NCBI RefSeq assembly: GCF_003967515.1
Contig: NZ_BIFQ01000002.1
Location: forward strand, 1,178,001 to 1,242,000
Direction of reading: 5' to 3'
Length of the DNA stretch: 64,000 nucleotides
Source of the DNA: Dictyobacter aurantiacus
Lineage (GTDB): Bacteria > Chloroflexota > Ktedonobacteria > Ktedonobacterales > Ktedonobacteraceae
This document shows, one piece after another, positions 1 through 64,000 of the stretch (position 1 is the first letter of the stretch; every line of letters begins with the position of its first letter). Made by a program: the position numbers and the translations under genes. Under the pieces are notes generated by a model. It saw nothing but the letters and a program-made list of their open reading frames with translations. It had not been told where the DNA came from and ran no database searches.

Positions 1-64
1 GTAATCCTTCACGGAGCAGGCGCTGATCATCAGCGAGTGCGATACGAATCTTGCCCCCGTTCAT
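1..64 (-). CDS. Response regulator, N-terminal fragment (cut by window edge)
   Basis: The minus strand starts at the ATG at 62-64 and reads MNGGKIRIALADDQRLLREG before the window ends. The ALADDQ..LREG start is typical of the receiver domain of NarL/FixJ-type response regulators, with the acidic Asp pair of the phosphorylation pocket visible. Its ATG overlaps the TGA of the upstream sensor kinase gene in an ATGA arrangement, so the two are probably translationally coupled as a two-component pair. The output domain lies outside the window, so the regulator subtype is inferred only from the kinase type. Confidence 0.8.
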   Translation of the reverse strand, partial: MNGGKIRIALADDQRLLREGL

Positions 65-1365
65 TGTTTGCCTTTCTGAAGCTGTTTTGCCTTCTCAAAT
101 GGTAGGGAGAGCGTTACGGCAAATCCCCCTGCTTTGCGAGGACCGGCTTGAAGCGTTCCACCCAGGGCCGTCGCCCGTTCACGCATCCCTTGCAACCCAT
201 GGTGCCCATGCAGCGTCCCGGTCTGAGGTGGGGATATCGTATCTTGCCCCTTCCCATCGTCATGCACCTGTAGGATCACCTGAATATCTTGCCATTGTAA
301 TTCCGCCTGGATGTGCTGCGCCGCCCCATGACGATGAGCATTGGTAAGTGTTTCTTGCAAGACATACTGGAGCGTTTCACATTGTTGATCGTTGAGGGGG
401 TGTGCCGTTCCTTTTTCCTCGAATACCCCCTGTATCCCGGTCCTTTCGCTGAAACGATCAAGGGCCGCCTGCAATCGCGTTACCACATTCCCATAGGACG
501 TTGCCGCGCTGGCTGTTTCACGCCATAAGGTAACGACTCTACGGCTCTCGGCAAGGCTCTCGCGCAGCAGTGCCGCCATATCATCAAGCTTCGCAGCCAC
601 GCGTTCGGGTTGTTGTACCAGTTGCCGTGTCGCCTGTACTTGAATCGAGAGGACCGTCAGCGAATGGGCCAGCACATCATGGATATCACGTGCAATACGT
701 ACACGTTCTCGCGTCGCAGCCAGCTCCTCGACACGCTCCATCTGCTCCCGCAATTGCTTCTGCATCTCTTGCAACCGGATAAATTGCAGATGTTGAATAC
801 GGCGTGACCAGCCAATCCAGCAAATGAATGCAGCCATTATCAGCATCGTCATGAATGGCGAGTTGCTACGTATATGCTGCATCAAAAAGATGTTGTTGAA
901 CCCATGAGTTTCCGCAAGCCCGACAATACATAGAGCCGCGATTGACCATGACCAGCGAAGTGGGAAGCGGTAGATCGCAAAGCCGCAGAGCGCCAGCAGC
1001 CCGAAATCTCCCCAGTGGCCAGGAAATGTAATATTGAGCAGTATGCTCAGTGCAAAGACGAGAGCATAGTATGCCAGGGATACCGGAAAACGCCTTTCTA
1101 CCCTGGCAAGGACAAGCAGGACCACGCTTATCAGGAAGAGTAATTCGCTTATGATAATCGTCGTGAGTGGAACGGACAGTAGTGTGAGGACGATCAAAAC
1201 TCCCCAGATGAGCGATACACCATCTACGGCAAGAAGCATTCCCAGCGTGAACGTTTTTGGTGCGCTGCCAGGTATTACAATCCTTGCAAAGAGCCCTCGT
1301 GCTCCTAGCTGCTCTTTATCTGCCGGGAGCATGTCAAATATTTGAAGATTCCAGGGTGTTGTCAT
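61..1365 (-). CDS. Sensor histidine kinase, LiaS/NarX/DesK type (HisKA_3)
   Basis: A 434-residue membrane sensor kinase. Residues about 38-188 hold several hydrophobic segments, probably five or six membrane helices and no large extracellular domain, followed by a coiled coil at about 190-220. The dimerisation/phosphoacceptor box RIARDIHDVLAHSL puts the phospho-His at residue 229. The ATP-binding domain follows, with the N box around ETLTNAHRHG (Asn342), DDGKG near 369-373 and HHGLQGMRERA near 388-398. This is the HisKA_3 plus HATPase_c layout of kinases that partner NarL-type regulators. The stop overlaps the start of that regulator by 4 bases. The stimulus cannot be read from sequence; an intramembrane-type sensor is inferred from the compact membrane domain. 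Confidence 0.93.
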   Translation of the reverse strand: MTTPWNLQIFDMLPADKEQLGARGLFARIVIPGSAPKTFTLGMLLAVDGVSLIWGVLIVLTLLSVPLTTIIISELLFLISVVLLVLARVERRFPVSLAYYALVFALSILLNITFPGHWGDFGLLALCGFAIYRFPLRWSWSIAALCIVGLAETHGFNNIFLMQHIRSNSPFMTMLIMAAFICWIGWSRRIQHLQFIRLQEMQKQLREQMERVEELAATRERVRIARDIHDVLAHSLTVLSIQVQATRQLVQQPERVAAKLDDMAALLRESLAESRRVVTLWRETASAATSYGNVVTRLQAALDRFSERTGIQGVFEEKGTAHPLNDQQCETLQYVLQETLTNAHRHGAAQHIQAELQWQDIQVILQVHDDGKGQDTISPPQTGTLHGHHGLQGMRERATALGGTLQAGPRKAGGFAVTLSLPFEKAKQLQKGKQ

Positions 1366-1460
1366 ATGTGTCGTTTTCGACCTCGCTGGGAACGTATGGA
1401 GAAACTATCCATCGTATTATATCTCATGGCTGAGATTTAGAGTCACCTCCCTGTTTATTC

Positions 1461-1482
1461 TTCTCCACCGAGGGGTGGAGAA
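1461..1482. promoter_or_regulatory. Hairpin in the leader of the MMPL gene
   Basis: TTCTCCACC (1461-1469) and GGTGGAGAA (1474-1482) form a perfect 9-bp inverted repeat with a 4-base loop. It lies in the 256-bp space between the divergent kinase and MMPL genes, about 140 bp before the MMPL start. It could be an operator or an RNA hairpin in the leader. No other clear signal was seen in this spacer. Confidence 0.45.
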
Positions 1483-1621
1483 CGAAATCATCCTCAAATC
1501 AATGCGTAGGTTGACGTGCATCTCACGTGAACAAGGTACGCTATCTCCTGTAAATGAGCTTATTCGTCCCGGAAATAATCCCCGGGTTCATTATGAGAAG
1601 GATTACAGGAGAACGTATCAG

Positions 1622-3910
1622 ATGGAAGCTGTACTAGAAAAATGGGGCCATTTTGTGGCCCGCCGGCCGTTATTGATTATCGCGGTATGGATCATCCTCG
1701 TTGTCGTTGCTTTGAAATTCGGTCCATCGCTCGGGGCCGTGGCTGCTACGCAGCATAACACGTCATCTTTGCCTGCCTCGGCCCCGAGCGTTCAAGCGGA
1801 CCACATCTATACGACCCGCTTTGCTGCGGGACAGGCCACGCTGCATAAAGAGACTGATGTGCTCGTGCTCTCTGATCCCCAGGGTATCTCGCCGCAAGAT
1901 ACCACGCTGGCCCGGCAGATCGAGGATTGGTTGATGGCTCCAGGCACGCGGCCGGCCCAGCTTTTGTCAGTGACGGGTCCAGGTCCCGACGCCTCGGCTG
2001 CTGCCTTCGAAAGTAGCGACCACCAGGCGCTCCGCATGATCCTCACCTGGGATACGACGAAGGGGTCCGTGCCCGACACTTCTCTCAAGGCGATCCATAC
2101 CTACCTGTCGCAGCAACGCCTGTCATCAGGGAGTACGCTGGGACTGACAGGTAGTGCGCCCATCAATTATGACCTCAACGCTGGCGTCTTTAGCGGTAGT
2201 GGTGGTATTGGTACACTGCTTGGTCTCCTCATTATTCTGGTCGTGCTCGGCTTTGTCTACCGTTCATTGCTGGCTGTGCTGGTGCCGCTGGTCGCCGTTG
2301 CTCTGGCCTTCGGGGTTTCTCTGCCGGTGATTGCCTGGTTGGGACAAACCTTTGGCCTGGCCGTGGCGTCCTTCAGTCTGCAATACGTTGCCTTTGTCCT
2401 CCTGGGCGCTGGTACGAACTATGGTGTGTTTATGCTCTCACGCTACAAAGAAGAGATACGGCGTAGTGAAAAGAACGACCGCGCCGCAAGACGAGAGGCG
2501 CTGGCGCGTACCGTCGGCCACGTTGGCGAATCCATCATGTCCAGTGCCTCAACAGTGGTCGTGGCGACCGCCATCATGGGACTGGCACAGTCCTACGAAT
2601 TGCGTGTCACCGGTCCCGCAGTAGCGGTCGGCGTCGTCTGCCTCTTGCTAGCGGGACTCAGCCTGCTACCGGCGCTGATGGCCCTGTGCGGCAAAGCGCT
2701 CTTCTGGCCTGCGCAGCCGCGTCCGGGAACACTGAACGATACAACTGCCACAGAAAAAGGCCTCTGGGCCCGCGCGGGACACCTGGTAACGGCCCATCCA
2801 CGCCTTGTTGCGCTGCTGACGCTGGTCGTGCTCTTACCACTGGCCATCTCGACCATCGCGATTCAACCATCATTTGATGATTTGAAGTCATTACCCGCCA
2901 CAGCTCCCTCGGTTCAGGCATTCAACGCATACCAGGCGCACTTCAACGATGCATCCCAGGTGCAGGTCATCATCAATGATCCGGGACGCGATCTCCGTCA
3001 GACAGCGTATAGCGGCGCGATTGAGCAGGTGGTTACCGCCCTCGCGCGAGTAACACACGTGGCCGATGTTCAGTCCCCATCAGCGAGTGGTCAACAGGGG
3101 ACGCAATCATCTTTCGCCACCGATGGTAGTGCCGCCGTCATCAACCTCTCGCTCACCGTCGATCCCTCTTCACAGGAGGCGCGTCAGGCAGTTGATGCAA
3201 TCTCTACAACCGCTATGCAGGCGCAGCATGGCACATCCTTGGGCGTAGCACAGGTGCTTGTAGCAGGCCAAAGCGCAACGGTACGGGATAAAGCGGTTCA
3301 GTTGGGGAGTGATTTCACGCTCGTCGTCATCCTGGTATGTATTGCCACCTATCTCATCCTGGCATTGCTCGTGCGCAGTCTCACAGCCCCGCTCTACCTG
3401 GTCGCCACCATAGCGCTATCGGCCCTGACCGCAGTGGGCGCGACGCATCTCGTCTATCACGATATTATGGGCCGACCGCTCTTCTCGATTGTACCCATCT
3501 TCGCCTTCGTCTTCCTGGTCTCGCTGGGCGAGGACTTCAACATCCTGACCATCGCACGTATCCGCGAGGAGATACAGAAGTCAGGACCGCGTCAGGGCAT
3601 TGCCACCGCGATTGCTCTCACCGGTGGAGTCGTCTCATCCTGTGGACTGGTCATGGCCGCTAGCTTCTCGCGTCTGGCCACCAATGCCGTAGTGGAAGTA
3701 GCGGAACTGGGCTTTACCGTAGTCGTCGGCATTCTGCTCGACACGTTTATCGTTCGGCCCCTGCTGGTCCCCGCCATCGTCACCCTGCTGGGACGCTGGA
3801 ACTGGATCTGGCCTCTCAAGAGCCCCTGGAAGAACATCCCAGGTAAAGGCGATCTAGCGATACGTAGCAATAGTCCTGCTGCAGACACCCCATCTACAGA
3901 GCTACGATAG
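1622..3910 (+). CDS. MMPL/RND-family membrane transporter
   Basis: A 762-residue protein with the two-fold MMPL plan: one N-terminal helix (residues about 15-40), a soluble domain, five clustered helices, then the same again. The reading frame stays open upstream to a GTG at 1475, but the ATG at 1622 is preferred because AGGAGA at 1607-1612 sits 9 bases before it and the protein then starts directly with the usual short amphipathic stretch and helix 1. Members of this family export lipids, siderophores or drugs using the proton gradient. The second half keeps the acidic helix-4 signature (LGEDFNIL), but the first half reads GAGTNYGVF, with Asn where the family normally has Asp. Substrate unknown. 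Confidence 0.9.
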   Translation: MEAVLEKWGHFVARRPLLIIAVWIILVVVALKFGPSLGAVAATQHNTSSLPASAPSVQADHIYTTRFAAGQATLHKETDVLVLSDPQGISPQDTTLARQIEDWLMAPGTRPAQLLSVTGPGPDASAAAFESSDHQALRMILTWDTTKGSVPDTSLKAIHTYLSQQRLSSGSTLGLTGSAPINYDLNAGVFSGSGGIGTLLGLLIILVVLGFVYRSLLAVLVPLVAVALAFGVSLPVIAWLGQTFGLAVASFSLQYVAFVLLGAGTNYGVFMLSRYKEEIRRSEKNDRAARREALARTVGHVGESIMSSASTVVVATAIMGLAQSYELRVTGPAVAVGVVCLLLAGLSLLPALMALCGKALFWPAQPRPGTLNDTTATEKGLWARAGHLVTAHPRLVALLTLVVLLPLAISTIAIQPSFDDLKSLPATAPSVQAFNAYQAHFNDASQVQVIINDPGRDLRQTAYSGAIEQVVTALARVTHVADVQSPSASGQQGTQSSFATDGSAAVINLSLTVDPSSQEARQAVDAISTTAMQAQHGTSLGVAQVLVAGQSATVRDKAVQLGSDFTLVVILVCIATYLILALLVRSLTAPLYLVATIALSALTAVGATHLVYHDIMGRPLFSIVPIFAFVFLVSLGEDFNILTIARIREEIQKSGPRQGIATAIALTGGVVSSCGLVMAASFSRLATNAVVEVAELGFTVVVGILLDTFIVRPLLVPAIVTLLGRWNWIWPLKSPWKNIPGKGDLAIRSNSPAADTPSTELR

Positions 3911-3921
3911 CGCCTGGACAC

Positions 3922-3954
3922 TACCAGCAGATCCGTTGTAATGATCTGCTGGTA
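3922..3954. terminator. Bidirectional hairpin between convergent genes
   Basis: TACCAGCAGATC (3922-3933) pairs perfectly with GATCTGCTGGTA (3943-3954) around a 9-base loop, 11 bases after the MMPL stop. The next gene converges on it. There is no T run, so termination is inferred from position and stem strength. Confidence 0.6.
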
Positions 3955-4030
3955 CACCCAACATCAACAGGAGATCCTGACGCATGATCTCCACTTTCTG
4001 CTCCCATAGAATAGAGAAGACAGCGGTGAT

Positions 4031-5065
4031 CTAGCCTTGCTTCTCAAGGGCGGCGCGTACTGGTGCGTCATAGATCGCGGAGTTAAACCAGTTGGGATAG
4101 ATAGCGGTCGGTTCTGTTAATTTGTCGAGTTCCGCCAGCTCATCAGTGCCCAAATGAAGCTCTGCGGCTCCCAGATTTTCATTGAGCTGGCTAATCTTAC
4201 TGGCGCCAACCAGCACGGAGGTGATAGCCCGGCGAGAAAGCAACCAGCTGAGCGCAATCTGCGCGGGTGAGGCATTGTGACGCTCGCCGATCTGGCGCAA
4301 CTTCTCTACCACGTCATAGCCATGCTCACGATCAAAAGGGATAATATCAAAGCCCGTCAAGCGGCCGCCACCGCCGCCAGGATTCTCACGCGTATATTTG
4401 CCGCTCAGAAATCCACCGGCTAACGGACTCCACACCAGGATGCCAATTCCCGCATCCTGAGCAAACGGGATCATCTCGTGCTCAAGGTCACGTCCAATCA
4501 ATGAGTAGTACATCTCGGCCACACGAAACTGTGCCCAGTGATGTTCGCGCTGTAGTCCTACCGCTTTAGCGGCCAGCCATGTTGGCCAGTTCGAGAAACC
4601 GATATAGCGTACCATCCCCTGTCTCACAACATAATTGAGCGCCTCCAGCGTCTCCTCCAAAGGAGTATATGGATCAAGGCGATGGACGAGATAGACATCG
4701 ATATAATCGGTCCCCAGGCGCCGCAGGCTGCCCTGCACCGAGGCCAGGATATGCTGCCTTGACAATCCCTGGTCAAGCAACGCTTCTCCCATACGATTAC
4801 CAACCTTGGTAGCGATTGCCACATCCTGGCGACGCTCCCCCAGGGCTTTTCCCAGCATGAGTTCCGACTGTCCATTCGCATAGGCGTCAGCCGTATTAAA
4901 AAAGTTCACCCCTGCATCGAGTGCTGATGCTACTAGCTCATCCGCGCCCGCCTGATCCACCTTATAAATGGAGCCAAACGCCCCTTCTCCTGATCCAAAG
5001 GTCATACTTCCGAACGCGAGTCTGGAAACGATTAAACCGGTGTTGCCTAAACGTGTATATTGCAC
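4031..5065 (-). CDS. Aldo/keto reductase
   Basis: A 344-residue NADPH-dependent oxidoreductase with the TIM-barrel plan of the aldo/keto reductase superfamily. It starts with the typical YTRLGNTGLIVSRLAFG. The catalytic tetrad is visible: Asp in DAGVNFFNTADAY, Tyr in ADAYANGQSE, Lys in VAIATKVG and His in YLVHRLD. The cofactor-phosphate region is SVLVGASKISQLNEN near the C-terminus. The start is a GTG at 5065 with a GGGGGAG-type ribosome site just before it. It is divergent from a LysR regulator 268 bp away with an LTTR box in between, so regulation by that protein is likely. The substrate is not predictable. Confidence 0.92.
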   Translation of the reverse strand: MQYTRLGNTGLIVSRLAFGSMTFGSGEGAFGSIYKVDQAGADELVASALDAGVNFFNTADAYANGQSELMLGKALGERRQDVAIATKVGNRMGEALLDQGLSRQHILASVQGSLRRLGTDYIDVYLVHRLDPYTPLEETLEALNYVVRQGMVRYIGFSNWPTWLAAKAVGLQREHHWAQFRVAEMYYSLIGRDLEHEMIPFAQDAGIGILVWSPLAGGFLSGKYTRENPGGGGGRLTGFDIIPFDREHGYDVVEKLRQIGERHNASPAQIALSWLLSRRAITSVLVGASKISQLNENLGAAELHLGTDELAELDKLTEPTAIYPNWFNSAIYDAPVRAALEKQG

Positions 5066-5271
5066 GCTGCTCCCCCCTTATTTTCTTACCCGGGACGGCA
5101 CTATTAGCTCTTTTAAGAGTCCATCCTGGTCTTTCACTTAAACATCAACGTTACAAAAAGATCCTGGCGTTAAGAATCAGCAAAAGCATTTCTGGCCTGC
5201 GGCCTTCATGCGCTTACATAAAAAGTATGCTACCGGAGCGTACGTTTGTCCAAGACAAGCTTTCTCTTACG

Positions 5272-5290
5272 TGATAGAATGGCTCTATCA
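5272..5290. promoter_or_regulatory. LysR-type operator (ATAG-N7-CTAT)
   Basis: TGATAGA (5272-5278) and TCTATCA (5284-5290) are a perfect 7-5-7 inverted repeat containing ATAG-N7-CTAT, the classic T-N11-A LTTR box also used by OxyR. It sits 43 bases before the LysR start and 206 bases from the divergent reductase start. Autoregulation plus control of the reductase is inferred. Confidence 0.6.
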
Positions 5291-5333
5291 ATCAACATAA
5301 GCGATATAAAACTAATACCTGGATCGAATACAA

Positions 5334-6233
5334 ATGGAATTGCGTACCCTGCAGTATTTTGTTGTGCTGGCCGAGGAGCTACATTTTGGTCGTGCCGCCG
5401 AGCGACTCTTGATCGCCCAACCATCCCTGAGTTACACCATTAAAGAGTTGGAACGAGAGCTTGGTGTAGCTTTACTACAACGCGACCGCCGCAGCGTATC
5501 GCTAACAGACGCGGGCCGAACCGTTCTCGTTGAGGCAAGGCGCACGCTAGAGCAGTCAGAACGCGTACGCACTGTAGCCGAGCAATTTCGGTCGGGACAG
5601 GCGGGTAGGCTGCAAGTAGGATTTGAAGCGACCGGCGCTGGCGCAATCGGACCCAAAGTCCAGGCACGATTCGCCCGGCAATATCCCGATGTTCACATCA
5701 TTCCCAGGCGTTTTGATTGGGGAGCGGAGACAGAGGCGTTGCGCCAGGGTGCTGTGGATGTGGCATATGTATGGTTACCAGCGCAAATCGAAGGATTGCG
5801 GATGGAGATTATCACCCAGGAGCCACGCATGGTTGCCATGGCACAACATCATTTACTGGCGAACCGTAAAGAGATACATATCATGGATCTCGCCGATGAA
5901 CCGCTCATGTGGACAAAGAGGGCACCCAGGGTCTGGGTAGATTGGTGGGCCGTCAATCCTCGTCCAGATGGAAGGGAACCAATCTGGGGACCCACAAACG
6001 ACAATGTGGAAGAGATGCTTGAACAGGTTGCAGCCGGAGTCGCCGTCTGTATTGCTCCGACCTCAATGTCCACCTCCTACGCACGGCCCAACCTTGTCTG
6101 GCGTCCCATCATCGATATCGATCCGTTGCGGATCGCAATCGCCTGGCGCGAAAATGATATCAATCCTCTCATCGAGCGCTTCGTCGCCACCGTGCGTACG
6201 GTAGCGGTTGAGCTACAATCGTCTCATGAGTAA
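5334..6233 (+). CDS. LysR-family transcriptional regulator
   Basis: A 299-residue regulator. Residues 1-60 (MELRTLQYFVVLAEELHFGRA, then AERLLIAQPSLSYTIKELE) form the winged helix-turn-helix of LysR proteins, followed by the linker helix. Residues about 90-295 form the two-lobed effector-binding domain, beginning GRLQVGFEATGAGAI. The ATG at 5334 has only a poor ribosome site, but the usual MELR start of the family supports it. It is divergent from an aldo/keto reductase, the probable target. The effector-binding domain gives no clue to the ligand. Confidence 0.93.
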   Translation: MELRTLQYFVVLAEELHFGRAAERLLIAQPSLSYTIKELERELGVALLQRDRRSVSLTDAGRTVLVEARRTLEQSERVRTVAEQFRSGQAGRLQVGFEATGAGAIGPKVQARFARQYPDVHIIPRRFDWGAETEALRQGAVDVAYVWLPAQIEGLRMEIITQEPRMVAMAQHHLLANRKEIHIMDLADEPLMWTKRAPRVWVDWWAVNPRPDGREPIWGPTNDNVEEMLEQVAAGVAVCIAPTSMSTSYARPNLVWRPIIDIDPLRIAIAWRENDINPLIERFVATVRTVAVELQSSHE

Positions 6234-6292
6234 TTTGGGTAGCACGCATAGCATCTGAAGAGGGAAACGCCCGGCCGTACCCTTTCCATACA

Positions 6293-7387
6293 TTATTTCA
6301 AGACCGGCAGCCTTAAAATATAGAGCAACACCACCAGCAGTAGAGAGATCGCGAAGAAGAGCCAGCCCGCAACCTGCCATAGATATCTGCCAGAGCGAGC
6401 ATACAGGGCATGAAAAATCGAAGCAATCGCCAGTCCACTGATCGCCAGGATAGGGAACCAGCTGAACTGGGAGATGGAGAAGAGAGATAGTAGGATACCG
6501 ATGCCGGCCAGGGCAAAGTTGAGCCAGAGCTGGCCATCGGTCGATTTCTGGCTATCCTCCACTATCGTCTCGAGCTGGGCCACGGTCTCAAAAATGTCGT
6601 TGGTGGCGTTCCACTGCATCACGCGCTCGTAGAACGGACCATAGCGCTGCGCGCCGATACGCGCCTCCTGCTGATCAGGCCACTCGATATCCTGTGGCTG
6701 CAGCAGACTGATAAAATTGTAGATCTGTTGCACTGAGAGGCGTACAGCGATGGCTTCACGTGGCGAAACGATCAGCCAGCCACGCTGGCCGGTCGCGCGA
6801 TCGAAATGGATGAAGCGACCAGGGGACCAACCCTGTTCCAGAGCACTCTCATTCAAGCGCAGTCGCTGCTGTAGCAGATCCAGCACCTCTTCAACCGCGC
6901 CATCCATGCTCTCCATCAACGCCCGCTTGCGATGCTGCTTCTGCCTCTGCATGCTCCTCACCACGTCCGAGGGAACATTTACCTGCGTCTCTTCCAGGTG
7001 TAAAACAACGTAGGCCACGTCATTGAGCGACTGGCGTACAGTCGTCAGATAGGAATGCAGAACGTCACAGCCCTCCAGCAGGGATGTCAGCGGCAGCCAT
7101 GCATCCGCCGTCTGCGCGGGAGGCACCCACTGGCATTGCGTCACCATCCACAGATTGACCGGTGTTTGATGGCTCCAGATAGCATCATGCTCGGGCAGAA
7201 CAGGAGTGGTTGCGCTGCTACGCCTCCACAGGATATAGAGCGAGAGACCACGTCCTTTGACCCAGGATTGTTCGGGTTGCGCAGACGGCAGGTCCGGAGG
7301 CAGTAGCGTTACCACCCTTTCGGACACACCATTGAACGCATCAACGGTTTGAGGTTTGCTATGAGGATGTTTCTTCTTCCTGGCCAT
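6293..7387 (-). CDS. Unknown protein with C-terminal membrane segments
   Basis: A 364-residue protein not assigned to a family. The start at 7387 (MARKKKHPHSK) is chosen because a purine-rich AAAGGCAGGG precedes it; a GTG at 7405 is the alternative. Residues 1-20 are strongly basic. The soluble part (to about 275) holds a region near residue 205 reading FIHFDRATGQRGWLIVSP. The last 75 residues contain three hydrophobic segments separated by short loops, the middle two forming a hairpin. It follows a small zinc-ribbon gene on the same strand with a 66-bp gap and is probably cotranscribed with it. No catalytic motif was recognised. Confidence 0.75.
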   Translation of the reverse strand: MARKKKHPHSKPQTVDAFNGVSERVVTLLPPDLPSAQPEQSWVKGRGLSLYILWRRSSATTPVLPEHDAIWSHQTPVNLWMVTQCQWVPPAQTADAWLPLTSLLEGCDVLHSYLTTVRQSLNDVAYVVLHLEETQVNVPSDVVRSMQRQKQHRKRALMESMDGAVEEVLDLLQQRLRLNESALEQGWSPGRFIHFDRATGQRGWLIVSPREAIAVRLSVQQIYNFISLLQPQDIEWPDQQEARIGAQRYGPFYERVMQWNATNDIFETVAQLETIVEDSQKSTDGQLWLNFALAGIGILLSLFSISQFSWFPILAISGLAIASIFHALYARSGRYLWQVAGWLFFAISLLLVVLLYILRLPVLK

Positions 7388-7453
7388 AACCCTGCCTTTA
7401 TGCACATAATCTAAGAGGCCTTAACGCAGATAAGCATGATTGCAGCGACAATG

Positions 7454-7759
7454 TTAGCATGCCAGTGGTTTTCCACAATGCTGGCAGGGTAGCGCGGCTT
7501 TGCCGCCTCTCCGTGGTAGGATATTGAACTGGCTACAAAAAGAGCATTGTAGCAGTTCGGCCCCGCAACTCAAGCAAAGCAGCCCTTTGATGTCCTTGAG
7601 CACGTTAATAGGGCGGTATCCCCGCGTACGGCGACAACGCGGGCAACGCAACACGTTGCCGCTTCCGATGCCTCGCGTGCCATCCTCCTCATCAGACTGT
7701 GAATTATTAATCATCAATCCATCGCGCAGCGTATCCAGATCATCATCCTCATCAAACAT
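7454..7759 (-). CDS. Small double zinc-ribbon protein
   Basis: A 101-residue protein with an acidic N-terminus (MFDEDDDLDT) and four CxxC pairs: CPRC, CLSC, CSFC and CQHC. These can form two zinc ribbons in the C-terminal 65 residues. GGGGAGAAA precedes the ATG at a good distance. It is upstream of, and probably cotranscribed with, the membrane protein gene. Zinc ribbons bind nucleic acid or protein, so its role cannot be fixed. The 298 bp upstream, to the next divergent gene, show no repeat or clear promoter. Confidence 0.7.
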   Translation of the reverse strand: MFDEDDDLDTLRDGLMINNSQSDEEDGTRGIGSGNVLRCPRCRRTRGYRPINVLKDIKGLLCLSCGAELLQCSFCSQFNILPRRGGKAALPCQHCGKPLAC

Positions 7760-8057
7760 CGTATTTTATTTCTCCCCATGACCAACATTTTGCACATCAC
7801 AATATCCTGCACACGTCCAGGAGAGCTATGCATAATTTTACCTGGCACTCTACACGTCAGAATATACTACAAAAGCATTATCAATTCAACAATGCAGATG
7901 CTTCATTTCTATCAATTCTCGTCTGCAGATAGAGAAAGAGAAATCGTGGTCAATTGATCAATGGGAGTAACGATAACTACCGGAATTTCACGCGTGATCT
8001 TTTTCAGCACCTCAACCGTATCATAGATAGATAAAATGTGAGGAAGGAGTCGCGACT

Positions 8058-8492
8058 ATGTTCTGTTCTGTCTGTGGTCAGAGGGTCAAAGATGGAGCAC
8101 GATTTTGTGAGCATTGTGGTGCACCACTACAAGAGCCCGGCGCCATTACGCCGTACGGGTCGTCTAAAATATCTTTTGACCAGGGTGGACTGAGAAAACA
8201 GGCTGATCCCTATAAAGATCAGATCAGCCAGTTAAAGCTACAGATCAGGCAGCTAAAGCTGGACTTGAAGCAGATCAACACGGGTATGTCCAAAACGCGG
8301 GCCCAGTATAATCAGACGGCGGCCTTCGTGCCGCGTGGCTTGCTGAGGCGTGGCTATAAAATCACAGAGGACATTCGGCTGATGGGTCCACAGCAACAAA
8401 AGCAGCGCTTACAGCAAGAGATCATGTCGCTGGAGCAACAGTTGCTGGGATTGCAACAGGCACAGATGCAGTGGAAAAACGGGCGGGATTAA
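8058..8492 (+). CDS. Zinc-ribbon and coiled-coil protein
   Basis: A 144-residue protein. Residues 1-27 (MFCSVCGQRVKDGARFCEHCG) are a compact zinc ribbon with the CxxC...CxxCG pattern common at the N-terminus of bacterial proteins of unknown function. Residues about 50-80 and 110-140 are Gln/Lys/Leu-rich and predicted coiled coils, separated by a basic stretch (VPRGLLRRGYK). A strong GAGGAAGGAG site precedes the ATG. A hairpin follows at 8542. The function is unknown; a scaffold or nucleic-acid-binding role is only a guess. Confidence 0.75.
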   Translation: MFCSVCGQRVKDGARFCEHCGAPLQEPGAITPYGSSKISFDQGGLRKQADPYKDQISQLKLQIRQLKLDLKQINTGMSKTRAQYNQTAAFVPRGLLRRGYKITEDIRLMGPQQQKQRLQQEIMSLEQQLLGLQQAQMQWKNGRD

Positions 8493-8541
8493 ATGGATCA
8501 AATAAGCCTATGCTCCTATCTAGCAGGCGCCCACACCGATA

Positions 8542-8572
8542 GTGATTCCTTCCCGGTGCGAGAAGGAATCAC
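8542..8572. terminator. Hairpin between convergent genes
   Basis: GTGATTCCTTC (8542-8552) pairs with GAAGGAATCAC (8562-8572) around 9 bases. It lies midway in the 95-bp space between two convergent genes, as expected for a shared terminator. No T run. Confidence 0.6.
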
Positions 8573-8587
8573 ACATCCAGGCTTGCT

Positions 8588-9124
8588 TTACTGGCTCACC
8601 TGGTGCTCGGGTGTGATCTCGCCTTTGGAGGCCGCCTCATTTACCGCATGCTCAACCTGGGCGGACGTTGACTCCGGTACCGCGTAGCCAATCACATTCT
8701 TGCTACCCAGCCGCTTCATCTCTTCCGACACCGACTTGATCTCGTATTCATCGCACAGAACCGCCAGGGCCGCGTTCCCCTGCTTGATCGCCGAGGCCAC
8801 CTGGTCGACGTCCTCACGCTTAATACCCTTCAACCAGGTCACAGCCAGTCCGGCCACCGCGCCATAAACAGGGAGCAACAATCCGCCGGTCAAGGGAACC
8901 AGCAACAGACCGATCAAGGCCCCCTTCTTCCAATCGAACTTACTGCTGCGCTCATCCTTTATCTTGCCCTTCTCGTCCTTATAGATCACGGTGCTGCCAC
9001 CAAGCTTAATATCGGACTGAGTCTCGTCCCAGACTTCGATCTCTTTCTGGGCCTGTTTTGCCTTCGCCACATTTTCAAACACGCCGACTACCAGCATATT
9101 ATTCTTATTGGGCCTCGTAGACAT
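8588..9124 (-). CDS. DUF1269-like membrane protein
   Basis: A 178-residue protein resembling the DUF1269 group of small membrane proteins often linked to stress response. The N-terminal part (NMLVVGVFENVAKAKQAQKE) is a ferredoxin-like alpha/beta unit. Residues about 68-100 (GALIGLLLVPLTGGLLLPVY, then a second hydrophobic run) form a Gly-rich membrane hairpin. The C-terminal part repeats an alpha/beta unit (DEYEIKSVSEEMKRLGSKNV). A clear AAAGGAGGACG ribosome site precedes the ATG at 9124. It stands alone, with an inverted repeat about 40 bases upstream. The family assignment rests on pattern only. Confidence 0.65.
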   Translation of the reverse strand: MSTRPNKNNMLVVGVFENVAKAKQAQKEIEVWDETQSDIKLGGSTVIYKDEKGKIKDERSSKFDWKKGALIGLLLVPLTGGLLLPVYGAVAGLAVTWLKGIKREDVDQVASAIKQGNAALAVLCDEYEIKSVSEEMKRLGSKNVIGYAVPESTSAQVEHAVNEAASKGEITPEHQVSQ

Positions 9125-9162
9125 CTACGTCCTCCTTTAATCAGCTAACACTCTTCAATGCA

Positions 9163-9188
9163 CTATATTCGCCACTACTCGAATATAG
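9163..9188. promoter_or_regulatory. 9-bp inverted repeat upstream of the DUF1269-like gene
   Basis: CTATATTCG (9163-9171) and CGAATATAG (9180-9188) are a perfect inverted repeat with 8 bases between them, 39 bases before the divergent start at 9124. An operator is the likeliest reading. Confidence 0.4.
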
Positions 9189-9229
9189 TTGATAAAGGGA
9201 GGTGTGCCGTCAACCAAAAGTTGGAGATT

Positions 9230-9266
9230 GCGAGTGGAATCATGCGTGGGGCATGATTCTACTCGC
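9230..9266. repeat. 16-bp imperfect hairpin
   Basis: Positions 9230-9245 pair with 9251-9266 with one mismatch around the loop GTGGG. It lies in gene-free DNA just before the GC-rich double hairpin at 9285 and may be part of the same composite element. Confidence 0.5.
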
Positions 9267-9284
9267 GTATGTGGGGGTGGGGCT

Positions 9285-9389
9285 TTGGGGGAGCTAAGCG
9301 CCCCCGCACAGGCGGCCGCGTACGCGGCCGCCTGTGTTTTTTTGTCGAGGAGGTTGCGGGCGCGTCGAGCGCCCGCAACCTCCTCGACG
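9285..9389 (+). repeat. Composite hairpin element, copy 1 (double GC-rich hairpin)
   Basis: The 5' module GGGGGAGCTAAGCGCCCCCG leads into a perfect 30-bp palindrome (9307-9336) built on GCGGCCGCGTACGCGGCCGC and followed by seven T residues, an ideal intrinsic terminator on the + strand. Directly after comes a second hairpin with 20-bp perfect arms (9344-9363 and 9369-9388) and loop GTCGA. The order of modules matches the other copies near 17.4, 23.6, 33.4, 44.5 and 45.5 kb, but the hairpin arms are unrelated to theirs. Confidence 0.8.
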
Positions 9390-9561
9390 GATAGAAAGGG
9401 GGGGGCGCTCGCCAGATAGATAAAAGGCGGGGCCTCACAGATAGAAAGGCAGGTGGCCTCGCCAGATGGAAAAAGAGCGGGCCTCGGCGGAGAGAAAGGG
9501 GGGCGCTCGTCAGATGGAAAAAGGCGGCCCTCGCCAGATGGAAAAAGGCGGGGCCTCGCTA
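9390..9561 (+). repeat. Degenerate 25-bp tandem array, seven units
   Basis: Seven head-to-tail units begin at 9390, 9415, 9440, 9465, 9490, 9513 and 9537, each 23-25 bp, with a consensus near GATGGAAAAAGGCGGGGCCT followed by CGCCA. Each unit has a purine-rich half and a GC-rich half. The array abuts the second hairpin of copy 1 and stops 7 bp before the end of the SDR gene. There are no spacers between units, so it is a minisatellite and not a CRISPR array. Confidence 0.8.
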
Positions 9562-9568
9562 TATGATG

Positions 9569-10513
9569 TTAGATGGCGGGGGATTGGAGGGCGGAGTAGT
9601 CGACGCCGGTGAGCTTGACGGAGGCGTCCCAGAGGCTGCGGGCAGTGGCCCTGTCGTATTCTTTCTGGGCCCTGGTTTCGATACGCGGGTAGCCACGCAA
9701 TCCACCAAGGCTGCCGGGACCAACCAGTTCGCCGCCATGAATATCCGGGGAGAAGGCCGCGTAGAGTTGGGGTAGAGCGCCCATCCGCGCGGTCTGACCG
9801 ACGAGTGGGCCGAGCTTCGTGTAGAGGAGAGTTTCAAGGGTGGCATTAGAAAGGGTGGCACTGGTGGTCTGCAGGTTCGTAACCGCGTAACCAGGATGGG
9901 CCGCCACGCAGATGGTTTCGGCTCGCGCCGCCGCCAGGCGTCTCTGGAGTTCGAAGGCAAAGAGCAGGTTCGATAGCTTACTCTGCCCGTACGCTTCCCA
10001 GCGACCATACGAACGCGTGCGATTAAGATCGTCAATGCGGATCTTCCCCATGGCGCGGGCGGCGCTGGTTGTGCAGATAATACGGCTGCGCGAGGTAGCC
10101 AGCAAGGTGGGCAACAGCAGACCAGTCAGGGCAAAGTGGGCCAGATGATTGGTACCAAACTGCATCTCAAAACCATCATGGGTCTCACGACGCGGAATCG
10201 CCATCACGCCCGCGTTATTAAATAGCAGATCCAGGCGGGCGTGGTTTGCGGCAAAACTACGTGCAAACGCCCGTACCGCTTCCAACGAAGCCAGATCGAG
10301 CTCCATCAGTTCCAGAGAAGCCTGCGGAAAAGCCTGCGACAGTTCGGCCTGCGTCTGACTACCTTTTTCCAGATTGCGACACGCCATGATTACATGCGCC
10401 CGCTTCGCCGCCAGCGCCCGCGCCGTCTCCAGGCCAAGTCCGCTATTGGCGCCGGTTACCAGCGCCACGCGTCCCTGCAAATCAGGGATATCTTTATCCG
10501 TCCATTGAACCAT
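9569..10513 (-). CDS. Short-chain dehydrogenase/reductase (retinol dehydrogenase-like)
   Basis: A 314-residue SDR. The ATG at 10513 is chosen over the one at 10534 because GGAGG stands 7 bases before it. The Rossmann cofactor motif TGANSGLG is near residue 25, the NNAG motif follows at about 100, and the catalytic YGQSK (Tyr and Lys) lies near residue 180. Length and the MACRN motif after beta-2, which favours NADPH, fit the subgroup of WWOX/retinol dehydrogenase-like SDRs. It is transcribed alone; its end abuts a tandem repeat array. The substrate is unknown. Confidence 0.9.
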   Translation of the reverse strand: MVQWTDKDIPDLQGRVALVTGANSGLGLETARALAAKRAHVIMACRNLEKGSQTQAELSQAFPQASLELMELDLASLEAVRAFARSFAANHARLDLLFNNAGVMAIPRRETHDGFEMQFGTNHLAHFALTGLLLPTLLATSRSRIICTTSAARAMGKIRIDDLNRTRSYGRWEAYGQSKLSNLLFAFELQRRLAAARAETICVAAHPGYAVTNLQTTSATLSNATLETLLYTKLGPLVGQTARMGALPQLYAAFSPDIHGGELVGPGSLGGLRGYPRIETRAQKEYDRATARSLWDASVKLTGVDYSALQSPAI

Positions 10514-10713
10514 AGCAAAACCTCCAGACACCATACTTAAACACTCAAATTAATGCATGCCATAGCATAACTATACCCCAAAAAGGACATCTATACAGAG
10601 TCTCACCGGGTAAAGCATGTTATTTTTATAGCGGTGTAAACTATAAGAAGAAGCGACATTGATGCTGGTAGTGCCCCTGGTGAATATAGTGATGGAAGAG
10701 GAGCGAAACGACC

Positions 10714-11718
10714 ATGAATGAATATCAGATGTCTTTTATGGACGACCGTTATGACAGGATGCTCTACAACAGATGTGGGAACTCGGGCCTCGTGCTACCC
10801 GCCATCTCACTGGGCGCACATGAAACCTTTGGCAGTTATCGAGACGAAGACATCACGCGCGCCTGTCTATATCGCGCCTTCGACCTGGGCATCACCCACT
10901 TTGACCTGGCCAACAACTATGGGCGCCCACCAGGAACAGCCGAACTGATCGTCGGAAAGATCCTCAAAAGCATGCCACGCGACGAACTGATCATCTCATC
11001 CAAAGCTGGCTACCATATGTGGGAAGGGCCATACGGGGAATGGCTCTCAAAGAAATCCCTGATCGCCAGCCTGGATCAATCACTGAAGCGCCTCAAGCTG
11101 GACTACGTGGATATCTTCTACGCCCACCGGCCCGATCCACAGACACCGCTGGAAGAGACAATGGCGACCCTGGACCTGATCGTGCGTCAGGGTAAGGCTC
11201 TGTACATAGGCCTCAGCAATTTCTCGGGTCCACAACTGGAGCAAGCCATCCAGGTGCGGCAGCGCATGAACCTGTGCCCGATCACCATTGACCAGCAGCG
11301 CTACAATCTGCTCGATCGCGGTTGCGAACAGGACCTTTTTGGACATACCGAACGCAACGGCATCGGCGTCATTGCCTTCAGCCCACTCGCCAAAGGCGTC
11401 CTCTCAGACAAATACCTGGGAAGCCAGTTCCCACAGGACTCACGTGCCTTCAACGTCTGGGGCAAGAAGAACCTGCACGAGGTCAGCAGCCGGGCCAGGC
11501 TCGACAAGGTCCAACAGCTCAACCTGCTGGCACAGCAGCGTGGCCAGACCCTGGCCCAGATGGCCATTGCCTGGAGCCTCTATCATCCAGCCGTCACCAG
11601 CGTCCTGATCGGCGCCTCCCGCGTCGAACAGATCGAAGAGAACGTGGCCGCTCTGCAAAATCTTGAGTTCAGCCCCCTCGAGCTCAACGCCATCAACGCC
11701 ATCTGCTCATCCTCATGA
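10714..11718 (+). CDS. Aldo/keto reductase, YghZ/glyceraldehyde-3-phosphate reductase-like
   Basis: A 334-residue aldo/keto reductase that resembles the YghZ (Gpr) branch, with the conserved GYHMWEGPYGEW insertion. Catalytic residues are visible: Asp and Tyr in HFDLANNYGRPPG, Lys in IISSKAGY and His in FYAHRPD. The NADPH-binding C-terminal part reads SVLIGASRVEQIEEN. The start has a clear AGAGGAG ribosome site. Enzymes of this branch reduce aldehydes such as L-glyceraldehyde 3-phosphate or methylglyoxal; which one applies here is not shown. The upstream 179 bp hold no repeats. Confidence 0.9.
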   Translation: MNEYQMSFMDDRYDRMLYNRCGNSGLVLPAISLGAHETFGSYRDEDITRACLYRAFDLGITHFDLANNYGRPPGTAELIVGKILKSMPRDELIISSKAGYHMWEGPYGEWLSKKSLIASLDQSLKRLKLDYVDIFYAHRPDPQTPLEETMATLDLIVRQGKALYIGLSNFSGPQLEQAIQVRQRMNLCPITIDQQRYNLLDRGCEQDLFGHTERNGIGVIAFSPLAKGVLSDKYLGSQFPQDSRAFNVWGKKNLHEVSSRARLDKVQQLNLLAQQRGQTLAQMAIAWSLYHPAVTSVLIGASRVEQIEENVAALQNLEFSPLELNAINAICSSS

Positions 11719-11814
11719 ACAGACGCTATGTAGGAGATGTATGATCGAGGGATGGGGGTAGCCGATAAAATTCATTGAATCGTAGTATTTACATAAGATA
11801 ATTGGATGTCCCCC

Positions 11815-11866
11815 TTGACGTGTTCCATTTTATGATCTACAGTATATCATATGATACATGATATAC
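11815..11866 (+). promoter_or_regulatory. Promoter and overlapping operator-like repeat of the P450 gene
   Basis: TTGACG (11815-11820) and TACAGT (11838-11843) are 17 bases apart and form a plausible sigma-70-type promoter. The inverted repeat GTATATCAT (11842-11850) / ATGATATAC (11858-11866) overlaps the -10 element and its inside holds the palindrome TATCATATGATA. A repressor bound there would block the promoter. No regulator gene is adjacent. Confidence 0.5.
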
Positions 11867-11929
11867 CATAAGTTTGCAGGTATGTAAGGATTTTATGTAA
11901 ACGGGTATGTATAAGTTGGAGCAATAATA

Positions 11930-13186
<1,257 letters not shown>

Positions 13187-13220
13187 TTCATGCATCTTCA
13201 CCTACCGATCGCAATTTAAC

Positions 13221-13269
13221 AGGGCGGCCCTCGTTGTCACAGATCCTCAAGAACAACGAGAGCCGCCCT
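13221..13269 (+). terminator. Hairpin after the P450 gene
   Basis: Positions 13221-13237 (AGGGCGGCCCTCGTTGT) pair with 13253-13269 with one mismatch around a 15-base loop, 35 bases after the P450 stop. Confidence 0.6.
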
Positions 13270-13387
13270 ATCGATATCTCCATAGCAACAAAAGATACGG
13301 CGCGAGTTGACAGTGGCGCAAAGATTGATCCACAATAGCGGAAATAGATATCAGCAGAAATTTACGTGAAAGAGGGATAAAGCAAGC

Positions 13388-13999
13388 ATGCCAGATCAAT
13401 CGGCACCACTGCCAGAGGGCTGGTCCGCATGGGCTCACAAGCTAGCCGACGCCACCGATCCGACGGGCGCGCCCATTGACCCGGGCATCATGGAAACGGT
13501 GATCGCGCTTAACGTGCTGGGGGTCGAAACCAACGCCTCTTGCGAGGGACATTTAAACCATGGCTACGCCGGGCCGTGGGTCGATTTTCACGCCGTAGGG
13601 ACCGAAGCGATACGCCGCCAGGCCCGCGAGGCGACCAGGCGTCTACAGGAGGCCGAGGAGCAGCAGGCCACGCCAGAAGTGTTAAGCAAGCTGAACGAAG
13701 AGATGTTCAGGCTGGCCCGTGATGAGAATATCGCCTATTATCGCGGCTCCCGGCTGGTGCACCAGGCGCTGATCGCCTTCTATGAAGTTCACCACGCGCC
13801 CTACGATCAACAGCTCTACCTGCATAATGACAGCTTCGGCTATAGTCGTCTGCAATCTCATGGCCTCGACTACCAGACTCAATACACGCAGGAGATCCAG
13901 TCTCACAACCTGAAAAGCTATCAGGAAGAGATGCTTACCTTTACCAATTTTCTGAAACACCATTACCTACTCAAGGAGGAACAGGGACATCATGGCTGA
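13388..13999 (+). CDS. Unknown protein with SCEGH motif
   Basis: A 203-residue protein of a family I cannot name. The most conserved-looking part is residues about 38-62, GVETNASCEGHLNHGYAGPW followed by VDF, where Cys, Glu and His close together suggest a metal or catalytic site. Residues about 75-105 are a charged helix rich in Arg, Glu and Gln. The C-terminal third is Tyr- and His-rich (FYEVHHAPYDQQLYLHNDSF). GAGGGA precedes the ATG. Its end overlaps the start of the thioesterase gene by 8 bases, so the two are translationally coupled and may act together. Confidence 0.75.
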   Translation: MPDQSAPLPEGWSAWAHKLADATDPTGAPIDPGIMETVIALNVLGVETNASCEGHLNHGYAGPWVDFHAVGTEAIRRQAREATRRLQEAEEQQATPEVLSKLNEEMFRLARDENIAYYRGSRLVHQALIAFYEVHHAPYDQQLYLHNDSFGYSRLQSHGLDYQTQYTQEIQSHNLKSYQEEMLTFTNFLKHHYLLKEEQGHHG

Positions 14000-14435
14000 T
14001 TTTCGGGCTACTAACGAGGATTTTCAGCAGGTCGTCCGCGCCAACTTTCTGCGCCAGGGATTAATGCAACACCTCGGCGCAACGCTGGAAGACGTCCAAC
14101 CCGGTTACGTTCGTATCCAGATGCCTTACCGGCACAGTCTCACCCAGCAACACGGCTACTTTCATGCTGGAGCCATCACCAGCATTGTAGATTCGGCCTG
14201 TGGCTACGCCGCCCTCACACTCATGCCTCCAGACACAGACGTGCTAACAATTGAATATAAAGTCAACTTCATGGCACCCGCGCGCGGCACAATGGCGATC
14301 GCGCACGGACGAGTCCTTAGACCTGGACGCACCATCACCGTTTGCCAGGGAGAGGTTATCACCCTCAACGATGACCATGAACAGGTCTGCGCCACCATGC
14401 TCGCAACGATCATCGGTCGCCCAATCAAATCTTAA
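13992..14435 (+). CDS. PaaI-type hotdog thioesterase
   Basis: A 147-residue single-domain hotdog-fold protein of the PaaI/YdiI acyl-CoA thioesterase family. The signature QQHGYFHAGAITSIVDSACG (residues about 53-72) holds the HG...HAG..... D-type active site, followed by the VLTIEYKVNFMAPARGT strand. Such enzymes hydrolyse aryl- or acyl-CoA esters. An AAGGAGGAAC site inside the end of the previous gene serves as its ribosome site, and the 8-base overlap with that SCEGH gene indicates coupling. No CoA ligase or degradation pathway is adjacent, so the substrate is open. Confidence 0.9.
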   Translation: MADFRATNEDFQQVVRANFLRQGLMQHLGATLEDVQPGYVRIQMPYRHSLTQQHGYFHAGAITSIVDSACGYAALTLMPPDTDVLTIEYKVNFMAPARGTMAIAHGRVLRPGRTITVCQGEVITLNDDHEQVCATMLATIIGRPIKS

Positions 14436-14718
14436 CCTGCCCAACAACCTGACGTACCGCAATCTATTTTCAACAATATATTCATATATGTTTATTTGCC
14501 ATATCAGGAGCTGTTATAGCACAATAAACGATATTTTGCCATAATATAGAACACGGTAGATTTGTGACGCAATCCATGGATTCACATGCCTCTCGCGCAT
14601 AAAATAGCCCCATAAGAAACGCGGCTAAGCAGCACGTTCTTAGAACAATAATCAATACCCATCACAATAGTAGTCAATGCCTATCAAGACTCTTACCATA
14701 GCAAGAGGTACATTGCTA
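14436..14718. other. Gene-free AT-rich spacer
   Basis: Together with the hairpin that follows, this forms a 353-bp space between convergent genes. It is AT-rich with runs such as ATATATTCATATATG. No open frame with a ribosome site and no terminator apart from the 14719 hairpin was seen. Confidence 0.5.
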
Positions 14719-14788
14719 GTAGTGGTGTATAGAAAATAGTGCACGGGGCGCATTCGCGCCCCGTGCACTATTTTCTATACACCACTAC
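14719..14788 (-). terminator. 33-bp perfect hairpin at the exporter gene end
   Basis: Two 33-base arms (14719-14751 and 14756-14788) are perfectly complementary around the loop ATTC. The apex reads GGGGCGC-ATTC-GCGCCCC. The right arm touches the stop codon of the minus-strand exporter gene at 14789. It is far longer than an ordinary terminator and belongs to the long-hairpin series of this window. Confidence 0.75.
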
Positions 14789-16258
14789 TTACATACCAGT
14801 CTCGGCGCCAAGGGTGGCTTCGATAACGGCCTTTTCTTTGGATGCTGATCCGGTGCGCTGCATGGTAGAGGCGGCGTCGCTATCACGAACAGCGAGTCCG
14901 ATCAAAGCGGCGATCAGGACCAGAATGGCGGAGGTGATAAAGGCCGCATGGTAGGCGTTCAAGTTGGGAACGGCCACACCATGGGTATTCATCTGGGTAA
15001 TGCCAACAAAGCTAATTACAGTGCTGATGATGGCCACCCCAAGTGAGGAACCGATCTGACGCTGAGCATTGCTAAGCGCGGAAGCCTGACCGGTCTCGGC
15101 TGGCGAGATGGTAGCGAAGGCGGCCGCCTGCACCGGCAGGAATGAGTTAGCCATACCCGCTCCAATCAAGAACATCAATCCACGCATCAGCCACAGGCTG
15201 GTATCCTGGCCCATCAAGTTCATCAGCAGCATAAAAACGGTCACGCATCCCAGTCCATAGACGATCAGGCGTCGAGGTCCCACATATGGGTAGAGGCGAG
15301 CCGCGATCTGGGTCATGACCAGCACCCCAAGCGCCTCGGGAAACGTAGTCAGACCTGAAGTAAGAGCCGACACACCACGTCCCTCCTGCAAGAACAAAGG
15401 TGCCGCGTACAGCAATCCCAGGAAGCCCGCGCCCGAGAAGAGCGAGAGCAGGTTGCAGGTGCGGAAAGAGCGATTGCGCAGCAGACGCAGATCGAGCATT
15501 GGATGTGAAGCCCGCAGTTCAACAACGACAAAGGCCACCAGAATAAGCCCCCCGGCGGCACCGCAACTCAGGATCCCGATCGAGGTCCAGCCATAGTTTG
15601 GACCTTCACTCAGGGCGTACATAGCCAGGCCCAGGCCGATGCCGGCCAGAAAGAAGCCCATCACATCAAAGCCGCCCACCGACTCCTCATAGTACTCCTC
15701 AAGGAAAAGCAGGCCAAACAACGCGGTCAGGATACCAATAGGCACATTGACAAAGAAGACCCAGCGCCATGAGAACTGGGTGATCAATAAGCCACCCAGA
15801 ACTGGTCCCATCGCGGGAGCAAATACAGTAGGGATATTCAGGATACGTGATACCTGCACACGTTCCGCAGGTGGGAAGGTACGATACAGAAGAGCCGTAC
15901 CAACGGGGGTCAACGCACCACCAGCCAGTCCCTGCAAGACACGAAATAGGATAAGCATTGGCAAACTCGGCGCCAGTCCACACATCGCAGAAGTAACACT
16001 AAACAGCGCCAGGGCGCTCAAGAAGATACGCTTGTTTCCAAAGCGGTCACCCAACCAACCCGAAGCCGGGATCACCACCGCCAGGCTTACCAGGTAACCC
16101 ACCACCACCGCATCAATCCCGGTACCAGAAACACCAAATTGCCGCCCCAGTGAAGGCAGGGCGACAGTAACAATCGTGCCATCCATAATACTCATAAACA
16201 TAGCAGCAACGAAGACGACACTAACAGAAATTTTGGGGTTCATGTGAAGACGAGGCAT
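14789..16258 (-). CDS. MFS drug exporter, DHA2 (EmrB/QacA) family
   Basis: A 489-residue membrane protein with about 14 hydrophobic segments, the number expected for DHA2 drug:H+ antiporters. The first helix carries AMFMSIMDGTIVTVALPSLG, the family motif D1 with its conserved Asp. Motif A is GWLGDRFGNKRIF after helix 2, and motif C (GPVLGGLL) lies in helix 5. The ATG at 16258 has TGGAG upstream; an internal ATG at 16243 is possible. It stands alone with no adjacent regulator and ends against a 33-bp hairpin. It probably exports toxic organic compounds; the substrate is unknown. Confidence 0.92.
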   Translation of the reverse strand: MPRLHMNPKISVSVVFVAAMFMSIMDGTIVTVALPSLGRQFGVSGTGIDAVVVGYLVSLAVVIPASGWLGDRFGNKRIFLSALALFSVTSAMCGLAPSLPMLILFRVLQGLAGGALTPVGTALLYRTFPPAERVQVSRILNIPTVFAPAMGPVLGGLLITQFSWRWVFFVNVPIGILTALFGLLFLEEYYEESVGGFDVMGFFLAGIGLGLAMYALSEGPNYGWTSIGILSCGAAGGLILVAFVVVELRASHPMLDLRLLRNRSFRTCNLLSLFSGAGFLGLLYAAPLFLQEGRGVSALTSGLTTFPEALGVLVMTQIAARLYPYVGPRRLIVYGLGCVTVFMLLMNLMGQDTSLWLMRGLMFLIGAGMANSFLPVQAAAFATISPAETGQASALSNAQRQIGSSLGVAIISTVISFVGITQMNTHGVAVPNLNAYHAAFITSAILVLIAALIGLAVRDSDAASTMQRTGSASKEKAVIEATLGAETGM

Positions 16259-16510
16259 TCATTGGACTCCAGACCATCTAACTACATATTTATATTATTC
16301 TCATTATTGGAACACCAAAAAGTCAAAAAATCATCCATCCTAAACATTAGGAGTTGATGCAAGAGTTTGCATTGACCGATTATAATAGAGAGGAACGCAC
16401 CTGGCTCTGGAGTACGGTCAAGCGTAGGACAGTACGTGTATGTAAATGGGTCACATCAATTACGTACAATTGGATCTTAACGCAGGCAAGGACTGGCCGG
16501 GGAGTATGAC

Positions 16511-17371
16511 ATGCAGAATCCGAATAAAGGGATGGACAATCCTAATCAGAACCCCTTTCAAGGTGGGTCAGCGGAAAATATGGGGCAGGGTCCTTATCGG
16601 CAGAGCGACATGAACCCTCCCAATCAGAATCCTTTTCAACCCACTCAGCCTGGCCAGGAACCATTTAAGCGAGAGGCCGCGCCTACACCAGAACAAGAGC
16701 AATATAGACAGCAAGGCGCGCCACAACAACCCGTCTGGGGCCAGCCGGGGCAGGAGCAGTATCGCGGGCCAGCCACGGGCCAGCCAGGGCAGGGAGCCAC
16801 CGTGGGTGGCGGAGTAACTGGTCAGCCTGGACAGGTTACGGCCGCCAACTATGCGGTCCCCACTGGTCTACCATTTAATCAACAAGAATGGCAAACGCTG
16901 GTCGCCACGCCCATACAGGTCAGCCTGGCGATGATGTCCATCTCGCCTTCGGGTATCCTTGGCATGGTCCAGGAAGCGATGGCGATCGGTAAGAGTGTAC
17001 AGGCCTTGCAAGCCCAGGGCAGTATCAGTCCGATGCTGACGCAAATCGGCCAGCAACTAACCAGGGGGTTAGAGGACATGCGTGCGGGACGACAAAGTCC
17101 ATTTGGCGACATCCGCCAGATGTCCCAGAATCCAGAAATGGCGCGCAATACCGCACTGGCATCCTGCCAGCGTAGCGCATCCATCCTTGAAAGAACCTCG
17201 CCGCGCGATGCCATGTCGTTCAAGCAGTTCGTCTACTCCTTCGCCTATAACGTTGCCGCAGCCGGGCGCGAAGGCGGCTTCCTGGGTTTCTTTGGAGGAG
17301 AGCAGGTATCTCCAGCCGAAAATTCGTTCCTGAATGACCTTGTAATCGCCTTAAAGCTCCAGCGCTCTTAA
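16511..17371 (+). CDS. Gln/Pro/Gly-rich protein with helical C-terminal domain
   Basis: A 286-residue protein of unknown function. Residues 1-115 are low complexity, rich in Asn, Pro, Gln and Gly, with imperfect repeats of NPNQNPFQ and GQPGQ. Residues about 125-286 look folded and helical, with LVATPIQVSLAMMSISPSGI and LTQIGQQLTRGLEDM, and end with an FKQFVYSFAYNVAAAGREGG segment. No signal peptide. TAA at 17369-17371 is immediately followed by the left end of a TIR-bounded hairpin element. A disordered tail plus a helical domain suggests a scaffold or condensate-forming role, which is only an inference. Confidence 0.7.
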   Translation: MQNPNKGMDNPNQNPFQGGSAENMGQGPYRQSDMNPPNQNPFQPTQPGQEPFKREAAPTPEQEQYRQQGAPQQPVWGQPGQEQYRGPATGQPGQGATVGGGVTGQPGQVTAANYAVPTGLPFNQQEWQTLVATPIQVSLAMMSISPSGILGMVQEAMAIGKSVQALQAQGSISPMLTQIGQQLTRGLEDMRAGRQSPFGDIRQMSQNPEMARNTALASCQRSASILERTSPRDAMSFKQFVYSFAYNVAAAGREGGFLGFFGGEQVSPAENSFLNDLVIALKLQRS

Positions 17372-17564
17372 GAGTGTGTCTAACCCTTGTCACCCTGGGG
17401 GCATGTGAGCGCGTCCGCTACGCGGCCGCACTGGTTTTGTGAGTTGGTGCAACAGGGGCGCTTTCGCGCCCCTGTTGCACCAACTCACCATGGATTTGTG
17501 AACATCAGAGGTGCAAAAGCTCAGGCATGCTGCAGGCGATGATCATGAGAATCAAATACACTCT
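17371..17564 (+). repeat. Composite hairpin element, copy 2, with terminal inverted repeats
   Basis: About 194 bp. The ends (17371-17387 and 17548-17564) are inverted repeats matching at 12 of 17 positions, all differences being transitions, starting AGAGTGT. Inside are GGGGGCATGTGAGC, the core GCGTCCGCTACGCGGCCGC (17411-17429), a perfect 23-bp hairpin (17439-17461 and 17466-17488, loop TTTC, apex GGGGCGC), and a 3' module ending GATGATCATGAGAATC. The right end resembles that of copy 6 near 45.7 kb. It starts at the last base of the preceding stop codon. Confidence 0.85.
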
Positions 17565-17588
17565 AAATAAAGAAGAGCGAAACATACA

Positions 17589-17630
17589 GCCGATGTGGCC
17601 CGGTGCATAAATGCACCGGGCCACATCGGC
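17589..17630 (-). terminator. 20-bp perfect hairpin after the GH13 gene
   Basis: Arms 17589-17608 and 17611-17630 are perfectly complementary with only AA between them. It lies 10 bases past the end of the minus-strand GH13 gene, opposite to copy 2, and is read as its terminator. Confidence 0.65.
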
Positions 17631-17640
17631 GTTATGGAGG

Positions 17641-19710
17641 TTAAACCGCGGCATACACTTTGGCTTCCCAGGGGAAGATAGGTTCGCGGCCGGCCCATCG
17701 TACGGAGACGGTGCGGTCCTGCGTGACCTCATACCAGCGCATGCCCTCCGGCAGCTGAGGCCAGTTATTGATAACATATTCGGAACGTTTATCGCGCGCA
17801 TTGGGGGTCATATAATCGCTAAAATTAGCCACGATCACCACCATATCGCGACTGCCAGGCTGGCCTCGCACCCAGGCCATGACGCGCTTGTCTTCAGAGA
17901 AATCGCTGTGGATAAAAGTCGTATCATTGGTCCATAACGCTTCATAATAGGTGCGCAGATGTACCAGGCGCGTCACATGGTCTACGATGCGGGCCCGCCA
18001 GGGATCGTCGCGGCGCTCAAAATTCACGGCATCCAGCTGCTTATCGGGACCCTCAGCCGGTACGTCGTGTTGATCGGCAAACTCCTCGCCGGCAAAGATC
18101 ATCGGCACGCCAACGGAAGTGATCAGGCAGCTAAAAGCCAGCTTGATGCGCTGCTCCTTCTCGGCGATCCCACTATTCTCCAGAAAATCATAGAGGCGCT
18201 CATTGCCGTACCCCTCCACATCGTGTGAAGTGACATAATTGATCGCCTGTGAGCCATCACCATAACCGAGCAGGCGACAATCGACCATCTTCTTGACGGT
18301 ATCCTCAAAGTTCTGCTCGTTAGGATGGTTCTGACCGAGGATGGCGGCCCGCACATAGCGCTTAAAGTATTCATTCCACAGACTATCGATACGCTGCTGA
18401 TGAATCAGGTCCAGCGGCATAGCCAGTTCCTCGCCCGTGACCAGGTAGCGGGCCCCCGCCTCATCGGGATTATGGCCCTGCGCGCTCCAGCGCTCCTGGT
18501 AGATGCGGTGGCCAATATTCTTAAAGTGCTGGATGAAATCCCAGCTGGCGATATTGACGATGCTATCGATGCGCACCCCATCGATACGATAGAAACGCAT
18601 CCAGTGATCAAGGTACGTCACCATAAACGCGTTGGCCGGCACCAGCTTCTGCTTCTCGCCTGAAAATGGATCGTAGGTTTCAACTTCATAATGATACTTG
18701 AAGAGATCGCTCCCAAAGCCATCGCGCCGCACCCCGTTTGAGTATTCCTCTGGATCACCGGAATCAGCCTTCACAAAGAAATCCGGGAAATTAATGGAGC
18801 GATAGGGATTGCGGGCCGAAAAAGCCATCACCATATCGGCAAAGAAGCGAATACCCATCTGGTGGCAGGCACGAATCAGGCGCGCCAGTTCAGTCATAGG
18901 CGCCGACTTGCGATCTCTGCCATAGAGCCCCAGATCGTGATCGGCGGCCAGGTAGTTGGTAGTCGAGTATCCCCAACCACCCCGGACAAAGCTATCCGCC
19001 GGCGGAAGCAGTTCCAGCGCGGTAATCCCCAGGTCGCGTAGATGCGCCCGTCCCTCCTGCAACACGGCCAGGCCAAAGAAGCTAAAGGGGACCGCCGCCG
19101 GATCGACCAGGGCCAGCACATCACGGAAGGTACCGCCCGCCACCATGATTCCCCCCTCCTTACGAGTGCGCGCCCAGGCCGTTGGTAGCTCATAAATAAC
19201 CAGCTGCGTATTGACCGGCAACTGCTCCAGCGGCGTATCGTTGCGCCAGTCGGGCTGCTGTCCATCGGGATCGCATGGCAGCAGTTCGCCGTTCTTATAT
19301 AGCACCACGCTGGCCGGATAGCGATCCTCCTCGCCAAACGCGGGATCATCGGGGCGTGGGCCCATCAGGCGCCAATCCACGCTGGTCGCGAAGGGATCGG
19401 TACACAGGATGCGCGGATGGCTCTCTTTATACAGATTGCTATCCGTCACCTTAAACCAGTAGTGATAGACTTTACCATTCTCAAGCAGGCAATCCCTGGC
19501 TGCAATATCCCACAAATCAGACCCCTTTGCCGAAGGAGACAACGGAAATGTTTGTGCATTCGCGAGCGTCGGCGGATCGCCCGGTGCGAAGATCCCGATC
19601 ACCAATTCAGGAGCTGGATCGGTCACCGCTGGCCGCCACAACGCGAAATGTGTCCTCTTATGTACCAGCAGATCTGCCGCTTGCTGCAATGAAACGTTAG
19701 CCGCTTGCAT
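17641..19710 (-). CDS. GH13-family glycoside hydrolase (alpha-amylase superfamily)
   Basis: A 689-residue enzyme without signal peptide, so cytoplasmic. Residues about 15-130 resemble a CBM48-like beta domain (FALWRPAV...VYHYWFKVTDS) as in branching and debranching enzymes. The (beta/alpha)8 barrel follows. GH13 region II is GVRIDSI (nucleophile Asp), region III VTGEEL (acid/base Glu) and region IV NYVTSHD (transition-state Asp). Region I reads DMVMAF, lacking the usual Asn-His, which is odd because that His contacts the substrate. A C-terminal beta domain completes it. Pullulanase, branching enzyme or a non-canonical transglycosidase are all possible. It stands alone. Confidence 0.85.
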   Translation of the reverse strand: MQAANVSLQQAADLLVHKRTHFALWRPAVTDPAPELVIGIFAPGDPPTLANAQTFPLSPSAKGSDLWDIAARDCLLENGKVYHYWFKVTDSNLYKESHPRILCTDPFATSVDWRLMGPRPDDPAFGEEDRYPASVVLYKNGELLPCDPDGQQPDWRNDTPLEQLPVNTQLVIYELPTAWARTRKEGGIMVAGGTFRDVLALVDPAAVPFSFFGLAVLQEGRAHLRDLGITALELLPPADSFVRGGWGYSTTNYLAADHDLGLYGRDRKSAPMTELARLIRACHQMGIRFFADMVMAFSARNPYRSINFPDFFVKADSGDPEEYSNGVRRDGFGSDLFKYHYEVETYDPFSGEKQKLVPANAFMVTYLDHWMRFYRIDGVRIDSIVNIASWDFIQHFKNIGHRIYQERWSAQGHNPDEAGARYLVTGEELAMPLDLIHQQRIDSLWNEYFKRYVRAAILGQNHPNEQNFEDTVKKMVDCRLLGYGDGSQAINYVTSHDVEGYGNERLYDFLENSGIAEKEQRIKLAFSCLITSVGVPMIFAGEEFADQHDVPAEGPDKQLDAVNFERRDDPWRARIVDHVTRLVHLRTYYEALWTNDTTFIHSDFSEDKRVMAWVRGQPGSRDMVVIVANFSDYMTPNARDKRSEYVINNWPQLPEGMRWYEVTQDRTVSVRWAGREPIFPWEAKVYAAV

Positions 19711-19850
19711 GAATGATCAACCTTTCAAGCCGGGCGACTTTCTATACATCCGGCCTTCCAAGAGATAAAATCGTATACAGACCATATCAATTGTAATATG
19801 GAGCACGGCCATAAATCGTGTCAGTGCAGGTACAATTGGGAGATTAGCTC

Positions 19851-19913
19851 AAGATATACATACAAAGAGGCCGCTCCCCATTGTAAGGAGCGGCCTCTTT
19901 GTATGTATATCTT
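19851..19913 (-). terminator. 27-bp perfect hairpin at the MFS gene end
   Basis: Arms 19851-19877 and 19887-19913 are perfectly complementary around a 9-base loop. The right arm overlaps the stop codon of the minus-strand MFS gene by one base. Terminator by position, unusually long. Confidence 0.7.
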
Positions 19914-21229
19914 TATAATTTTTTAGGGGAGAGGGATTGCTGGAGATTATCTTCAGCGGGTCCGCGCTTGATCCAGCCGACCAGCACAGCGATGAAGCTG
20001 GCCAGTGCATTGACGACCAGGGCGATCGAGATACCAGCCAGGCCAGCCAGCCAGCCGGTAAAGAGATTGCCGATCGGCGTGGTGCCGTTAAAGACCAGCA
20101 TGTAGACGCTCATTACACGGCCACGCAGATGATCAGGAGCAATCGTCTGCAAGGTTGTATTGGCGGTCGCCGTAAAAGTAATCATACTGAAACCGGTAAA
20201 CATCGCCAGACCCAGCGATAACAGGTAGTTATGCGAGAGACCGACCAGGGCGAGCCCCAGGCAGAACATCGCCGCGCGCGTCAGCATCTTCTTAAAGCTG
20301 GGTGCCTTATTGCCCGTCGCGATCGAGAGCGCTCCGATCAAGGCACCAACGCCGAAGGATGACGAGATCAGGCCAAAGCCCTGCGCGCCCTGATGCAGCA
20401 GTTCGGTACCCACCAGCGGCTCAACCACGTTAAAGTTAATGCCAAACAGCGAGACGATACCAACCACAGCGATAATCAGAAAGATCGCCGGCGTCTTCCA
20501 CACATATTTCAGACCATTGTTCAGACTCTGAAGTGGTCCAATCGGGGTCGCCGAAGTCTTGCGTTGTACAGCAAAGAGCTTCGTTGGATCGAGCAAAATC
20601 AGGCTGAACAGAACCGGGATAAAGCTGATCGCGTTGCCCAGGAACAGAGGCCCTTCACCGAAGCGTGCAATAACCAGTCCAGCCACGCCAGGTCCCACGA
20701 TTTTGGCCATATTAAAGACAGAAGAGTTCAGAGCCACAGCATTAGCCAGCGCATCACGACCGACCATCTCTACAACGAAGGCCTGTCGTGTCGGCATATC
20801 CAGCGAATTATTGATACCCAGCAAGAAAGCCAGGATATAGATATGCCAGATCTGTATCGTATGTGTCACATAGAGAGTAAAGAGGGTGGCTGCCAGCAGA
20901 CAGGCAAATGTTTGCGTACCTAAGAGCACCCTACGCTTGGGTAGTCTATCGGCGATGACTCCGCCGAACAGGGTGAATAGCAGCACTGGCAAAAACTGTA
21001 ACGCGCCAACCGTTCCCAAAGCCAGGTCGTTATGCGTCAACTGCAACACCAGCCAGGCCTGGCCGGTAGTTTGCATCCAGGTGCCGATCAATGAGATAAA
21101 CTGCCCAAACCAGAATAATCTGAAGTTGCGCTGGCGTAAGGCGGGAAACATCTGCAGGAACTTCCCGATTTGTGGCTCCGGCAAAGAGCCAGAAGAGAAT
21201 TGCATATTTTCTTGTTTGGTAGTTTGCAT
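19913..21229 (-). CDS. MFS exporter (MFS_3/enterobactin-exporter-like)
   Basis: A 438-residue membrane protein with about 12 hydrophobic segments. The start of the transporter domain, LRQRNFRLFWFGQFISLIGT followed by WMQTTGQAWLVLQLT, is the hallmark of the MFS_3 group of exporters (EntS-like and many antibiotic exporters). Motif A after helix 2 reads FGGVIADRLPKRRVL. The DMPTRQAFVVEMV segment follows helix 5. The first 30 residues are cytoplasmic. It is monocistronic, ends in a 27-bp hairpin, and a CG-centred near-palindrome lies about 160 bp upstream of its start. The substrate is unknown. Confidence 0.9.
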   Translation of the reverse strand: MQTTKQENMQFSSGSLPEPQIGKFLQMFPALRQRNFRLFWFGQFISLIGTWMQTTGQAWLVLQLTHNDLALGTVGALQFLPVLLFTLFGGVIADRLPKRRVLLGTQTFACLLAATLFTLYVTHTIQIWHIYILAFLLGINNSLDMPTRQAFVVEMVGRDALANAVALNSSVFNMAKIVGPGVAGLVIARFGEGPLFLGNAISFIPVLFSLILLDPTKLFAVQRKTSATPIGPLQSLNNGLKYVWKTPAIFLIIAVVGIVSLFGINFNVVEPLVGTELLHQGAQGFGLISSSFGVGALIGALSIATGNKAPSFKKMLTRAAMFCLGLALVGLSHNYLLSLGLAMFTGFSMITFTATANTTLQTIAPDHLRGRVMSVYMLVFNGTTPIGNLFTGWLAGLAGISIALVVNALASFIAVLVGWIKRGPAEDNLQQSLSPKKL

Positions 21230-21384
21230 TAAGAAAAGTTCCGATCTATAGATTTTTGAGTTTGAATATAATTTCCGCTATACGAACCATCCTTTTCTAT
21301 TCTTAAAAGAATAGCGCGAATTAACAATGGCATATATGCATCAATTTATAGCTTTGAAGTTAAAAGTAGCCATGGTGAATCGAG

Positions 21385-21397
21385 GAAACGTTTTCCA
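21385..21397. promoter_or_regulatory. LacI-type operator-like site
   Basis: GGAAACGTTTTCC is one base short of a perfect palindrome with a central CG, the form bound by LacI/CcpA-type repressors. It is about 155 bp upstream of the MFS start. No adjacent LacI gene; the nearest one in this window is at 33.6 kb. Confidence 0.35.
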
Positions 21398-21453
21398 CCA
21401 CGTTCTAAGTATACAACAAGATTAACGTTAACGTCAAGGTTATTCATAATAGT

Positions 21454-21523
21454 TAGATAAAATGGAAGGTGAGGCAGCAGGGGCGCGAATGCACCCCTGC
21501 TGCCTCACCTTCCATTTTATCTA
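21454..21523. repeat. 33-base-arm hairpin with inverted apex
   Basis: Arms 21454-21486 and 21491-21523 pair with one mismatch around GAAT. Read on the minus strand the apex is GGGGTGC-ATTC-GCGCCCC, the same as in other long hairpins here, so this copy is in the opposite orientation. It lies between divergent genes, so it cannot serve as the terminator of either neighbour. Confidence 0.75.
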
Positions 21524-21707
21524 TCCTAATAAAACAATCAACATAATAAGTATATAAAGACTAGATAACAAAAAAATAACAATTTTAGTGTATACTTTTT
21601 TAGGCAGCATAATCATACTTATAATTAGAAATCTTCTTATCTGCTGCCGGGAAGATTCACATGCGTTGAGCTACTCATATTTTTTGTTAGTTAAAAGGAG
21701 CGTTAAC

Positions 21708-22931
21708 ATGAGAAGACGCGTTCTTCTGGCCCTTGCAGCTGTCGTCTTATTGATCCTTGTAGGGATAGGTTCAGCATATGCCACACAGCCACAAACCCTA
21801 CCCAATCCTCATCCTGGACCAATTAAAGACACGGATACGGACCAGGAAACACTCCACGTCAATCCGCAGAGCAGTACTGGATCCTGTGGAGTTGAACGAT
21901 GGTCCGTCAAAACTGGCACGGATGCCGACGCGAGCAAGATCAACCTGCAATCTGTGACGCCAACGACGATTTCAGCATTGAGAGCCCTGACCGCACCCAG
22001 CAGCCTCCCCTCCAACAATCGCATTCAGCCAACCGAGACAACCGTATTCCAACTGCAGGACACCCTTACCCAGTACAAACTTGAAACCGATTCCGACTAC
22101 CACCTGATCCTTGCCGATAGTTCCGGCCAGACCATGATCGTCGAGATTCCAGATCCGGCCTGCGTTGGCTCATCCAGCCCTTTGCTGTCCGGCATCCAAA
22201 AAGCACGCGCCGAATTTGACGCCCGCTATACCCCCAATAGTTCATTCCAGACCGCGAATATACCTGTGACCGTGACTGGTGTAGGATTTTTTGACTTCTT
22301 ACATGGTCAGGCGGGCGTAGCGCCCAACGGCATCGAGCTGCACGCGGTACTCGATATCCAATTTGGAAGCGGTGGAACCCCAACGCCCACGCCTGCGCCG
22401 GGTCAGACGCCCACTCCAACTCCCGCAGCGACACCCACTCCAACTCCAACTACTGGTGGTGGCAATATCCTGACCAATGGTGGTTTTGAGAGTGGATCAA
22501 CCTCGTGGACCGAGAGCTCATCAGGTGGCTATGAGATCGTCGATAACAGCAATCCTCATACAGGTAGCAATAGTGCCTATCTGTGTGGTTACAATAGCTG
22601 TTCTGATACGATCTATCAAACGGTCAGCATTCCGTCGAGTTTCACCAAAATTACACTGAGCTACTGGATCAACATCACGACAAATGAGACCGGTAGTACC
22701 TGCTACGATTACTTCCGTGCCCGCCTGCGTACAACCAGCGGATCCACCATCTCAACGGTTCAGACACAGTGTAATATCGATGCACAGGGTTGGACACAGT
22801 ATACGTTTGATGTGACATCGGCCCTTTCCAGCTATAAGGGACAACAGGTTCAGGTCGCCTTCTTAGGTACGACCGACTCTCAGCTCACCTCTAGTTTCTA
22901 TGTGGATGATGTTGCCCTGACGGTACAATAA
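21708..22931 (+). CDS. Secreted protein with Pro/Thr linker and C-terminal beta-sandwich domain
   Basis: A 407-residue exported protein. The ATG at 21708 is chosen because AAAGGAG precedes it and it opens a classic signal peptide (MRRRVLLALAAVVLLILVGI, cleavage after SAYA). An N-terminal domain (residues about 25-210) of unknown type is joined by a TPTPTPAPGQTPTPTP linker to a C-terminal domain starting NGGFESGSTSWTE, which is typical of CBM4/9-like jelly-roll domains that bind carbohydrate. It has no catalytic motif that I can see. It is probably a surface or extracellular binding protein. A long palindrome follows 30 bases after its stop. Confidence 0.8.
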   Translation: MRRRVLLALAAVVLLILVGIGSAYATQPQTLPNPHPGPIKDTDTDQETLHVNPQSSTGSCGVERWSVKTGTDADASKINLQSVTPTTISALRALTAPSSLPSNNRIQPTETTVFQLQDTLTQYKLETDSDYHLILADSSGQTMIVEIPDPACVGSSSPLLSGIQKARAEFDARYTPNSSFQTANIPVTVTGVGFFDFLHGQAGVAPNGIELHAVLDIQFGSGGTPTPTPAPGQTPTPTPAATPTPTPTTGGGNILTNGGFESGSTSWTESSSGGYEIVDNSNPHTGSNSAYLCGYNSCSDTIYQTVSIPSSFTKITLSYWINITTNETGSTCYDYFRARLRTTSGSTISTVQTQCNIDAQGWTQYTFDVTSALSSYKGQQVQVAFLGTTDSQLTSSFYVDDVALTVQ

Positions 22932-22959
22932 GCGCTCTTTCCTCCACAGCAATATGCTA

Positions 22960-23016
22960 TTGACAACTAGAATGCTAGTATACTACTATAGTAGTATACT
23001 AGCATTCTAGTTGTCA
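22960..23016 (+). promoter_or_regulatory. 56-bp perfect palindrome over the promoter of the RHH-VOC gene
   Basis: Positions 22961-23016 form a perfect 56-bp palindrome centred on TATA. It includes the -35 TTGACA (22960-22965) and the -10 TACTAT (22984-22989), 18 bases apart, so anything bound to it would control transcription of the gene starting 17 bases later. Each half carries two CTAG steps and a TAGTATACTA motif, giving repeated half-sites as ribbon-helix-helix proteins prefer. It could also act as a terminator hairpin for the preceding gene. Confidence 0.65.
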
Positions 23017-23032
23017 GGAAAGAAGGCGAAGG

Positions 23033-23584
23033 ATGAAAGAAGCGAAACAGCAATTTAATGTGTACCTTACCCCCGAGACCGTTAAAAAGATGAAGCACCG
23101 TTCCATTGATGAGCAACTCTCATTATCCGACCTGGTAGAAAAAATTTTTAACGCGTACCTGGTCAACACGAGCGAGGAGCGTCTTCCACAATCAGCACCC
23201 CCGATTGAGCAGTCAGAAGAGACGTTACGCCTTCAGCCCATGTTACACGTCGAGGATATGGGTCGAGCGCTGGATTTCTATAGCAAACTCGGCGCAACCA
23301 TCGTTCATGGAAGCCGGGATGGGGACTGGGCATTGTTGCGAATCGGCCAGACCGAACTGGGATTACTGGCGCACCCGGCCAATCCCGACCAGAACGAGGG
23401 CCGGGTTGAGCTCAACTTTGAATATGGTGCATCGCTGGAAGAGTTAGAGAAAAAGCTGCGTGCCGCCGGAATTACCATCGCCCGTCCAACAGGCGATGAA
23501 GGCTTTGGCTACCAGCTACAGCTAGAAGATCCAGATGACATGCTGGTAAAAATTAACCAACTCGATCCCGAGTTATACAACTAA
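23033..23584 (+). CDS. Ribbon-helix-helix/VOC fusion, probable ligand-sensing regulator
   Basis: A 183-residue two-domain protein. Residues 1-48 (QQFNVYLTPETVKKMKHRSI, then DEQLSLSDLVEKIF) match a ribbon-helix-helix DNA-binding unit: a short basic beta strand followed by two helices. Residues about 62-180 form a VOC/glyoxalase-like beta-alpha-beta domain (MLHVEDMGRALDFYSKLGAT, later LEDPDDMLVKI) as in bleomycin-resistance proteins. The usual metal His/Glu set is incomplete, suggesting binding and not catalysis. A 56-bp perfect palindrome overlaps its promoter. An autoregulated one-component sensor is inferred. GGCGAAGG precedes the ATG. Confidence 0.75.
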   Translation: MKEAKQQFNVYLTPETVKKMKHRSIDEQLSLSDLVEKIFNAYLVNTSEERLPQSAPPIEQSEETLRLQPMLHVEDMGRALDFYSKLGATIVHGSRDGDWALLRIGQTELGLLAHPANPDQNEGRVELNFEYGASLEELEKKLRAAGITIARPTGDEGFGYQLQLEDPDDMLVKINQLDPELYN

Positions 23585-23606
23585 GGACATCTCTGCTCCT
23601 CCACAT

Positions 23607-23760
23607 TGGGAATGTGTTAGCCCCCATACGCGCGGCCGCTACGCAGCCGCGCTGAGTTTATATATTGCTGCATCGGGGGCGCATCCGCGCCCCCGATGCA
23701 GCAATATATAAATGACTTGAGCACCGTAGATGCAAGTCATTGAGCGCCGCAGGTGCGAAC
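23607..23760 (+). repeat. Composite hairpin element, copy 3
   Basis: The 5' module runs from ATTGGGAATGTGTTAGC to the core GCGGCCGCTACGCAGCCGC (23632-23650). The hairpin has 26-bp perfect arms (23657-23682 and 23687-23712), loop ATCC and apex CGGGGGCGC. The 3' module contains two versions of the tail motif, GAGCACCGTAGATGC and GAGCGCCGCAGGTGCGAA, and the first is itself enclosed by ATGACTT/AAGTCAT. No terminal inverted repeats could be fixed. It fills most of the 340 bp after the RHH-VOC gene. Confidence 0.75.
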
Positions 23761-23774
23761 CATATAAAAGCATA

Positions 23775-23805
23775 ATCACATATGGATATAATATCCATAT
23801 GTGAT
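23775..23805. repeat. 31-bp palindrome
   Basis: ATCACATATGGATAT (23775-23789) and its exact complement (23791-23805) flank a single A. It lies 119 bp before a small gene and could be an operator or a terminator of the copy-3 region. Confidence 0.5.
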
Positions 23806-23924
23806 CTTAGAACTTCGCCCCTTTTACTATTCCACCTGCAAACTTCTGTGTGATATAGTAGATGCATAAATAACCCACCGGCATCTTTTGACCTGCTCAC
23901 TGCTGAGAAGGAAAGGCAAAGGCG

Positions 23925-24173
23925 ATGAAGACGAACAATGCATTTGATACCCTGCAAACCCTCTTTGTGCAGGACCTACAAGAACTCCGACAATTACGCA
24001 AACGCGGCTGGTTTGTCCTCCCCATGTCACGCATCGTCAAAGAAGAACATATTGGTCGCTGCTGCTTCATGGCCGAAGAGTTCCTTGATAGCGAAGAGCT
24101 AAATATGCTCAAGCGCGAACTGGGATTCAATGAACGGCAATGGAACGCCTATAAAGCCAAAATTTCGCAGTAG
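23925..24173 (+). CDS. Small protein of unknown function
   Basis: An 82-residue protein, MKTNNAFDTLQTLFVQDLQE onward, mostly helical, with LRQLRKRGWFVLPMSRIV near the middle and two Cys in GRCCFMAEEF. A GAGAAGGAAAGG site precedes the ATG, and codon use is like its neighbours, so it is probably real. No family recognised. It lies 162 bp upstream of the amidohydrolase gene on the same strand; that spacer shows no promoter or terminator that I recognise, so cotranscription is possible. Confidence 0.55.
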   Translation: MKTNNAFDTLQTLFVQDLQELRQLRKRGWFVLPMSRIVKEEHIGRCCFMAEEFLDSEELNMLKRELGFNERQWNAYKAKISQ

Positions 24174-24335
24174 ACAAAACATACATAGCTTCCTGATCGA
24201 GACAACGGATCATCGGGATGCCGGGTATAGACAGCATTATTTTTATGTGCCCGGAATCGATTATCCGATTATCAGATCGTGCGCAGTGATGGCAGGGACG
24301 AGCAGTGCTGGCACGAAGTATCGTGAGGACTGCTT

Positions 24336-25307
24336 ATGCGTACAATCGCTATTGAAGAACACTTTTTGTCGACCGGCTTTAAAGCGGTGCTGCACGCTGG
24401 ACAGAGCAACAGCCCCACGCCAACCATGCTATCCAGGATACAGGAGAAGCTCAGCGACCTTGGCGACGCACGTCTCAGAGATATGGACGCCAACGGCATT
24501 AATCTCCAGGTCATCTCGCATACCGCCATGGGCGTATTATCAGTTCCACAGGAACAGGAGATCGAGCTGGTGCGGGAGGCAAATAATCAGCTGGCCGCGG
24601 CCATCGCCACGCATCCAGAGCGCTTCGCGGGCTTTGCCACCCTGCCAATGAGTAGTCCGGCCGCCGCGGCTGATGAATTAGCACGCGCGCTTCGCTTGCC
24701 CGGCTTTAAAGCCGCCATGATTAACGGGACGACGCAGGGACGCTTCCTGGATAATCCGCACTTTCTCCCCATCCTGGAACAGGCCACCGCCCTGCAGGTG
24801 CCGATCTATATTCATCCCGGCGAGCCGCCCACAGTGGTAAGAGACGCCTATTACGGTGGCTTCGATCCGGCCGTCTCATTCTCGCTGGCCACGGCTGGCT
24901 GGGGCTGGCACTCAGAGGTCGGCATTCACGCCCTGCGCCTGATCCTGGCAGGCGTATTTGATCGCTTCCCCGATTTACAGATCATCATCGGACATATGGG
25001 AGAGATGCTGCCCTTCATGCTAGATCGCATCAGCAACACGCTGGCTCCGCTGGTCAAGAATCTCAAACGACCGCTGCCTGAATACTTCCTGAACAACTTC
25101 ACCATCACGACCAGCGGCTTCTTCTCAGATCCTCCGTTGCTGCTCGCCTTACAGACGGTTGGGGCCGATCGTATCATCTTCTCCGTCGACTATCCCTATA
25201 GCGGCAATGAGCAGGGGCGTGCATTTCTAGACCACGCCGCCATCAGTCCCGCCGATAAAGAAAAGATCAGTCACCTGAACGCCGAACGCGTTTTGAAGTT
25301 AGGATAA
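24336..25307 (+). CDS. Amidohydrolase-family protein (ACMSD/resorcylate decarboxylase-like)
   Basis: A 323-residue TIM-barrel metalloenzyme of the amidohydrolase_2 group. The first strand reads AIEEHF, with Glu7 and His9 in the EEH variant seen in gamma-resorcylate decarboxylase relatives. Further metal or active-site residues are His160 in IYIHPGEPP, His220 in IIIGHMGE and Asp285 in FSVDYPY. Members decarboxylate aromatic acids or hydrolyse cyclic amides and lactones. It ends in a hairpin terminator shared with the convergent GH43 gene. No aromatic-degradation genes are next to it. Cytoplasmic. Confidence 0.87.
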   Translation: MRTIAIEEHFLSTGFKAVLHAGQSNSPTPTMLSRIQEKLSDLGDARLRDMDANGINLQVISHTAMGVLSVPQEQEIELVREANNQLAAAIATHPERFAGFATLPMSSPAAAADELARALRLPGFKAAMINGTTQGRFLDNPHFLPILEQATALQVPIYIHPGEPPTVVRDAYYGGFDPAVSFSLATAGWGWHSEVGIHALRLILAGVFDRFPDLQIIIGHMGEMLPFMLDRISNTLAPLVKNLKRPLPEYFLNNFTITTSGFFSDPPLLLALQTVGADRIIFSVDYPYSGNEQGRAFLDHAAISPADKEKISHLNAERVLKLG

Positions 25308-25309
25308 TC

Positions 25310-25347
25310 TTTGAGAGGGCGTCCCACGTATTGGACGCCCTCTCAAA
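25310..25347. terminator. Hairpin between convergent genes
   Basis: TTTGAGAGGGCGTCC (25310-25324) pairs perfectly with 25333-25347 around 8 bases, 3 bases after the amidohydrolase stop and 7 bases before the end of the convergent GH43 gene. Confidence 0.75.
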
Positions 25348-25354
25348 ATATGTG

Positions 25355-26419
25355 TTACTCGCCAGAGGGTGGTTCCAGTGGAGTCTTCAGGCTAACCGGA
25401 GTACCGAAATTGGGGCTGCCATCGGCATTCCAACTAAAGGGCTGGGCACGTACCTCACGTCCCGCATATGTGAAGTCAGGGGTAGTCTTGGCATGGTAGA
25501 CCATCCAGGACTGCTTGCCATCTGGCGAGGTCGTGAAGTGGGCGCGTCCGGGACCAAACACGCCGTTATCACTATTGTATTCAAAGACCGGTCCCTTTTT
25601 CTGCCAGGAGCTACGCTCAAGTGGATCACCGCCCACATATGTCATCAAGCCCAGGCAATAATTATAGTTACCGGTATCGCTGGCCGAATAGACGATAAAT
25701 GTTTTGCCATCGTGATACAAAGCCTCAGGCCCTTCAGCTACTGGATAGGTGGAATGGGCCTGGAATCCCTGCTCCCACGGTTGGTCGGGATCGATAATCA
25801 GGTGTGGAGCCCCACTCATAGTCAATGGATCACTCATTGGAGCCAGGTAGGTTGCATTAGTCCCTTTTTCCAGCACATACATCATATAGAGTTGATTGTG
25901 TAGTTGTAGAATTGAGGCATCGATGGCTGTGGTACTATCTGTACCGGTCAACTGACCCTTATATGTGTATGGTCCCAGAGGATCTTCCCCCTGGCTCTGC
26001 AAAACATAGATGCGATGGTCTTCATTCGTATTGGTGAGGGCCGCCGTAAAATACACGAACCAGTGGCGGCTCCCCTGATAATCCAGCAAAAACATGGACG
26101 GCGACCAGACCTGGAAGGCGGGCTCACCAGGAGCGGGACTCCAGATGGTCTTTGAGCTACGGCCCACATCTTCCAGACGCGGCGCATACCAGATCTCCAG
26201 CGAATTACCGGTACGCGTACCGGTTAAATAGTAACTCTTCTTGTGATAGACAATAAAAGGATCAGCCACCGGGGCCAATGGATTATGGAGAGCGACAACA
26301 GATTTTGACATGGGCTTCGTAGATGATGCACAGGCGGTCAATAACAAGCACAGCCACCACACCGCGAGGAGACATATGCCACGCCACCTGTTCTTCTGTC
26401 CGTTAACTACCATGTGCAT
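25355..26419 (-). CDS. GH43-like lipoprotein glycosidase
   Basis: A 354-residue exported lipoprotein: basic N-terminus, hydrophobic core and lipobox LLTAC near residue 30. The mature part is a five-bladed propeller of the GH43 type. The three acidic catalytic residues are visible: Asp in PVADPFIVYHKKSYYLTG, Asp in TAIDASILQLHNQLYMMYV and Glu in VAEGPEALYHDGKTF. GH43 enzymes act on arabinan, xylan or arabinoside side chains. It is the last gene of the glycan locus and lies 23 bp after the sialidase-fold gene, so it is probably in the same operon. It would act at the outer face of the membrane. Confidence 0.85.
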   Translation of the reverse strand: MHMVVNGQKNRWRGICLLAVWWLCLLLTACASSTKPMSKSVVALHNPLAPVADPFIVYHKKSYYLTGTRTGNSLEIWYAPRLEDVGRSSKTIWSPAPGEPAFQVWSPSMFLLDYQGSRHWFVYFTAALTNTNEDHRIYVLQSQGEDPLGPYTYKGQLTGTDSTTAIDASILQLHNQLYMMYVLEKGTNATYLAPMSDPLTMSGAPHLIIDPDQPWEQGFQAHSTYPVAEGPEALYHDGKTFIVYSASDTGNYNYCLGLMTYVGGDPLERSSWQKKGPVFEYNSDNGVFGPGRAHFTTSPDGKQSWMVYHAKTTPDFTYAGREVRAQPFSWNADGSPNFGTPVSLKTPLEPPSGE

Positions 26420-26442
26420 CTTTTCCTTTCATGGTTACTGTA

Positions 26443-27504
26443 TTAATAGTTACCGAAGTTGATCTTGATGGCACCATCGATATTGACAACCACGCCGACC
26501 TCATTTGAGTGGTTGTAACCGGTCTGGTAGATAGCAGGCCAGGTGTCCGTCGCGCCCTGGAAGGCGGGAGGATCATTGAGATACCAGCTCTGACCATTAT
26601 CATCGCTGACCGAGATCTGATTGGTCCCGCCAGAGCTAACCAGAATGCGACCAGACGAGAGTACCGTCACATAGGGGCCGCTCTGCTGGTTGGGCAGCGT
26701 ATAGCCCAGATCATTTGACCAGCTGGTGCCATCGTTAGAAAACTTGTAGTGGACATTGCAGTTATCGGTCCCACAGACCTCAAAGACCAGGATATACTGT
26801 CCGTTCGCCATGCGCGCAAAGCCCGGCATGCCCGGTCGAGCCGAACCGGGCTCGGCCGCCGCGTAGATCTCCGGTCCCCACGTCTGCCCCTCATCGCAAG
26901 AGACACGCTCAGACACGATCTGGCTGTAAGAAGGATTATCGTCCGCGTGCTTCTCGTTGGCATAGAAACCTGCCACGCAGCCATTGGGCAAGACATACAG
27001 GAAAGGCTCCCACAATCCGCGATCGAAGCGCCCATTGGAATTGGGATTGGTATCTAGCTGACTAACGAAGTTCCACTGGTAGCCGCCATCGGTACTCTTC
27101 ACGATCGGCAGGCCATACCAGTTCAGATCCGTCTGCCGGTTGCGCATGGCCATCAGGATATCGCCATTGGGCATCTGCACCATCTGCGACTGCTCCTGAA
27201 TATGGCCATCCGGTGAAGGGATCCAGCCAATCACGGTATAGGTCGGATTGGCTGGATTGCTGCGCGCCACCCGGATAATCGGCGAACCGCCCGCTGGATA
27301 TTCCGTATAGGTCACCAGATTGTCCCCTTGCTGGTCCCAGGGAAGCATACGTCCCCAACCCGGACTATTGGTAGAGCTGACGGTGCTGATTGTAAACCAG
27401 TTAATGGGGCCAGCGGCCTGCGCATCCGCGAATGGCGCGCAGGCGAACAGAAAACCGAACAGGGGCAAGAGTAGCACGCGCCATCGCTGTGTAAACTTTT
27501 GCAT
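26443..27504 (-). CDS. Secreted sialidase-fold glycosidase (GH93- or GH33-like)
   Basis: A 353-residue exported protein. The ATG at 27504 is chosen because AAGGAGAAT precedes it and it opens a signal peptide (MQKFTQRWRVLLLPLFGFLF, ending ADAQA). The mature part has four Asp-box-like repeats typical of six-bladed propellers: STDGGYQW, SCDEGQTW, SNDGTSW and SDDNGQSW. A GLWEPFLYVLPNG segment with a central Glu recalls GH93 exo-arabinanases better than GH33 sialidases, since no clear FRIP motif is seen. Together with GH43 and GH2 neighbours, arabinan or another plant polymer is a more likely target than sialic acid. The family choice is uncertain. Confidence 0.7.
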   Translation of the reverse strand: MQKFTQRWRVLLLPLFGFLFACAPFADAQAAGPINWFTISTVSSTNSPGWGRMLPWDQQGDNLVTYTEYPAGGSPIIRVARSNPANPTYTVIGWIPSPDGHIQEQSQMVQMPNGDILMAMRNRQTDLNWYGLPIVKSTDGGYQWNFVSQLDTNPNSNGRFDRGLWEPFLYVLPNGCVAGFYANEKHADDNPSYSQIVSERVSCDEGQTWGPEIYAAAEPGSARPGMPGFARMANGQYILVFEVCGTDNCNVHYKFSNDGTSWSNDLGYTLPNQQSGPYVTVLSSGRILVSSGGTNQISVSDDNGQSWYLNDPPAFQGATDTWPAIYQTGYNHSNEVGVVVNIDGAIKINFGNY

Positions 27505-27614
27505 AGAAATCCATTCTCCTTGTTCATAGGCTAGCGATATTCTCATCGTGAGTCACGCAATACAACAACAATATAAGCGAATGAAAGAAACCCGAGGGTA
27601 TCTTTCAGAACAAT

Positions 27615-29759
27615 TCATTCTCCAGTGATCTGAGAAAGGTCTTTTTCAGAGAAGGCATACCCCTCCTGTGATGCCTGCTGCCCTGCGGATAAAGGCTGAC
27701 TGGCCGGGGCCAGATCCAGAAAAGCATAGGCGCAGTTGTGACCATGCTCATCCTGTAACTGGACATGCAGACGACCACTAGCAGGCCCGGAAGGCAGGGT
27801 AAAGTTCAACAGCTGCCGGGTAGTAATCGTATATGGCTCGATATCTACCTTCACCCGGTTTACCCCTCCGCGCTCACCCTCCCACCAGCAAAGCAGATGG
27901 CCATGGATAGCCTGCCCACCCTGATGCGAGATCTGATAGGGAATCGACAATTCGGCCTGCTCCACCAGGTAATCCAGGCCCGGTTCATGTGGTACCAGAC
28001 CAAAGATAATAACCGTATCGGCATTTACTAGTCGAGGATCATAACCCAGCGGCTTGAGCTGGCGCCAGGCATCATAGAGGCCACAAAGCTCGTTTTCAAC
28101 ATCATAGAGCTCGGTATAGATGTAGCCGCTGATAGCCGCGTGCCGCCGCAGCTCCTGTGTCTGCCAGCGAAAATACCAGCCGCGCTCCTCATCGGTCCGG
28201 CCCGCGCCATATTCACCATTCAATAGAGGAATCTCCTGGTGTTCGTGGCCGGTAACGCACAACTGCGTCTCATACCAGTGGTCCACGCCCAGTTGGTGAC
28301 CAAACCAGGTGGTATTATCGCTAGCCAGGGCCGCAGTCACATCACGCCAGCGCTGATTATCCTCATCATAATAATGCCAGTCCAGCACATCGGTCTTGAC
28401 ATGGTTCCAACCGGAATCATCGAGAATGGGACGACTATGATCATGGGAGGCCAGCAGATCGTACGCCCGGATCACCGCCTCCTGCTTCTCCACATCCTGA
28501 CCGCTGCGCCAATCCAGCCCCCACTCCTCGTTATAGATACCCCACAGAATAATGGACGGATGGTTATGGTCGCGCTCCACCATCAGCGGCAACTGCGCTT
28601 CAAACAGGGCGGCCGCCTCCTCAGAGAAACGACCATAGCAGGGAGGCTCAGCCCACACCAGCAGGCCCAACTGATCGGCCCAGTAGAGCCAGAGCGGATC
28701 CTCCAGCTTGATATGTTTACGCATCAGATTAAAGCCTGCCTGCAGCGATATCTCGACATCCAGGCGCAGGGCATCATCATTGGGCGCGCTATAGCCGCTT
28801 TGCGGCCAGTAGCCCTGCTCCAACGCGCCGCGCACATAGAGCGGCTCGCCATTCAACAAGAGTCGCTTACCCCGCGTCTCAATCGAGCGCAGCCCGGTAT
28901 AGCACTTCACCTGATCAACGCCCGCACTGCTCGTCAACTTGAATGTCACAAAGTAGAGATGCGGGTCCTGCGGCGACCAGAGGCGGGGCTGCTCGACGGG
29001 CAAGGTCAAGCGCACAACGCGATCGTGAACGGGAACGCTCTGCGCTGGCATGCCTTCGAATTGAACGGAAAGAATGGAATTGGTCAGTGCTTCACCTGCA
29101 AGCTCCAGATGAGCCTCAATGGCCGTCAAATCCTGGGATGGAGACAGGTGCACGCGCTGAATAAACGTCTCTGGGCGCCCCTCCAGCCAGACCGTCTGCC
29201 AGATGCCGCTGCTGGCCGTAAACTGGCATTCATAATAATCATCGTTGGGACGGCTACGCTGCTTCCCATGCGGGATAGCGAGCTTATCCAGGGGCGCCTC
29301 AACGCGCACGATCAGCTCGCCAGCCCCATCGCGCAACGCATCAGTAATATCAAAGCTGAAAGGCAGATAGCCACCACTATGCTCGCCAATCCATAGACCA
29401 TTCACCCACACCTGGCATAGATAATGCACCGCGCCAAAATGCAGAATGGTGCGCTCACGCGCCCATTCCGCAGGACGCTGTATGCGCAGACGGTACCAGC
29501 CAACCGGCAGCCATTCCTGTCCAATCCCAGAAGCCATCGTCTCCCAGGCAAAGGGAACCTGAATTTGTTGCGCCCAACTGGCATGGCCAGGTTCTTCCCA
29601 GTGCTGCGCTAATCCCTGCTGATCGGGATCGGGCAAAAAGTCCCAGGAGCCATTTAAGCACAACCAGCGATGCGACCGATCAAAATCTGGACGAGGATAG
29701 GCTGAACGCTGCCCACGGGCCAGCCGCGATATGTTTTCTGGTTTAGAAGATATATGCAT
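27615..29759 (-). CDS. GH2-family glycoside hydrolase
   Basis: A 714-residue cytoplasmic enzyme with the GH2 layout: an N-terminal sugar-binding jelly roll (LNGSWDFLPDPDQQG to about 190, with VNGLWIGEHSGGYLPFSFDI), an immunoglobulin-like domain, and a TIM barrel. The acid/base Glu is in ILWGIYNEEWGLDW (the NE pair) and the nucleophile Glu is in LLNGEYGAG. No signal peptide is present. GH2 includes beta-galactosidases, beta-glucuronidases, beta-mannosidases and arabinopyranosidases; which one applies here is unknown. It starts 3 bases after the permease stop and would cleave the sugars brought in by the transporter encoded upstream. Confidence 0.9.
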   Translation of the reverse strand: MHISSKPENISRLARGQRSAYPRPDFDRSHRWLCLNGSWDFLPDPDQQGLAQHWEEPGHASWAQQIQVPFAWETMASGIGQEWLPVGWYRLRIQRPAEWARERTILHFGAVHYLCQVWVNGLWIGEHSGGYLPFSFDITDALRDGAGELIVRVEAPLDKLAIPHGKQRSRPNDDYYECQFTASSGIWQTVWLEGRPETFIQRVHLSPSQDLTAIEAHLELAGEALTNSILSVQFEGMPAQSVPVHDRVVRLTLPVEQPRLWSPQDPHLYFVTFKLTSSAGVDQVKCYTGLRSIETRGKRLLLNGEPLYVRGALEQGYWPQSGYSAPNDDALRLDVEISLQAGFNLMRKHIKLEDPLWLYWADQLGLLVWAEPPCYGRFSEEAAALFEAQLPLMVERDHNHPSIILWGIYNEEWGLDWRSGQDVEKQEAVIRAYDLLASHDHSRPILDDSGWNHVKTDVLDWHYYDEDNQRWRDVTAALASDNTTWFGHQLGVDHWYETQLCVTGHEHQEIPLLNGEYGAGRTDEERGWYFRWQTQELRRHAAISGYIYTELYDVENELCGLYDAWRQLKPLGYDPRLVNADTVIIFGLVPHEPGLDYLVEQAELSIPYQISHQGGQAIHGHLLCWWEGERGGVNRVKVDIEPYTITTRQLLNFTLPSGPASGRLHVQLQDEHGHNCAYAFLDLAPASQPLSAGQQASQEGYAFSEKDLSQITGE

Positions 29760-29762
29760 AAA

Positions 29763-30686
29763 CTATCCCTTGACACTCCCGGCCAGCATGCCGCTGACAA
29801 ACTGGCGCTGCAGAGCGATAAACAGGACCAGGACCGGAAGCGTAGCCACCGTACTGGCGGCCATAATCATGCCCCAGGCATCATGGCCGGTCGTCCCCGG
29901 ACTCGAATTATTAATCTGGGTTGCCAGGTTCGACAGCATCACCTGCAGGGTCTGCATCGAATCGGACCCCGTAACGATCACCGGCCAGACAAAATCATTG
30001 TAGATGCCCAGAAAGGTCATAATCGCCAGTGCCGCCAGCGCCGGCCGCATCAGCGGCAGAACGATACGCCAGTACATACCGAACGGGGTACACCCATCCA
30101 CTTTGGCTGCCTCCAGCAGTTCATTCGGCACATCCGCGATCTGCTGCCGCGTCCAGAAAATGGCAAAGGCATTGACCAGTCCGGGCGCGATCAATCCCTG
30201 GTAGGTATCAACCCAGTTGAGGGCGCCCATCTCCAACAAGAGGGGAAGGATCATCGCGATGGCAGGGACCATCATGGTCGAGAGTACAAAGGCGAACAGA
30301 AATTTCTTGCCCCGGAACTGAAACTTGGCAAAGGCAAAACCGGCCAGGGGACAAAAGAGCATAGTCGCGCCTCCTTGCAGGATCAGCACGATAAAGGTAT
30401 TCTGAAATCCGACCCACATCGGCACGGCAGCGAGCAAAGCGGTATAGTTATGAAAAGAGAGTGTATGCAGATCCAGACCCAGCGGGGTCGTAGCGATCTC
30501 GCTACCCGGCTTCAAAGACGAAACAAACATCCAGGCCAGTGGGAAAATCGTTACCAACGCGGCAATAGCCAGCGCGATATAGACCAGCACACTACTAAAC
30601 TGGAAGTGACGGCGACGTATACCAGACGAGCCAGTGAGCACCTGGCGAGCCGTCTTGTCATAGGACTGTGAAGTTGTTACAGCCAT
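29763..30686 (-). CDS. Sugar ABC transporter permease (MalG-like)
   Basis: A 307-residue inner-membrane permease with six helices. The first helix lies at about residues 33-55 after a cytoplasmic tail. The EAA loop that contacts the ATPase is ELLEAAKVDGCTPFGMYWRI near residue 190. It is the second of two permeases of a CUT1-type carbohydrate importer, starting 1 base after the end of the first (MalF-like) gene, and is followed by the GH2 gene. No ATPase gene is present in the locus, so it must share a general MsmK/UgpC-type ATPase encoded elsewhere, as is common for CUT1 systems. Confidence 0.92.
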   Translation of the reverse strand: MAVTTSQSYDKTARQVLTGSSGIRRRHFQFSSVLVYIALAIAALVTIFPLAWMFVSSLKPGSEIATTPLGLDLHTLSFHNYTALLAAVPMWVGFQNTFIVLILQGGATMLFCPLAGFAFAKFQFRGKKFLFAFVLSTMMVPAIAMILPLLLEMGALNWVDTYQGLIAPGLVNAFAIFWTRQQIADVPNELLEAAKVDGCTPFGMYWRIVLPLMRPALAALAIMTFLGIYNDFVWPVIVTGSDSMQTLQVMLSNLATQINNSSPGTTGHDAWGMIMAASTVATLPVLVLFIALQRQFVSGMLAGSVKG

Positions 30687-30687
30687 C

Positions 30688-31632
30688 CTACCTCTCCTCT
30701 CCAGCTCGCAAGAAGCGCAGCATAAACAGCGAAAGCAGAACCAGTAAAATTGTCAGCAGAAACGAATTGGCGGCACCGGTGCCAAAGTCAGAATTGGCGA
30801 TATAGGAATTGAGCAGATAACCGGCGGTCGTCGTCGAATTATAGGGACCACCATTCGTCAACACCTTTGGCTCGGCAAACATCTGCACCACACCCAGCGT
30901 GCTAAAGACCACCAGAAAACCAACGGTGCGGCGCAGCAGAGGCAGCGTAAGCGCAAAGAACTGCCGTACCGCTCCGGCGCCATCGATTGAGGCGGCCTCA
31001 TAATATTCCGCCGGAATCGCCTGGATCGCAGCCAGCATCGTCAGCACCGCGAAGGCACTCCCTCCCCACAACACCAGCAGAGCCAGGGTTGGCTTGGCCC
31101 ACTCACTGGTCGTCAACCAACCGATCGAGGGCAGATGTACTATATGCAAGAGCGTATTGACCGCCCCGAAATCCTGATCGAACAGCACCAGCCAGACCTG
31201 GGCAATCGCCACCAGAGGCACCACATAAGACAGCAGCATAGAGGTGCGGAAAAAACCGCGCAGACGCAGTCCAGGCAAGGACAGCAAGGCAGCGATCACC
31301 ACAGCCACCAGCACGCGCACCGGCACAATCAAAAACCACAGCACAGCTGAATTTCCCAACGACTGCCAGAACGAGCTATCCGTCAACAAAAAGGTATAGT
31401 TATCCAGGCCGATGAAGCGAGGATCAGCATCGCCGTGCCAATGGGTAAAGCTTAAAAAGAGCGAATAGAAAAACGGAAACAGCGAAAAAGCGCAAAAGAA
31501 AATCACAAAAGGCGCGATAAATAGATAGGGCGAGAAGCTACCACCTAGCCAGCGACGCAACCGTTCCAACGGCGAACGAGAAGGCATAGGAGAAGGGGTA
31601 GCAGAGCCTGGCCGGGATGTAGCGACAGCCAT
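30688..31632 (-). CDS. Sugar ABC transporter permease (MalF-like)
   Basis: A 314-residue permease. The ATG at 31632 (MAVATSRPG) is preferred to the longer frame from 31695 because GGGAGGAG stands about 10 bases before it. Six membrane helices follow a cytoplasmic, Arg/Pro-rich tail. The first helix is in FSPYLFIAPFVIFFCAFSLF. The EAA loop is EYYEAASIDGAGAVRQFFAL near residue 225. It sits between the substrate-binding protein gene (87 bp upstream) and the second permease, in the usual CUT1 order. Confidence 0.92.
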   Translation of the reverse strand: MAVATSRPGSATPSPMPSRSPLERLRRWLGGSFSPYLFIAPFVIFFCAFSLFPFFYSLFLSFTHWHGDADPRFIGLDNYTFLLTDSSFWQSLGNSAVLWFLIVPVRVLVAVVIAALLSLPGLRLRGFFRTSMLLSYVVPLVAIAQVWLVLFDQDFGAVNTLLHIVHLPSIGWLTTSEWAKPTLALLVLWGGSAFAVLTMLAAIQAIPAEYYEAASIDGAGAVRQFFALTLPLLRRTVGFLVVFSTLGVVQMFAEPKVLTNGGPYNSTTTAGYLLNSYIANSDFGTGAANSFLLTILLVLLSLFMLRFLRAGEER

Positions 31633-31719
31633 AACAGAAAAACTCCTCCCTGAGGGTAAAGAGGACTCATAACGATATGAGCCCTCCCAGGCCATGACCT
31701 GTAGATAAGCACGCGGCTC

Positions 31720-33108
31720 CTACTGGCGGGCAACAAGTTTGGTCTGGATATCATCCGAAGACTTCTGCAGCACCTGTTGCGGCGTCAGCTGCCCATCCAG
31801 CATACGCTGAACATTGGTGCCAAAGTAGGGTACAGCCTGGTTGTACCAGGGGGCAATATAGAAGTTGCCGGGGATATCTTTGACGGTACCGGTCACTGTT
31901 TGCCACAAATTCTGTCCACCCAGACCCTCAGAATTCTTATACAGCTGTGTCCCAAGCGCGGGCATATACGAAGGGATTGAAGTATTGATGCCACCGGGAT
32001 AGACTTTATTGGGTCCATAGACGGCGCTATAGCCCTCTTTACTGAAGACCAGGTGCTCATAGAAGAGCCACGCCAGGTGAGGATTCTTCGCCTTTTTCGG
32101 GATGATAAACGAGCTACCACCCATCACGGCCCCACGGGCCCCACCTTTGGTCCAGGCGGGCAGAGGCATGGCGCGCCACTTCCCTTTGGTCTTCTTAAAG
32201 AGCAGATCAGGACCATACACAGCCCAGACCGCCCAGGGATAGAACGCCACCTGATTGTTCTCGATCGCCGCCACATCACCGGGGCTATAATACGTCTCGC
32301 GCGTCCCCAGGTTCTGATCGCGTACCGTCTTCAAGAATTTCATGATATTGAGATAGGCCGGCGTATTGATCTGCAGCTTACCACTGGCATCCACCATGCT
32401 GGTCCCCTGCTGGTTAGCAAACATCTCAACCCACAACTGCGTCAGGCCGGGATCCTGTTCCAGGTGTACCGGCTTACAGGAGGGACCGAACTTCGTCTGC
32501 ACCTTTTTGGCGGCCGCGATCAGATCATCATAGGTCTGAATCGACGTAGGATCGACGCCGGCCTCCTGTAACATATCCTCGCGATAGTACAGCAGCCCTG
32601 GATCAAGGTCCCAGGGGATACCAACGATGCGATTATTATGGGTATTGACACGCAACTTAAACGGAACAATGTCTTTCACGTACGGCTGAATCCAGTCCGT
32701 AATATCGTAGTAGTGCGAAGCCAGCGTTGGCAGGTTATTATCCTCGTAGAAAGAGCCATCCGGCACATTAACGCCGGTATTGAGGGTCGTGGGCAGCTTC
32801 GCATCGACATCTACCGATACATGCTTCACCTTGATTTTGGGGTACTTCTTGTTGAAGCTCTCAATGGTAGCATCAAACACCTGGAACAGATCACCTGAGC
32901 GATCCCAGATAGTCACGGTACCTTCATTAGCGGTCGCATTGCCGCTAGCCGCCCCTCCAGTTGAAGGCGACCCGCAAGCCGCCAGCAAGCCGCCAGCAGC
33001 GGCGAACGCTCCAACAGTAGCGGAGGACTTAATAAAAGAGCGTCGTGAGATAGCATACTGAGATGAGAGGGCATCCCATGGCTTAAAAATATCCTGTTGT
33101 TTCGACAT
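31720..33108 (-). CDS. Sugar ABC transporter substrate-binding lipoprotein with Tat signal
   Basis: A 462-residue extracytoplasmic binding protein of the SBP_bac_1 type. The N-terminus combines a twin-arginine motif (SRRSFIKSS, Arg22-Arg23) with a lipobox (LLAAC, Cys45), so it is probably exported folded through Tat and anchored as a lipoprotein. The mature part has the two-lobe pattern of oligosaccharide-binding proteins, starting GTVTIWDRSGDLFQVFDATI. It is the first gene of the glycan operon, behind a 527-bp regulatory region shared with the divergent LacI gene. The ligand is unknown but should be an oligosaccharide cleaved by the three hydrolases encoded downstream. Confidence 0.92.
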   Translation of the reverse strand: MSKQQDIFKPWDALSSQYAISRRSFIKSSATVGAFAAAGGLLAACGSPSTGGAASGNATANEGTVTIWDRSGDLFQVFDATIESFNKKYPKIKVKHVSVDVDAKLPTTLNTGVNVPDGSFYEDNNLPTLASHYYDITDWIQPYVKDIVPFKLRVNTHNNRIVGIPWDLDPGLLYYREDMLQEAGVDPTSIQTYDDLIAAAKKVQTKFGPSCKPVHLEQDPGLTQLWVEMFANQQGTSMVDASGKLQINTPAYLNIMKFLKTVRDQNLGTRETYYSPGDVAAIENNQVAFYPWAVWAVYGPDLLFKKTKGKWRAMPLPAWTKGGARGAVMGGSSFIIPKKAKNPHLAWLFYEHLVFSKEGYSAVYGPNKVYPGGINTSIPSYMPALGTQLYKNSEGLGGQNLWQTVTGTVKDIPGNFYIAPWYNQAVPYFGTNVQRMLDGQLTPQQVLQKSSDDIQTKLVARQ

Positions 33109-33318
33109 CCGTGTTCATCCCTTCCCTCATAACGAGAAATACTGGAAGTTCCATGCTACAGTGCATAAATAAAGACGAATTAAACAAATAAAGAGGCAAA
33201 CTCATACTGATGTCCAGACATAATCCAATATCGTGGTCATGCCTACACTGCACAATAACGAAAAGCTGGCAGACAGGCAACGTCCTTGCCTGATATATGC
33301 CGCTGATCAGCAGAGCTC

Positions 33319-33332
33319 GTTCAACGTTGAAC
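33319..33332. promoter_or_regulatory. LacI-family operator upstream of the glycan operon
   Basis: GTTCAACGTTGAAC is a perfect 14-bp palindrome with central CG, the standard form of LacI-family operators. It lies 211 bp upstream of the binding-protein start and 304 bp from the divergent LacI start. Control by that LacI protein is inferred. Confidence 0.6.
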
Positions 33333-33416
33333 GTAGTATAACATCCAAAAAACGTGCCTGTCAAGGATTCAGTGAAACAATTTTCTCGCCGGGCGGGTCA
33401 GACGCTCCCCTTGCTA

Positions 33417-33538
33417 GTATGCGTAAGCGTCTCTTACAGGCGTCCGCATGCGCGGCCGCCTCGTTTATAAGTTGTGGTGAATGATGCAAATGCCGCGCCA
33501 TGGCGCGGCATTTGCATCATTCACCACAACTTATAAAC
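33417..33538 (+). repeat. Composite hairpin element, copy 4 (76-bp perfect palindrome)
   Basis: The 5' module TAGTATGCGTAAGCGTCTC leads to the core GCGTCCGCATGCGCGGCCGC (33440-33459). The palindrome has 37-base arms (33463-33499 and 33502-33538) with only AT between them and no mismatch. No 3' tail motif is present; the sequence continues directly into the LacI promoter. It lies between divergent genes, so it is not the terminator of either. Confidence 0.8.
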
Positions 33539-33557
33539 ATAAAGGAAAAACAATAAG

Positions 33558-33587
33558 TTGACACGACATAAATAGGGATGCTACTAT
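33558..33587 (+). promoter_or_regulatory. Promoter of the LacI gene
   Basis: TTGACA (33558-33563) and TACTAT (33582-33587) are 18 bases apart, the same hexamers and spacing as at the RHH-VOC gene. The transcript would start near 33595, about 40 bases before the start codon. Confidence 0.65.
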
Positions 33588-33635
33588 CTTGGCAAAAATA
33601 TAAAGCTGAGTAAGAGAAGGAATGGCAAAACGACC

Positions 33636-34661
33636 GTGAGAGTGCATTTAAAAGATATCGCGGCTTATACCGGCGTCTCGATAAAGACTGTCTCCAATGT
33701 AGTCAACGGTAATTATGATCATGTGGGACCGGAGACGCGGGCGCTGGTACTCGATGCCATCAAAAAGTTGAATTATCAGCCGAATAACGCGGCCCGTCAT
33801 CTGCGTAAGGCCCAGGTGAATGTGCTGGCCTACGCCTTCCCGGATCTATCCAACCCCTATTTTGCCGATATCGGTCACGCCATCGCTACTGAAGCAGCCA
33901 GGCGCAACTACACGGTCCTGCTGGATTACACCTTCTCAGAACGCGACAAAGAGCTCAATATATTGACCGGGATGAGCCCCCATCTCATCGATGGCTTGAT
34001 TCTGGACTCACACGCGCTTGATGTAGAAGACATAGGCCAGATAAAAACGAGCGGTCCAATTGTCCTGCTTGGTGAAAGGCTGTTTGGCGCGCCGCTGGAC
34101 CACGTGCTCATCGACAATACAGCAGCAGCGTATACAGCCACCAGACACCTGATCGAACGGGGGAAACGCAGAATCGCCGCCATCGGAGTCCAGAAGGCAC
34201 GGAGTGAGGCCCCATCGCTACGTCTGCAGGGCTTTATGCGGGCGCTAACGGAATCTCATCTACCCATAGACCAATCGCTCCTCATGGATGGGGGGCTATG
34301 GCACCGGCCCGACGGTGCGGCAGCTATGCAAGCGCTGCTCGCGCGTCCCCGCGAGGAGTGGCCCGATGCCATCTTCTGCTTCAACGACCTGATGGCACTC
34401 GGCGCTATCTCTGTACTGGGAGCGGCTGGGTGTCGTATTCCAGAGGATATCGCCGTCATCGGTATTGATGACATTGAAGACGGGCGCTACGCCAACCCAC
34501 CCCTCAGCAGCATCGAGCCAGACAAGCAGGAGATGGCACGCATCGCGGTCCAATTGCTGCTCGGACGTATCACGGGGCGACGTACACAGGAGCCAGAATC
34601 AATCTATGTACCATTTCGTCTGCACGCGCGCGCCAGCACCATGGGATGCAAGACCGATTAA
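33636..34661 (+). CDS. LacI-family transcriptional regulator
   Basis: A 341-residue repressor. Residues 1-55 carry the LacI helix-turn-helix and hinge helix (VHLKDIAAYTGVSIKTVSNV, then LNYQPNNAARHLRKA). Residues about 60-335 form the periplasmic-binding-like effector domain, ending IVIGIDD-type (VIGIDDIEDGRYANPPLSSI). The start is GTG at 33636; the ribosome site AGAAGG is 15 bases away, rather far. A five-codon frame starting at ATG 33622 ends across this GTG (GTGA), so reinitiation may help. It is divergent from the sugar transporter operon with a CG-centred operator between, so it most likely represses that operon. Confidence 0.93.
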   Translation: MRVHLKDIAAYTGVSIKTVSNVVNGNYDHVGPETRALVLDAIKKLNYQPNNAARHLRKAQVNVLAYAFPDLSNPYFADIGHAIATEAARRNYTVLLDYTFSERDKELNILTGMSPHLIDGLILDSHALDVEDIGQIKTSGPIVLLGERLFGAPLDHVLIDNTAAAYTATRHLIERGKRRIAAIGVQKARSEAPSLRLQGFMRALTESHLPIDQSLLMDGGLWHRPDGAAAMQALLARPREEWPDAIFCFNDLMALGAISVLGAAGCRIPEDIAVIGIDDIEDGRYANPPLSSIEPDKQEMARIAVQLLLGRITGRRTQEPESIYVPFRLHARASTMGCKTD

Positions 34662-34667
34662 AATCAG

Positions 34668-35810
34668 CTAACCTTTTCTGGGTGAAATAAGGAAGACGCA
34701 GTGCCCGGTATGCGTCTGGGCGCTGCACTCCACCTCGCGTATCTCCCACTGCTTCTCTTGCTTCACCAGGCGCAACATCAGGTCAAACGAATACTGCCAT
34801 GGCATACACAGCGGATGCTCAGCCCCCATGACACTATAGGCAAAAATATTGCTATAAAACACACACATAAAAGAACCATTGTCGAGGCGCTTCCACTCGG
34901 TCAGCTTTTCGCCGCGACGACTATCGACCTCATTTGCCAGGATGGTAAGCAGCGTACGCATCGTGCGATCAGCACCGATCACTTTAGGGATCTGCTGCAT
35001 AAGAAAGAGAAAGATAGCCTTTTGCAGGGTATCAGCTTCAACCTGTCCCGCCCAGCGATATGCCTGCTGCAGAGGCTGCAGAGGCGCCGAAAACATTACG
35101 GCCCGCATCAATAATGAAAAATAGTGAGGAGGAATCGTACACTGGTCGATCTCAGGTGGCCATTGTTCTTCTTTACAAAATTGTGCCAGGCCAACATCAG
35201 TCAACAACGTATTCCATTGATCAGCAGGAATAACCTGTCTGGCTGCTTTCAACTCAAGACGCAGATGCGAAGAAAAAGACCGTTTGGAGTGGGCCACGCG
35301 TGGCTTAAAGCCTAGCTTCGGCAAAGACTCCAGAACCATGGTGTGTTCCGCCGTTTTCAGCGGTATCTGCGCCGACGGCAAAAATTGCCAGATGCGCCGC
35401 AAAATCAGGCTATTTGGTGGAGAGATACAATGCATAGTATTTGAAATCGTATCCTCGGCCGATAGCAGCAGACCATCAGGCAAATATATGGAAGACAGCG
35501 GCATAACGGGAACATCTCGTTGTAGCTCGTAGTTTAAACGCCGCAGAAGGCGTGTAAAAATAGGGCTTGTTGTCTCCTCCTGTTGACCTAACAAAATGAG
35601 ACGGGGAATGAAATGCTCTTTCAGGAAACGATCAAACGCCTGGTAGGAGGTCGAGGTAATAATTGCTCGCAACCCGGCCAGCGTAAGGAGGCGAGCCAGG
35701 TACTGAGACCGAACCTCATTTGTATCAATGATCAAAAGAACATGCTCGCGTGCTTTTTTTAAAGCATCAGCAGCATCAAACGAAGATGGTTCACCAGGTG
35801 CAGACACCAT
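34668..35810 (-). CDS. Pseudo-receiver protein with V4R-like C-terminal domain
   Basis: A 380-residue protein. Residues about 22-130 resemble a response-regulator receiver (HVLLIIDTNEVRSQYLARLL), but the beta-3 position normally holding the phospho-Asp reads PRLILLGQQ, so it cannot be phosphorylated in the usual way. The C-terminal part (about 215-378) ends EVECSAQTHTGHCVFLISP, similar to the E..C....G..C.F signature of 4-vinyl-reductase-like small-molecule or heme-binding domains. It converges with the LacI gene (6-bp gap). A non-canonical sensory protein is inferred; the domain match to V4R is tentative. Confidence 0.6.
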   Translation of the reverse strand: MVSAPGEPSSFDAADALKKAREHVLLIIDTNEVRSQYLARLLTLAGLRAIITSTSYQAFDRFLKEHFIPRLILLGQQEETTSPIFTRLLRRLNYELQRDVPVMPLSSIYLPDGLLLSAEDTISNTMHCISPPNSLILRRIWQFLPSAQIPLKTAEHTMVLESLPKLGFKPRVAHSKRSFSSHLRLELKAARQVIPADQWNTLLTDVGLAQFCKEEQWPPEIDQCTIPPHYFSLLMRAVMFSAPLQPLQQAYRWAGQVEADTLQKAIFLFLMQQIPKVIGADRTMRTLLTILANEVDSRRGEKLTEWKRLDNGSFMCVFYSNIFAYSVMGAEHPLCMPWQYSFDLMLRLVKQEKQWEIREVECSAQTHTGHCVFLISPRKG

Positions 35811-36339
35811 ATAGTAAGATTTGCCCTTTCTTATTGAGTCAAAACAGGTTACACAATTGCGCGATTAAGAGTTGAGGAATAAAATCATATCGAGTGTAAC
35901 TGCTTTATAAAAAAAAGTCAATATAAATATTAGCAAACGAAAAGAAAATCCAGAAATGAAAGCACAAACATTGTCACCTGTTCTGACAGATCTTTGAAAG
36001 CGACCTCCTTTGGAAGCGTTATCGCGCTATCTACTTGAAATATTCCCTGCCTTCACAATGCAGGCGATCCCTGGCAAAAATCGCCTGCTCAACCGATGTT
36101 ACCTGCTGGTTTCCGGCTCGCTCTTCTTTTTTATGCTCACCCAGTTTATTACCGGTCACTAGATTATATAGAGCACTAGCCAAAAGCCCTATTACGGGTC
36201 TCACCTCATCCAAACCACGGTAGAATATGATACAGTTTAAACAAGCAGAGAATAGCCTGAAGCAGGTATAATAGATTTACAGGGCTGAGAACGGCCATGT
36301 CCATATTAGGGACAGATATTCTGGTAGAGATGAGCATAT
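35811..36339. other. Gene-free spacer with a -10 element
   Basis: 529 bp between divergent genes. AT-rich in its first third. A perfect TATAAT at 36267-36272 stands 68 bases before the YYY gene start and may be its -10 box, although no good -35 is seen. Two short overlapping frames on opposite strands near 36031-36223 have no ribosome site and were not accepted. Confidence 0.45.
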
Positions 36340-38778
36340 ATGTTAGAGTTATTACAGATGTGGGCACTGGTAGAGGTCCTTGGGATCATCTTTCTACCGC
36401 TCACCGTGACGGTTTTCCACAATATTCCTGATCGGGGCTGGGCCTGGAGCAAGGCGCTGGCAGTCCTGGTAACCTCTTTCTGTGTCTGGTGGCCCTTGAT
36501 GGTTATTCAAGCGCTCCCATTCAGCAGGATCTTTATCCTCGCGGTAGTCCTGCTCCTGCTGGCATTGAATGTTGTTGGCTTCTTGCGTACACGCCAGACC
36601 ATACTTCGCATGGTGCGCTCTAATAGCCTGTATATTATTGCTACGGAAGCGGTCTTCCTGGTTATGGTCTTCCTGCTAGGCTGGTTGCGTTCCTTTGGAC
36701 CTGATATTCATTCCTACGAGATGTTCATGGATGAAGGGTTTCTGGCCTCCATCATGCGCAGCCAGCATTTTCCGCCACCAGACATGTGGTATGCTGGCTA
36801 CTCGATCAATTATTACTACTATGCCCACTATATCGTTGGCTTCCTGGCCAAATTACTGGGGCAACTGCCATCGGTAGCCTTTAACACCGGTATCAGCATG
36901 CTCTATGGCCTGACGGCGGTAAGTCTATTTGGTGTCTCCAGCAACCTGGTCTCCTGGTCGCGTCACCTGCGCCGGCAGCGGCAGATAGTCATCGACAAGG
37001 AACAGGACGAGCCGCAACAAGAGCAACCGATTCACGCCATCCCGGGTGCCCTCAAAATAGGGATTCCGTTCGGGCTGATTACCGTGATCATGGCCCTGAT
37101 GTTCGGCAATATGGCTTCCGCATTTCAATGGTTCCACGATCGAGGGAGTGCGAACGGCTATGACTGGTTCAACCCGACACGTATCATCCCACGCACCATC
37201 AATGAATTCCCGGCCTTTAGCTTCCTGCTCTCAGATTTTCATGCCCACGTGCTCTCGCTGGCGTTTACTATTATGGCCATCGGCCTGGCATTAAATCTGT
37301 TGCTGGAACACGAAGGCAAAGGGATCTTCCTCTTTGGGCGCGGCTGGCGCCTTATCCTGACGCTAGGCGTTACAAGTCTCTCACTCGGAGGACTCTTTGT
37401 GATGAATGGCTGGGACCTGCCGACGTATATGGGGCTGGCCATCGTATGTATCGCGCTACAGCAGTGGTTGCTGAATAAGCGCCGCTTCAGCTGGCGGCTC
37501 GCCCTTGATGTCGCTGCGCCATCGCTGGCCCTGGCCGTACTGGCGATCTTGCTATTCTTACCCTTCCATCTCACCTTCATCTCTCCCTCACAGGGCATCG
37601 GGATCGCGCCACTGTCGGAGCGCTCATCTTTACGCAATGAACTCTTGATCTACACCTTCCTGGCCTTCGTCTTCCTCTCGTTACTCTTTAGCGATATCAT
37701 CACACGTACATTCAGGCCCGCGCCCGCTCCCAATATAGAGGCTCCCACAGAGCCGGGGTCTGATGAGCCGGAAACGGCGCCGCAAGAAGCGTATCTCTCC
37801 TGGCCCTTTATCGGCACGATGACGGGCCTGGGCTTTATCGTCATCGGACTGGCCTGCCAGTTCTTCAATCCCGCCAATGTAACGCTATTCATCGCGCTGG
37901 GCATCACAATCACGGCCATCGTCGCCATCATGCAGAAGATAGATGACCGGGCGCACGCCTTTACGCTTCTGCTGGGCGCGGTCGCCTTCGCCCTGATCGC
38001 GGGCTGCGAAGTCTTTTTCTTGCGCGACGTCTTCGTCGACAACAATCCACGCATGAACAGCGTCTTCAAATTCTACTTTCAGGCCTGGATCCTGCTCTCA
38101 ATCGCCGGTGGCGCTGGATTCTACTACATCCTGGAGAATTTCCAGCTTAAAGAACGCCTGCAGGGCTCATTGCGTTACGTCGTGACGGGCGGGAAGATCG
38201 TCTGGGGCACCATCCTGCTGGTCCTGGTGCTGGCCAGTTCCATCTATCCCATTGTCGCGCCCTACTACCGCTTTGTGCGCTTTGATCCGGTCACGCAACA
38301 GACTGGGATGTTCCGTACTAACAGCCTGGATGGACTGAACTACTTGCAGAGGGACCCGGCCTCGGTTGGAGACTACAACGCGATCCGCTGGTTGAACGCC
38401 AACATTAGCGGCTCACCAGTCATCGTGGAAGCGGTGGGCGACGACTATACCTACTACGCTCGCGTCTCGGGCTTAACCGGCCTGCCGACTATTATGGGAT
38501 GGATCGGACATGAATACCAGTGGCGCGTCCAGTGGTTCAATCGCAACCCGGCCAACGCCGCCGAATTTAATAGTCGCAAAGACGAAGTCACCAAGATCTA
38601 TACCGATCCCAATCCCCAGGATGTGCTGGCCACGATGGCGCGCTATCACGCGCAGTACATCTACGTTAGCACGTTAGAGCGCAGCACCTATAGCAAAGCC
38701 AATCTGAATCGCTTTGGGTCATTTATGCAGGTTGTCTATCACAACCAGGATGTTACCATCTACAAGGTCAAAGCTTGA
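36340..38778 (+). CDS. DUF2298 multi-spanning membrane protein (YYY family)
   Basis: An 812-residue polytopic protein with at least 14 hydrophobic segments. The extracytoplasmic loop after helix 4 carries MDEGFLASIMRSQHFPPPDM followed by WYAGYSINYYYYAHYIVGFL, the YYY signature of the Chlor_Arch_YYY/DUF2298 family known from Chloroflexota and archaea. The layout (an acidic residue in the first outer loop, many helices, a soluble C-terminal domain from about 670) resembles GT-C glycosyltransferases, and a role in polyprenyl-linked sugar transfer is often suspected but unproven. A loop at about residues 463-490 is Pro/Glu-rich. It ends directly at a 30-bp hairpin. Confidence 0.88.
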   Translation: MLELLQMWALVEVLGIIFLPLTVTVFHNIPDRGWAWSKALAVLVTSFCVWWPLMVIQALPFSRIFILAVVLLLLALNVVGFLRTRQTILRMVRSNSLYIIATEAVFLVMVFLLGWLRSFGPDIHSYEMFMDEGFLASIMRSQHFPPPDMWYAGYSINYYYYAHYIVGFLAKLLGQLPSVAFNTGISMLYGLTAVSLFGVSSNLVSWSRHLRRQRQIVIDKEQDEPQQEQPIHAIPGALKIGIPFGLITVIMALMFGNMASAFQWFHDRGSANGYDWFNPTRIIPRTINEFPAFSFLLSDFHAHVLSLAFTIMAIGLALNLLLEHEGKGIFLFGRGWRLILTLGVTSLSLGGLFVMNGWDLPTYMGLAIVCIALQQWLLNKRRFSWRLALDVAAPSLALAVLAILLFLPFHLTFISPSQGIGIAPLSERSSLRNELLIYTFLAFVFLSLLFSDIITRTFRPAPAPNIEAPTEPGSDEPETAPQEAYLSWPFIGTMTGLGFIVIGLACQFFNPANVTLFIALGITITAIVAIMQKIDDRAHAFTLLLGAVAFALIAGCEVFFLRDVFVDNNPRMNSVFKFYFQAWILLSIAGGAGFYYILENFQLKERLQGSLRYVVTGGKIVWGTILLVLVLASSIYPIVAPYYRFVRFDPVTQQTGMFRTNSLDGLNYLQRDPASVGDYNAIRWLNANISGSPVIVEAVGDDYTYYARVSGLTGLPTIMGWIGHEYQWRVQWFNRNPANAAEFNSRKDEVTKIYTDPNPQDVLATMARYHAQYIYVSTLERSTYSKANLNRFGSFMQVVYHNQDVTIYKVKA

Positions 38779-38844
38779 AGTTTCTATAAAGAAAGAATTT
38801 TGCCTCGTGGCGCTACGAGGCAAAATTCTTTCTTTATAGAAACT
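38779..38844 (+). terminator. 30-bp perfect hairpin at the YYY gene end
   Basis: Arms 38779-38808 and 38815-38844 are perfectly complementary around GGCGCT. The first base of the stem directly follows the TGA at 38776-38778. Terminator by position; much longer than usual. Confidence 0.75.
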
Positions 38845-38964
38845 GATTGAAGCCGCTTCCAAAGGCAATCCACACCGACATAACCCGTTACTGTTTTCCT
38901 CTAGAGCGTCTTTAACGAGGTATAGTATATATACAAAGAGGAACGTTTTTTGCGTGGAGGTTCA

Positions 38965-41244
38965 ATGGAATCTGACCAACGTACGTCCGGGCCACAGGAG
39001 TCTATGCCGTCCGGGCAGGAGAAACACATACAACAGACAAATACAGATCTCTTCCTGGCCCTGGCGCGTAACAGCGCGGATATATTCTGGCTCATGACGC
39101 CCTATGGTGATTTTGGCGCTCCTGATTCCTCCAACTGGAAGGTTTTTGTCGGCATCCAGCAGGCGCAGCAGCATCAAAGCTGGCTTGATTGTATCCATCC
39201 ACTGGACAATACCTGCGCGCAATCCGCCTTTATGCAGGCGGTTCAATCCCGGCAAGCGTCCGAGACAGAATGCAGGATGCGTAGAAGTGATGGCATCTAC
39301 CGCCTGATGCGACTTCACTTTGTTCCCGTCCAGGATACCAATGGTCAGATCTACCAGATCATTGCCCACGGTAAAGATATCACCGAGCAGCGACACTATC
39401 AGCAGATGAGCGAGGAACAGATGCGCCTGGCGCTGGGTGCCGCCAAGATCGGGCTGTGGGATTGGGATACACGCACCAATCATCTGACACTCAATGAGCA
39501 GTGCAAAATTTTGTTTGGCTTCCCTCCTCGTCATACGGTCAGTTATGAGCAACTGATGGCGGCCATTCATCCTGACGATCTGGACCAGCGCGATCGTGCG
39601 ATCCAGGAAGCGCTAAGGGAAAAAACAGAATATAGTGTCGAATATCGCCACATCTGCCCCGATCAATCAATCCGCTGGATAACATTGCGAGGACGCTGGC
39701 TGTATGATGAGCAGGGTGTCGCGGTACACATGATCGCGGCGGTCATGGATATTACCGCCCTCAAGGAGGCTGAAGCGCAGCAACTAGCGGCCGCCAACAA
39801 GATGACCTCAATTCTCGAAAGCATCAGCGACGCCTTTTTCACCATCGATAGCGAATGGCGCTACACCTATGTCAATCCTCATGCCGAGAAGCTCCTGGGC
39901 AAAAGGCTAGCAGATCTACTGGACCAGCCCATCGCGGCCGTCACACCAGCCTTTGCCGATCCCTTTATTACGCGCAAGTTCCAGCTGGCGATTACAACGC
40001 AGCAGGCCAATCACTTTGAAGCGTTCTCCTTGCCACAGAAAAAGTGGTTCGAGGTACATGCCTATCCCACCCCCGAGGGATTATCTGTCTACTACCAGGA
40101 CATCACCGAGCGCAAACGCATCGAGCGAGCCCTGCGTGAAAGCGAGCTCAAGTTCCGCCGCTTCGTAGAATCCAACATCATTGGCGTACTGGTCGCCGAC
40201 ATCTATGGCAACATTTACGAAACGAACGAGGCCTACCGGGCCATTACCGGTTATAGCGAGGAAGAGATCCAGCAACGGAATCTACAATGGACCGCCATGA
40301 CAACCCAGCAATATCTACCGCGCCAGGCCCAGGCGATCGAAGAGTTCCTGGCAACCGGCGTCAGTAAGCCGTTTGAGATCACCATTCGCAATAAGCAGGG
40401 GCAACAGGTTCCAATCATGATGGCCATCGCCCAGCTCAAGAGCTCTTCTACCCTGGGCGTAGCCATCGTACTGGATATCAGCGCGCGCAAAGAAGTAGAA
40501 AAGCAAAAAGATGTCTTCCTGAGCATCGCCAGCCATGAATTGCGCACCCCTATCACCATCCTCAAAGGCACCCTCCAGCTTATTCAGCGCCGCATGAAAC
40601 GTATAGCTTCCTCCCCCGATACCACACCTGCCGACATAGCAACGATCTGGCAAAAAAATGAGGATGACCTGAACAATGCATTGCGCCAGATCGATGTACA
40701 GGCGCGCCTCGTCAACGACCTGCTCGATATCTCACGCATCGCGGTAGATAAACTAGAATTACATCTGAGACGCTGTAACCTGATCAAGATTATCCAGGAA
40801 ACTATTGAGGATCTACAGGCCACCTCGCCCGGACACACCCTGCAGATGCTCATTCCGCAGGATCAAGAGATCTATGTGCGGGCAGATCCCGATCGCATCG
40901 GACAGGTCATCAACAACTATGTGACCAACGCGATTAAATATTCGGAACCAGAACATCCTATTCGCATTGGCCTGGAACAGAAGGAGAAGCAGGTATCGGT
41001 CTGGGTCCAGGATGAAGGGCCAGGACTCACCGCAGATGCTCAAAAGCAGATCTGGCGCCGCTTCTATCAAATCAAAGAGACAGCCACGTCCGCCAACAAG
41101 CAGCAGGGGCTGGGCCTGGGGCTCTACATTTGTCAGACGATCATTCAGCGTCACCATGGAGAGGTGGGAGTAAAAAGCGCCCCCGGCCACGGCTCAACCT
41201 TCTGGTTTACATTACCGCTGGCGCCTCCCTCCGATCCCACATAA
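38965..41244 (+). CDS. Orphan PAS-domain histidine kinase
   Basis: A 759-residue cytoplasmic sensor kinase. The ATG at 38965 is preferred (GGAGG 4 bases before it) over a TTG at 38950. Four PAS domains follow each other: about 25-145, 150-275, 280-385 and 390-510, the second with the PAC-type end HMIAAVMDITALKEAEAQ. The HisKA box is SIASHELRTPITILKG (phospho-His near residue 522). The ATPase domain has NNYVTNAIKYS, VQDEGPGL and QGLGLGLYIC. There is no membrane helix and no response regulator next to it, so it is an orphan kinase sensing a cytoplasmic signal, perhaps redox, light or a small ligand. Confidence 0.93.
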   Translation: MESDQRTSGPQESMPSGQEKHIQQTNTDLFLALARNSADIFWLMTPYGDFGAPDSSNWKVFVGIQQAQQHQSWLDCIHPLDNTCAQSAFMQAVQSRQASETECRMRRSDGIYRLMRLHFVPVQDTNGQIYQIIAHGKDITEQRHYQQMSEEQMRLALGAAKIGLWDWDTRTNHLTLNEQCKILFGFPPRHTVSYEQLMAAIHPDDLDQRDRAIQEALREKTEYSVEYRHICPDQSIRWITLRGRWLYDEQGVAVHMIAAVMDITALKEAEAQQLAAANKMTSILESISDAFFTIDSEWRYTYVNPHAEKLLGKRLADLLDQPIAAVTPAFADPFITRKFQLAITTQQANHFEAFSLPQKKWFEVHAYPTPEGLSVYYQDITERKRIERALRESELKFRRFVESNIIGVLVADIYGNIYETNEAYRAITGYSEEEIQQRNLQWTAMTTQQYLPRQAQAIEEFLATGVSKPFEITIRNKQGQQVPIMMAIAQLKSSSTLGVAIVLDISARKEVEKQKDVFLSIASHELRTPITILKGTLQLIQRRMKRIASSPDTTPADIATIWQKNEDDLNNALRQIDVQARLVNDLLDISRIAVDKLELHLRRCNLIKIIQETIEDLQATSPGHTLQMLIPQDQEIYVRADPDRIGQVINNYVTNAIKYSEPEHPIRIGLEQKEKQVSVWVQDEGPGLTADAQKQIWRRFYQIKETATSANKQQGLGLGLYICQTIIQRHHGEVGVKSAPGHGSTFWFTLPLAPPSDPT

Positions 41245-41250
41245 TAGCAA

Positions 41251-41277
41251 CGCGGACGGGCTTAATGCCCGTCCGCG
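41251..41277. terminator. Hairpin between convergent genes
   Basis: CGCGGACGGGC (41251-41261) pairs with GCCCGTCCGCG (41267-41277) around TTAAT, 7 bases after the kinase stop. Confidence 0.7.
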
Positions 41278-41301
41278 ATCGACAGCAATCTATACAACAA
41301 A

Positions 41302-41547
41302 CTATCCCTCGTCTTCATCCTCCTCGGCCACATTGATACCGCCACGTCGCAACTCGATCAGAATATCGATAACCCCTTTAGCGCTCTCGATAGCCTCCAA
41401 CGGGGTCGCTGAATATTCGTAAGCGGGATCTGTTTTGATAACGCGCTCATTCCATTTAAAGACACCATCGTACTCGTGCTCAGATATTTTTTCGACCCAG
41501 ATGGTAATCCCTTTGTAGCGCGCTGTCATCTCTTCTCTGTATGCCAT
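41302..41547 (-). CDS. Small acidic protein of unknown function
   Basis: An 81-residue protein, MAYREEMTARYKGITIWVEK onward, with strands and a helix (ATPLEAIESAKGVIDILIEL) and an acidic tail EEDEDEG. Two starts are possible, ATG at 41547 or ATG at 41529; the second has AGAGAAG close by. The pattern of a small alpha/beta fold with a conserved VFKWNERVIKTD strand suggests a real protein but no family is recognised. It converges with the PAS kinase gene. Confidence 0.6.
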   Translation of the reverse strand: MAYREEMTARYKGITIWVEKISEHEYDGVFKWNERVIKTDPAYEYSATPLEAIESAKGVIDILIELRRGGINVAEEDEDEG

Positions 41548-41553
41548 CACCAA

Positions 41554-41846
41554 TTCTCGCTAATCTGGCACCCTATGCATAGCCTATCTCATTCTACCGT
41601 ACTCTAGTATACAACCATGTCGTTTGTAATCGTAACTATAGCCAGCATCTCAGGATACTCATAGGCCTGTTTCTCCATGAAGCACTCATGTGCGGCGGCC
41701 TCTTGATAGCCGCCCTCACTATAATAAAAAGCATCAGTCTATCCAGAAATTGCTTTTCAAGCTGCACTTTTCCCTCTATATAGAAGGACGTATATATAGC
41801 GACCACATTTATTCAAAAGAGAGGTCCGTGCCTTTGGCCCCCAATT
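41554..41846. other. Gene-free spacer
   Basis: Part of a 396-bp space. It holds a weak hairpin GGCGGC (41694-41699) / GCCGCC (41709-41714) but no supported gene, and leads into the long hairpin at 41847. Confidence 0.4.
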
Positions 41847-41922
41847 TATTTTTGAGGGATGAGGCAACACCAGGGGAGGTGCATTCGCACCTCCCCTGGT
41901 GTTGCCTCATCCCTCAAAAATA
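41847..41922 (-). terminator. 36-bp perfect hairpin after the peptidase gene
   Basis: Arms 41847-41882 and 41887-41922 are perfectly complementary around ATTC. The apex GGGGAGGTGC-ATTC-GCACCTCCCC matches the GC-ATTC-GC apex of other long hairpins here. It lies 27 bases past the end of the minus-strand peptidase gene. Confidence 0.75.
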
Positions 41923-41949
41923 GAAAAGCTCTTACGGAAATGGTTTGCT

Positions 41950-42729
41950 TTATAGATCGACGATCGTTTCGCCAACGTGGAAGATGCGGGCGCGCCCATC
42001 TCTTTCAAAGAGCGTAACGCTACCCAGGCCCATCACCTTCCAACTGGCAGGTTCTGCCTCCGTCTCAACCGGCATTCTGACCAGGGCGGTATCCTCATCA
42101 ATACCCAGGCCACGATGATCCTCGGGTAAAGAGGCCAGCATACGCTTAAATCCACTGGCCCAGATCTCATTGCCCTGCATGCGATCAAAATGTGGAAAAA
42201 CAGCGATCTTCGGCACAATACCAAGTCCGGGCAGCCAGTGGGGAGACTGGTCGGAGTAGACGTCACGGGGTGAGATCAAGACGGAACCAAGCGCCATGGC
42301 GCCAGCGCTACAGCCGGCCAGGATGGCACCGCGTCGATAGGCGGCCGCGATAACTTCCCAGGCAGTAGTGGCGCGCAGGCTCTCTAAAATATGGCGCGGA
42401 TTGCCGCCAGAAAAATAATAGAAATTCGCCCCCTGCAGCAGAGCAACCTGTTCGGGATCGTTGCTGCCCGTATGATCAATAATGGACGATAAGCGGATAT
42501 CCTGCACGCCCAGTTTTTGGAAGTGTTCAAAACCCAGGGAATTCCAATACTGGGGCCGGCCCGGCTCAAGTCCACTGGCCGTCGGCAATAACGCAATGTG
42601 TGTCTGTCCCGCGCCCCCAAGGGTAGCGAGTAAGTATGTATCGGTCTCATTCATCACGGGTAAATATTCGCCAGATCCCAGGAGAGCAACCGTGCCAGGT
42701 GCAGACGAGAGAGAGTGCTTTTGTACCAT
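41950..42729 (-). CDS. Cyanophycinase-like S51 peptidase
   Basis: A 259-residue protein of the S51/class I glutamine amidotransferase-like fold, related to cyanophycinase and dipeptidase E. The ATG at 42729 is chosen because AAGGATAACC precedes it. The N-terminal GTVALLGSGEYLPVMNETD and the nucleophile elbow ILAGCSAGAMALG (Ser in GCSAGA) are the family signatures. The His of the catalytic site is probably in VFPHFDRMQGNE, and GLGIDEDTALV is another hallmark. Members hydrolyse peptide bonds next to acidic residues. It is monocistronic and ends near a 36-bp hairpin. Confidence 0.85.
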   Translation of the reverse strand: MVQKHSLSSAPGTVALLGSGEYLPVMNETDTYLLATLGGAGQTHIALLPTASGLEPGRPQYWNSLGFEHFQKLGVQDIRLSSIIDHTGSNDPEQVALLQGANFYYFSGGNPRHILESLRATTAWEVIAAAYRRGAILAGCSAGAMALGSVLISPRDVYSDQSPHWLPGLGIVPKIAVFPHFDRMQGNEIWASGFKRMLASLPEDHRGLGIDEDTALVRMPVETEAEPASWKVMGLGSVTLFERDGRARIFHVGETIVDL

Positions 42730-42970
42730 GGTTATCCTTATTTTCAAAACAGAATGTGATTGGTAATTATCCATACTATATCACGCTCATCGCGTTTGAT
42801 GAATGCCAGATCCTGGTAATGCGCGCTGTTTCAGTGGACACGCATTAGAGGGTTAGCAGCAATCCATCTTTTGGGGGAGTACAAATAGGGGCCTACACGC
42901 TATAGTTATTCTCGTGGATTTATCGTCATTCTTGTGCTTCTAACCGATCCTGATTGAGGAGGATTGCCAC

Positions 42971-44506
42971 ATGTCACATTCAGATCAAAAGCCAGATCCT
43001 TCGGAATCATCCAATATACCACAGCGAGCAACTGACTCGTCTTCAGAACAACCAGCTGAACAGAGCAGGTCCAGGTCGTACACGCCACCCTTTCTGAACG
43101 ATCCATCTAGAGGTGGACCGACGCAACCACCTCCATATCGCGGCCCGACTGAACAGCCTGCTGGATACGCACCGCTCGAAGCGGAATCAGATATCTATCG
43201 ATCTAATGAAACCCAGGGACAGACGCCGACCAGCAGGCCATCACCGTACGCGGAACCGACATATCGCTCTTACTATCCGCCCGATTGGCCACCAACGCCA
43301 GCAGCTGGCGCGGGTACTCCTCCCGGTAATGTCCCATCGGGCATGCCACCGCCCTATACGCCAGCCGCACCACCACCAGGACAGTACGCCTACCAGGCAC
43401 AGGGTACAGCACCCCAGGGTTTTCCACCTCCCGGAGGCGCACCCGGTCAACGCAGGGGAACGAACAACAAAATGCAGTTCATCGCCCTGCCATTGATCGC
43501 GCTCCTGATGGGTGCGCTGGGCGGCTGGCTCGCCGCCGGGGCCGCCACCCATTCCGCCAATGCCCTCTTCCCGGGCGCCAACCAATCGACTGAGCAGGTC
43601 GCGGCCAAATTCCGCACATCGGTAGTACAGATCAACGTCGAAACCCAGACAGGAGGAGGGTTGGGATCAGGCGTCATCATTGATCCGCGCGGCTATATCG
43701 TCACCAACAATCACGTGGTTAACAACGGCCTCAACTACCAGGTCGTACTCTACGACAATACCAGGCTACCCGCGAACGTAGTCGGCACCGATCCCAATGA
43801 TGACCTGGCGGTCGTAAAGATCAATCCACCCAAACATCTATCGGTGGCAAATATTGGAGACTCATCGCGCCTGCAGGTGGGACAGCCAGTGCTGGCTATC
43901 GGGAATCCACTAGGCATTACGCAGACGGTCACGGGTGGCATTGTCAGCGCGCTGGGACGCAATATCAATGAAGGTCAGAATAACCTCATCATCAACGCCA
44001 TCCAGACCGACGCCGCCATCAATCCAGGCAACAGTGGTGGAGCCCTGGTAAACATGCAGGGGAACCTGATTGGCATCCCCACACTCGTACCCATCGATCC
44101 CGAATTCAAAACGCCAGCCTCGGGCGTCGGCTTCGCCATCCCATCCAATCGCGTCAAATTCATCGTACCGCAATTGATTAACTCGGGTCGCGTCGTCCAA
44201 TCTGGCCGCGCCGATATAGGGGTCAACGTCGTCAGCGTCGATCCAGACATCGCAGATCAGGCCCAGTTACCGGTGGACCATGGAGCGTTAATCGTCAACG
44301 TCAAACCCGATAGCGCCGCCGCCACGGCCGGCCTAAAGCGTGGTGATATCATTGTCGAGGCCAACAATCAATCCATCCAGGATACGGCCATGCTGCAGGA
44401 TTTCCTGATCAACAAGAGTCCAGGTCAGACCATAACGCTACAGATCTATCGCGGCAATCAACAAATGCCGGTCAAGGTTCAGCTAGGGGAGCAGCAGTTT
44501 GGCTAA
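42971..44506 (+). CDS. HtrA/DegP-like membrane-anchored serine protease
   Basis: A 511-residue protease. Residues 1-160 are low complexity (Pro, Ser, Gln, Tyr, Gly) and cytoplasmic, followed by one membrane helix (MQFIALPLIALLMGALGGWL, about 168-190). The trypsin-like domain shows the catalytic His in VTNNHVV, Asp in PNDDLAVVKI and Ser in NPGNSGGALVN. A PDZ domain fills about 410-508 (ADIGVNVVSVDPDIADQAQL). A strong TGAGGAGGA precedes the ATG. HtrA proteins degrade misfolded envelope proteins. The long disordered N-terminal tail is also seen in Actinobacteria and other Chloroflexota. A hairpin element follows its stop. Confidence 0.92.
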   Translation: MSHSDQKPDPSESSNIPQRATDSSSEQPAEQSRSRSYTPPFLNDPSRGGPTQPPPYRGPTEQPAGYAPLEAESDIYRSNETQGQTPTSRPSPYAEPTYRSYYPPDWPPTPAAGAGTPPGNVPSGMPPPYTPAAPPPGQYAYQAQGTAPQGFPPPGGAPGQRRGTNNKMQFIALPLIALLMGALGGWLAAGAATHSANALFPGANQSTEQVAAKFRTSVVQINVETQTGGGLGSGVIIDPRGYIVTNNHVVNNGLNYQVVLYDNTRLPANVVGTDPNDDLAVVKINPPKHLSVANIGDSSRLQVGQPVLAIGNPLGITQTVTGGIVSALGRNINEGQNNLIINAIQTDAAINPGNSGGALVNMQGNLIGIPTLVPIDPEFKTPASGVGFAIPSNRVKFIVPQLINSGRVVQSGRADIGVNVVSVDPDIADQAQLPVDHGALIVNVKPDSAAATAGLKRGDIIVEANNQSIQDTAMLQDFLINKSPGQTITLQIYRGNQQMPVKVQLGEQQFG

Positions 44507-44512
44507 TGCGCC

Positions 44513-44850
44513 CCTGATGGGGGGTACATTAGCGCTCCCGCACGCGCGTCCGCTGCGCGGCCGCATTGTTTTTTCTGTTGATGCGTGTGGTGTGTGTGCT
44601 GTGGCACACACACCACACGCATCAACAGAAATATAGTCTGTGGGCACTGCAGGTGCATTACAGCACACACACCACACGCACTAACAGAAACATGGTCTGT
44701 GGATACCGCAGGTGCACCACAGCACACGCACCAACAGAAACATGGTCTGTGGATACCGCAGGTGCACCACAGCACACGCACCAACAGAAACATGGTTTGT
44801 GGATACCGCAGGTGCGCCACAGCACACCTACTACGCATGCAGGCATTTTG
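44513..44850 (+). repeat. Composite hairpin element, copy 5, with tandemly duplicated 3' arm
   Basis: The 5' module GATGGGGGGTACATTAGCGC leads to the core GCGTCCGCTGCGCGGCCGC (44546-44564). The hairpin has 28-bp perfect arms (44572-44599 and 44604-44631), loop TGTG. After it, the 3' arm plus the tail motif (CTGTGGATACCGCAGGTGC) is repeated: repeats of AACAGAAA start at 44624, 44683, 44733 and 44783, the last three exactly 50 bp apart and the first 59 bp from the next. Each repeat brings a further partial copy of the right arm able to pair with the single left arm. Confidence 0.85.
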
Positions 44851-44949
44851 AAACTATGTTATAGGCCAAAACGTGTGTTTACTAGGATTTACGCGCACCT
44901 GTGCCATTAGCTACACAGGTAGATACAGTTGCATAGAAAGGCAAACAAG

Positions 44950-45504
44950 ATGGGAAAGTTTCTCCAGGGCCTGTTCTTTGGGACCGCGATAGGCCTCTTG
45001 ATCGCGCCTATGCGTGGTGAAGAGTTGCGTGGCAAGCTCCAGGAGCGCTTCAAACAGTTGCAGGAGAGGGCATCAAATTCAAAGCTCGGGCTGAGCTCAA
45101 CCGATACGTCTGGCGGCCGCGGCACAACACAATCTCAGCGCCAGAGAGGCGATGAACCTATTACCTTACCGCTTAATAACACACCACCAACAAACAAGCA
45201 ACCGTCGCCAATGTCTTCACAGGCCGCACCATCAGGTGGTGCATCCACCCAATCGACAACACACAGCAGGCTCTACAAATATGAGAGCACGCCAGAAGAG
45301 ATGGATTACGAACCCCTGAATTTGCCGGTTGAAACATTTGAAGAAATCAAAGCGGGCAATCCAGAACATGAGCGTGCGCCCAAACGGACCGCACCACCTG
45401 CTACCAGTACAGAAAATCCCGACAAGAATCTCAGTCATCAAAGCAGGCATAACACAAATACCACGGTACAGAAAAACCCCGGCAATAGATCGCGCCAGCA
45501 CTAA
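44950..45504 (+). CDS. YtxH-domain protein
   Basis: A 184-residue protein. The ATG at 44950 (MGKFLQGLFFGTAIGLLIAP) is chosen over a TTG at 44929, since GAAAGG precedes it. Residues 1-20 form a short membrane segment and MRGEELRGKLQERFKQLQER follows, the YtxH (gas-vesicle-protein-like) pattern of small stress-associated membrane proteins. The rest is long, hydrophilic and Ser/Thr/Pro/Gln-rich, ending in basic NPGNRSRQH. It probably anchors to the membrane with a disordered cytoplasmic tail. Its stop is directly followed by a TIR-bounded hairpin element. Confidence 0.75.
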   Translation: MGKFLQGLFFGTAIGLLIAPMRGEELRGKLQERFKQLQERASNSKLGLSSTDTSGGRGTTQSQRQRGDEPITLPLNNTPPTNKQPSPMSSQAAPSGGASTQSTTHSRLYKYESTPEEMDYEPLNLPVETFEEIKAGNPEHERAPKRTAPPATSTENPDKNLSHQSRHNTNTTVQKNPGNRSRQH

Positions 45505-45700
45505 GTGTCTGACTTCCGTCATGTTGGGGGCACGTGAGCGCCTCCGCACGGGCGTCCGCTACGCGGCCGCACTGGTTCTGTGTGTTAGTGCATGGGATGC
45601 ACTGATGTGCATCCCATGCACTAACACACAATGGAATTCTGAGCACCGCAGGTGCGAAACCCCATGCAGGCCGCAGGCCATCATCATGAGAGTCAGACAC
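45505..45700 (+). repeat. Composite hairpin element, copy 6, with terminal inverted repeats
   Basis: 196 bp bounded by perfect 10-bp inverted repeats, GTGTCTGACT (45505-45514) and AGTCAGACAC (45691-45700). Inside, in order: GGGGGCACGTGAGCGCCTCC, the core GCGTCCGCTACGCGGCCGC (45552-45570, identical to copy 2), ACTGGTTCTG, a perfect 24-bp hairpin (45579-45602 and 45607-45630, loop TGAT), the tail GAGCACCGCAGGTGCGAA and CATCATCATGAGAGTC. The left end begins right after the TAA of the YtxH gene. Flanks match copy 2, while the hairpin arms are unrelated. Confidence 0.87.
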
Positions 45701-45769
45701 ATTCTAAAAATTATACGCATGCAGATAGCTAACATTCAAAACGGCTATCTGCCTGGCGATACACCATAA

Positions 45770-46315
45770 TCACTGGATGCTAACGGTGGTATGGTGAATA
45801 CCGCGCAGATGAACCAGATTGGCCGATGAGAGGGGCATATTGTTCTGGCTTACCATCTGGCAGATCGTCTCGATTCGGCCCAGGTGGTACGCGCTCCTCT
45901 CAACCGCAGTCAGCAGGCAGGCACGTACAGTTGGACGCTGCCTGCCACGCATCTTCCCTTGTAAAGATCGCGCCTCTACCAGCAAACACATAAAAGAGTC
46001 GGGCATATTATCTAAAATAGTATGGACGCTTTTCATCCACTGGCCATAACAACGCGAGAGCGCCAGCAATGAACAGATCGGTTTCATCTCAAGCGATTGA
46101 TTGAGGAGCGGCTGCCTTCCACCAACGGGAATCAGCACCCATTTTTCAATATCGCGGGCCAGGTCAATAGCGGTTGCCAGTGGGGAACCGATCTCTGAAA
46201 AAGGAGGGGCATACTGCAATAGATCATCTGGCAGGGCTTCACAACTATACAGTGTACGCTGTCCAATGTTTGCTAACATGCGAGCAATTTGCATCGCTTC
46301 ACTATCATTACGCAT
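45770..46315 (-). CDS. DinB-like helical protein, tentative
   Basis: A 181-residue, mostly helical protein. The pattern of LDLARDIEKWVLIPVGG and TVRACLLTAVERSAYHLGRI recalls the four-helix DinB/YfiT metal-binding fold, with His in the last motif (AYHLGRIETICQMV), but the other metal His residues are not clear. DinB-fold proteins include thiol transferases and unknown enzymes. It is monocistronic and convergent with the YtxH gene region. Function unknown; it may be a divergent, non-metal member. Confidence 0.5.
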   Translation of the reverse strand: MRNDSEAMQIARMLANIGQRTLYSCEALPDDLLQYAPPFSEIGSPLATAIDLARDIEKWVLIPVGGRQPLLNQSLEMKPICSLLALSRCYGQWMKSVHTILDNMPDSFMCLLVEARSLQGKMRGRQRPTVRACLLTAVERSAYHLGRIETICQMVSQNNMPLSSANLVHLRGIHHTTVSIQ

Positions 46316-46714
46316 ACATCAAATCCCTTTCCGGTTGTGGGCCAGGTGCATACGCTGCTAGCATATATACAGGCAAGCACGCACACAGGTCACATCCTTC
46401 ATGGCTCAGTATGTTCCATCGTTCAGGCAACGAGTATGATTCAACCGTTTCTGACTATATTCAACACGCCCTCAGAAGAACAAATGTGACACCACTGACA
46501 AAAACAAAAGCATCTTCATGGGAAAAGTGAGAGCAAAGCACACACTATCGTGTCCGCGAGCATCGATCTCGGGTCGTATACCTGGAAAAACAAAAAAATC
46601 CACATTCATGTATGCAATCATGTATAATGAAGCAGAAACACGTTCCCAGCGATTTTTTAGAAAGAAGGAGGCGTGCTTCCTCCCCGTTCCTCTGCGGCAG
46701 GAGGTTCCGCACGA
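46316..46714. other. Gene-free spacer
   Basis: 399 bp between divergent genes. Short overlapping frames exist on the + strand but none has a ribosome site. No strong hairpin or promoter pair was found. Confidence 0.4.
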
Positions 46715-47362
46715 TTGAAACGCATGAAACTAGTAATCTTTGGAGCCTCAGGAAGAACTGGCAGGGCTCTTGTTGAGCAAGCGCTCGAAGCGGGACATGA
46801 TGTCACGGCAGGCGTACGCAACCCGGACAACTTTCCACTACAACACGAACGCTTGCACGTCGTCAAGGCAGACGTCTTTGACCTGCCGTCGGTAGATGCC
46901 GCGATGCAGGGAAAAAACGCGGTCTTATCTACGGTCGGTCCACGCAAACGAGGATTGCTAGGTGCCTACAAGCCCGAAGGCTTATATTCGCGGGGCATCA
47001 AAAATATTTTACAGGCGATGCAAAAAAATGGCATTCGCCGCCTGGTCTGCGTTACAGCGGCCGCTGCCGACGATCAGTATACCCCGCAGGGATTATATGG
47101 CTCCATTCAGATTCCGCTCATCTGGAGAAAAACGCTTGAAGACATGAAATTGATGCAGCGCGAGATCAGCAAAAGCAATCTGGACTGGGTCGTAGTACGG
47201 CCGGCGCGCCTATCAGATTATCCACGCACCGATGAATATCGCACTTCGCTGCGTCCAACGTCCAAAGACCAGAGAACGCGTCGCACCGACCTGGCCGCCT
47301 TCATGCTCAAAGAACTAACCGACACCCAGTACTTGCGTAAGCTCCCGGTCATTGCTGATTAA
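46715..47362 (+). CDS. NAD(P)-binding atypical SDR (NmrA/SDR5-like)
   Basis: A 215-residue single-domain Rossmann protein. It begins MKLVIFGASGRTGRALVEQA, with the GASGRTG dinucleotide motif of atypical SDRs such as BVR-B or NmrA-like proteins. Other elements are VTAGVRNPDNF after beta-2 (Arg favours NADPH) and VVVRPARLSD in the substrate region. The start is read as TTG at 46715, since AGGAGG (46699-46704) is 10 bases before it, while the ATG at 46724 is 19 bases away. The usual YxxxK catalytic pair is missing, as in redox-sensing members of the group. Monocistronic. Confidence 0.85.
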   Translation: MKRMKLVIFGASGRTGRALVEQALEAGHDVTAGVRNPDNFPLQHERLHVVKADVFDLPSVDAAMQGKNAVLSTVGPRKRGLLGAYKPEGLYSRGIKNILQAMQKNGIRRLVCVTAAAADDQYTPQGLYGSIQIPLIWRKTLEDMKLMQREISKSNLDWVVVRPARLSDYPRTDEYRTSLRPTSKDQRTRRTDLAAFMLKELTDTQYLRKLPVIAD

Positions 47363-47570
47363 TTCCAGTCAATTATTTTCCCGATCTCATCCTGGGCGGC
47401 ACCTCATAAGTCCATGAGGTATCGCCCATTTTCATCTTTTAGTTCTTCAGATCTGTTTACCCATATTCCTTGTGTAAAAAGCGACAAAAATATTTTCTTT
47501 GTTTTATTTTTATTGTATTGTCAGTAAATTTCTAGTATATTAAACATCACTAATTTGCAATATGATAGGC

Positions 47571-47701
47571 TATGAGTCATCCCGAACTTTTGAAAAAGTT
47601 CCCAAAACCAGGGGTGCAGGGCGGCGAGCCCTCCTGCACCTCCCGCATTGGGAGCGCAGAGCCTGTTTTGCGGGTTTTTCAAAAATCCGGGATGACTCAT
47701 A
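47571..47701. mobile_element. 131-bp MITE-like element
   Basis: Terminal inverted repeats of 27 bases (47571-47597 and 47675-47701) differ at three positions and start TATGAGTCATCCCG. The centre holds an imperfect hairpin with GGTGCAGGGC and GCCCTCCTGCACC. No coding capacity. A related centre, without these ends, is found near 51.9 kb. It lies 48 bp upstream of the solenoid gene and may carry or disrupt its promoter. The rest of the 387-bp spacer before it is AT-rich with no gene. Confidence 0.75.
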
Positions 47702-47749
47702 AAAATACCAGCGACACTGGTTGGATTTAGCAAGAGAAAGTACTGGCTC

Positions 47750-50700
47750 ATGAATGACAATAGTGATTCAATCATAAACATGCCTCTTGATCACCTGACT
47801 AATGCGGCACCTCTTGCTCATTTACCGACCATTTCTGGTCCACTAACGGAAGAAGACTTTGCCTCCTGCGTATATGAGAGCCTGTCGCTATTGCAGTGTT
47901 ATCATAAACAGCTATATCAACTGTTTGAATATATTTATTTTGCCGGACAATACGAACTGGCCATACCGGAATCTTTGCTGGCACAGTTGAATCCCAGGCT
48001 GCCCATCGATAGCGCCCTGACACACAGCGCCAACCAGGGGCTTATCTTTCGTGACAGCAATGTTCCCGGCCTCATTCGCACGGTAAGTCCTCGCGTCGCG
48101 CATAGTGCTATTTGTTTTTACCAATCGGATGAGGAGCGGCTACTCGATAGTTATATTGTGGCTACCAGCATACACAGACGTGAGCAACGCATGTTTCTGC
48201 AGCGTCTGCTGGAGCATGTGGCGCGCGAAACATCGCTTGCGGCTGTGCATCATATGCTGTGTAAACACGAAGCCCGTCTACAAACATTAATCGGATTCTG
48301 CAGTAACGCCGAATTAATCAACTGGGCCCTGCTCTATAGCATGGTAGGGGATAATGACAGGGCTGAACAGGTTACCCAGATGGGGCTGGACAGGATGCCG
48401 GAGTCCGAATTAGACTGGGTAGCCGCGATCAAGCAGACGGAACAACAAGGCAACGCGGAACAAAGGTCGGAGCTAATAGACAGGGTTGAATGCTGGCTGG
48501 AAGCCAATCCACAGGATACCAATGTACGCCATGCCTACCTGGGTTTTATTGAACGCCATGGTACGCTGGCCAACATCTCCCATCTGATTCAAGCGTTCGC
48601 ATGCTGGTTAGACGCCAATCCCCAGAACGTCAACGTACGCCAGATCTACCTGAAATTTATCGAACACTGGGGAACCGCAGAACAGATGGAAAGCCTGCTG
48701 CAGTCAACTGAGCAATGGCTACAGGAAAATCCCGACGATACGCAGGTTCGCCAGACCTATCTCGGCCTGGTCGAGCGCAACGGCTCACCAGAAACCATCG
48801 CGCACGTTATTGAAGAGACCTCCGACTGGCTCTCACTGCACAGCGAAGATACCCATGTACGGCAGGGCTATCTCACGTTTGTTGAACGCTGCGGCACCAC
48901 CGAGCAGATCACCAGGCTAATAGAGAGCACGGCCCACTGGCTTGAGCAGCATCCCACCTGCTCGAATATCCGGCAGGCATATTTTAAATTTATAGAGCAT
49001 TGCGGTACCCACGAACAGGTCATGGCCCTGCTCACCAATACCGCGGATTGGCTGGCCGCCAATCCACAGGATTGTTATGTACGCCAGGTCTACTTGAAAT
49101 CGCTGGAGCGCCGTGGCAATAAAGAGTTAATCAGTGCCATCCTCAATGTAGAGGATTTTCAGATCATCATGAATATTCCGGATACCAACGTCCTGCGTAC
49201 CTACCTGGATCTCATGAGGCACTACGGGAGCGAGGAGCAGATTGTGGCCGCCATCGAGCTAACCACCCATGCCATAGCTACCCAGCCCCAGAACCACGCC
49301 ATTCGCGCAACCCATTTAGAACTGATCAGCCATTACGCCCATCTTGAGCAGATCGCGCAGGTAATTGATGAGACCGCGACCTGGCTGGAGCACACCCCCC
49401 AGGTCAGCGCCATCCGCGCCACATATCTCAAGATAGTTGAGCAGTATGGTACGGCAGAACAGGTACAGAGTGCCATCAACACCACCCAGACCTGGCTGCA
49501 GATGAACCCACAGAGCGTCAACACACGCGCCATGTATCTCAATTTGATAGGACAATGGGGGTCACAGGAAGCGATCGCAGATGCCCTGAAGCAGACAGCC
49601 AGCTGGCTAATCGCCCATCCACAGGACCCCTATGTACGCAATGCCTACCTTAAACTCCTCTATCGCTACGGAGACCCGAAGACCATTCAGCAGGTAATCG
49701 ATGCCACAATCAGCTGGCTGGCGATCCATCCCGATGAAACCCGGCTCAGGGCCACCTATCTCAAACTGGTCGAGCGCTACGGAGATGCCCAACAGGTCGA
49801 TACAGCCATTGTCGCGACAACCACTTTGCCAGCGGCCCATATCCAGGACTCGGTAGTTCGCATAGCGTATATGGGCCTCGTACTGCACCGGGGCAATACC
49901 CAGCATACCACGCTGGCGATCGAGCAAGCCATCAACTGGTTAACACCCAGGCGCCAGAGTAGCGAAGTTAAAGCGTATTTAGAACTGGCCGAGCACCATG
50001 CTTCCCCATCGCAGCTCAGGGCTTTGCTTAACGCACTGACAGATTGGCTGGCTGGACACACAAAAAACGTTCATATTCTCACCACATACATCAGGTTACT
50101 GGACCATGTCGGTACTCCCGCACAGATCGCGGCATTTCTGGCCACGTTGTCCGGCTGGTCTCCACTACTGCAGCAGAGCAGTAATGCCCTGACGCACCTG
50201 GTCGAGCTGATCGAGCATGCTGGAAATAGAGAACAGATTCACGAGCTCATCACTTTAATGGAAAACTGGCTCCAAAACAACACGCCGGATGATAATCTCC
50301 TGGTACACTACCTGAACTTCGTCAGCAAACATGGAGGAAAGAAAACCATTCAGGAGCTGTTAGGTTTTACCGAGCAACGCTTAACGCTGGTAGACACCAG
50401 TGCGTATCTACTCTCAGCCTACTTGAATCTCATCGGACGACACGGATCGGTGGCCCAGGTTCAGCGCATCCTGAATTTCACCAGCAACTGGCTTGTACTG
50501 CACAACGCCAATCCTTATCTACTCACCGTGTACCTGCAACAGATCAAATACCACGGCACAGACGAACAGATCCATGAAGCGCTCCACTTTACAACCGAAT
50601 GGCTAACAACGGGAACATCCGACGGTTACCTGCTCACCATGTATCTCAGCCTGATCAGGCGCTATGGCACGCGGGAACAGATATTAAGCGCGCTTGATAT

Positions 50701-51784
50701 AACGACGGCCTGGCTCGATACAAATTGCCTGGACGCCTTTGTGCTGGAAACATATCTGGACCTGGTAGAATACTGTGACTCTACACCGCAGATCATACAT
50801 GCTCTGAACACCACCACCAATTACCTGATGTCTGCGCCAGGCGAAAAAGAGATCGTAATCCCGGCTGTCTATTTAAAGCTCCTGAAATACTACGGAACCG
50901 AAAGCCAGATACAGATGATGCTCAACTTTACCACCACCTGGCTAGACGAACACCAGGATAATATCTTTGTGCGCGCTGCCTATCTACGCCTGGTTGAGCA
51001 CCATGGAACCATCAGCACCATTGAACAACAGATCGTCCGCACCCGCAACTGGCTAGCACGACACAAAGATTGTATCCATGTCTGGACCGCCTATCTGAAG
51101 CTCCTCAAACAGCACGGCAGCGAAGAACAACGCAACAGCATGCTGGAAGAGCTCACCACGTGGCTTGAGCAACATCCCGAACAGCCACCGGTATGGATTA
51201 CCTATCTGACCATCATGAAACAATATGGCAATAGCAAACAGATCGCGCAAGCGCTACAGGCAACCGCGGCCTGGATCAAACAACATCCAGAACACGAGGG
51301 CATCCGCTCAAGCTATCTCAATCTGCTAGAACAGCACGGTGAAGTGCTACATGAACTCAAGCATTATGAGGTCGCCCTGGACATCTATGCGCAAGCCATC
51401 CAGTTCGATTCCAAAAACACGCTTTTCTATTACCACCAGGGTATAACACTGCGCAAGCTCTATCGCTATGAGGAAGCCCTGGCGGTCTTTGAGCATGTTA
51501 TCCACCTATCACCAACAGATGCCACCGCCTATATCAATAAAGGCAAAATCCTCTATAGCCTGAAGAGATATGAGGAGGCACTGGAAGCCTACAATCAATC
51601 CCTGCGCTTCAATCCAATGCTAGCGCAGACCTATAGTGACCGAGGAACCATACTGCGGCGCCTCGGGCGCCATCAAGAAGCGCTCACGGCCTATGAACGC
51701 GCTCAACAGCTAGACCCACACGATCCGGTGGCACGCAGCAAATATGAAGAATTACGCAAACGCACGGGCAAACACAAACTCTAG
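47750..51784 (+). CDS. Giant solenoid protein with about 26 strict 37-residue repeats and C-terminal TPRs
   Basis: A 1344-residue protein. Residues 1-245 form a helical N-terminal region (LLQCYHKQLYQLFEYIYFAG) resembling the part that follows the NTPase in STAND/NACHT-like proteins, but no P-loop is present. Residues about 248-1211 are about 26 repeats of 37 residues, one DNA period of 111 bp, with the pattern W-L-x3-P-x4-V-R-x2-Y-L-x2-(V/I)-E-x2-G-T-x2-Q-I. One repeat (about the 14th) is one residue short and one (about the 22nd) two longer. Residues about 1205-1335 are 3-4 classic TPRs (YEEALAVFEHVIHLSPTDAT). A long alpha-solenoid scaffold for binding proteins is inferred. Weak ribosome site GAGAAAG. 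Confidence 0.85.
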   Translation: MNDNSDSIINMPLDHLTNAAPLAHLPTISGPLTEEDFASCVYESLSLLQCYHKQLYQLFEYIYFAGQYELAIPESLLAQLNPRLPIDSALTHSANQGLIFRDSNVPGLIRTVSPRVAHSAICFYQSDEERLLDSYIVATSIHRREQRMFLQRLLEHVARETSLAAVHHMLCKHEARLQTLIGFCSNAELINWALLYSMVGDNDRAEQVTQMGLDRMPESELDWVAAIKQTEQQGNAEQRSELIDRVECWLEANPQDTNVRHAYLGFIERHGTLANISHLIQAFACWLDANPQNVNVRQIYLKFIEHWGTAEQMESLLQSTEQWLQENPDDTQVRQTYLGLVERNGSPETIAHVIEETSDWLSLHSEDTHVRQGYLTFVERCGTTEQITRLIESTAHWLEQHPTCSNIRQAYFKFIEHCGTHEQVMALLTNTADWLAANPQDCYVRQVYLKSLERRGNKELISAILNVEDFQIIMNIPDTNVLRTYLDLMRHYGSEEQIVAAIELTTHAIATQPQNHAIRATHLELISHYAHLEQIAQVIDETATWLEHTPQVSAIRATYLKIVEQYGTAEQVQSAINTTQTWLQMNPQSVNTRAMYLNLIGQWGSQEAIADALKQTASWLIAHPQDPYVRNAYLKLLYRYGDPKTIQQVIDATISWLAIHPDETRLRATYLKLVERYGDAQQVDTAIVATTTLPAAHIQDSVVRIAYMGLVLHRGNTQHTTLAIEQAINWLTPRRQSSEVKAYLELAEHHASPSQLRALLNALTDWLAGHTKNVHILTTYIRLLDHVGTPAQIAAFLATLSGWSPLLQQSSNALTHLVELIEHAGNREQIHELITLMENWLQNNTPDDNLLVHYLNFVSKHGGKKTIQELLGFTEQRLTLVDTSAYLLSAYLNLIGRHGSVAQVQRILNFTSNWLVLHNANPYLLTVYLQQIKYHGTDEQIHEALHFTTEWLTTGTSDGYLLTMYLSLIRRYGTREQILSALDITTAWLDTNCLDAFVLETYLDLVEYCDSTPQIIHALNTTTNYLMSAPGEKEIVIPAVYLKLLKYYGTESQIQMMLNFTTTWLDEHQDNIFVRAAYLRLVEHHGTISTIEQQIVRTRNWLARHKDCIHVWTAYLKLLKQHGSEEQRNSMLEELTTWLEQHPEQPPVWITYLTIMKQYGNSKQIAQALQATAAWIKQHPEHEGIRSSYLNLLEQHGEVLHELKHYEVALDIYAQAIQFDSKNTLFYYHQGITLRKLYRYEEALAVFEHVIHLSPTDATAYINKGKILYSLKRYEEALEAYNQSLRFNPMLAQTYSDRGTILRRLGRHQEALTAYERAQQLDPHDPVARSKYEELRKRTGKHKL

Positions 51785-51815
51785 CAAAGGCATATCGCAC
51801 ATGATATGATGTGAT

Positions 51816-51848
51816 CTATTCTACTATAGCAATGCTACAGTAGAATAG
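51816..51848. terminator. Inverted repeat between solenoid gene and dinB
   Basis: CTATTCTACTATAGC (51816-51830) pairs with 51834-51848 with one mismatch around AAT, 31 bases after the solenoid stop. It is either the terminator of that gene or an operator for dinB; the position fits both. Confidence 0.5.
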
Positions 51849-51876
51849 AAATGGTGGTAAGGAGAGAGGGATTTGT

Positions 51877-51930
51877 GGGGGGAACCCCACCCCAGCAGGA
51901 AGGGCTAGCCGCCCTCCTGCACCTCCCCGC
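51877..51930. repeat. Remnant related to the MITE centre
   Basis: GCAGGAAGGGC and GCCCTCCTGC form an imperfect hairpin followed by ACCTCCCCGC. The string GCCCTCCTGCACCTCCC is shared with the 131-bp element near 47.6 kb. No terminal repeats are seen, so it is a fragment or relative. Confidence 0.5.
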
Positions 51931-51961
51931 TTTTTGGAAGATTCTAGCGCAGGAGACGAGG

Positions 51962-53071
51962 ATGCAGCCAACGCGAAAGATTATACACATAGATATGGAT
52001 GCATTCTATGCCTCGATCGAGCAACGCGATCATCCCGAGCTGCGGGGCAAACCGGTAGTTGTAGGAGGAGATCCACAGCGCCGAGGGGTCGTGGCCACCT
52101 GTTCCTACGAGGCACGCAAATATGGCATCCATTCCGCCATGCCAGCGCAGAAGGCGTATCAACGCTGCCCCCACGCCATCTTTATCCGACCACGCTTCGA
52201 CACCTACCGCGCGGTCTCCAATCAGATCATGCAGATCTTCCGCAGCTACACCGAACTGGTCGAGCCGCTCTCGCTGGATGAAGCTTACCTGGATGTTACC
52301 AATAATCGCCAGGGCATCGCCTCGGCCACCATGGTGGCACGCGCCATCAAACAACAGATCTATGATGAAACGCACCTCACCGCCTCAGCCGGCGTCTCAT
52401 TCAATAAATTCATCGCCAAGCTCGCCTCCGATTACCGCAAACCCGATGGCCTGACGGTGGTCCCTCCTGAGCGAGCCACCGAGTTCCTGGAACGGACACC
52501 GATCGACAAGTTCTTTGGGGTCGGCAAAGTAACGGCATCCAGGCTACACGAAATAGAGATCGAGACCGGCGCCGACCTGAAACGCCTGACCGAACCAGAG
52601 CTACAGAGGCTCTTGCACAAACAGGGCAGCATCCTCTATCACTACGTACGCGGTGAAGACGAACGTCCCGTCCAGCCAACGCGCATCCGCAAATCGGTCG
52701 GCAAAGAAACAACCCTGGCGGACGACATCAGCGATCCTGAACGCGTTATCCAGATCATGCGCCAGATGGCGGAACAGGTCGAACGCCGTCTGCGCGAGCT
52801 GGACCTGTATGGAAAAACGGTCGTTCTCAAACTGCGCTGGAACAACTTCCAATTGATGACGCGGCGCGTCACCGTTCCCCGCGCGCTACAGGACGCAGAC
52901 ACAATGGTCGCGCTCCTCACGCCTATTGTGCATGAACAGTTCAGTCGAGAGCCCAGACGCGTACGTCTGGTTGGCGTCACAGTCTCCCATCTACTTAGCA
53001 GCCATGCCGCCGCTCAGGCACCGCAGATCGTCCCTCTCCCCCTGTGGGATGAAACAGCCTGGTTGGCCTGA
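51962..53071 (+). CDS. dinB: DNA polymerase IV (Y-family translesion polymerase)
   Basis: A 369-residue Y-family polymerase. It begins MQPTRKIIHIDMDAFYASIE, with the first metal-binding Asp, and the second acidic motif is LSLDEAYLDVT (Asp and Glu). The fingers/palm sequence KPVVVGGDPQRRGVVATCSY includes the DinB-typical RGVV..CSYEAR. The thumb has a helix-hairpin-helix (FFGVGKVTASRLHE) and the little-finger domain ends near residue 345. The start at 51962 is chosen because AGGAG precedes it and the family begins here; the frame is open upstream to 51851. No clear beta-clamp QLxLF motif; it ends PQIVPLPLWDETAWLA, which may serve. Confidence 0.95.
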   Translation: MQPTRKIIHIDMDAFYASIEQRDHPELRGKPVVVGGDPQRRGVVATCSYEARKYGIHSAMPAQKAYQRCPHAIFIRPRFDTYRAVSNQIMQIFRSYTELVEPLSLDEAYLDVTNNRQGIASATMVARAIKQQIYDETHLTASAGVSFNKFIAKLASDYRKPDGLTVVPPERATEFLERTPIDKFFGVGKVTASRLHEIEIETGADLKRLTEPELQRLLHKQGSILYHYVRGEDERPVQPTRIRKSVGKETTLADDISDPERVIQIMRQMAEQVERRLRELDLYGKTVVLKLRWNNFQLMTRRVTVPRALQDADTMVALLTPIVHEQFSREPRRVRLVGVTVSHLLSSHAAAQAPQIVPLPLWDETAWLA

Positions 53072-53211
53072 TGTGTCTTTCTGCATTTGTGAGCTATTCG
53101 CTCGCATTTTCAGAAGTGCTAGCTATTCGCACCATTTTTACGAACTTGCGAACACTATAAACACAACTTATGACTATTACATTAAAGTGAGGAAAAATAT
53201 CTTCCATTATA

Positions 53212-53240
53212 TTGACATTCTGATATTTTTAGTGTATATT
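53212..53240 (+). promoter_or_regulatory. Near-consensus orphan promoter
   Basis: TTGACA (53212-53217) and TATATT (53235-53240) are exactly 17 bases apart in AT-rich DNA. It is the best promoter match in the window, but no gene with a ribosome site follows it on the + strand. Confidence 0.55.
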
Positions 53241-54011
53241 TTTATCAGGTAAAGCAACTAATGGTCTATCTTATTTTGTAGCACGTCTGCTATCTCTGTT
53301 CGATGCGGAACACTGATATCTGACGCAGAAACAAATCAACCATTCAGTTATCTTTTACCACTATCCTTCAGGGACGAGGGAATAGCTTGTATTTACAAGG
53401 TCTGGTCATATAGTTGGGCTGTTATCAGTATGTACTGTAGAGCTTCTGGGAGGAGCATACAGAGCATCGCGGTTCATGCTATTTACCTTTACGCTGTATC
53501 TGGCCGGGTGAGAAAAGCGGCTCACACGCTCTCCAGAATGCCACACGGATGTAGTAATTCAGGTTGGTGTAGGGGTCTCTTACGCGGCTACATATACAGA
53601 ACAAAGATTGTGCATTTCTATGGATGGATAGTGTACAAACTTAGGGATTGTGCATTTCTATGGATGGATGGCGCAATCCTTTTTTTCTGTCTTCTATAAA
53701 CATCACCTTCCTTACGGTTGATATCTTCACACAGCATTTCTATCCGCACTCAACCAGCCTGCTTGAAGCAGCTGCCCAGGTAGCCGCCTTCCAGAAAAAA
53801 GTATTTGTAGCTGGTGAAGATGAGCAAACAGACCACGCCTCCGCCGCCCCACCCGGCACACCGCAGACTACAGCTATCACCAACCACAGGATCTGCCTGG
53901 TATCGAGTTAAAGGCTACAACCTCGCTGGCATGGCTGGCCCATATTCCACCAGCCACTCCAGCCAACCAGGCTAACCATCATAGCAACAATCCGGTCGGG
54001 GGGATTTTTTA
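53241..54011. other. Gene-poor region, possible ncRNA or decayed gene
   Basis: About 770 bp after the orphan promoter. It holds a 24-bp perfect direct repeat, 53606-53629 and 53646-53669 (40-bp period), then a run of seven T at 53680-53686 after a weak stem (GGAT/ATCC). Short frames at 53430-53699 and 53648-53911 have no ribosome site and no recognisable motif. An untranslated RNA of about 440 nt, or the remains of a lost gene, would explain the layout. Confidence 0.4.
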
Positions 54012-54515
54012 TTATGCCGGATGATTAGAGAGCGTTCTAACTAGATCCAGCTTCATTCCGACATGCGAGCTGACAAAGCCGAGGCGCTCATAGAAGCGGT
54101 GCGCATCGCCACGGCTGGCGTTAGTGGTCAACTGCACCATGCGACAGCCAGACTGGCGAGCCCGCTCAATCGCCCATTCGAACAGGTAGCGACCGATGCC
54201 GTGGCTGCGATAACGCTGGTCCACGCGCACCGATTCAATCTGGGCACGAGTCCCACCCTGAAAGCTGAGCGATGGGATAAGTGTAAATTGAAGCACACCA
54301 ATCACCTCTCCAGCCAGTTCGACCACGATCAGCTCATTATTTGGATCGCGATCAATCTGTTCAAAAGCTGTGTAGTACGCCTGGGGCAACGGATCTTGAT
54401 CGCATTCGCGCTGCTGACCCAGCACATCATCTGCCAGCAGGTGAACGATAGCGGGCACATCGGCACGCGTGGCATTGCGGATGGTCAGCTGATCGAATTC
54501 TATCGTTTTTTGCAT
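54012..54515 (-). CDS. GNAT-family N-acetyltransferase
   Basis: A 167-residue acetyltransferase. The ATG at 54515 (MQKTIEFDQLTIRNATRADV) is chosen because GGAG stands 9 bases before it. The beta-4 strand IGVLQFTLIPSLSFQGGTRA is followed by the acetyl-CoA pyrophosphate-binding motif VDQRYRSHGIGRYLFEWAI (Q/R-x-x-G-x-G/A pattern). The end LTTNASRGDAHRFYERLGFV is typical of the FYxxxGF part. The substrate is unknown. The next gene on the same strand is another GNAT-like protein 66 bp away, so the two may be cotranscribed. Confidence 0.9.
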   Translation of the reverse strand: MQKTIEFDQLTIRNATRADVPAIVHLLADDVLGQQRECDQDPLPQAYYTAFEQIDRDPNNELIVVELAGEVIGVLQFTLIPSLSFQGGTRAQIESVRVDQRYRSHGIGRYLFEWAIERARQSGCRMVQLTTNASRGDAHRFYERLGFVSSHVGMKLDLVRTLSNHPA

Positions 54516-54581
54516 AGGCTGCGTCTCCATTCAATATCGTGGATCTTCTGAAAACACAGCATAACATAGAACAGAAAAAAC

Positions 54582-55178
54582 TCAACGCCTCGTCAGCAAT
54601 GGCAGGCCCAACAATTCCGCGCCGGCTCGGGACCGCTCTTCATTGTCGTCGGGTAAGAGAGCCGGACCATTTTTAGCCATCTGTACAATGCTATTGGCAA
54701 TGTGAAAGCCAGCCCTGGCAATACCATTTCTTGAGGCCTGGTTGGAGATCTGATGAATAATCCAGAAGCGCTGATAGTCGGCCAGAGAGCGTTTAATGAC
54801 TTCTTGTATCAGGCGTGGATAGAACCCGTGGCCGCGCCATGGCAACAGCGTCATAAAGTGGTAGAGATAAAGATTATGGGGGGGAAGGCGAAAATGGACG
54901 CCGGGGCTTCCAAATTCGGCCTCGCGAACAGCGGACCAGCCGTAGGAGACCAGATTTTTATCCAGATACGCCAGGTATGAGAGATGCCCCATCTGAAAAC
55001 GCGCCTCGGCGCTTTTCTTGCTGATATTAGACAACCTGGCCACCATAGATACATCGTCCGAAGTCTCCACATGCCAGCCCTGGATCTCTGGGAAGAACGG
55101 TGCGGAATCACCTTGCCACCACGTCCACAGGTAAGCGGTCTGCTTAACAGCTCTCTCATGTGCTTGATCGCTATACAT
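54582..55178 (-). CDS. GNAT-like acetyltransferase
   Basis: A 198-residue protein that fits a GNAT fold. An N-terminal part (residues 1-70) contains TAYLWTWWQGDSAPFFPEIQ. The central strand ends with GVHFRLPPHNLYLYHFMTLL and the CoA-binding loop is WRGHGFYPRLIQEVIKRSL (R-G-x-G). The last third, NQASRNGIARAGFHIANSIV, matches the N..S...Y.K.GF pattern. A CAATGAAGGGAGCAATG-type ribosome site precedes the ATG. It sits beside the other acetyltransferase gene. The substrate is unknown. Confidence 0.75.
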   Translation of the reverse strand: MYSDQAHERAVKQTAYLWTWWQGDSAPFFPEIQGWHVETSDDVSMVARLSNISKKSAEARFQMGHLSYLAYLDKNLVSYGWSAVREAEFGSPGVHFRLPPHNLYLYHFMTLLPWRGHGFYPRLIQEVIKRSLADYQRFWIIHQISNQASRNGIARAGFHIANSIVQMAKNGPALLPDDNEERSRAGAELLGLPLLTRR

Positions 55179-55306
55179 AGAACATTGCTCCCTTCATTGC
55201 CAATCAGCCCGGTGATCCCTCAACTGTTCAGCCATAATCTCTGACTACATCTCTTTATTCGATGATATAAGTATATGCGATCGGGCCATCACATGGGAAC
55301 AAAGTT

Positions 55307-58300
55307 TTAGCACCCTACCTGCTGGCACCTTTTTCCCTCTAAATTACAGGTCAGGTCGGCCAGAGCCTCACACTCGCGCCAGCTCTCTGCTATACTTCCC
55401 TCGCATTGCCAGGACGTAAAGCGTGGTCCCAGATAGTGCGCAACGTCGGCAGGGAGTTGCCAGCCTTCCATTTCAAATGTTTCTCGCCCGACGCGTATGA
55501 GGTGCTCAAAAGCCTGCAACGTCAGGGTTGTCTGGCGCAATGGCTCTGGCTTCTCTTTATCGATACGCCAGAAGCCCTTGATGTGCCGGGGATCTGAGCT
55601 CAAAATCCAGCAGAGATCCGCATAGTCAAGTCCATATAAGTCGGCCACAATGGCATCCAGCATGCAGCGCAAACGCAGGCGCTCATGCGCGGTCACTGCC
55701 CAGAGCTGACGCCAGTGCTGCTGGCCCAGTTCTGGCAGTAAGGACCGCAATTCCAACCATTGCGACGCGCAGCCAGGCAGGATCAAATTAAGCCGGGCCG
55801 CCATCAGGGGGCAGCAGGTCGCGCATAATCGTTCGGGTGATAGCAAGGGTGTCTCGGCGATAATAAAGTAATTCAGATGGACGCCACCCAGGCGACAGCG
55901 CAGCAAATAATCATACACAAACGAGTTTAGATTCGCCGCCAACGCCGCCACGCTGATAATACTGCTGTTCGCGGGCTGCAACACTGGCGTCACGTTGCCA
56001 CAGGGCAAACCATTCACGATACTGGCATACATCGAACGCGCATTACTGGGGGAGCAGACATCCATGAACGCCAGCTTATTACCTCTGACAGCCGTCGAGC
56101 TATCCCGATAGATCTCGGCCGCCATCAGGAATTGAGGTTGCAACCGCTTGTGGGTCAAAGGTAGATCCTGCCACCGCGCGCTCCGCCCTCTGCCGCGCAC
56201 CCAGCCTTTGAGGGCGGGATCAAAGGCGCCGATCATGCGCCCCTCATACAAAGGCAGGGCAACCTTCCCCTCGCGATCAATCCAGCATCCTGATACATCG
56301 GGCGCATAGCCACGCGACTGCCAATGCGCCACCGGCGCAAACAGGTGAGAGTCATTGGTCATATCGAATTCGCGCGCGTAACGCAGTCGCCAGCTCTGCT
56401 CATGCTGCGCACCCAGCAACACGCTATGTGGATAGATCTTCTCCAGAATCTCCAGATCACGCCGATCTCGAATCTCGAGGATAGTCTGCGATGATGGGCT
56501 GAGAGAAAGAATCTGCTGACGCGACATGGATAACAACCGCGGCTCACGCAGATCAGCCAATGCCTGCGCCTCCTCTTGATTAAAGGTTAGCGCGACCTGA
56601 GTAGTGTGACCACCCTTCGTTAGCACAATGGCGGCAAATTTAAAAGAGCTATGGATGGCAAAAATGCGCCGTCGATTCACGAAACCGAACAACAATCGCC
56701 ACTGGCAGCGCTCCAAAAATAATTGTCTCAGTGCGGCCGTCCCCTGGTCCGTATAGATAGCGGCAGGCACCAGCATACCCAGTTGTCCCTCAGGCCGGAG
56801 CAGATAGTGAGCCAGTTCTAAAAAGAGCTTATAGCTATTCAGATCGGCGTTGCCCTGGTAACGGAATGGAGCGTGCATTCGTTCGTTCAGCGGACCAGAA
56901 GCCAGCTTGAAAGAAGCGCTACCGCCAGCTATTGAGGAATCACCAGATGGAGAGGCCACATGCCTGACCCAGTTCGCCATATACTTGAAATACGCCTGAT
57001 ATGCCAGCCAGTCCTGCTCGATCTTCTCGTCTCGCGCGAACAACTGCCGCTGGACCAGCAAAGCTTCCTGTTTATTGTAGCTCAAGTAGTGGGGATCATA
57101 GCACTGAAAAAACTCGCGCGAACAGGGCTTTAACGTTTCCCAGGGAGGATTGGATAGTATGGCGCTAAAACCGCCAGATTGAAAGACAGCCGGAAATTCT
57201 AGCTCCCAGTGGAAAAAGCCTATTTTTTCGGCCACGGTCGCTACGATCCTATCGACAGCCGCACTGCTCCGGGCAAAAGTAGCCGGGGTGGGAGCGATAT
57301 CGAGATGTTCGGGCGGCCAGAACCAGAGCGCGCACCAGCGATCGTAAAGACGCATCTGGCCCTCTTCCAGCGTATCATCCTCAGGACAAGCCGCGCCGGC
57401 GATCTTCTCCTGATCGTGAAGTAGCATCTGCTGAAACTCTGGTTTAACAACCTCTCTACGCACCTTTAGTAGATCGGCGCCCCATTGACGAGCGCGATAG
57501 TGCACGCCAGTGGTATGGTTCTCATCCCCCGCTTCGCGCAGCCAGGCCATAACAGGATATTTCTGATACAGGTGGGACCACGTGCCAACCAGAGCATTGC
57601 CGGGCTTGATCTGATGATCGATAAAATTCAAAGGGATACAATCATCGCCCACCTCAAGCCACAGACTGACGCGAGCCAGTTCAACTGTAAACAGATTGAG
57701 ATCGACGCCATACAGACATTGTTGTGCCACCAGCATGGCCGCCCTGGCGCGTTGCTGTTCAGGTGCCGCGACAGGCGGACAGCAATAAAGCTGGTAAGCT
57801 TTACAGAGGGCATCGGTCATATAGCGTAAGGCGGCCAGCAGAAAAAAACCGGGCCCGCAGGCTGGATCGCAGACCTTAACGCTCACAATCTCTTCTGGCG
57901 TCCTCGGAACAAGCATTCCCTGCTGATCACGTCTATACACCAGCGGCTCCAGGGCACATTCGGTCAGCGACCTCGCCAATGTAGGTGGCGTATAAAAGGT
58001 ACCCGAAGCTTTACGCGCACCCACTCCCTGTTGCAGGTACAGATCCTGACCATCCCAGCAAAGCTGCCAATCCAGCAGATATTGATGAGCCAGGCCGATT
58101 GCTTCTACAGGAAAATCTTTGAAGTCGCCAGGGGCCGGAGGTACACTGGAACAGGTGGTTTGCAGGATAGTTAGCAACTGCTTGACACAGGAATCGGAAA
58201 AAAGCATATCCCACGACTCCAAAACAGCCAGCGCCCGCCGCAGCGCGCGGATACTATGTCGATCTCCTGGCAAAAAGAGGCGCACGTAATGGGGAGCAAA

Positions 58301-58744
58301 GTCACCAGAACCGGGATTTAAATACTGATCACAGAGGAGGAAAAGCAGCTTCAGATGCTTCCAGGCGTCATATCGCCCTGATGAAGCCGGGCAGCACAAT
58401 AGTTGATCAAGTATATTGAGATCGCCATATGGCTGATCGGTCATCCCTCGTAGAGGTTGCAGATGGCGTGCCCGCATATAGAGAAGCACGATTAATCGCA
58501 TAATGATAGCACTTCCAGACTGGTAGAGCGCATCCAGCGTATCGCGCAAAGAAAGGGATGTGCCATCAACCTCGCGCCCGATCATCTCAAACCATTGATG
58601 TTTATCAGCCAGCGGAGCGGCATCCATAGCGTCTAGCAGTATCTCTACCGCTACCCGTACCTGCTCACACCATGCATCAGCCTGCTTACCAAACTGGTCC
58701 TCCACACACACCGCCATCCCATCACCACTAGCCTGCCCCGGCAT
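55307..58744 (-). CDS. Orphan Eco57I-like adenine DNA methyltransferase
   Basis: An 1145-residue class gamma N6-adenine methylase related to type IIG (Eco57I) and BREX/PglX proteins. SAM-binding motif I is KVCDPACGPGFF (293-299 core), motif X lies before it in SGTFYTPPTLARSL, and catalytic motif IV is LSNPPWE (532-535). The C-terminal half should be the target-recognition region. The N-terminal 240 residues are helical and show no PD-(D/E)XK nuclease, so cleavage by this protein is doubtful. No helicase, nuclease or other defence gene is adjacent. It may be a solitary methylase or the remnant of a defence island. A weak ribosome site at the ATG leaves the start uncertain. Confidence 0.85.
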   Translation of the reverse strand: MPGQASGDGMAVCVEDQFGKQADAWCEQVRVAVEILLDAMDAAPLADKHQWFEMIGREVDGTSLSLRDTLDALYQSGSAIIMRLIVLLYMRARHLQPLRGMTDQPYGDLNILDQLLCCPASSGRYDAWKHLKLLFLLCDQYLNPGSGDFAPHYVRLFLPGDRHSIRALRRALAVLESWDMLFSDSCVKQLLTILQTTCSSVPPAPGDFKDFPVEAIGLAHQYLLDWQLCWDGQDLYLQQGVGARKASGTFYTPPTLARSLTECALEPLVYRRDQQGMLVPRTPEEIVSVKVCDPACGPGFFLLAALRYMTDALCKAYQLYCCPPVAAPEQQRARAAMLVAQQCLYGVDLNLFTVELARVSLWLEVGDDCIPLNFIDHQIKPGNALVGTWSHLYQKYPVMAWLREAGDENHTTGVHYRARQWGADLLKVRREVVKPEFQQMLLHDQEKIAGAACPEDDTLEEGQMRLYDRWCALWFWPPEHLDIAPTPATFARSSAAVDRIVATVAEKIGFFHWELEFPAVFQSGGFSAILSNPPWETLKPCSREFFQCYDPHYLSYNKQEALLVQRQLFARDEKIEQDWLAYQAYFKYMANWVRHVASPSGDSSIAGGSASFKLASGPLNERMHAPFRYQGNADLNSYKLFLELAHYLLRPEGQLGMLVPAAIYTDQGTAALRQLFLERCQWRLLFGFVNRRRIFAIHSSFKFAAIVLTKGGHTTQVALTFNQEEAQALADLREPRLLSMSRQQILSLSPSSQTILEIRDRRDLEILEKIYPHSVLLGAQHEQSWRLRYAREFDMTNDSHLFAPVAHWQSRGYAPDVSGCWIDREGKVALPLYEGRMIGAFDPALKGWVRGRGRSARWQDLPLTHKRLQPQFLMAAEIYRDSSTAVRGNKLAFMDVCSPSNARSMYASIVNGLPCGNVTPVLQPANSSIISVAALAANLNSFVYDYLLRCRLGGVHLNYFIIAETPLLSPERLCATCCPLMAARLNLILPGCASQWLELRSLLPELGQQHWRQLWAVTAHERLRLRCMLDAIVADLYGLDYADLCWILSSDPRHIKGFWRIDKEKPEPLRQTTLTLQAFEHLIRVGRETFEMEGWQLPADVAHYLGPRFTSWQCEGSIAESWRECEALADLTCNLEGKRCQQVGC

Positions 58745-58960
58745 CTATTGTCAACACAAGAATATGCAATCAGTATAACGAGATCGGGCAAAACAGACAA
58801 GTTTTATGTGGGAGATCTGATAGATCGGCGTCGTATACATATGCAGAGAAAATGTTATACCTCCTTTCAGGATACACAAAGCACAGAAAGAAGGACATAC
58901 CTGCTTCACGTCAATAATTTTACCTGTTTTCTGGCAGGATTACAAAGAAATGGAAGGACA

Positions 58961-59671
58961 ATGCACAATTTTAGCAAGCGCATCACTATTCTTATGAGCA
59001 TAGTTATGATTGCTTTTTTATCTTTTTGTGTTGCCAGTTGTGGAACTATCGGAGGAACGGCGCCGGCCAAACCTACGCCAGTTCTTCGCCGACCTACCGC
59101 GACACCGGTGCCCGCAGGTACCTTACTCTATGAATCCAACTGGTCCCTGGGCCTGGACCACTGGCACGCTTCACCAGGCTGGAAGATACTGGGTAAGAAT
59201 TTACAAACCGAGCCGATGGACAATCTATCACTGACCATCCCTTACCAGCCCAGGGTCTCTAACTACGCGGTTGAAGCGCGGCTGCAGATTGTCCATGTAG
59301 CAAGTAATGGTGGTAGCGTACTTATCAGCGCCGATAGACAGCCTAATAAAGATGGATATCGCGCGGGAATCCTGAATCTCCTCCAGACGGACGTACGTCC
59401 GAATGGTAGCCATCCCCAGGTGCAGGCCTATATTGATCCCAGTGGTTCTATGGATCGAGGAAGCTTTGAGACCATGGATTATGAACCGGGTACCCAGTGG
59501 CATACATTCCGCGTAGAGGTCTCAGGCGCGCGTGCCAGCCTTTTAATCGACGATAGATCCATCAGCGATGCGCTCAGTATCAAAACCGATACGCTATCAG
59601 ATGGCCCCATTCGTATTATCGGCAGCAAAGTTATCTTGCGCCTGAGCTCTATTCGCATCACCACCCTTTAA
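58961..59671 (+). CDS. Lipoprotein with jelly-roll domain
   Basis: A 236-residue lipoprotein. The ATG at 58961 is chosen because GGAAGGACA precedes it and it opens a lipoprotein signal peptide (MHNFSKRITILMSIVMIAFL, lipobox VASC near residue 27). A short Pro/Thr-rich linker (PTPVLRRPTATPVPAG) follows, then a domain of about 185 residues beginning LLYESNWSLGLDHWHASPGW, similar to the concanavalin-like beta-sandwich (DUF1080-like) proteins that bind sugars. No catalytic residue recognised. It is monocistronic, faces the methylase gene and ends in a hairpin terminator. Confidence 0.75.
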   Translation: MHNFSKRITILMSIVMIAFLSFCVASCGTIGGTAPAKPTPVLRRPTATPVPAGTLLYESNWSLGLDHWHASPGWKILGKNLQTEPMDNLSLTIPYQPRVSNYAVEARLQIVHVASNGGSVLISADRQPNKDGYRAGILNLLQTDVRPNGSHPQVQAYIDPSGSMDRGSFETMDYEPGTQWHTFRVEVSGARASLLIDDRSISDALSIKTDTLSDGPIRIIGSKVILRLSSIRITTL

Positions 59672-59678
59672 ATACCGT

Positions 59679-59698
59679 AGGAGGACGCCTGTCCTCCT
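59679..59698 (+). terminator. Hairpin after the lipoprotein gene
   Basis: AGGAGGAC (59679-59686) pairs with GTCCTCCT (59691-59698) around GCCT, 7 bases after the stop. It is followed by a T/C-rich stretch, a modest intrinsic terminator. Confidence 0.65.
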
Positions 59699-59770
59699 GC
59701 TCCCTTTCAGTATTTCCACTCCAGCGCTTTTTTATGTTCCTCTTTGGCGCCTACGGGGCCGGGTTGGGAG

Positions 59771-59820
59771 GTGTGGAGTGTGTGGTGGGCGGCCGCAGCC
59801 GCCCACCACACACTCCACAC
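59771..59820. repeat. 23-bp perfect hairpin
   Basis: Arms 59771-59793 and 59798-59820 are perfectly complementary around CGCA, with apex GTGGTGGGCGGC. It lies 100 bp after the lipoprotein gene and 91 bp before the GntR promoter. The DNA before it (GGCGCCTACGGGGCCGGG) is GC-rich but does not carry the conserved core of copies 1-6. Confidence 0.7.
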
Positions 59821-59910
59821 TTGAAAGAATATACATCGTATCGCTTGCTCGTGATCTTCCGACAATCTCTGGACGAATATTAAAAAGCCCTGTTTCCGCT
59901 CTCGCTCTAC

Positions 59911-59939
59911 TTGACAATAAGATTTTGTCATGGTACGTT
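59911..59939 (+). promoter_or_regulatory. Promoter and inverted repeat of the GntR operon
   Basis: TTGACA (59911-59916) and TACGTT (59934-59939) are 17 bases apart. TGACAA (59912-59917) and TTGTCA (59925-59930) are an inverted repeat over the -35 and spacer. Autorepression by the GntR protein encoded just downstream is inferred. The 318-bp gap before the gene otherwise holds only the two hairpins. Confidence 0.5.
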
Positions 59940-59989
59940 TTGGACAAGTCATCTTACCAATTTTCATTCTGTAACGGATAGGGTATGTG

Positions 59990-60688
59990 ATGTCATCATT
60001 CCAGGTTATACCAAAATCCGCGGTGGCGGAGGATATCGTCAGTCATCTGCTGCTGCTGATTCGAGAAAAAAAGTTGCGGCCCGGAGATAAACTGCCACCC
60101 GAACGGGAACTGGCCGCGATGATGCAGGTGAGTCGGCCCTCGCTGCGCGAAGCGTTACGTACGCTATCGATCATGCGCGTCGTTGAGTTGCGCCATGGCT
60201 CAGGCGCATACATTACGGCGCTCGAACCATCGGCACTGGTTGAGCATCTTGATTTCGTCTTTTCGCTGGATGACTCCACATATTTACAGCTCTTTCAGAC
60301 CCGAAAGATTCTAGAGCCTGGTATTTGCGCGCTGGCAGCCCGGCACATTACCGAAGAAGAACTCACCCAACTTGAAGCCTGCGTCGAACGCTCTAAAGTG
60401 GGTCTCGACAATCCAGAAGTGTATCTCCAGGCCGATCTGGATCTACACGAAATAATCACGCAGGCCGCGCGTAATCCCCTTTTAAAACGTTTCATGGCCA
60501 GTATCCGTAGCCTTGGCCGCGCCAGTCGTCAGCGCACATCGACGCTGCCCGGTGTTTTTGCCCAGACCATTCAAGATCATCAGGGGATCATCAACGCCCT
60601 GAAAGCTCATGATGCTCAGGCCGCCCATAATGCGATGCTTACCCATCTCGAACATATTGAGCAACGCCTGCTTAAGGAACAATCTTAA
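59990..60688 (+). CDS. FadR-subfamily GntR transcriptional regulator
   Basis: A 232-residue regulator. The ATG at 59990 is preferred; a GTG directly before it is possible. Residues about 10-75 form the winged helix of GntR proteins (LRPGDKLPPERELAAMMQVS, then RPSLREALRTL). Residues about 90-225 are the all-helical FCD effector domain with the metal-ligand pattern D.DLHEII (about 145), H202-type and HLEHI near the end. FCD proteins usually respond to sugar acids or organic acids. It heads a four-gene unit with FAH, dehydrogenase and dehydratase genes that it most likely controls. Confidence 0.93.
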   Translation: MSSFQVIPKSAVAEDIVSHLLLLIREKKLRPGDKLPPERELAAMMQVSRPSLREALRTLSIMRVVELRHGSGAYITALEPSALVEHLDFVFSLDDSTYLQLFQTRKILEPGICALAARHITEEELTQLEACVERSKVGLDNPEVYLQADLDLHEIITQAARNPLLKRFMASIRSLGRASRQRTSTLPGVFAQTIQDHQGIINALKAHDAQAAHNAMLTHLEHIEQRLLKEQS

Positions 60689-60777
60689 TCAGGCAGACAG
60701 CCATGTTGAACGTTCGTGAGTAGCTCTAATAGTGTTGTTACTCTGTACCTGCATAGTTTTAAAGGAAAGGATCATCC

Positions 60778-61656
60778 ATGCGTCTATTAACTTTTCATGC
60801 GCCAACAGGTTTAAAGTTAGGAATCAAAACCGAGCGCGGCATCATCGATGTGGCCGCCGCCAGCACGGCGTTACATATTCAGCACGTTCCTGCTACTTTT
60901 GAAGAGCTCTGTAGTGGAGATGCTGTTGATCTGCAGGGATTACACCAGCTGGTTAACGCGGCCGAAGGCAAAAGTGGCGACTGGCTGCTGTCAGAGGACA
61001 ACATCCAATATGGTCCCAGTGCCTCACGTTATGGCAAGATCATCTGCGTAGGATTGAATTACCGGCGCCACGCGGCTGAATCGAAGATGCCCGTACCAGA
61101 ATCGCCGGTACTCTTCCCCAAATACGCCAACACACTGGCGGGCTCTGGTGAAGATATTCCCTTGCCTGCGAACGCCACGCAATATGACTATGAGGCGGAG
61201 CTGGCACTGGTCATCGGACGCCGCGCCCACAATGTTTCAGAACAGGAAGCCCTTGATTATGTGCTGGGCTATTGTAACGGACACGACCTGAGCGCACGCG
61301 ACCTCCAGTTCCGTACCTCGCAATGGATGCTTGGCAAGACGGTCGACAAATTCCTGCCCATCGGCCCGTACCTGGTTACCTCTGACGAGGTCGGTGATCC
61401 ACAAAACTTGAGCATCAAACTCTGGCTCAATGGTGAGATACGCCAGCAATCCAACACCTCGGATATGATCTTCTCGGTCCCCTATCTTGTGAGCTACCTG
61501 AGCCAGTATATTACGCTAGAGCCGGGTGACACGATCGTCACCGGTACACCTGAAGGGGTCATCTCGGGCTATGCCCAACCTCAATGGCTCAAGGCGGGTG
61601 ACCAGGTCACGATCGAGATCGGTAACCTGGGTAGATTGACAAATGTCCTACGCTAA
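60778..61656 (+). CDS. FAH-family hydrolase (diketo-acid hydrolase candidate)
   Basis: A 292-residue fumarylacetoacetate hydrolase-family enzyme. The core ICVGLNYRRHAAESKMPVPE opens the catalytic domain. Metal ligands are the Glu residues in YDYEAELALVIG (ExE) and Asp in NGHDLSARDLQFR. The end reads GDTIVTGTPEGV. In sugar-acid routes related proteins cleave 2,4-diketo-3-deoxy acids into pyruvate and a hydroxy acid. Together with the dehydrogenase and dehydratase genes following it, that role is a good inference here. AAAGGAAAGG precedes the ATG. It is 89 bp downstream of the GntR gene on the same strand. Confidence 0.9.
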   Translation: MRLLTFHAPTGLKLGIKTERGIIDVAAASTALHIQHVPATFEELCSGDAVDLQGLHQLVNAAEGKSGDWLLSEDNIQYGPSASRYGKIICVGLNYRRHAAESKMPVPESPVLFPKYANTLAGSGEDIPLPANATQYDYEAELALVIGRRAHNVSEQEALDYVLGYCNGHDLSARDLQFRTSQWMLGKTVDKFLPIGPYLVTSDEVGDPQNLSIKLWLNGEIRQQSNTSDMIFSVPYLVSYLSQYITLEPGDTIVTGTPEGVISGYAQPQWLKAGDQVTIEIGNLGRLTNVLR

Positions 61657-61708
61657 GCCTGTCTTTGCGGATACACGGCAAGAAAAAATACACTGAAAGG
61701 ATAGAGGG

Positions 61709-62758
61709 ATGAGTACAACGCAACAGATGGAAGCGTTAACCTGGCTGGGTCCACGTATGATGGAGATGCGCACGACCGGAGTCCCCCAGCCCAAAGCGGG
61801 CGAGGTATTGCTCAAGGTAAGCGCGGCCGGTATCTGCGGATCAGAGTTGAGCGGCTACCTGGGTGAAAATAGCCTGCGTAAACCACCCTTAGTGATGGGG
61901 CATGAAGCCGCCGGTCGGGTCGTGCAGGTAACAGATGGAACCTTTCACGATGGCAGCCCGGCCAGCATAGATACGCGGGTTACCTTCAATCCCCTGATCA
62001 CCTGCGGACACTGTGATCGCTGTAGGGCCAACCGACCAAATCTCTGCCGCACCCGCCAGATCATTGGCATCCATCGTCCGGGTGCCTTCGCAGATTATGT
62101 AGCCGTGCCTGCTCAACTCTGCTATCCCTTACCAGACAATATGTCGACCTCGATCGCTTCCCTGGCTGAACCACTGGCATGTTCCGTAAGAGCCGTCTCT
62201 ATCGCGCACCTACAGCCGGAGCAGAGCCTCTTCATTCTGGGTGCGGGACCTATTGGACTCTTCTGCCTGGCCGCCGCAAAGGCACTGGGCATCCAGAATA
62301 TCGTAATCAGCGACATGTCGCCATCCCGACTGGACATCGCGAACCGCTGGGGTGCGCAGGCAACCATCAACGCGGGCGAGCAAAACGTGGTGGAGACCAT
62401 TCAACAACTCTTTCCGGGTGGTGTTGACGCGGTCATCGACGCGGTTGGCTTGAACAGCACGCGCGCCCAGGCGGTCCAGGCCGCAGTTCCCGGTGGGCAA
62501 GTCGTCTTTATTGGCCTCCATCACGAATCTTCTCCGCTGGAAGCGAACTACCTGGTCCGACAAGAAGTAACGATCAGTGGAAGCTTTAGCTACACGCCAG
62601 CCGATTTTGACCTCTCCTTCGGGTACCTGAAGCAGGGCCTGCTGCAAGCTGAAACAGATTGGCTGGAGGAACGTCCGCTGGCCGCTGGTGCCAACGCATT
62701 CGCCGAATTGATCGCCGGCAGTGTGGCGGCCACAAAAATCGTTCTGCGTGTAGAATAA
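61709..62758 (+). CDS. Zinc-dependent alcohol/sugar-alcohol dehydrogenase (MDR)
   Basis: A 349-residue medium-chain dehydrogenase. The catalytic zinc site has Cys in AAGICGSEL and His-Glu in LVMGHEAAG. The structural zinc site is CGHCDRCRANRPNLC with all four Cys. The NAD-binding Rossmann motif is LGAGPIGLF near residue 175, and ISDMSPSRL follows beta-2, with Asp favouring NAD. It resembles threonine/sorbitol/galactitol dehydrogenases. In this operon it may oxidise a 2-keto-3-deoxy sugar acid or the starting sugar. It lies 52 bp after the FAH gene and 24 bp before the dehydratase gene. Confidence 0.92.
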   Translation: MSTTQQMEALTWLGPRMMEMRTTGVPQPKAGEVLLKVSAAGICGSELSGYLGENSLRKPPLVMGHEAAGRVVQVTDGTFHDGSPASIDTRVTFNPLITCGHCDRCRANRPNLCRTRQIIGIHRPGAFADYVAVPAQLCYPLPDNMSTSIASLAEPLACSVRAVSIAHLQPEQSLFILGAGPIGLFCLAAAKALGIQNIVISDMSPSRLDIANRWGAQATINAGEQNVVETIQQLFPGGVDAVIDAVGLNSTRAQAVQAAVPGGQVVFIGLHHESSPLEANYLVRQEVTISGSFSYTPADFDLSFGYLKQGLLQAETDWLEERPLAAGANAFAELIAGSVAATKIVLRVE

Positions 62759-62782
62759 AGCGAAACAAAAAGGATGAGTAAG

Positions 62783-63961
62783 ATGAAAATCAGTGCGGTA
62801 CGTCCGCTTGTTCTTGGCACACCCTGGCGTAATCTAACCTATGTCGTCGTCGAGACGGATGAAGGGCTGCGTGGTGTGGGAGAAGTACGCATGGTTAACC
62901 ATACCGAGTCGCTCCTGGGCTATCTAAATGAAGCGGCCAGGCATCACATACTGGGCTCGGATCCCTTCAGGATCGAGGATCTCACGCAGCGGATGTTCAG
63001 ACGTGACTTCGCGCGACCCAGCGAGATCATGATGTCGGCGATCGCCGCCGTTGAAATCGCCTGCTGGGACATCATGGGGCAGGCGCTCAATGTTCCAGTT
63101 TATCAGTTGCTGGGAGGCGCCGTACGAGAACGCATCCCGGCTTATGCCAACGGATGGTATACAGTAGAACGCTCGCCGGCGGAATTTCACGCGGCCGCAA
63201 AAAGAGTCGCGGCACGCGGCTATCGCGCGCTCAAAGTCGATCCGTTCGGCGCCGGTTTCTATGAGCTGAGTCGTACCGAGAAACGGCGCGCCATCTCACT
63301 CATCGAGGCCATACGTGCGGCCGTCGGTGAGGAGATAGATATATTTATAGAAATGCATGGACGCTTCAACGCCGCCACCGCGACGGAAATGATACGGGAA
63401 CTGGCACGCTTTACTCCCGGCTGGTTTGAAGAGCCAGTACCACCCGAAAATCTGGCGGTTCTCAAGAAGGTCAGCGACGCCACCGGTCCACTGGGAATCC
63501 CCATCGCCACCGGCGAACGTCTGCATACACCATACGAGTTCCGCGAACTATTTGAGCTACAGGCGGCGGACATCGTCCAGGCGGATATTACGCATACTGG
63601 TGGTCTACTGGCAAGCAAAAAGATCGCCGCCTGGGCGGATGCTTATTATATGCTGATCGCGCCACATAACGTATGTGGTCCGGTTGGAACAGCGGCGGCC
63701 CTGCACCTGGCAGCCAGTACCACCAACTTCAAAATCCAGGAGCACTTTAACGACTTCGCCGATGCCTGGGTGAAGGACGTAGTCACCGGCATGCCCGAAG
63801 TTGATCCAGCCGATGGTAGCTTCCCGTTACCATCAGGACCAGGACTGGGCGTCAAGCTGAACGAAGACTTCATCGCCGCACACCCACATAAAGATGTCTT
63901 CTTCGATCTCTTCAAGCAGGACTGGCAGTATCGGCAGGCTGAACAGCCAGCCGCCCAATAA
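62783..63961 (+). CDS. Enolase-superfamily sugar-acid dehydratase (mandelate racemase-like)
   Basis: A 392-residue enzyme with the capping domain (residues 1-120, MKISAVRPLVLGTPWRNLTY) and a (beta/alpha)7-beta barrel. The KxD general base is in ALKVDPFG, metal ligands are in IFIEMHGRF, FEEPVPPEN and IATGERL, and the His of PHNVCGPVGT completes the galactonate/fuconate dehydratase-like site. The ATG at 62783 is chosen over 62774 because AAGGA is then at a normal distance. It probably dehydrates an aldonic acid to a 2-keto-3-deoxy acid, the first step of the pathway whose later enzymes are encoded upstream. The exact sugar is unknown. Confidence 0.9.
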   Translation: MKISAVRPLVLGTPWRNLTYVVVETDEGLRGVGEVRMVNHTESLLGYLNEAARHHILGSDPFRIEDLTQRMFRRDFARPSEIMMSAIAAVEIACWDIMGQALNVPVYQLLGGAVRERIPAYANGWYTVERSPAEFHAAAKRVAARGYRALKVDPFGAGFYELSRTEKRRAISLIEAIRAAVGEEIDIFIEMHGRFNAATATEMIRELARFTPGWFEEPVPPENLAVLKKVSDATGPLGIPIATGERLHTPYEFRELFELQAADIVQADITHTGGLLASKKIAAWADAYYMLIAPHNVCGPVGTAAALHLAASTTNFKIQEHFNDFADAWVKDVVTGMPEVDPADGSFPLPSGPGLGVKLNEDFIAAHPHKDVFFDLFKQDWQYRQAEQPAAQ

Positions 63962-63984
63962 CAGGATCAGATACGGCATCCGCA

Positions 63985-64000
63985 ATGGCGAAATACCCCA
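63985..64000 (+). CDS. Possible start of a further operon gene (cut by window edge)
   Basis: An ATG at 63985 opens a frame reading MAKYP before the window ends, 23 bases after the dehydratase stop and behind AGGATCAG. The spacing fits another member of the sugar-acid operon, but five codons prove nothing. Confidence 0.25.

Follow-up and report, generated by a model that had tools for sequence, protein, structure and literature searches.

The RHH-VOC gene and its promoter region

Within the 64,000-nucleotide stretch of the Dictyobacter aurantiacus genome analysed here (the window), one gene of 183 codons joins an N-terminal ribbon-helix-helix (RHH) DNA-binding unit to a C-terminal VOC domain. 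A perfect palindrome, regarded here as a putative operator, overlaps its predicted promoter, and a perfect hairpin lies downstream (Table 1).

Table 1. Features of the RHH-VOC locus, in window coordinates
Feature	Position	Strand	Basis
-35 element TTGACA	22960-22965	+	consensus match, 18-nt spacer; predicted
Putative operator: 56-bp perfect palindrome, six contiguous 8-bp boxes flanked by 4-bp ends	22961-23016	.	exact inverted repeat, box phase, 8-bp CTAG pitch kept in relatives
-10 element TACTAT, within the putative operator	22984-22989	+	best -10 by consensus match; predicted
RHH-VOC fusion gene, 183 aa	23033-23584	+	ORF; orthologues of 37-81% identity, aligned nearly full length
RHH DNA-binding unit, residues ~7-48	23051-23176	+	profile, structure-prediction and Foldseek matches
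VOC (glyoxalase/bleomycin-resistance fold) domain, residues ~66-182	23228-23578	+	PF00903, E 7e-7; Foldseek
Perfect hairpin downstream of the gene, 26-nt arms	23657-23712	+	inverted repeat; putative terminator

The palindrome consists of two 28-nt arms (22961-22988 and 22989-23016) that are 100% complementary and meet without a loop, which confirms the 56-bp perfect palindrome of a sequence-only reading of this DNA; between its end and the ATG at 23033 we counted 16 nt, where that reading gave 17 bp. It does cover the -35/-10 region of the gene, its first bases falling inside TTGACA and the best -10, TACTAT, lying wholly within it. Of the half-sites proposed earlier, the CTAG repeats stand, whereas the TAGTATACTA half-sites are better replaced by six in-phase 8-bp boxes with 4-bp ends, the boxes being, in order, AACTAGAA, TGCTAGTA, TACTACTA, TAGTAGTA, TACTAGCA and TTCTAGTT. 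Transcription is expected to start near 22996, and the mRNA would carry part of the right arm only, without a hairpin; with the predicted start inside the right arm, a role of the palindrome as an RNA hairpin or terminator was rejected. The downstream hairpin is probably the terminator of the RHH-VOC gene, which would then form a transcription unit of its own.

Perfect inverted repeats with arms of at least 15 nt are common in this genome: 83 were found in 464 kb of genome samples (including L149-L168), or about 1.8 per 10 kb, versus none in 400 kb of a Markov-1 null. The perfection of the 56-bp palindrome is therefore not special by itself; its CTAG pitch of 8 bp is. Most of the other perfect repeats are terminator-like, with short loops and GC-rich cores, unlike the repeat at 22961-23016, which is loopless, overlaps a promoter and has a G+C content of 32%. 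Repeats elsewhere in the window (for example 33463-33538, 41847-41922, 14718-14789 and 44572-44631) and in the genome samples have arms of 15-40 nt, often a 4-nt loop, a GC-rich core and AT-rich ends. By extrapolation, the genome holds some 1,600 long perfect inverted repeats, which are probably intergenic terminators.

Domain structure of the encoded protein

The N-terminal unit, which had been placed at residues 1-48, was located at residues ~6-48 by its match to PDB 9kkd, an entry titled 'the structure of StnY'. The match reached E 2.5e-5 with the single sequence and E 4e-21 with the family profile, the latter assigning StnY and the window unit to the same RHH subfamily. The unit comprises a strand, QFNVYL, and two helices (residues 14-27 and 31-47/49). 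The profile-HMM search suggested at the outset succeeded for Glyoxalase (PF00903, above the cut-off) and not for RHH_1, whose match to the N-terminus was sub-threshold on its own (E 0.12). An AlphaFold model of the whole protein, built with seven orthologues and of moderate confidence (pLDDT 67, pTM 0.54), shows a pair of helices at the N-terminus and a VOC fold, joined by a linker of low confidence; it lacks the RHH strand, as expected for monomer-only modelling. When the RHH part was modelled alone, the pLDDT was 84 and Foldseek returned StnY as the best match, followed by CdbA and a CopG-DNA complex. The N-terminus is thus predicted to have the two-helix core of an RHH fold, the absence of which would have counted against the sequence-only reading, and the solved structure closest to it is that of an RHH protein. 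Both the strand-helix-helix order and the sequence profile place it in the RHH (MetJ/Arc/CopG) superfamily. The strand of Arc has the same Q-F-N motif, and Arc Gln9 and Asn11 contact TAGA subsites; by analogy, the motif in the window protein would fit a CTAG core.

A C-terminal glyoxalase-like domain, earlier assigned to residues 62-180, is confirmed with only slightly different limits. The PF00903 match spans residues ~70-172 with 30.1 bits, and this score, the order of strands and helices, and the Foldseek results agree on membership of the VOC superfamily. Foldseek matches of the VOC model include 4pav (an uncharacterised S. aureus protein) and Ble, FosA, glyoxalase I and mitomycin-resistance structures. 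With the drug-binding Ble and mitomycin-resistance proteins (1ewj, 1ecs, 1kll, 2a4x) the window protein has in common its VOC fold and a partial loss of the glyoxalase metal ligands; it differs from them in its weak sequence similarity and in the addition of a fused DNA-binding domain. Of the four metal ligands that define glyoxalase I and metal-dependent VOC enzymes (H5, E56, H74, E122), H5 is replaced by Q68 and E122 by K172, while E56 and H74 could not be reliably aligned, and the full set is therefore not present. These two replacements would favour binding over catalysis. The relatives G249, G193 and G344 retain Glu at the E122 position.

An array of CTAG boxes upstream of related RHH genes

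The 200 nt in front of each of 29 related RHH genes (from Chloroflexota, Actinomycetota and Burkholderia) were searched for exact CTAG pairs with an 8-bp spacing, windows of the same loci serving as background. Such pairs precede 25 of the 29 genes, versus none of 5,268 background windows, although some of the genes are close kin (two Burkholderia, several Streptomyces) and the counts are not all independent. Split by source, the pairs occur at 15 of the 19 loci from genomes and at all 10 from plasmids (background 0 of 3,828 and 0 of 1,440). Two of the remaining four genes have 16-bp pairs and two have one CTAG accompanied by degenerate boxes in phase with it, and overall the spacings 8, 16, 24 and 32 predominate. 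The 46 boxes yield a symmetric consensus, T(G/A)CTAG(C/T)A, and in most of these promoters they overlap TTGACA-17/18-TAnnnT-like elements; in L086 a CTAG box extends into the start codon. The control group of weaker RHH matches, VapB-like and accompanied by PIN-like genes, is devoid of CTAG boxes.

The nearest relative (L004) has a different perfect palindrome, 40 bp long and containing three CTAG boxes, and in other relatives the palindrome is imperfect and the boxes are kept. Conservation of the palindrome in front of homologues, raised in the sequence-only reading, thus holds for the CTAG-box array, which recurs in three phyla, and fails for the long perfect palindrome, which recurs only in L004; nor do the homologues lack the RHH N-terminus and the upstream site, since both are kept across those phyla. 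As judged from these comparisons, the conserved part of the putative operator is its row of 8-bp CTAG boxes rather than the 56-bp perfect palindrome. If a StnY-type RHH subfamily is delimited, as here, by a QFNVYL-type RHH unit, a VOC partner and an 8-bp CTAG pitch, the window gene belongs to it.

A separate observation concerns the arms themselves. The operators of the window gene and of its L004 orthologue are both perfect yet differ in length and centre, which suggests that the arms have repeatedly been made identical by some conversion process.

Fused and split forms and their neighbours

Orthologues in the same class range from 81% to 37% identity, and more are found elsewhere in Chloroflexota and in Lacisediminihabitans and other Actinomycetota. 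Further relatives, retrieved with the RHH consensus only, lie on plasmid records of Streptomyces, Embleya, Streptantibioticus and Burkholderia. An origin in a mobile element was considered and rejected, because searches with the whole protein matched neither phages nor plasmids and viral contigs yielded no relative.

Each strong match to the RHH profile in the sampled loci is either fused to a VOC domain or followed directly by an overlapping or adjacent VOC gene; the VOC frame is apparently disrupted in two loci of the family. A tree of 15 members requires three changes between the fused and split states, at least two of them forced by well-supported branches. The fused form belongs to a wider family, many of whose members encode RHH and VOC in two overlapping genes, and the repeated fusion of these neighbours argues that both products act together. 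Some individual arrangements depart from the common ones. At one locus of G036 (L129, G036:C1:2559500-2570000) about 2 kb of sequence containing stops separates the RHH part from the VOC parts, and the four-CTAG operator is intact; the insertion that splits the gene carries recombinase- and TnpB-like ORFs and appears IS607-like by eye. The gene after RHH encodes two tandem VOC modules in L085 and L086 (G610, G669), and L084 (G530) is a divergent RHH-VOC fusion from Actinomycetota with the RHH strand RRQMNVEL.

Neighbouring genes in relatives, the unannotated ones named by eye from their translations, include MFS exporters (G043, G035a, L140), FAD monooxygenases (G035b, G035c) and SAM methyltransferases (G175, Streptomyces). 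These suggest a link to detoxification; directly beside the window gene we found no resistance gene. The literature searched, to which subscription journals mostly do not belong, gave no description of an RHH-VOC regulator class, in line with the earlier remark that this domain pairing is not known as a described regulator class. The window gene belongs to a cross-phylum family of RHH-VOC regulators that is apparently undescribed and has a conserved operator code.

Extent of the regulon

Searches of the genome itself (G000) and of G024 gave no further exact copy of the triple-box site except a separate TGGTCTAGACCA-type site, and relaxed two-box matches with at most 2 mismatches showed no excess (17, versus 33 in a reversed-pattern control). 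Because the box array is nearly unique in the genomes searched, the protein would chiefly regulate itself. A wider regulon reached through the other triple-CTAG sites of G000 and relatives was rejected, these sites being of the TGGTCTAGACCA type and lying beside lipoprotein and sugar-isomerase-like genes. Sites of this type, which also have an 8-bp CTAG spacing, occur at G000:C1:3140387-3140405 and 3140668-3140686 and at L024 and L026-L028; in this genome and in related ones alike they precede one gene for a lipoprotein and another that is sugar-isomerase-like. They resemble GntR-type (DasR/NagR) operators, unrelated to the RHH-VOC gene.

A proposed model for the RHH-VOC gene and its alternatives

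The explanation that we consider probable as a whole is a one-component, self-repressing regulator whose VOC domain serves as a small-molecule sensor and which is released by its ligand. Taken from sequence comparison, the gene is very probably a self-repressing switch, and this switch probably responds to a toxic small molecule; the autorepressor proposed in the sequence-only reading gains support from the predicted RHH fold and from CTAG boxes that lie over the promoter and are kept in three phyla. The fold family, the layout of the CTAG boxes, their conservation and near-uniqueness, and the unbroken association of RHH with VOC in the sample are observed; DNA binding, repression, ligand binding, induction and a soaking-up role are inferred as follows. 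RHH dimers would bind the 8-bp CTAG boxes of their own promoter, adjacent dimers lying against one another in a cooperative row, as MetJ does on met boxes. The resulting array would cover the -35 and -10 elements and repress the gene. Binding of a small toxic molecule, antibiotic- or quinone-like, by the VOC domain would free the promoter of repressor, more protein would be made, and the induced protein would both sense and soak up the compound. The soaking-up role is the weakest step. More tentatively, and with less than even likelihood, RHH-VOC fusions and RHH/VOC pairs may form one cross-phylum sensor family in which the RHH unit and the CTAG operator stay constant while the VOC domain is exchanged according to the toxic compound, the fused form being sensor, switch and drug sponge in one.

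Two alternatives concern the VOC domain. It could be an active metal-dependent enzyme, glyoxalase- or FosA-like, that stands under a fused repressor and has no sensor role. The many enzymes of the superfamily, the presence of FosA and glyoxalase I among the Foldseek matches and the Glu retained in three relatives speak for such an enzyme, but the metal-ligand replacements described above for the window protein and its weak sequence matches to Ble-type binding proteins make it unlikely. An autorepressor without a small-molecule ligand, in which VOC is a structural or co-repressor part of a toxin-antitoxin-like or purely homeostatic module, also seems improbable. Although the split versions have the layout of RHH antitoxins, with an overlapping partner gene and repeated operator boxes, fusion in several lineages (at least two state changes) would join a toxin to its antitoxin in one chain, the VOC fold is like that of drug-binding and detoxifying proteins, and the neighbours include pumps and monooxygenases. 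Type II toxin-antitoxin systems have a separate toxin gene, whereas here there is a single fused gene, and its VOC partner lies outside the known toxin families.

The other two concern the DNA. A larger regulon, with the fused gene as one target among several, is favoured by some split operons in which the promoter also serves a third gene, for a methyltransferase or a monooxygenase; with no other triple CTAG array in G000 bar the TGGTCTAGACCA-type site, and with two-box matches below the control, we give it little credence. That the palindrome is simply one of the many perfect hairpins of the genome, a terminator or neutral repeat placed before the gene by chance, draws on the abundance of such repeats, yet is very improbable: most of the others differ from it in core, loop and setting, and the cross-phylum recurrence of CTAG boxes at 8-bp pitch contradicts it.

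The operator code of this sensor family is testable: wherever CTAG boxes at 8-bp pitch lie in front of an RHH gene, an RHH-VOC module is predicted, and its VOC domain may point to the ligand of the sensor. If true, the model would also supply ligand-inducible switches for Streptomyces and Chloroflexota.

Comparison with known systems

In the literature, StnY figures as a regulator of the CopG family within the streptonigrin cluster of Streptomyces flocculus, and its promoter, with a -10 of TAGCAT, an extended TGC and a transcription start at -16, as strong and constitutive in several heterologous Streptomyces hosts; the available passages of that paper report no repressor role or repression test for StnY (PMC10339500). 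It differs from the window protein in being a stand-alone RHH protein of 60 residues rather than a VOC fusion, and a VOC partner is unmentioned in the papers on the streptonigrin and nybomycin clusters. In the promoter as given in those passages, TGC and TAGCAT together can be read as a TGCTAGCA box lying over the -10, like the boxes of the family, and for this reason the 'constitutive' promoter may be one freed from its repressor. If so, the behaviour outside the native cluster of what is already a strong engineering promoter would be explained; this assumes that the repressor is absent from the hosts, which may carry RHH-VOC homologues of their own.

MetJ is an RHH protein that binds contiguous 8-bp palindromic met boxes as a cooperative array under small-molecule control. 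The window protein has the RHH fold in common with MetJ, and its putative operator the 8-bp pitch; the differences are the box, TRCTAGYA here versus AGACGTCT, and the separate VOC ligand domain. TipAL/TipAS of Streptomyces lividans is a sensor that regulates its own gene and sequesters the antibiotic with its ligand domain, and the action proposed for RHH-VOC proteins would resemble it by analogy of working only, TipAL being an activator of the MerR type whose ligand domain has an unrelated fold and the window protein an RHH protein and probably a repressor. NikR, PutA and other RHH fusions likewise carry, in a single polypeptide, RHH and a domain for ligand binding or catalysis, this partner domain being other than VOC.
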